From: Kiritimatiellota bacterium
Lineage (GTDB): Bacteria; Verrucomicrobiota; Kiritimatiellia; JAAZAB01
Reading direction: 5' to 3'
Assembly: GCA_008636095.1 (NCBI GenBank)
Contig: VSJD01000022.1
Coordinates: 1 to 15,005 of the forward strand
DNA: 15,005 nt
In this document: positions 1 to 15,005 of the stretch, one piece after another
Layout: each line of letters starts with the position of its first letter
Position numbering within the stretch: position 1 is the first letter of the stretch
Position numbers and translations under genes: made by a program
Notes under the pieces: model-generated
What the model saw: the letters and a program-made list of their open reading frames with translations, nothing else
Database searches by the model: none
What the model was told of the DNA's origin: nothing

Positions 1-17
1 GAGTTGGTAAGATTTCC

Positions 18-2540
18 ATGCCTTCTGCTACCGAAAAAAAACTCGTCTTCGCCAACCGCGCGCCACTCATCCCGACTCCTTACGAGGTCGGAATGCGGCG
101 CGTGCTGAACGGCATCCAGCATCACCTTAAATATACCCGGTGTAAAAACTGGGGCTCAGCCACGGATTTCGACAAGTATCTCAGCCTGGCCTATGCCATC
201 CGCGACCTGGCGGTGGACAAGATGATCGCCACCCAGGGCACGTACCAGGTTCAGGACGTCAAACGGGTGTATTACCTGTCCATGGAATTCCTCATGGGAC
301 GCCTGCTGGCGAATAATATTACCGCCCTGAGTGCGGGCGAAGCCACCGGGCAGGCGCTCAAGGAGCTGAGCCTTGATTTCGAGGCTCTGTGCCACAGTGA
401 AACGGACGCCGGCCTGGGCAACGGCGGTCTTGGCCGGCTGGCGGCCTGCTTCCTCGATTCCATGGCCACCTTGGAACTACCGGCCTACGGCTACGGCTTG
501 CGTTACGAACACGGCATGTTCCGCCAGGAACTGGAAAACGGCTGGCAACGCGAGCGGCCGGACGACTGGCTGAAATACGGTTATCCCTGGGAAATGATCC
601 GCCCGGAATATACGATCCCCGTGTTGGTCTACGGCCGAGTTGAAACCGTGCACGGAGCGCAGGGCGCGCTCAATCCCGTCTGGGTGGATTGGCAGTTGTT
701 TGAAGGCGTGCCTTACGACATTCCTATTATCGGCTACCAGGTTAACACCGTCAACTTCCTGCGCCTGTGGAGCTCGCGCGCCAGCGAGGGGTTCCGGCTG
801 GACGTGTTCAACCAGGGCGACTACGTAAACGCCACCCAGCAGAAGAACTGGGCGGAAGTGGTCACCAAGGTCCTCTACCCTTCCGATAACACCACAGCCG
901 GCAAAACCCTGCGGCTTATTCAGGAATATTTCCTGGTCACCTGCTCGATCCGCGATTTGATCCGACGCTACCAGAAAAATCACCGCAACTGGCATGATTT
1001 CCCACGCAAGAACGCCATCCAGTTAAATGACACGCATCCGGCCCTGGCCGTAACTGAGCTGATGCGATTTTTTCACGACGAAATCGGCCTGCCGTGGGAT
1101 ACGGCCTGGGACCTCACCACGCGCAGTCTGGCCTATACCAATCACACAATCATGCCTGAGGCCCTGGAGAAATGGCCCGTGCCGCTGTTGGAAAAAGTCC
1201 TGCCCCGGCACCTGCAGATCATTTACGAAATCAACCGGCGCTTTCTCCAGCAGGTCGAGGTACGCTATCCCAACGACATGGAACGCATGCGCGCAATGTC
1301 GCTCATCGAGGAAAGTACGCCCAAGCAGGCGCGTATGGCCAACCTGGCGATCGTCGGCTGCCACTCGGTAAATGGCGTCTCGGCCTTGCATACGGACTTG
1401 CTCAAAACCAAAGTATTCCCCGAATTCACCGCCATGTTTCCCGGCCGATTCAACAACAAGACCAATGGCATCACCCAGCGCAGATGGCTGTTGGTATGCA
1501 ATCCGCCGCTGGCCCGGTTGATCACGGACACGATTGGCGAAGCCTGGGTCAAGGATTTGGACAAACTCCAATGCCTGGAATCTTTTGCCGATGACCCCGG
1601 TTTTCAAAAAGCCTTTCTTGAAGCCAAGCGGCAGAACAAACTGGGCCTGGCCAAAATTATCCGCAAGCTTACCGGCGAAACGGTGGACCCCGACTCGCTG
1701 TTCGATGTGCAGGTCAAACGTCTGCATGAGTACAAGCGCCAGCTTTTGAACACCTTGCATATCATCACGCTTTACCACCGGCTCAAGGCCGATCCCGGCC
1801 TTAACATGGTGCCGCGCACGTTCCTCTTCGGCGCCAAGGCGGCACCCAGTTATACGGCGGCAAAATACATCATCAAACTGATCACCAGCCTGGGTGACCG
1901 GATCAACAACGATCCGGATGTCCGCGACCGCCTTAAAGTTGTGTTTCTGCCCGACTACGAAGTTTCGCTGGCGGAGCGGATCATTCCCGCCGCGGACCTC
2001 TCCGAGCAGATTTCCACAGCCGGCACGGAGGCTTCTGGCACCGGCAATATGAAATTGGCACTCAACGGGGCTTTAACCATCGGCACGTGGGACGGGGCCA
2101 CTATTGAGATTGCCCAGGCCGTGGGACGTGAAAATATTTTCATTTTCGGGTATCGTACTTCGCAACTTGCCCGGCTTGCGCCCGTGTATAATCCGCGCGA
2201 GTTTTATCAGACCGACCCGGAATTAAAACTGGCACTGGATGCCATCCGCAACAACCAGTTCTCACCCGAGTCCCCCACCCTGTTTGCCGATCTGTACACC
2301 GCGCTCATGGAAAGGGGCGACCGATATTTTCTGCTGGCCGATTATCGTCCCTATGTAAACGCACAGGCAAAGGTCTCGGCCTTGTATCGCCACCGGCGTC
2401 TCTGGGCGCGCCAAGCCATTCTAAATGTGGCACGCATGGGCCGGTTTTCCAGCGACCGTACCATCCGCGAATACGCGCGCGATATCTGGCATATCAAACC
2501 GCTCTCCATCCGCCTCGACGCCGCCGAGCAGGCACCCTGA
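18..2540 (+). CDS. glgP: Glycogen/starch/maltodextrin phosphorylase
   Basis: Glycosyltransferase family 35 enzyme that releases glucose-1-phosphate from alpha-1,4-glucans with PLP and phosphate, in the cytoplasm. At 840 residues it has the usual family length. Visible family motifs are YYLSMEFLMGR near residue 85, GNGGLGRLAACFLDS near 134, VQVKRLHEYKRQLLN near 564, and the PLP site EASGTGNMK with Lys679, followed by NGALTIGTWDGA. The segment GAKAAPSYTAAK departs slightly from the common GGKAAPGYYMAK. The ATG at 18 has only a weak upstream purine stretch (GGTAAG). No in-frame stop lies between it and base 1, so an upstream extension cannot be excluded, but MPSATEKK followed by a typical phosphorylase N-terminus is reasonable. 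No glycogen synthase or branching enzyme is adjacent. Identity is very secure; preference for glycogen over maltodextrin cannot be read from the sequence. Confidence 0.97.
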   Translation: MPSATEKKLVFANRAPLIPTPYEVGMRRVLNGIQHHLKYTRCKNWGSATDFDKYLSLAYAIRDLAVDKMIATQGTYQVQDVKRVYYLSMEFLMGRLLANNITALSAGEATGQALKELSLDFEALCHSETDAGLGNGGLGRLAACFLDSMATLELPAYGYGLRYEHGMFRQELENGWQRERPDDWLKYGYPWEMIRPEYTIPVLVYGRVETVHGAQGALNPVWVDWQLFEGVPYDIPIIGYQVNTVNFLRLWSSRASEGFRLDVFNQGDYVNATQQKNWAEVVTKVLYPSDNTTAGKTLRLIQEYFLVTCSIRDLIRRYQKNHRNWHDFPRKNAIQLNDTHPALAVTELMRFFHDEIGLPWDTAWDLTTRSLAYTNHTIMPEALEKWPVPLLEKVLPRHLQIIYEINRRFLQQVEVRYPNDMERMRAMSLIEESTPKQARMANLAIVGCHSVNGVSALHTDLLKTKVFPEFTAMFPGRFNNKTNGITQRRWLLVCNPPLARLITDTIGEAWVKDLDKLQCLESFADDPGFQKAFLEAKRQNKLGLAKIIRKLTGETVDPDSLFDVQVKRLHEYKRQLLNTLHIITLYHRLKADPGLNMVPRTFLFGAKAAPSYTAAKYIIKLITSLGDRINNDPDVRDRLKVVFLPDYEVSLAERIIPAADLSEQISTAGTEASGTGNMKLALNGALTIGTWDGATIEIAQAVGRENIFIFGYRTSQLARLAPVYNPREFYQTDPELKLALDAIRNNQFSPESPTLFADLYTALMERGDRYFLLADYRPYVNAQAKVSALYRHRRLWARQAILNVARMGRFSSDRTIREYARDIWHIKPLSIRLDAAEQAP

Positions 2541-2557
2541 GCAAAACACGAAAACGC

Positions 2558-2587
2558 TTGATACTCAGGCTTCATTCATGGTATGAA
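2558..2587 (+). promoter_or_regulatory. Possible sigma70-type promoter with a dyad at the -10 box
   Basis: TTGATA (2558-2563) and TATGAA (2582-2587) are separated by 18 bases in the short gap after glgP, about 45 bases before the ankyrin gene start. A 6-base dyad, ATTCAT-GGT-ATGAAT (2574-2588), overlaps the -10 box and could be an operator or chance. The -35 matches 5 of 6 consensus bases and the -10 matches 4 of 6. Suggestive only. Confidence 0.35.
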
Positions 2588-2630
2588 TAGTCTATTAAAG
2601 AGGGGAATGTTGTCTCAGGAGGTCATCATC

Positions 2631-3506
2631 ATGAAAGCCATTAGATGGATTGCGATGCTTGGGATCTGTTGCCTGTCCGTTCCGGTTTTCGGTGATCCCG
2701 ACCTCGCGGAGTCGTCCGACAAGTCAGAGAGTCGGGACATGGCGGGGGTCACCAACGTGACGGGTGTCACCAATATTACCGCGCCTGAACCGACAGCTAC
2801 GCCTGAACCGACAGCTACGCCTGAACCGACAGCTACGGCGGTAACCAACGCGGAAGTTGCGGCTGTGACGGGTGTCACCAATATTACCGCGCCTGAACCG
2901 GCAATTACGGCGGTGACCAACGCAGACGTTGTGGCGCCCACGCCGCCCAACGTCAACGCGTCCATTGCCAACGACGGCTCCACCGCATTGCACGAGGCAG
3001 CCCAGTTCAACCGGTTGGACGAAGTCAAGCTCCTGCTGGAAAAGGGCGCCGCGATCAATGCCGCCAACAACGTCGGCATTACACCCTTGCACCTGGCCGC
3101 GCTGGCCGGGCACACCGATATGGTCACTTTACTCCTGGCCCACAATGCCGATGTCAATGCCAAGGATGTCTTTGGTCTGACGCCCCTGCACTTCGCCGCG
3201 CAATATGGGCACGTGGATACCATCAAAGTGTTGCTCAATAACGGCGCCGAGATCGAATCCCAAACCTATACCCAGGGACTGACCCCTTTGCATTGGGCGG
3301 CCTTCTGGGGCCATATCGAAAGTGTTCAATGCCTGCTGAGTTCCGGCGCCGACATTAACGCCAGCGACAATACCGGCAACACGCCCTTGACTTGGGCCGA
3401 GGCCTACGGACAACACGACATGGCCCGCCTCCTGGCCCGCAAAGGCGGCAAGGGCCATAATCACGAAAAGCTCTACGGGCTGGATGCCTCGTGGCATCTT
3501 GACTAA
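2631..3506 (+). CDS. Secreted ankyrin-repeat protein with a Thr/Pro-rich linker
   Basis: Predicted exported protein of 291 residues from the ATG at 2631. That start is chosen because a perfect AGGAGG (2617-2622) lies 8 bases upstream and it opens directly onto a signal peptide (MKAIRWIAMLGICCLSVPVFG, likely cut near residue 21). An in-frame ATG at 2583 would bury the signal. Residues about 38-105 form a low-complexity linker of VTNxT and PEPTAT units. Residues about 116-275 are five ankyrin repeats, with TALHEAA, TPLHLAALAGH, TPLHFAAQYGH, TPLHWAAFWGH and TPLTWAEAYGQ at the helix starts. It ends with a short His/Lys tail. Ankyrin repeats bind proteins, so an extracytoplasmic scaffold or binding role is inferred; no enzymatic domain is seen. 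The preceding gene ends 90 bases upstream, and this gene may have its own promoter. Confidence 0.88.
   Translation: MKAIRWIAMLGICCLSVPVFGDPDLAESSDKSESRDMAGVTNVTGVTNITAPEPTATPEPTATPEPTATAVTNAEVAAVTGVTNITAPEPAITAVTNADVVAPTPPNVNASIANDGSTALHEAAQFNRLDEVKLLLEKGAAINAANNVGITPLHLAALAGHTDMVTLLLAHNADVNAKDVFGLTPLHFAAQYGHVDTIKVLLNNGAEIESQTYTQGLTPLHWAAFWGHIESVQCLLSSGADINASDNTGNTPLTWAEAYGQHDMARLLARKGGKGHNHEKLYGLDASWHLD
2757..2900 (+). repeat. In-frame minisatellite of the ankyrin protein linker
   Basis: An exact 36-base direct repeat occurs at 2757-2792 and 2865-2900, spaced 108 bases apart. Between and overlapping them are three perfect 18-base copies (CCTGAACCGACAGCTACG) at 2784-2837, encoding PEPTAT three times. 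All periods are multiples of three, so copy-number change would lengthen or shorten the linker without a frameshift. Confidence 0.9.
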
Positions 3507-3509
3507 AAG

Positions 3510-3628
3510 AAATGGTTGATGGCAGATGGTATATGGCTGATTGATCCTAAGTTTACAACTTCTCACCTTTGGCGGGTTATTTTCCTGTCGGGATAAAGTC
3601 ATCAACCATTGACCATTAACCATTTTAT
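3510..3628. repeat. Spacer element: paired inverted 7-base-period arrays
   Basis: The left array at 3512-3546 reads as five successive heptamers: ATGGTTG, ATGGCAG, ATGGTAT, ATGGCTG, ATTGATC. The right edge (3600-3626) carries the same kind of array in reverse orientation; its complement reads ATGGTTA, ATGGTCA, ATGGTTG. AATGGTTGATG (3511-3521) and CATCAACCATT (3600-3610) are an exact 11-base inverted pair. The spacer between the ankyrin and PHP genes could therefore fold back on itself. No T-tract terminator is visible. Confidence 0.75.
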
Positions 3629-3633
3629 CGCCG

Positions 3634-4482
3634 ATGCTTGCCGATTACCATATTCATACGGAGCTCTGCCAACACGCCGAAGGTAAAGTCTCCGCATTTC
3701 GCGCGCGGGCCGTTGATCTGGGTCTGCCGGAAATTTGTTTCACCGATCATGTGCCCAACCCGGATGGCTACGATCCGGTCAATCGCATGCGTCTCGACCA
3801 GTTTTCACTATATCGGACAATGGTTGCGGACTTGGCACGCACAAGCCAACCGGTGGTCCTGTTTGGCGTCGAAGCCGATTATTACGACGGTTGTGAACGC
3901 TTTCTCCAGGATTGGCTCCCGCGCCAGGAGTTCGACCTGGTACTCGGCTCAGTGCATTACATCAATAATTGGGGATTCGATAATCCCGACGAACGGCACG
4001 TGTGGGATTCCGTGGATGTAACGAATACCTGGCGGACCTATTTTGACCTCATCGGCAAGCTGGCTGACATCCGATTGACTGACAGGCAATTGCCTGACAG
4101 CCGATTGGCTGACCGCCGATTGGCTGATGTGGTTGGACACCTGGACCTGCCCAAAAAATTTGGACACCGGCCCTCCGACCTGGATTTGAGGGAAATGGCT
4201 CAGCCCGCCCTGGACCGCGTGGCCGCCGCCGGCATGGCCATCGAAATCAATTCCTCCGGCCTGCGCCGCCAGGTCCATGAAATCTACCCCTCCGCCCTGC
4301 TCCTGTCGCTGGCGAAGGAAAGGGATATTCCAATCTGTTTCGGCTCCGATGCGCATCGGCCGGAGGAAGTGGGCTGGCAGTTCGACGCCTCGCTGGCACT
4401 GGCCCGCTCGGTTGGCTACACCCACGCCGTGCAATACCGTCGCCGCCAGCCCCTGTCCTACGCATTGCCGACGGGGGTGTAA
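3634..4482 (+). CDS. hisJ: PHP-family histidinol-phosphatase (HisJ/HisK type)
   Basis: Metal-dependent phosphatase of the PHP superfamily, expected to dephosphorylate L-histidinol phosphate in histidine biosynthesis. The protein has 282 residues, close to the family norm. Metal-site motifs are all visible: DYHIHTELCQHAEG (residues 4-17), CFTDHVPNP (35-43), GVEADYY (78-84), GSVHYI (105-110), VVGHLDLPKKFG (166-177), EINSSGL (204-210) and CFGSDAHRPEEVG (235-247). Residues 142-166 are an odd run of five LxDxx pentapeptides encoded by a 15-base tandem repeat, probably an insertion just before the conserved GHLD motif. The ATG at 3634 places the first metal motif at residue 4, as in relatives, but no clear ribosome binding site precedes it. 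No other his genes are adjacent. Histidinol-phosphatase is the best call; another PHP phosphoesterase is possible. Confidence 0.87.
   Translation: MLADYHIHTELCQHAEGKVSAFRARAVDLGLPEICFTDHVPNPDGYDPVNRMRLDQFSLYRTMVADLARTSQPVVLFGVEADYYDGCERFLQDWLPRQEFDLVLGSVHYINNWGFDNPDERHVWDSVDVTNTWRTYFDLIGKLADIRLTDRQLPDSRLADRRLADVVGHLDLPKKFGHRPSDLDLREMAQPALDRVAAAGMAIEINSSGLRRQVHEIYPSALLLSLAKERDIPICFGSDAHRPEEVGWQFDASLALARSVGYTHAVQYRRRQPLSYALPTGV
4060..4134 (+). repeat. Intragenic 15-base tandem repeat in the PHP gene
   Basis: Five imperfect 15-base units, each with a core close to TTGGCTGAC, encode LADIR, LTDRQ, LPDSR, LADRR and LADVV. The period is exactly five codons, so the reading frame is kept. It resembles the spacer arrays in character but has a frame-compatible period. 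Confidence 0.85.
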
Positions 4483-4516
4483 GACAAATTCTTTGGTGAT
4501 AACTGGGCAATGTTCT

Positions 4517-4543
4517 GTTGGCAGGGCAGATGCGCCTGCCAAC
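4517..4543. terminator. Strong stem-loop after the PHP gene
   Basis: GTTGGCAGG (4517-4525) pairs perfectly with CCTGCCAAC (4535-4543), and an inner GCA/TGC could extend the stem. It lies about 35 bases past the stop of the PHP gene. No T-tract follows, so it may be a processing or protective hairpin rather than an intrinsic terminator. Confidence 0.4.
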
Positions 4544-4720
4544 CAGTCGCGATATTATCCCCGCCTGTGCTTTTTGACACGATTGGGTCGCAGACATAGC
4601 CCACGTTAGTGTCTACATCCTCAATATGTATGCTTTTTGCGGAGAAGACGAGCGAGTTAAACGTTGCCTTGGCCTCTTCCTTCCTATAACGGAGAAGATT
4701 GGGTGGCATGTAAACGCAGG

Positions 4721-4877
4721 GCGAATTTCGCTTCCCGCGCAAGCGGGATTTGAAAAGCGAGGCAAGTTTGGCTCAGATGCACCGGCGGCGCGCGAAGCGC
4801 CATACTCGTGTATGCGCAAGTGCGGCAACGGCGCAGATGAACCAAAATCGCCGCAGCCTTTTTCAAACGAAATTCGC
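4721..4877. repeat. 157-base imperfect palindrome, MITE- or REP-like, between convergent genes
   Basis: Nested inverted pairs share almost the same centre near 4807: GCGAATTTCG (4721-4730) with CGAAATTCGC (4868-4877), exact; TTTGAAAA (4749-4756) with TTTTCAAA (4860-4867), exact; TTTGGCTCA (4767-4775) with TGAACCAAA (4838-4846), one mismatch; CATAC (4801-4805) with GTATG (4810-4814), exact, around a TCGT loop. The left arm also contains an independent 6-base-pair hairpin with a GCAA loop (4733-4748) that the right arm lacks. Weakly open frames cross the element, but none starts or ends in a gene-like way. The rest of the 4483-4932 spacer shows only the 4517 hairpin and the 4906 terminator. Confidence 0.75.
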
Positions 4878-4905
4878 GCTGCTATTCACGATGACAGGCA
4901 ACAAG

Positions 4906-4932
4906 AAAAAATTGGCTGCGGCACAAGCCGCA
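4906..4932 (-). terminator. Rho-independent terminator of the M23 peptidase gene
   Basis: Read on the minus strand, the stem TGCGGC pairs with GCCGCA around a TTGT loop, and the 3' side is followed by AGCCAATTTTTTC. The stem abuts the TAA stop codon of the minus-strand peptidase gene (4933-4935). The six-T run and its position directly after the stop make this convincing, although the stem is short. Confidence 0.7.
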
Positions 4933-6102
4933 TTAGTAATACATCAGCATGTCACGCCACTTTTCGCCTTCACGACCCAGGCGCCACAGGCCTTTCCGAT
5001 AAATGACCAGGTGACAACCGTTGCGACCGAGCGCATCCGGATCCACGCGCAGAATCGCGCTCTTATGCGCTCCCAGTAGCTGGCGTTCAGATTCCGTGGC
5101 ATTACGCCCCTTGATTGGCAAACCATCCTCCGCGACCGCCAGTTGAAGGCCGGCCCCCCGATAGGGCGCGCCTTCCCAGAGGCACGGGTAGCGATTAAAA
5201 TAATCCGGTTTGCGCCGCGCTGACAGCACGATTTCGAAGGCCGCCGGCAAAGTGGCCATGTATTGAAAAACATCAAAGTCCGGGCACTGGCGCTGGCGCT
5301 CAAACACCGCCAGGGGATCCACGCCCAGCAGGTTCCACCCGTTGAAATTGCCGTGATCGTTTTTTAATTTATGCGTACGGAACCACTGGTTGACCCGCGC
5401 GTTCAGGATCAGCCCGACTTCGAAATGGAGGTGCGCCTGGATCAGGGGGATCGGCGGATTGGCCGTGTTGCCGATGATCCCCAGCACGTCCCCCGCTTTT
5501 ACGCATTGTCCCCGGATCACGCTGGGCGAGAGGGCCGCCAGATGCGCGTAGAGCGTATAGACCATCCCGGAAGGACAAGCATGGGTAAGCACCACATATT
5601 TGCCGTAATTCGAATTCCCGGCTTTCGTATTGACATAGGCCACGGCCCCGTCCGCCACGGCATACACGGCATCTTGTGGACGGCCGGCGGCATCCCGTTG
5701 GCCGGCGGCGATATCCACCCCCTCATGAAAGGACGCCGCCAGGCCTTTGCCATAACTGGCAGTGCGCACTGAGCCGAACAGCGCGGATTCGGGCCGGCCG
5801 GAGGCCGTCGGCTGAAATACGTCGGGGTCATTACGGTCAAGCACCTGGTCAGTGGGAAACACGAGATACCGGAACGGGTTGATCGCCGGCCGGCCAATGA
5901 GTGGCAGGTCCAAGCCCGGCGTTTCCGATTCTGCGTCCGGCGGGCCCGGTTGCTTTGCCCGGAAGCACAGATACAAAACCAATCCCACGAAGACAAGTTC
6001 GAAGATCACAAGCAGGGCTATGGCTCCATACCGACGGCTATTATCTCCTAACTTCATGAGGGGAGAGATAATATGTGGAATCAAACGAGACGCAAGCACC
6101 AT
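4933..6102 (-). CDS. Membrane-anchored M23 (LytM-like) metallopeptidase
   Basis: Predicted zinc endopeptidase of family M23, which cuts peptidoglycan cross-links or stem peptides. A signal-anchor helix (residues about 25-47) places it at the inner membrane facing the periplasm. The LytM site is complete: HEGVD (His126, Asp130), YAHL (His187) and HLHFEV (His224, His226), with typical flanks VYAVADGAVAYV, YGKYVVLTH and VKAGDVLGIIGNT. Residues about 255-389 form a C-terminal region I do not recognise. The whole open frame is 389 residues. The alternative start Met16 (base 6057) gives MKLGDNSRRYG before the helix and looks more natural, but neither start has a clear ribosome binding site. The gene is convergent with the PHP gene, divergent from the polyamine genes, and ends at its own terminator. 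Because all five site residues are kept, an active peptidase is more likely than a LytM activator such as EnvC or NlpD. Confidence 0.88.
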   Translation of the reverse strand: MVLASRLIPHIISPLMKLGDNSRRYGAIALLVIFELVFVGLVLYLCFRAKQPGPPDAESETPGLDLPLIGRPAINPFRYLVFPTDQVLDRNDPDVFQPTASGRPESALFGSVRTASYGKGLAASFHEGVDIAAGQRDAAGRPQDAVYAVADGAVAYVNTKAGNSNYGKYVVLTHACPSGMVYTLYAHLAALSPSVIRGQCVKAGDVLGIIGNTANPPIPLIQAHLHFEVGLILNARVNQWFRTHKLKNDHGNFNGWNLLGVDPLAVFERQRQCPDFDVFQYMATLPAAFEIVLSARRKPDYFNRYPCLWEGAPYRGAGLQLAVAEDGLPIKGRNATESERQLLGAHKSAILRVDPDALGRNGCHLVIYRKGLWRLGREGEKWRDMLMYY

Positions 6103-6122
6103 GAGTACGCCAAAAAAATAAC

Positions 6123-6150
6123 TTGCCGTGGTGCGCCGCGCGTGTATAAA
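6123..6150 (+). promoter_or_regulatory. Possible promoter for the arginine decarboxylase gene
   Basis: TTGCCG (6123-6128) and TATAAA (6145-6150) are spaced 16 bases apart in the divergent intergenic region. Transcription would begin near 6157, giving a leader of about 130 bases that contains the inverted heptamer arrays at 6167-6237. The match to sigma70 is moderate (4/6 and 5/6). Confidence 0.35.
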
Positions 6151-6166
6151 GAATGATGTAACAAGG

Positions 6167-6237
6167 AGTCAGAATTCAGAATGAGGAAAACCATGCCAGG
6201 AGCCAGAATTCGGAATTCTATCTTCTATCTTCTGACT
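6167..6237. repeat. Inverted 7-base-period arrays in the speA leader
   Basis: The left array reads AGTCAGA, ATTCAGA, ATGAGGA (6167-6187). The complement of the right array (6201-6237) reads AGTCAGA, AGATAGA, AGATAGA, ATTCCGA, ATTCTGG. AGTCAGAA (6167-6174) and TTCTGACT (6230-6237) are an exact inverted pair at the outer edges. The architecture matches the other spacers, with a different heptamer word. Confidence 0.7.
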
Positions 6238-6284
6238 ACTTGTGAGCGGTCGGGACGGCACGGGGCGCCTTGCAAGGGGACGGC

Positions 6285-8204
6285 ATGAAAGCTGAAGTGC
6301 TTGAGCGATGGAACTGCGACAACGCGGCAGACTTGTACGGCATCCGGAATTGGGGTAGCGGCTATTTTGATATCGCCGCAAGCGGCGACATTGTGGTTAA
6401 ACCGTTCGGACCGGCCAGCGAGACGAGTATCAGCGTCATGGACCTCATTGCCGGGCTTAAGGCACGCGGACTCAACATGCCGATCCTGTTGCGCTTTGCT
6501 GATATCCTTTCATCACGCATCAAGCAGTTGTATGAACACTTCAATACGGCCATTCGCGATTACGGTTACCAGGGCGTGTACCGCGGCGTGTATCCGATCA
6601 AAGTCAACCAGCAGAAGCAGGTCGTGGCCGAGATCATGGAATTCGGCCGTCCCTATCATCACGGGCTGGAAGCCGGGAGCAAGGCGGAACTGATGGCCGC
6701 CATTGCCTATACCGAAGACCCCGAAGCGCTCATCGTCTGCAACGGCTACAAGGACGAGGAATTCATTGACCTGGCACTGTACGCGCTCAAGATGGGCGTC
6801 CAAACAATCCTCGTCCTGGAAAAGCCGGACGAACTGGCCATGATCCTGAACCGGGCCGCCCAGATGGGCGTCAAGCCCCGGCTTGGCGTGCGGGTTAAGC
6901 TTTCCAGCCGCGCCGGCGGTCACTGGGATGGATCCGGCGGGGACCGTAGCATGTTTGGCGTCAACGCCACGCAGGCGATTGAGATCATTGATCTCCTGCG
7001 CAAGGAAACCATGCTGGATTGCCTGCAGATGTTGCACTACCACCTGGGTTCGCAGGTTTCCAATATCCGCAATATCCGTTCGGCCCTGCGCGAGGCTTGC
7101 CGCCTTTACGTGGAAATGGCGCGTGAAGGCGCCGCCATGGGGCTGATCAACATCGGCGGGGGCCTGGCGGTGGATTATGATGGCTCGCACACGAATTTCG
7201 CCAGCAGTCGCAATTACACCGAACAGGAATATGCCGCCGACGTCGTGGAAGCCATCATGAGCGCCGTCAAGGAAGCTGGCATTCCCCACCCCACGATTGT
7301 CAGCGAATCGGGCCGCGCCACGGTCGCCCACCATTCCGTGCTGGTCTTCAACGTGCTCGATGTGAGCCGGTTCGAACCGCCGACCACGGCCACGGCCGAA
7401 GAAGTGCCGGCGCATTACCACGAAATGCTGAACAACCTGAAAGACGTCCGCCAGGCACTCTCCACGAAAAACCCCCAGGAGTGCTATCACGATGCCGTGT
7501 ATTACCGCGACGAAATCCGTTCGCTCTTCACGCATGGCCAACTGAGCCTGCGGGAGCGGGCGGTCGCGGAAACCTTGTTCTGGGATATCATTTGCCGAAT
7601 CGCCGCCGAAACCAAGGAACGCAAATATGTGCCCGAAGAACTGCAGGGCCTGGAAGTGGCGCTGGCTGATCTTTACTACTGCAATTTCAGCGTATTCCAG
7701 TCGCTTCCCGATTCCTGGGCAATTGACCAACTATTCCCCATTATGCCGATTCACCGCCTTAATGAAATGCCAACGCGCCAGGCCATCCTAGCCGACATTA
7801 CCTGCGACTCCGACGGCAAGATTGACCGTTTCATTGACCTGCATGACGTAAAGAACACCCTCCCCCTGCACGAACTGCACGGCGAAGATTATTACCTCGG
7901 CGCGTTCCTGGTGGGCGCCTACCAGGAAACCCTGGGCGACCTGCACAACCTGCTCGGTGACACGAATGTGTTACACGTCCGCGTCGGCAAGGACGGCACG
8001 GTGGAATATGCCAACGAAATCGCGGGCGACACCGTCGCCGACGTGCTCTCCTATGTGGAGTACGACCCCCGCGACATGATTAATCGCGTGCGAATCATGG
8101 CCGAACAGGCCGTGCGCGATAATCACATCACGGCCGTGGAACGCCGCGAAATCATGTCCGCCTACGAGACCGGCATGCGTGGGTACACCTATTTTGAAAG
8201 CTGA
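6285..8204 (+). CDS. speA: Biosynthetic arginine decarboxylase
   Basis: PLP-dependent, alanine-racemase-fold decarboxylase that converts L-arginine to agmatine, the first step of the ADC route to putrescine. It has 639 residues from the ATG at 6285, close to bacterial SpeA. That start is preferred over an in-frame TTG at 6270 because AAGGGGA (6274-6280) lies just upstream and MKAEVLERWNCDNAADLYGIRNWG matches a normal SpeA N-terminus. Visible motifs are YPIKVNQQKQ with PLP lysine Lys106, HYHLGSQ (251-257), the phosphate-binding INIGGG (288-293), SESGRATVAHH (340-350) and the second-substrate-site segment CDSDGKID (507-514). No defects are seen. The downstream gene is agmatinase on the same strand, so the pair supplies putrescine from arginine. 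Function is very secure. Confidence 0.97.
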   Translation: MKAEVLERWNCDNAADLYGIRNWGSGYFDIAASGDIVVKPFGPASETSISVMDLIAGLKARGLNMPILLRFADILSSRIKQLYEHFNTAIRDYGYQGVYRGVYPIKVNQQKQVVAEIMEFGRPYHHGLEAGSKAELMAAIAYTEDPEALIVCNGYKDEEFIDLALYALKMGVQTILVLEKPDELAMILNRAAQMGVKPRLGVRVKLSSRAGGHWDGSGGDRSMFGVNATQAIEIIDLLRKETMLDCLQMLHYHLGSQVSNIRNIRSALREACRLYVEMAREGAAMGLINIGGGLAVDYDGSHTNFASSRNYTEQEYAADVVEAIMSAVKEAGIPHPTIVSESGRATVAHHSVLVFNVLDVSRFEPPTTATAEEVPAHYHEMLNNLKDVRQALSTKNPQECYHDAVYYRDEIRSLFTHGQLSLRERAVAETLFWDIICRIAAETKERKYVPEELQGLEVALADLYYCNFSVFQSLPDSWAIDQLFPIMPIHRLNEMPTRQAILADITCDSDGKIDRFIDLHDVKNTLPLHELHGEDYYLGAFLVGAYQETLGDLHNLLGDTNVLHVRVGKDGTVEYANEIAGDTVADVLSYVEYDPRDMINRVRIMAEQAVRDNHITAVERREIMSAYETGMRGYTYFES

Positions 8205-8205
8205 C

Positions 8206-8457
8206 CCGAATTTCCGATTTGCGATTGCCGATTTTCGACTGAAAAGGAATGCCGGATTCACATAATCCATAGAATCAATTGAACTCAAACCAATCAAAAT
8301 TACAAAATCGGAAACCAGGCTCCGCCGACCCGGCTTCGCCGACGTATCCTGCCAAAGCGGACTCGCGAAGGGGGAAGCGCTTCCTCCGTCGCCAAGGCTG
8401 TGGTGGACAAGTCGCCCAGGCGAGTCGGCAATCGAAAATAGAAAATAGAAAATTACT
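8206..8457. repeat. Composite repeat spacer: heptamer arrays around a GC-rich palindromic element
   Basis: Directly after the speA stop, 8206-8240 is five heptamers: CCGAATT, TCCGATT, TGCGATT, GCCGATT, TTCGACT. Arrays in the opposite orientation follow at 8291-8311 (CAATCAA, AATTACA, AAATCGG) and 8423-8457 (AGTCGGC, AATCGAA, AATAGAA, AATAGAA, AATTACT). Between the last two lies a GC-rich block (about 8316-8422) containing a 28-base near-palindrome (8365-8392) whose core GGAAGCGCTTCC (8373-8384) is perfect. This looks like an element inserted within a heptamer array. It overlaps the possible N-terminal extension of the next gene. Confidence 0.75.
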
Positions 8458-9409
8458 TCATTTCCTGGAATACAATCCCGTTTACGTCCACAACCCACGT
8501 GCGCCTTACGCCGTCCTGCCGGTGCCGTATGAGCGCACGGTCAGTTTTGGCCGAGGCACGGCGCGCGCGCCAGCGGCCATTCTCGCGGCCAGTGTGCATA
8601 TAGAGCCTTTTGACGAGGAACTGTTCCAGCCCCTGGGCTTGGGCGTTCAGACCCTGCCGGCCGTTGACTGCCGACGCGGCACCGATCGACAGGTCCTTGA
8701 GGTCATCCGACGCGCCGCCGCGGTCGTCATGCAACGGGGACAGTTTCTGCTGACTCTGGGCGGCGAACACACCATCTCTTTTCCCCTCGTGGCAGCGGCT
8801 AAGGCCATGCATGGCGACCTGACGGTACTGCATTTCGATGCCCATCTAGACTTGCGCGATCGTTACACACAAACGCCCCTCTCGCACGGTTGCGTCATAC
8901 GGCGGGTTATGGAGCTGGGAGTGCCCATTGTGTCGGTCGGTATCCGCAGTGTCTGCGCCGAGGAATATCATCTTGTTAAACAGCATCGCTTGCCTGTATT
9001 TTGGGCGCGCGATATCGTTCAAGCTCGGTCCGAGGCCTGGATGAAGGCCGTGCTCGCGCGCCTGGGAAAACGAGTGTATATTTCGATTGATGTTGACTGC
9101 CTGGACCCTTCACTGATGCCCGGAACCGGCACACCAGAGCCGGGCGGCCTGGGTTGGTACGCCCTCTCCGGGCTCCTGCGGCGCGTATGCGCCGCACGCC
9201 AGGTGGTGGCGGCCGATTTGGTGGAAGTGGCGCCCGTGCCCGGTACACCGGCCTGTGAATATATCGCCGCACGGCTTGCGACCAAGCTGATGCTGTATCA
9301 CCGGGTGGGGATGGGATACGCCGGAGGCAAACATCCATCCAACCACGCGGAACGCGTGGCAAACGTTGAATTTATCCCGCGTTGCGCGGGACGCCCAACG
9401 CCGAATTAA
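8279..9409 (+). CDS. speB: Agmatinase (ureohydrolase)
   Basis: Binuclear manganese ureohydrolase that cleaves agmatine to putrescine and urea. The metal ligands are all present: GGEH (His164), FDAHLD (Asp187, His189, Asp191) and SIDVDCLDP (Asp271, Asp273), followed by PGTGTPEPGGL, the agmatinase-like form of the motif. Recognisable family sequence begins at FLEYNP (residue 62), leading to YAVLPVPYERT. Residues 1-60 are encoded by the repeat spacer, and the only standard start codon ahead of FLEYNP is TTG at 8279. Either the repeats are translated as an extension or translation begins at a non-standard codon such as CTG at 8465. The last 16 residues also come from a hairpin-rich segment. It follows speA on the same strand and completes the ADC route. 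Agmatinase is favoured over arginase by motif and neighbour. Confidence 0.92.
   Translation: MNSNQSKLQNRKPGSADPASPTYPAKADSRRGKRFLRRQGCGGQVAQASRQSKIENRKLLHFLEYNPVYVHNPRAPYAVLPVPYERTVSFGRGTARAPAAILAASVHIEPFDEELFQPLGLGVQTLPAVDCRRGTDRQVLEVIRRAAAVVMQRGQFLLTLGGEHTISFPLVAAAKAMHGDLTVLHFDAHLDLRDRYTQTPLSHGCVIRRVMELGVPIVSVGIRSVCAEEYHLVKQHRLPVFWARDIVQARSEAWMKAVLARLGKRVYISIDVDCLDPSLMPGTGTPEPGGLGWYALSGLLRRVCAARQVVAADLVEVAPVPGTPACEYIAARLATKLMLYHRVGMGYAGGKHPSNHAERVANVEFIPRCAGRPTPN
9375..9391 (+). repeat. Perfect hairpin in the last codons of the agmatinase gene
   Basis: TCCCGCG-TTG-CGCGGGA is a perfect 7-base-pair stem, with further pairing possible between CGTTG upstream and CAACG downstream. It closely resembles the TCCCGC-GCAA-GCGGGA hairpin at 4733-4748. 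No T-tract follows, so it may be a dispersed hairpin repeat that also protects or ends the transcript. Confidence 0.55.
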
Positions 9410-9500
9410 TAAATAGGAACAAGACATATTTTAATGCCGCCATATCAATGCAAAGCATAGAGTGGCCAGCTTGGCAACGGGAAACGTCAATGAGGAACCC

Positions 9501-11189
9501 ATGATATTGAACTTTCGATGTTCGATGTTTGCTTCCTGCCGGATGGCGCTCTTTGGCATGTTTATAATGACCCTGCTCACGGGCTGTGCCCCGGTACTGC
9601 GGGACGCCGGTGGTGTTCGGATCTTGGGCAATATCAAGGAAGACGACAAGGAACGCCACATCAAGATCACCACCCGCGACCAGCAATGCATCCTCAAGAT
9701 TGCCCGCACCGATCCCGACGCCGAGGTGCGCGCTGAAGCCGTCCGCCTCGTAAGTGCGCCCGCTGACCTGGTCGCCATCGCCAATACAGACCCCGACCGG
9801 AAGGTTCGTGTGGTTGCCGCTTCCCGGTTACGGGGCAAGGACACGCTCCTGCGCCTAATCGCCACCAATACGGAGCCCCTGGCGCGCCTGGCCGCCCTGG
9901 AGTTGATCCGGGATCAGCCCACGCTGTTCAACATTGCCATGGCCAACAGCGACCCCATGATCCGTAAAGCGGCCTTGGAACGGATTACCAAGAATGATCT
10001 GCTTTTTTCAATTGCCATGACCAATTCGGATTCGTTTGTACGCATTTCCGCCGCCAGTCGGGTCACCGATCAGAAACGGCTGATCACGATCGCGCGGACG
10101 AATTCCGATCCGCTTGTACGCCGCTCCGCCATGCGCGACATTACCAGCCAGACGGTATTGACCGAAATTGTCACCAAGGATCCGGACCGCGATATCCGCA
10201 AAACCGCAGTCGCCCTGATCACGCGCGCAGATGTGCTCGAACTGTTGGCTGTCGGCAACACCGACCCCGTTATCCGCTACCTGGCCGTGCGCAAGGTGAA
10301 TAATCCCGGCATCCTCCAGCGCATTGCCGTCACCGATCCCGATGCACTGGTCCGGAAAACAGTGGTGGAGCAGATTTTGGACGAAGCCCTGCTGACTTCC
10401 ATCGCCGAGTTCGATCCGGATGCCACAGTAAGAGCCATGGCCATCAAGCGGTTAAAAGGGCCTGCCCTGGTCATGGTGCTGGAGAGTGACCCCTCTCCCG
10501 TTGTACGCCTGGCGGCCATCCAAAACGTCACCAATGCTGAAGTCCTGAAAGAAGCGGTCCTGACCGACGACGACCCAGGCGTACGTCAAGCCGCGGCAAC
10601 CCGTATTAACAACCGCCTGCTGATCGCGGCCGTGGCTCAGCAGGATACGAATGTCATCGTTCGTCTGGCAGCCATTGCCCGGCTTACGGACCAAGCCGTC
10701 CTGGAAACCATTGTCCGGAATGACGTCCGCCAGGAGGCTCGCGCCGCCGCCGCCGCTAAAATGGTGAACCAGACAACGCTTAAGGACATCGCGTTGTTCG
10801 ACTCGCATCGCTCGGTCCGCCAGGCGGCCGTCGAACGCATTACGAATCAGGCAATCCTGGAGGAACTCGCGCGCAGTGCCAATCCCAATGTCCGTCTGCT
10901 GGCCGTAGCCAAGCTGACCAACCAGCAGATTTTGAACGATATCGCCCGCAACGATCCGTTCCCGGCCGTGCGCAAGGCCGCGCTGGACCTGGTGGACACA
11001 CCAGCCACGATTAAACTGATCGCTCGTGAAGACAGCGACCCATCGGTCCGCAAAGCGGCGATCCAGAAGCTGATGGATACCGAAACGCTCGAAGCCATCG
11101 CCGCGTCCGATCCGGACCGGGATGTCAGCGGCGAAGCACGCGCGCGCCTGCAAGCCTTTAAAACCAAGTCCACCCTTACCAAGCCCTAA
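9501..11189 (+). CDS. HEAT/LRV-repeat lipoprotein
   Basis: Predicted outer- or inner-membrane lipoprotein of 562 residues from the ATG at 9501. That start is chosen for GAGGAA at 9492-9497; a GTG at 9462 and ATGs at 9525 and 9543 are alternatives. The signal peptide ends in the lipobox LLTGC, with the lipidated cysteine at residue 29. The rest is about 19 tandem repeats of 25-27 residues with a consensus like xxLxxIAxxDPDxxVRxAAVxxIT, resembling HEAT or leucine-rich-repeat-variant (LRV) helices. Such superhelices bind other proteins. No catalytic motif is seen. The first codons are a heptamer-period array (9503-9530). A tandem FabZ gene follows 77 bases downstream, so an envelope role in a shared operon is possible but only inferred. 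Confidence 0.87.
   Translation: MILNFRCSMFASCRMALFGMFIMTLLTGCAPVLRDAGGVRILGNIKEDDKERHIKITTRDQQCILKIARTDPDAEVRAEAVRLVSAPADLVAIANTDPDRKVRVVAASRLRGKDTLLRLIATNTEPLARLAALELIRDQPTLFNIAMANSDPMIRKAALERITKNDLLFSIAMTNSDSFVRISAASRVTDQKRLITIARTNSDPLVRRSAMRDITSQTVLTEIVTKDPDRDIRKTAVALITRADVLELLAVGNTDPVIRYLAVRKVNNPGILQRIAVTDPDALVRKTVVEQILDEALLTSIAEFDPDATVRAMAIKRLKGPALVMVLESDPSPVVRLAAIQNVTNAEVLKEAVLTDDDPGVRQAAATRINNRLLIAAVAQQDTNVIVRLAAIARLTDQAVLETIVRNDVRQEARAAAAAKMVNQTTLKDIALFDSHRSVRQAAVERITNQAILEELARSANPNVRLLAVAKLTNQQILNDIARNDPFPAVRKAALDLVDTPATIKLIAREDSDPSVRKAAIQKLMDTETLEAIAASDPDRDVSGEARARLQAFKTKSTLTKP
9503..9530 (+). repeat. Heptamer-period array in the signal-peptide codons
   Basis: Four successive heptamers, GATATTG, AACTTTC, GATGTTC and GATGTTT, lie at the 5' end of the HEAT lipoprotein gene. 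Their form and position at a gene edge match the spacer arrays, so the annotated N-terminus may be partly repeat-derived. Confidence 0.6.
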
Positions 11190-11266
11190 TCCGACCAAGG
11201 CCGCTGGTGAGTATATGGCGAGCCGAACACTGAATACCTGAGTAGTTACAATATAAAGAACAGCTT

Positions 11267-12253
11267 ATGAATACAGACCCTGCTGCGTTGACCGGGACTG
11301 CTGCAACAGAGATCATCATAGATTACGACCGGTTGCAGTCGCTCCTGCCGCACCGGCCACCCCTGCTGATGCTCGACCGCGTCCGGCTGATTCCCGCCGA
11401 AAAGCGCGCGATCGGGCTCAAAAACGTGACGATCAACGAGCCCCATTTTCAGGGCCACTTTCCCGGCAATCCCGTTTTGCCGGGTGTGCTGATCCTGGAA
11501 GCCATGGTTCAGACCGGCGGCGCCGCCATTCGCAAGTTTCTGGATATTCAGAACGACGTCGCGTTCCTGCGCACGCTGGGCAACATCAAGTTCCGCAAGC
11601 CCGTTTTGCCGGGCGACCGCCTGATAACGGATGTCACCCTGGAGCGTTTTCGCAAAGGCATCGTTAAATTTCACGCGACCGCCACGGTGCGTGACCAGCA
11701 GGTCTGCCAAGCCAAGTTCACCGTGGGATTAAGCGCCAACGTGCCCGAACACATCCCGGACACCGAATTGGCTCAGCCCCTGATCATGGACAACACCCCC
11801 ATACAGACCGCGCCGATCAACAACATTAACGGGATCATGAATATCATTCCCCACCGCTACCCCTTCATTCTGGTGGATGCCATCTATTTCGAGGGCAAAA
11901 ACCGGATTGTTGCGCTTAAGAACGTTACGGGCAATGAGTCCTTTTTTAGCGGTCATTTTCCCAAACATCCAATCATGCCGGGCACGCTCCTGGTGGAGGC
12001 CATCGCCCAGACAGGCGCCGTGTTCATTCTCGGTAAGCCGGAAAACAAAGGCAAACTCGCCTATTTCATGGCCGTGGATATGGCCCGGTTCCGCCGGCCG
12101 GTCCGGCCAGGCGACCAACTCCTGATTGACGTCCTGCAGACGGCATCGCGCCCGCGCGTTGGTAAGGCGTATGGTCGGATTTTTGTGGGTCCTCACTTGG
12201 CGGCTGAAGCCCGTATTTCGTTCGTGCTCATGGACCGGGCATCCCTGGGGTGA
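11267..12253 (+). CDS. fabZ: Tandem FabZ: two fused (3R)-hydroxyacyl-ACP dehydratase domains
   Basis: A protein of 328 residues with two hot-dog-fold FabZ domains. Domain 1 (about 18-155) has LLPHRPPLLMLDRV, GHFPGNPVLPGVLILEAMVQ, and the catalytic pair His64 and Glu78. Domain 2 (about 186-322) has IIPHRYPFILVDAI, GHFPKHPIMPGTLLVEAIAQ, and His230 and Glu244. The His-to-Glu spacing is 14 in both, as in single-domain FabZ, so both sites look intact. FabZ dehydrates 3-hydroxyacyl-ACP in fatty acid synthesis and in supply of lipid A precursors. Ordinary FabZ is about 150 residues, so this is a fused duplication with a linker near 156-185. The domains differ considerably, suggesting an old duplication or different chain-length roles. 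No lpxA, lpxD or lpxC lies next to it. The start codon has only a weak purine stretch (AAAGAA) upstream. Confidence 0.93.
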   Translation: MNTDPAALTGTAATEIIIDYDRLQSLLPHRPPLLMLDRVRLIPAEKRAIGLKNVTINEPHFQGHFPGNPVLPGVLILEAMVQTGGAAIRKFLDIQNDVAFLRTLGNIKFRKPVLPGDRLITDVTLERFRKGIVKFHATATVRDQQVCQAKFTVGLSANVPEHIPDTELAQPLIMDNTPIQTAPINNINGIMNIIPHRYPFILVDAIYFEGKNRIVALKNVTGNESFFSGHFPKHPIMPGTLLVEAIAQTGAVFILGKPENKGKLAYFMAVDMARFRRPVRPGDQLLIDVLQTASRPRVGKAYGRIFVGPHLAAEARISFVLMDRASLG

Positions 12254-12285
12254 AAAGTAAATTAGGCCTTCGGCAACTATTTCAT

Positions 12286-12346
12286 GTAGCCGCGGCGGTG
12301 ACGCCGTGGCCGCCGGAGGAATCCACACCGTCACCGGCGCGGCTAC
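12286..12346. repeat. REP-like inverted repeat upstream of the LolA-like gene
   Basis: The 18-base arm at 12286-12303 (starting GTAGCCGCG) matches the complement of 12329-12346 at 17 of 18 positions, with a 25-base loop. It sits between fabZ and the LolA-like gene, just before the chosen start. It could be a mobile hairpin element or a regulatory stem-loop. No transposase is present in the window. Confidence 0.75.
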
Positions 12347-12362
12347 AAAGATTCAAATTCCT

Positions 12363-13208
12363 ATGAACACGAATAAACACGGATATGCGCAGAGCTTGCT
12401 TTGCATGGCACTCCTCGCGGCCGGCGCGATTCAAGGCACCGGCGCGACAAATGCGCCCGCCGCGGCAGTGCCTGTGGCCTTCACGCGGGCCGCCGACGTG
12501 CTGGAACGGGTACGCGCCAATCTGCCCAATGAGGCCATCAAGATCCGGGGCGAATTGCTGTGCGGCGCGCGGCGCGGCAAACTGGACCGCGCGTTTTATC
12601 TGGACGCTAATCTCAAGTTGGGCCAATCTCCAGCCACGGCCTGCTATACCCTGCTCGATGGATTCGGCGCCGCAGTGGAGCAGTTGGCGATTGTCCGCCA
12701 GCCAAATGGCGTGTGGCGCCGGGACTACGCCAAGGGCCAGCCGCTCCAGGTCGCGCCGGCACCGGCAGGCGACAGCCTCATCGGCGGTAGCGACGTGAAC
12801 TGGAACGATCTCAGCCTGGCCTTTCTCTGGTGGACGGATGGTGTCATTACGGGTCGCGAACTCTTTCTGGAGCGCGAGTGCCTGGTGTTGGAATTCATGC
12901 CGCCGCAGGCACCGCGGCTGACCCGCGTCTGGATTGATGAAGCTCGGCTCGTGCTGATCAAGGTTGAGGAATATGATGCCCAGCGGGTTCTTCAACGGCT
13001 CATCAAAACTCGCACAATCAAAAAAATCGGCGACAACTGGATGATCACGGATTTGGATATCCGCCGCTGGCCGGGTGAACACCGGACTTTGATTAAACTG
13101 AATGAAGTATCTGCCGAAGCGGCAGAAATCAGAGATCAGAGGTCAGAGGTCAGCGATCAGAAAGCAAATATTGTCAGCAATCAAACCGACAAGCAAATAG
13201 CCCCATAG
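12363..13208 (+). CDS. LolA-like exported outer-membrane lipoprotein-sorting family protein
   Basis: Predicted periplasmic protein of 281 residues from the ATG at 12363. The N-terminus (MNTNKHGYAQSLLCMALLAAG) is a signal peptide, probably cut near residue 28. The body resembles the LolA-like outer-membrane lipoprotein-sorting family: GSDVNWNDLSLAFLWW (142-157), a strand-rich core, TRVWIDEARLVLIKVEEYD (187-205) and ITDLDIRRWPGEHRTLIKL (228-246). That assignment rests on pattern memory, so it is moderate. Such proteins bind lipids or acylated proteins in an open half-barrel. A GTG at 12306 in frame would begin inside the inverted repeat and is rejected. Residues 255-281 are the translation of the heptamer array at 13127-13161 plus spacer sequence, so the natural C-terminus probably lay near residue 252. 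No strong ribosome binding site is seen. Confidence 0.78.
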   Translation: MNTNKHGYAQSLLCMALLAAGAIQGTGATNAPAAAVPVAFTRAADVLERVRANLPNEAIKIRGELLCGARRGKLDRAFYLDANLKLGQSPATACYTLLDGFGAAVEQLAIVRQPNGVWRRDYAKGQPLQVAPAPAGDSLIGGSDVNWNDLSLAFLWWTDGVITGRELFLERECLVLEFMPPQAPRLTRVWIDEARLVLIKVEEYDAQRVLQRLIKTRTIKKIGDNWMITDLDIRRWPGEHRTLIKLNEVSAEAAEIRDQRSEVSDQKANIVSNQTDKQIAP

Positions 13209-13290
13209 CCCCAAGTCCGCATTCTGACATCAGTTTTCTGACCGCTAATCTCTGACATCTGATTTCTGACCTCTGATCTCTGACCTCTCT
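13127..13290. repeat. Paired inverted heptamer arrays between convergent genes
   Basis: The left array (13127-13161) reads AATCAGA, GATCAGA, GGTCAGA, GGTCAGC, GATCAGA. The right array (13221-13290) is ten heptamers in the opposite orientation, including TTTCTGA, TCTCTGA, CATCTGA, CCTCTGA and CCTCTCT. This is the longest and cleanest of the 7-base-period sets. The left array lies inside the 3' end of the LolA-like gene, and the right one abuts the pyruvate kinase stop. The pair could fold as a bidirectional terminator-like stem between convergent transcripts. Confidence 0.85.
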
Positions 13291-13295
13291 CCACC

Positions 13296-14681
13296 TCACT
13301 TCCCCAAGTCGTGGATTTTCATAATATAATCGGCCCCGCGCAGTTTGGTGGAACCGCTGATTATCACTACCGTATCACCCGCTTTCAGCGACCCTGACTT
13401 CAGCAGGACCGTTTCCAGAACGCCGAAAAATTCCGCCGAATGACCCCGCCACGGAACCGCCACGGGCGTGACGCCCCATACCAGGGCCAGACAACTACGG
13501 GTATGCTCGTCGGGCACAGCCGCAATCAACGGCACGCGCGGCCGGCGCTGGGCCACCATCTGCGCCGTGTAACCTGACACGGTAATGGCAACGATAGCGG
13601 CGGCATGTAACTCCTCGGCGGCTTCCACCGCGGCCGCCGCCAGGGCGTGCACGCGTGTTTTGCCGCGATAGGCTTCCCGACGCGGATTGGCCGCTTGTTC
13701 GGCTTCCGTAATAATTTCGCGCATCATGCGCACGGTTTCGACCGGGTATTTCCCGACAGCCGTCTCGCCGGAGAGCATTACGGTATCCGTGCCATCCCAT
13801 ACGGCATTGGCCACGTCAGAGGCCTCCGCACGCGTCGGCCGCGGATTATGGATCATGGACTCCAGCATCTGGGTCGCCGTAATGATCGTCTTGCCCTCGG
13901 CATTGGCGCGGCTGATGAATTGTTTCTGCAGAACCGGCACGCGCGCGGGTGGCATCTCCACGCCCAGATCACCGCGCGCCACCATAATCCCGTCGGCGAT
14001 TGCCAAGATTTCCTCGAAGCGTTCCACGGCAGCGGGTTTTTCAATCTTGGCAATCAGCTGCGGGCAGGGGCCGGTTGCCAAGGCCGCCCGGCGGGCCGTC
14101 TGCAGATCGTCGGCACGCTGGACAAACGATAGCGACACATAATCAACCTGCGCCTTGACCGCCGCGGCTAGATCTACCAGATCTTTTTCGGTCACAGCCG
14201 GCAAACGCAGGTCGGTATCCGGCAAATTGATGCCCTTGCCCTGCAGAAGCAGTCCACCCACCTTGACGCGCACCTGGAACCCGTCGCCGACGGCGCCAAG
14301 GCCTTCCAACTCCAGGTTGCCGTCATCAAGGAGAATGCGCTGGCCGGGCCGGATATCCGCCAGAATCTCGGGATGGGACACGGGCAGGTCCCGTCCCAGA
14401 ATCAGCACCGCCTTTTCCGCCAGTGTCAGCCGACCGTCCGGCAACGGGCCCACCCTGAGTTTCGGACCGCCCAAATCCACCACCACGGCCACGGGTGCGC
14501 CTTCCGCAGTAGCGGCGGAACGCGCCGCGCGCACCCAGCCATCCAGCTCCGCGGCATGCATATGGCTCATATTGATACGGAACCCATCCACCCCCTCCCG
14601 GATCAGGGTTCGCATCATATCCGGGGTTGCGGAAGCCGTGCCGAGGGTCGCCAGAATCTTGGTTTCACGTCGAGATAACAT
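13296..14681 (-). CDS. pyk: Pyruvate kinase
   Basis: Glycolytic enzyme that transfers phosphate from phosphoenolpyruvate to ADP, giving pyruvate and ATP. It has 461 residues, the usual bacterial length without an extra C-terminal PEP-utiliser domain. Key features are FRINMSH (Arg35, Asn37, Ser39, His40), IAKIEKP with catalytic Lys212 and metal ligand Glu214, MVARGDLGVE with Asp238, TATQMLESM with Thr270, and the signature PTRAEASDVANAVWDGTDTVMLSGETAVGKYPVE. The GGPKLRVG segment carries Lys74 where potassium-dependent enzymes have Glu, so potassium-independent activity is predicted. The ATG is preceded by GAAAGGAA, with the AGGA core 7 bases upstream. The gene is transcribed alone on this strand and converges with the LolA-like gene. 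Allosteric control cannot be read with confidence. Confidence 0.97.
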   Translation of the reverse strand: MLSRRETKILATLGTASATPDMMRTLIREGVDGFRINMSHMHAAELDGWVRAARSAATAEGAPVAVVVDLGGPKLRVGPLPDGRLTLAEKAVLILGRDLPVSHPEILADIRPGQRILLDDGNLELEGLGAVGDGFQVRVKVGGLLLQGKGINLPDTDLRLPAVTEKDLVDLAAAVKAQVDYVSLSFVQRADDLQTARRAALATGPCPQLIAKIEKPAAVERFEEILAIADGIMVARGDLGVEMPPARVPVLQKQFISRANAEGKTIITATQMLESMIHNPRPTRAEASDVANAVWDGTDTVMLSGETAVGKYPVETVRMMREIITEAEQAANPRREAYRGKTRVHALAAAAVEAAEELHAAAIVAITVSGYTAQMVAQRRPRVPLIAAVPDEHTRSCLALVWGVTPVAVPWRGHSAEFFGVLETVLLKSGSLKAGDTVVIISGSTKLRGADYIMKIHDLGK

Positions 14682-15005
14682 GGGGATTTCCTTTCTTTAG
14701 GACCTATTAAAGAATAAGAGGGACTATTGGCGAAGGCCCGCCCAAAAGCGGGGACCGCAACAACAGAATATTTTCCGCCAGAGGCGGATCTGCCCATGGC
14801 ATGAAACCGCAAAGAACGCAGAGAACGCAAAATCGAAATGTTGTGTTGACACATGCCCGTGTTCCATGTTCTCTGCGATCTTTGTGCTCTTCCATGAGAA
14901 GGCTTGTCAAGAAGCGACTGACGTGGCAGGCGCTGGGCTCCGATCCTGAGGCATGTTATGCTTCCATTCGCACTCTATAATGGGTCATTAATTCAGACCC
15001 GGTGC
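14682..15005. other. Non-coding tail with a 9-base-period inverted repeat
   Basis: The 324 bases upstream of pyruvate kinase hold no convincing gene. They contain an array with period 9 (CGCAAAGAA, CGCAGAGAA, CGCAAAATC at 14808-14834) and an inverted counterpart near 14865-14890. CGCAGAGAAC (14817-14826) and GTTCTCTGCG (14868-14877) pair exactly. A TATAAT at 14976-14981 on the plus strand has no good -35 partner. Short minus-strand open frames here are repeat translations. I see no clear promoter for pyruvate kinase, though one should lie here. Confidence 0.55.

Follow-up and report, generated by a model that had tools for sequence, protein, structure and literature searches.

Paired inverted heptamer arrays recur in intergenic spacers of a Kiritimatiellota bacterium and bracket genes of four-helix-bundle proteins

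The short tandemly repeated repetitive (STRR) sequences of cyanobacteria are degenerate heptamers arranged in tandem in intergenic DNA. The foldback transposons of eukaryotes are DNA transposons with inverted ends composed of short tandem repeats, and REPIN/RAYT systems consist of short palindromes, the REP units, that bear a GTAG or CGTC tag.

The direct TAACTGA repeats of Beggiatoaceae, for which a role in translational regulation is proposed, resemble the arrays described here in being intergenic heptamer arrays, often placed directly upstream of start codons, in distant lineages, but they use a single word in direct instead of inverted orientation (PMC4679880). The GGGNATC heptamers of Xanthomonas and Nostoc are likewise abundant in intergenic DNA by ORF ends; however, they represent one G-rich quadruplex word, and the abstract of the report does not mention inverted pairing (PMC4692102). 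The description of an intervening sequence (IVS) of rRNA genes places GACAGAT heptamers, in strain-variable number, upstream of the S23p gene, and has the IVS excised by RNase III (PMC4990558). According to the same description, the IVS has an inverted-repeat stem, an S23p-family ORF in the loop, and variable tandem heptamers beside the ORF, all of which are features of the elements discussed below (PMC4990558). S23p/IVP, the 23S rRNA intervening-sequence protein (PF05635), belongs to a four-helix-bundle family related to bAvd, which is abbreviated here as FHB. The sole mention of heptamers beside S23p that was found in the open-access literature concerns one ORF (PMC4990558), and a general link between FHB genes and flanking heptamers was not found there, although such an absence is weak evidence.

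The window analyzed here, a stretch of 15,005 nucleotides from a Kiritimatiellota bacterium (genome G000), contains four spacers (S1–S4) and was compared with the relatives G001–G004. The closest relatives of the SpeA protein encoded in the window are from metagenome-assembled genomes of Kiritimatiellae, Lentisphaerae, and Verrucomicrobia. In a scan of the window for tandem periodicity, at least 18 of 28 positions matched in 96 windows at lag 7, in one at lag 10, and in none at the remaining lags from 4 to 12. The lag-7 regions with at least 17 of 28 matches are 3509-3548, 3590-3625, 6192-6251, 8203-8246, 8415-8464, 9504-9549, 13113-13174, and 13235-13302. They touch each of the four spacers, as expected from the initial annotation, which had described arrays in heptamer register in all of them; the region 9504-9549 is additional, and the left arm of S2 is so short that it is not flagged by itself. 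The claim that every array has an inverted counterpart, with the arms at gene edges, also holds for the four spacers (Table 1). The gene edges come from a home-made gene finder based on codon usage and may be off by some codons. At the orthologous place of the fifth, reduced array, G002 has a full inverted pair.

Table 1 Heptamer arrays and associated features in the window
Feature	Position	Strand	Description
S1 left arm	3512..3539	+	Word ATGGTTG; four ATGGNNN units directly after the stop codon of the ankyrin-protein gene
S1 right arm	3600..3624	-	S1 word inverted (CATCAACCATTGACCATTAACCATT), 9 nt upstream of the next ATG; pairs with the left arm
S2 left arm	6167..6186	+	Word TCAGAATTCAGAAT; short
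S2 right arm	6206..6236	-	GAATTCTATCTTCTATCTTCTGAC
S3 left arm	8210..8238	+	Word CGATTTG/CGATTTT; follows the stop codon of the arginine decarboxylase gene
S3 loop repeat	8315..8430		Dispersed G+C-rich repeat; further copies in G000, G002, and G004
S3 right arm	8427..8454	-	GGCAATCGAAAATAGAAAATAGAAAATT; word also brackets an FHB gene in L448
S4 left arm	13123..13161	+	Word TCAGAGG, inside the 3' end of a LolA-like ORF; codes EIRDQRSEVSDQ
S4 right arm	13223..13288	-	TCTGACC word; 7 nt separate its end from the pyruvate kinase stop codon (13296)
Fifth, reduced array	9514..9534	-	Right arm of the AACATCG family with tip GTTTGCTT

The terminal inverted repeats of S1 (3507-3633) form one long stem, as do those of an rRNA IVS, with a z-score of -5.35 relative to shuffled controls. 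The foldback potential that had been suggested for transcripts of the spacers is also clear for a 149-nt part of S4 (13110-13258, z -6.22), but weak for S2 (z -1.66); S3 and the entire S4 were folded without a shuffle control. In contrast to the IVS, the copies in the window are located between protein genes, not in the helix of an rRNA gene, and contain no gene, and many words occur per genome. None of the PF05635 hits of G000 is in the contig of the window (C197), so the loops harbor no S23p/IVP ORF. A TCAGAGG pair is, however, positioned in the V1 helix of a 16S rRNA gene (L405), where about 20 nt of the gene extend beyond the pair in the locus.

The heptamer signal extends beyond the window. 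Sixty-two contigs of G000 picked by number (724,663 bases) contain 78 lag-7 regions at 18 of 28 matches, 68 of which have an intergenic midpoint. There are 55 regions (47 intergenic) at lag 14 and 19 (13 intergenic) at lag 8, whereas the regions at lags 6, 9, 12, and 15 are mainly coding. At 17 of 28 matches, 10 of 113 spacers have lag-7 regions, compared to two in one shuffle, and the signal exceeds that of other lags. The exact register and intergenic positions bear out the proposed resemblance to STRR sequences. The arrays differ from those of cyanobacteria in forming inverted paired arms with fixed polarity, in being linked to FHB genes, and in residing in a host that is not a cyanobacterium.

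Array orientation depends on the side of the spacer, with 51 arms as expected and nine opposite. Neither of the two outcomes that the initial annotation had named as refuting it, a lag-7 signal no stronger than that of shuffled spacers and random array orientation, was therefore observed. Inverted similarity exceeds direct similarity in 13 of 15 spacers with two arrays, in which arms match their own partner better than partners from other loci (permutation p 0.0002). The layout of inverted pairs is thus frequent, as had been claimed, but not universal: at p<=0.05, 28 of 59 arms have an inner partner with the same word in inverted orientation, and about half of the arms have no detectable inner partner. 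The comparison partners reached the same level in 17 of 59 (inner direct), 12 of 55 (outer inverted), and 14 of 55 (outer direct) cases. Among neighboring arrays of the same family in the 62 contigs, the order is left-right in seven cases, right-left in none, and left-left and right-right in one each. The corresponding numbers for TCAGAGG-word contigs of a virus collection are nine left-right, six right-right, two left-left, and one right-left, with two of the nine left-right loci being the same DNA; no inverted pair within 400 nt was found at 16 loci of the collection with the ATGGTTG word. Arrays are rarer in divergent spacers (4 of 64) than in other spacers (58 of 288, p 0.006), and promoter function was rejected on the basis of this scarcity.

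The words are not private to their loci, contrary to the initial annotation; they recur in G000 and its relatives. The pattern TCTGACCTCTGA has 94 overlapping matches in the genome, whereas its reversed control has none, and the match listing gives, by our count, approximately 52 TCAGAGG-word arrays on 36 contigs. The ATGGYNR pattern occurs in ten arms of the 62-contig sample. Arms of the AACATCG family at dispersed loci share the outer tip GCAAAC (12 of 13) and the inner cap CGAATG (9 of 13). Conserved terminal sequences of the kind expected from miniature inverted-repeat elements (MITEs) were found only in this family: the tested cap is present in 4 of 22 GACGNC arms and the tip in 5 of 10 ATGGTT arms. 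The AACATCG word with its tip is present in eight of 387 genomes of a phylum sample, five of them outside the genus.

Paired tandem arrays bracket many FHB genes across several phyla. Inverted flanks were scored with a cut-off of 12, using a strict measure of 80 nt and a widened measure, devised after arms had been seen running into coding ends, that lets arms enter these ends. Plasmid loci were read for 20 of 29 records with hits, and for eight of 20 from a second subfamily. Of these 28 FHB genes, 23 of which are cyanobacterial, 20 have inverted arrays at their ends, in contrast to none of 60 control genes (p 1e-13); 14 of the first 20 loci and, with the cut-off unchanged, six of the eight from the second subfamily score at least 12. 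The strict-score controls are 0 of 60 coding sequences from two of the same plasmids and 1 of 480 genes of G000. Among the eight plasmid loci under the cut-off, L428, L439, and L457 have direct arrays.

Eight of the ten FHB loci of G000 above the family cut-off pass the widened score; a ninth, C236 (L047), looks paired only on visual inspection, with an ambiguous ORF start and failed or low scores. The FHB locus in C292 (L447) has no arrays. For C280 (L444), arrays on both sides were known beforehand from coordinates. The loci L445-L451 were picked by their FHB hit with flanks not known before; six of these seven reach 12 by the widened measure, compared to 2 of 478 genes of G000 (p 1e-11), while four of the eight loci L444-L451 pass the strict one. 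The FHB locus of G004 (L453) is weak, with scores of 11 (strict) and 13 (widened). Strong tandem periodicity is present in 55 of 76 flanks of 38 FHB loci versus 4 of 120 control flanks; the best lag is 7 in 36 of the FHB flanks, 8 in 14, and 9 in 5, and the periods of 8 or 9 occur in some cyanobacteria. Neither a scan of virus contigs limited to close relatives nor one of annotated phages at E 1e-5 detected an FHB.

For three of the four spacers in the window, G000 has an FHB gene flanked by the word concerned: ATGGTTG at L449, CGAAAAT at L448, and TCAGAGG, the word of S4, at L444 and L048; no FHB gene with the word of S2 was found. AACATCG with its tip is present at L450, and GACGACA, GTGTTCG, and AAATTCC at L445, L446, and L451, respectively. 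Word and FHB subfamily tend to occur together in genomes of the phylum, with exceptions. With E-value and identity cut-offs that were set after the lists had been seen, and p values that ignore relatedness, the matching FHB subfamily (E<=1.1e-36) is present in six of eight genomes with the AACATCG pattern versus 20 of 379 others (p 1e-6; 5 of 7, p 1.5e-5, when G000, from which the query was taken, is left out), and a TCAGAGG-type FHB at 60% identity in five of 11 genomes with at least five 12-mers versus two of 27 (p 0.014; p 0.035 without G000). The exceptions include G021 and G031, which encode the TCAGAGG-type FHB without the 12-mer. In contig C195 of G008, the order of arm, FHB gene, and inverted arm is evident from coordinates.

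Similar paired arrays bracket many FHB genes, and therefore the window spacers are best read, and probably correctly so, as gene-less copies of FHB hairpin elements, the intergenic counterpart of S23p-bearing rRNA IVSs. A complete element would consist of a left arm of degenerate heptamers, an FHB gene, and the array inverted. The FHB protein may act on the arms of its own element, at the DNA or RNA level, thereby spreading elements or rewriting arms, and gene-less pairs may be non-autonomous derivatives dependent on FHB in trans. By analogy with one rRNA IVS, RNase III could cut the stem in transcripts; an insertion between cotranscribed genes would then be nearly neutral and one in a promoter costly. 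The number of units would drift through 7-nt slippage. We infer both the mode of movement and the role of FHB from these arrangements. The FHB hairpin element is best read as a selfish element that has barely been described before.

It is possible, but unlikely, that FHB genes are passengers and that the hairpins spread by other means, with FHB landing or persisting in their loops. The approximately 52 TCAGAGG-word arrays of G000 compare with two FHB loci of that word; loops and arms accept other inserts, such as G+C-rich palindromes; and G003 (13 arms) and G004 (eight arms) carry AACATCG arms without a matching FHB. Furthermore, an Azospirillum FHB (L440) with the arm word GACGGAT/GACAGAG is not grouped by word: the FHBs nearest to it are cyanobacterial and have other words, and the GACGACA-word L445 is more distant. 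The TCAGAGG-word FHBs are equally near to cyanobacterial GCAGGGGA-word FHBs (47-53%) and L445 (47-49%). Against passengers speak the co-occurrence of word and FHB subfamily in the phylum sample and the placement of the arrays: in distant phyla they are found at the start and stop codons, always with another word, and this is not what a generic landing site would predict. Local generation of both arms from one seed, by 7-nt slippage and foldback template switching without a mobile element, had been favored by the initial annotation. The words are many and unit numbers vary by whole heptamers, as in the exact AAGTCAG units, of which G000 has ten, G004 five, and G003 none, and a CACAGYC unit appears by eye to be expanded in G000 relative to G004. 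However, dispersed loci and other families share identical words, tips, and caps, which rejects local slippage as the sole cause; some orthologous spacers have a whole pair and others none, the polarity is fixed, and the FHB link is not predicted, making this origin very improbable.

There is similarly little reason to expect that host selection maintains the pairs as hairpins for transcript ends or processing, even though the S1 and S4 stems are strong, arrays are found by stop codons more often than by start codons (40 versus 23), and few are in divergent spacers. Orthologous spacers often lack the pair or contain a different word or a repeat of a different kind, and a terminator has no need of fixed words. 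The spacers orthologous to S1 are 8 nt long in G001 and 33 nt in G002, both without the pair, whereas G004 has the same word in other units; the 149-nt pair of L160 (16327-16475) corresponds to 15 nt in G004. The place of S2 holds the same word in G004, an ATGGTTA pair in G003, and other DNA in G002, the left arm of S4 is longer in G002, and an ATGGTTG pair is present in G002 (L395) and absent from G000 (L100). It is just as improbable that the heptamers are the end repeats of a conventional transposon family, or one of REPIN type, that is served by a transposase in trans. Polar inverted pairs plus singletons are REPIN-like, and G002 contains a separate miniature element with the tips GTAACTACTCA/TGAGTAGATAC and a 7-base duplication. 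Nevertheless, the gene between same-word arms is an FHB gene at the inspected loci, and the arms are, by inspection, tandem arrays rather than short palindromes. For the heptamer pairs, neither a target-site duplication nor a clean empty site was found, and none has alignable flanks on both sides. A single family of transposons with terminal inverted repeats was rejected, as its tip GTAACTACTCAG occurs at only six places in G000. RVT_1 hits number one each in G000, G001, and G002, two in G003, and zero in G004; because G004 has arrays and FHB nonetheless, a reverse transcriptase as an obligatory partner is unsupported.

Returning to the FHB hairpin elements, a broader proposal is more tentative, and we consider it somewhat less probable than its opposite: FHB (bAvd-like) proteins may define a cross-phylum class of selfish elements, in which a protein lineage is temporarily tied to its own heptamer word and possibly writes or copies the word as inverted arms, with scattered gene-less pairs accounting for many intergenic heptamer arrays and for S23p-bearing rRNA IVSs. 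Intergenic heptamer arrays and rRNA IVSs have hitherto been separate puzzles, neither with a mechanism. FHB, found next to arrays in several phyla and together with the word in one, is a first candidate for a trans factor, with which both questions can be tested, and the pairs of FHB and word form a natural set for studies of sequence recognition. Some odd protein tails, such as those resembling RSEVSDQ, are explained as translated array arms.

The four spacers (S1–S4) marked by the initial annotation were seen correctly: each contains an array of degenerate heptamers and an inverted copy of the same word, although the left array, or arm, of S2 is short. The feature is real and unusual. Across the window, which is contig C197 (15,005 bases) of the 3.8-Mb, 357-contig genome G000, 96 scanning windows with at least 18 of 28 matches occur at lag 7, one at lag 10, and none at the other lags from 4 to 12. 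The stem potential is pronounced in S1 (z = -5.35) and S4 (z = -6.22) but reaches only -1.66 in S2. The ten main genes of the window encode glycogen phosphorylase, ankyrin protein, PHP protein, M23 peptidase, arginine decarboxylase, arginase family protein, HEAT protein, double FabA-like protein, LolA-like protein, and pyruvate kinase. The nearest SpeA relatives among named genomes are MAGs of Kiritimatiellae, Lentisphaerae, and Verrucomicrobia.

Genome-wide statistics were obtained from 62 contigs of G000 taken by number, which together comprise 724,663 bases and 557 called genes; the counts leave out 20 contigs, 18 of which had been picked for the TCTGACC word. At 18/28 matches, 78 regions were found at lag 7 (68 intergenic), 55 at lag 14 (47), and 19 at lag 8 (13); regions at lags 6, 9, 12, and 15 are mostly within genes. 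The anticipated excess of the lag-7 signal over shuffled spacers was present in a smaller sample of 113 spacers (10 observed at 17/28, two after one shuffle). Among spacers of at least 35 nt, arrays at 17/28 occupy 47 of the 237 between tandem genes, 11 of the 51 between convergent genes, and 4 of the 64 between divergent genes. Their median distance to a gene end is 10.5 nt, compared with 21.7 nt under random placement, and the nearest gene end is a stop codon for 40 arrays and a start codon for 23, even though the edges of spacers of at least 80 nt comprise 249 stops and 295 starts.

The arms are paired and polar. In 15 two-array spacers, the left array matched the reverse complement of its own partner better than that of partners from other loci (permutation p = 0.0002), and the inverted match exceeded the direct one in 13. 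For nine degenerate words, 68 arms were found, against one using the reversed unit; AAATTCC, one of the nine, yields no arms under the arm rule. Neighbouring arms of one family were ordered left-right seven times, right-left never, and left-left and right-right once each. The proposed dependence of orientation on spacer side was borne out by 51 arms (left-type at the left edge or right-type at the right), with nine contrary and four in genes; the "left" strand of each word was assigned after data inspection, and the test is one of within-word consistency. In 42 virus-collection loci with the TCAGAGG word, neighbours were left-right nine times (two of these loci are the same DNA), right-right six, left-left two, and right-left one, and 16 such loci with ATGGTTG gave a single left-left pair. 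A sensitive search (p ≤ 0.05) detected inner inverted partners for 28 of 59 arms, inner direct for 17 of 59, outer inverted for 12 of 55, and outer direct for 14 of 55.

The words recur. TCTGACCTCTGA matches G000 42 times in forward and 52 times in reverse orientation, overlaps included (reversed control, 0), and is present in 15 of 38 genomes searched, G000 included. GCAAACRYCSAACRYCSAAC is present in 8 of 387 phylum-sample genomes, five of them beyond the genus (the reversed control matched a single time, in one genome), and its arms have a clear inverted partner at loci L262 and L264. Among 13 AACATCG arms collected without tip-based selection, 12 carry the outer tip GCAAAC and nine the inner cap CGAATG; the arms of GACGNC and ATGGTT vary more. 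Of 40 additional genomes, three have TCAGARR in triplicate, one being a MAG titled Ruminiclostridium; the reversed control matched a single time, in one genome.

One TCAGAGG pair encloses a gene for a four-helix-bundle protein (FHB, PF05635), with PDB sequence matches 2rld and 2gsc. Its match to bAvd, a part of diversity-generating retroelements, is weaker. Within the contigs sampled for the arrays, all three ORFs similar to this protein (E 1e-6) lie between left and right TCAGAGG arms, on contigs that were all word-selected; later FHB genes were picked by protein similarity only. The PF05635 profile has 12 matches in G000; the flank analysis covered the ten above the cut-off, and C62 and C295 fall under it. 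A widened flank score of at least 12 was reached with TCAGAGG at C298 (25) and C280 (25), GACGACA at C296 (18), GTGTTCG at C328 (22.5), the S3 word CGAAAAT at C53 (20), the S1 word ATGGTTG at the first C239 gene (21.5), AACATCG with tip and cap at C256 (25), and AAATTCC at the second C239 gene (30). C292 scored 8.5, and the AATCCGA pair of C236 is recognized by eye only because the ORF start is ambiguous. The strict 80-nt measure is passed by L444 (C280), L448 (C53), L450 (C256), and L451 (second C239), with L048 (C298) at 12; C296, C328, and the first C239 gene fail, the latter two because the arm encodes the protein end. Own-gene controls gave 2/478 (widened) and 1/480 (strict).

On plasmids, a first set covered 20 of the 29 records with matches, and 14 of its 20 FHB loci had inverted-flank scores of at least 12, compared with 0/60 plasmid CDS (drawn from the 70 remaining CDS of two 36-kb stretches) and 1/480 own genes. 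A second set, queried with a different FHB subfamily, covered 8 of 20 records; six of its eight loci reached 12, the cut-off being unchanged. The 28 loci include 23 from cyanobacteria, and passing loci also belong to Chloroflexota, Bacteroidota, and Pseudomonadota. At two cyanobacterial loci and one from Spirochaetota, the arrays are direct instead of inverted; by eye, L425 and L427 have an upstream array only, and L434 has no array by the FHB gene. Periodic flanks number 55 of 76 at the 28 plasmid and 10 genus loci (period 7, 36; period 8, 14; period 9, 5), against 4/120 controls. The plasmid words vary by locus (GCAGGGGA, GGGAACA, GCAATTC, TAGTGAT, CACTGGT, GACGGAT, and others). The proposed private word per locus is wrong within the genome, although words do differ between FHB loci of different bacteria.

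Word and protein go together, with exceptions. The FHB subfamily of the AACATCG word (E ≤ 1.1e-36, a cut-off chosen after list inspection) is present in 6/8 genomes with the pattern versus 20/379 others (5/7 without G000, p = 1.5e-5); the same-genus relatives G003 and G004 have the pattern without the subfamily. For TCAGAGG and its FHB in 38 genomes, p is 0.014 (0.035 without G000), and G021 and G031 have the FHB without the 12-mer. G008, which belongs to another genus, has an arm, an FHB, and an inverted arm in this order, as deduced from coordinates. An unclassified MAG (L400) has a TCAGAGG-word FHB with 57–63% identity to those of G000; identity to TCAGAGG-word FHBs is 47–49% for the GACGACA-word FHB and 47–53% for cyanobacterial GCAGGGGA-word FHBs. 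The nearest relatives of an Azospirillum FHB with a GACGGAT-type word are cyanobacterial FHBs of other words, which argues against a lasting word-protein bond.

Whole pairs are present or absent among orthologous spacers of four same-genus genomes (G001–G004). At S1, G004 has the same word in different units, and the word is missing from G001 (8 nt), G002 (33 nt), and G003 (234 nt of other DNA). At S2, G004 has the same word, an ATGGTTA pair sits at the identical position in G003, and G002 has other DNA; at S4, G002 has the same word in longer arms. Another spacer holds a 149-nt pair versus 15 nt in G004, an ATGGTTG pair of G002 is missing in G000, and one array is 10 exact units long in G000 and five in G004, with none in G003. 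Between G000 contigs and 23 G002 contigs, 20 of which had been picked for array matches, 41 orthologous spacers were compared, and 22 of them have an array in at least one genome. None of the heptamer pairs had a clean empty site together with a duplication.

The four spacers most likely carry relatives of S23p intervening sequences that lie between genes and use many words. In one report, the rRNA intervening-sequence stem contains tandem GACAGAT heptamers upstream of the S23p ORF, in strain-variable number, and is excised by RNase III; S23p is a pentamer of four-helix bundles and is argued to be probably not expressed from that sequence (PMC4990558). In the Ruminiclostridium-titled MAG (L405), an inverted TCAGAGG pair lies within the V1 helix of the 16S rRNA gene, and a second array is immediately upstream of the gene; the Rfam alignment covers the gene before the pair and about 20 nt after it, up to the locus end. 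In the most likely mechanism, the FHB would act on its own word, gene-less pairs would rely on an FHB in trans, and the stems would be cut out of transcripts, making insertion between cotranscribed genes tolerable. Reverse transcriptase is not an obvious requirement, because G004 (93% complete), without an RVT_1 match, still has arrays and FHB.

Coordinates of the array spacers and of neighbouring or similar features
Feature	Location	Coordinates	Observation
S1	window	3510-3628	
S2	window	6167-6237	
S3	window	8206-8457	
S4	window	13127-13290	
LolA-like ORF	window	12306-13208	array arm translated, RSEVSDQ close to C-terminal end
Longest arginase ORF	window	8279-9409	begins within S3; array arm read as protein
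TCAGAGG pair in 16S rRNA gene	L405	1574-1750	
FHB gene	L455, cyanobacterial plasmid	592-948	between cas2 and cas1
FHB gene	L439, cyanobacterial plasmid	804-1163	between cas6 and cas4
Separate miniature element	L325 (G002)	1297-1500	orthologous to L166 11094-11269; tips GTAACTACTCA/TGAGTAGATAC, CACGGAT-type arms, 7-base duplication GAATTTT; not in G000 or G004
Split heptamer arrays	L259, L105, L169, L385	4770-4942 (L385)	inserted G+C-rich palindromic repeats
15-base tandem repeat	window	4061-4127	in frame inside PHP gene
Dispersed repeat, ~330 bases	window, PHP-M23 spacer	4605-4940	many copies, ~71-90% identity, 5/5 same-genus genomes
Period-9 array (CGCAAAGAA) and inverted partner	window	14808-14831, 14867-14891	layout as heptamer pairs, 9-base unit; similar pairs in G003 spacers
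Contig-end repeat	window	14880-15005	near-identical copies at several other G000 contig ends; possibly the reason for the assembly break
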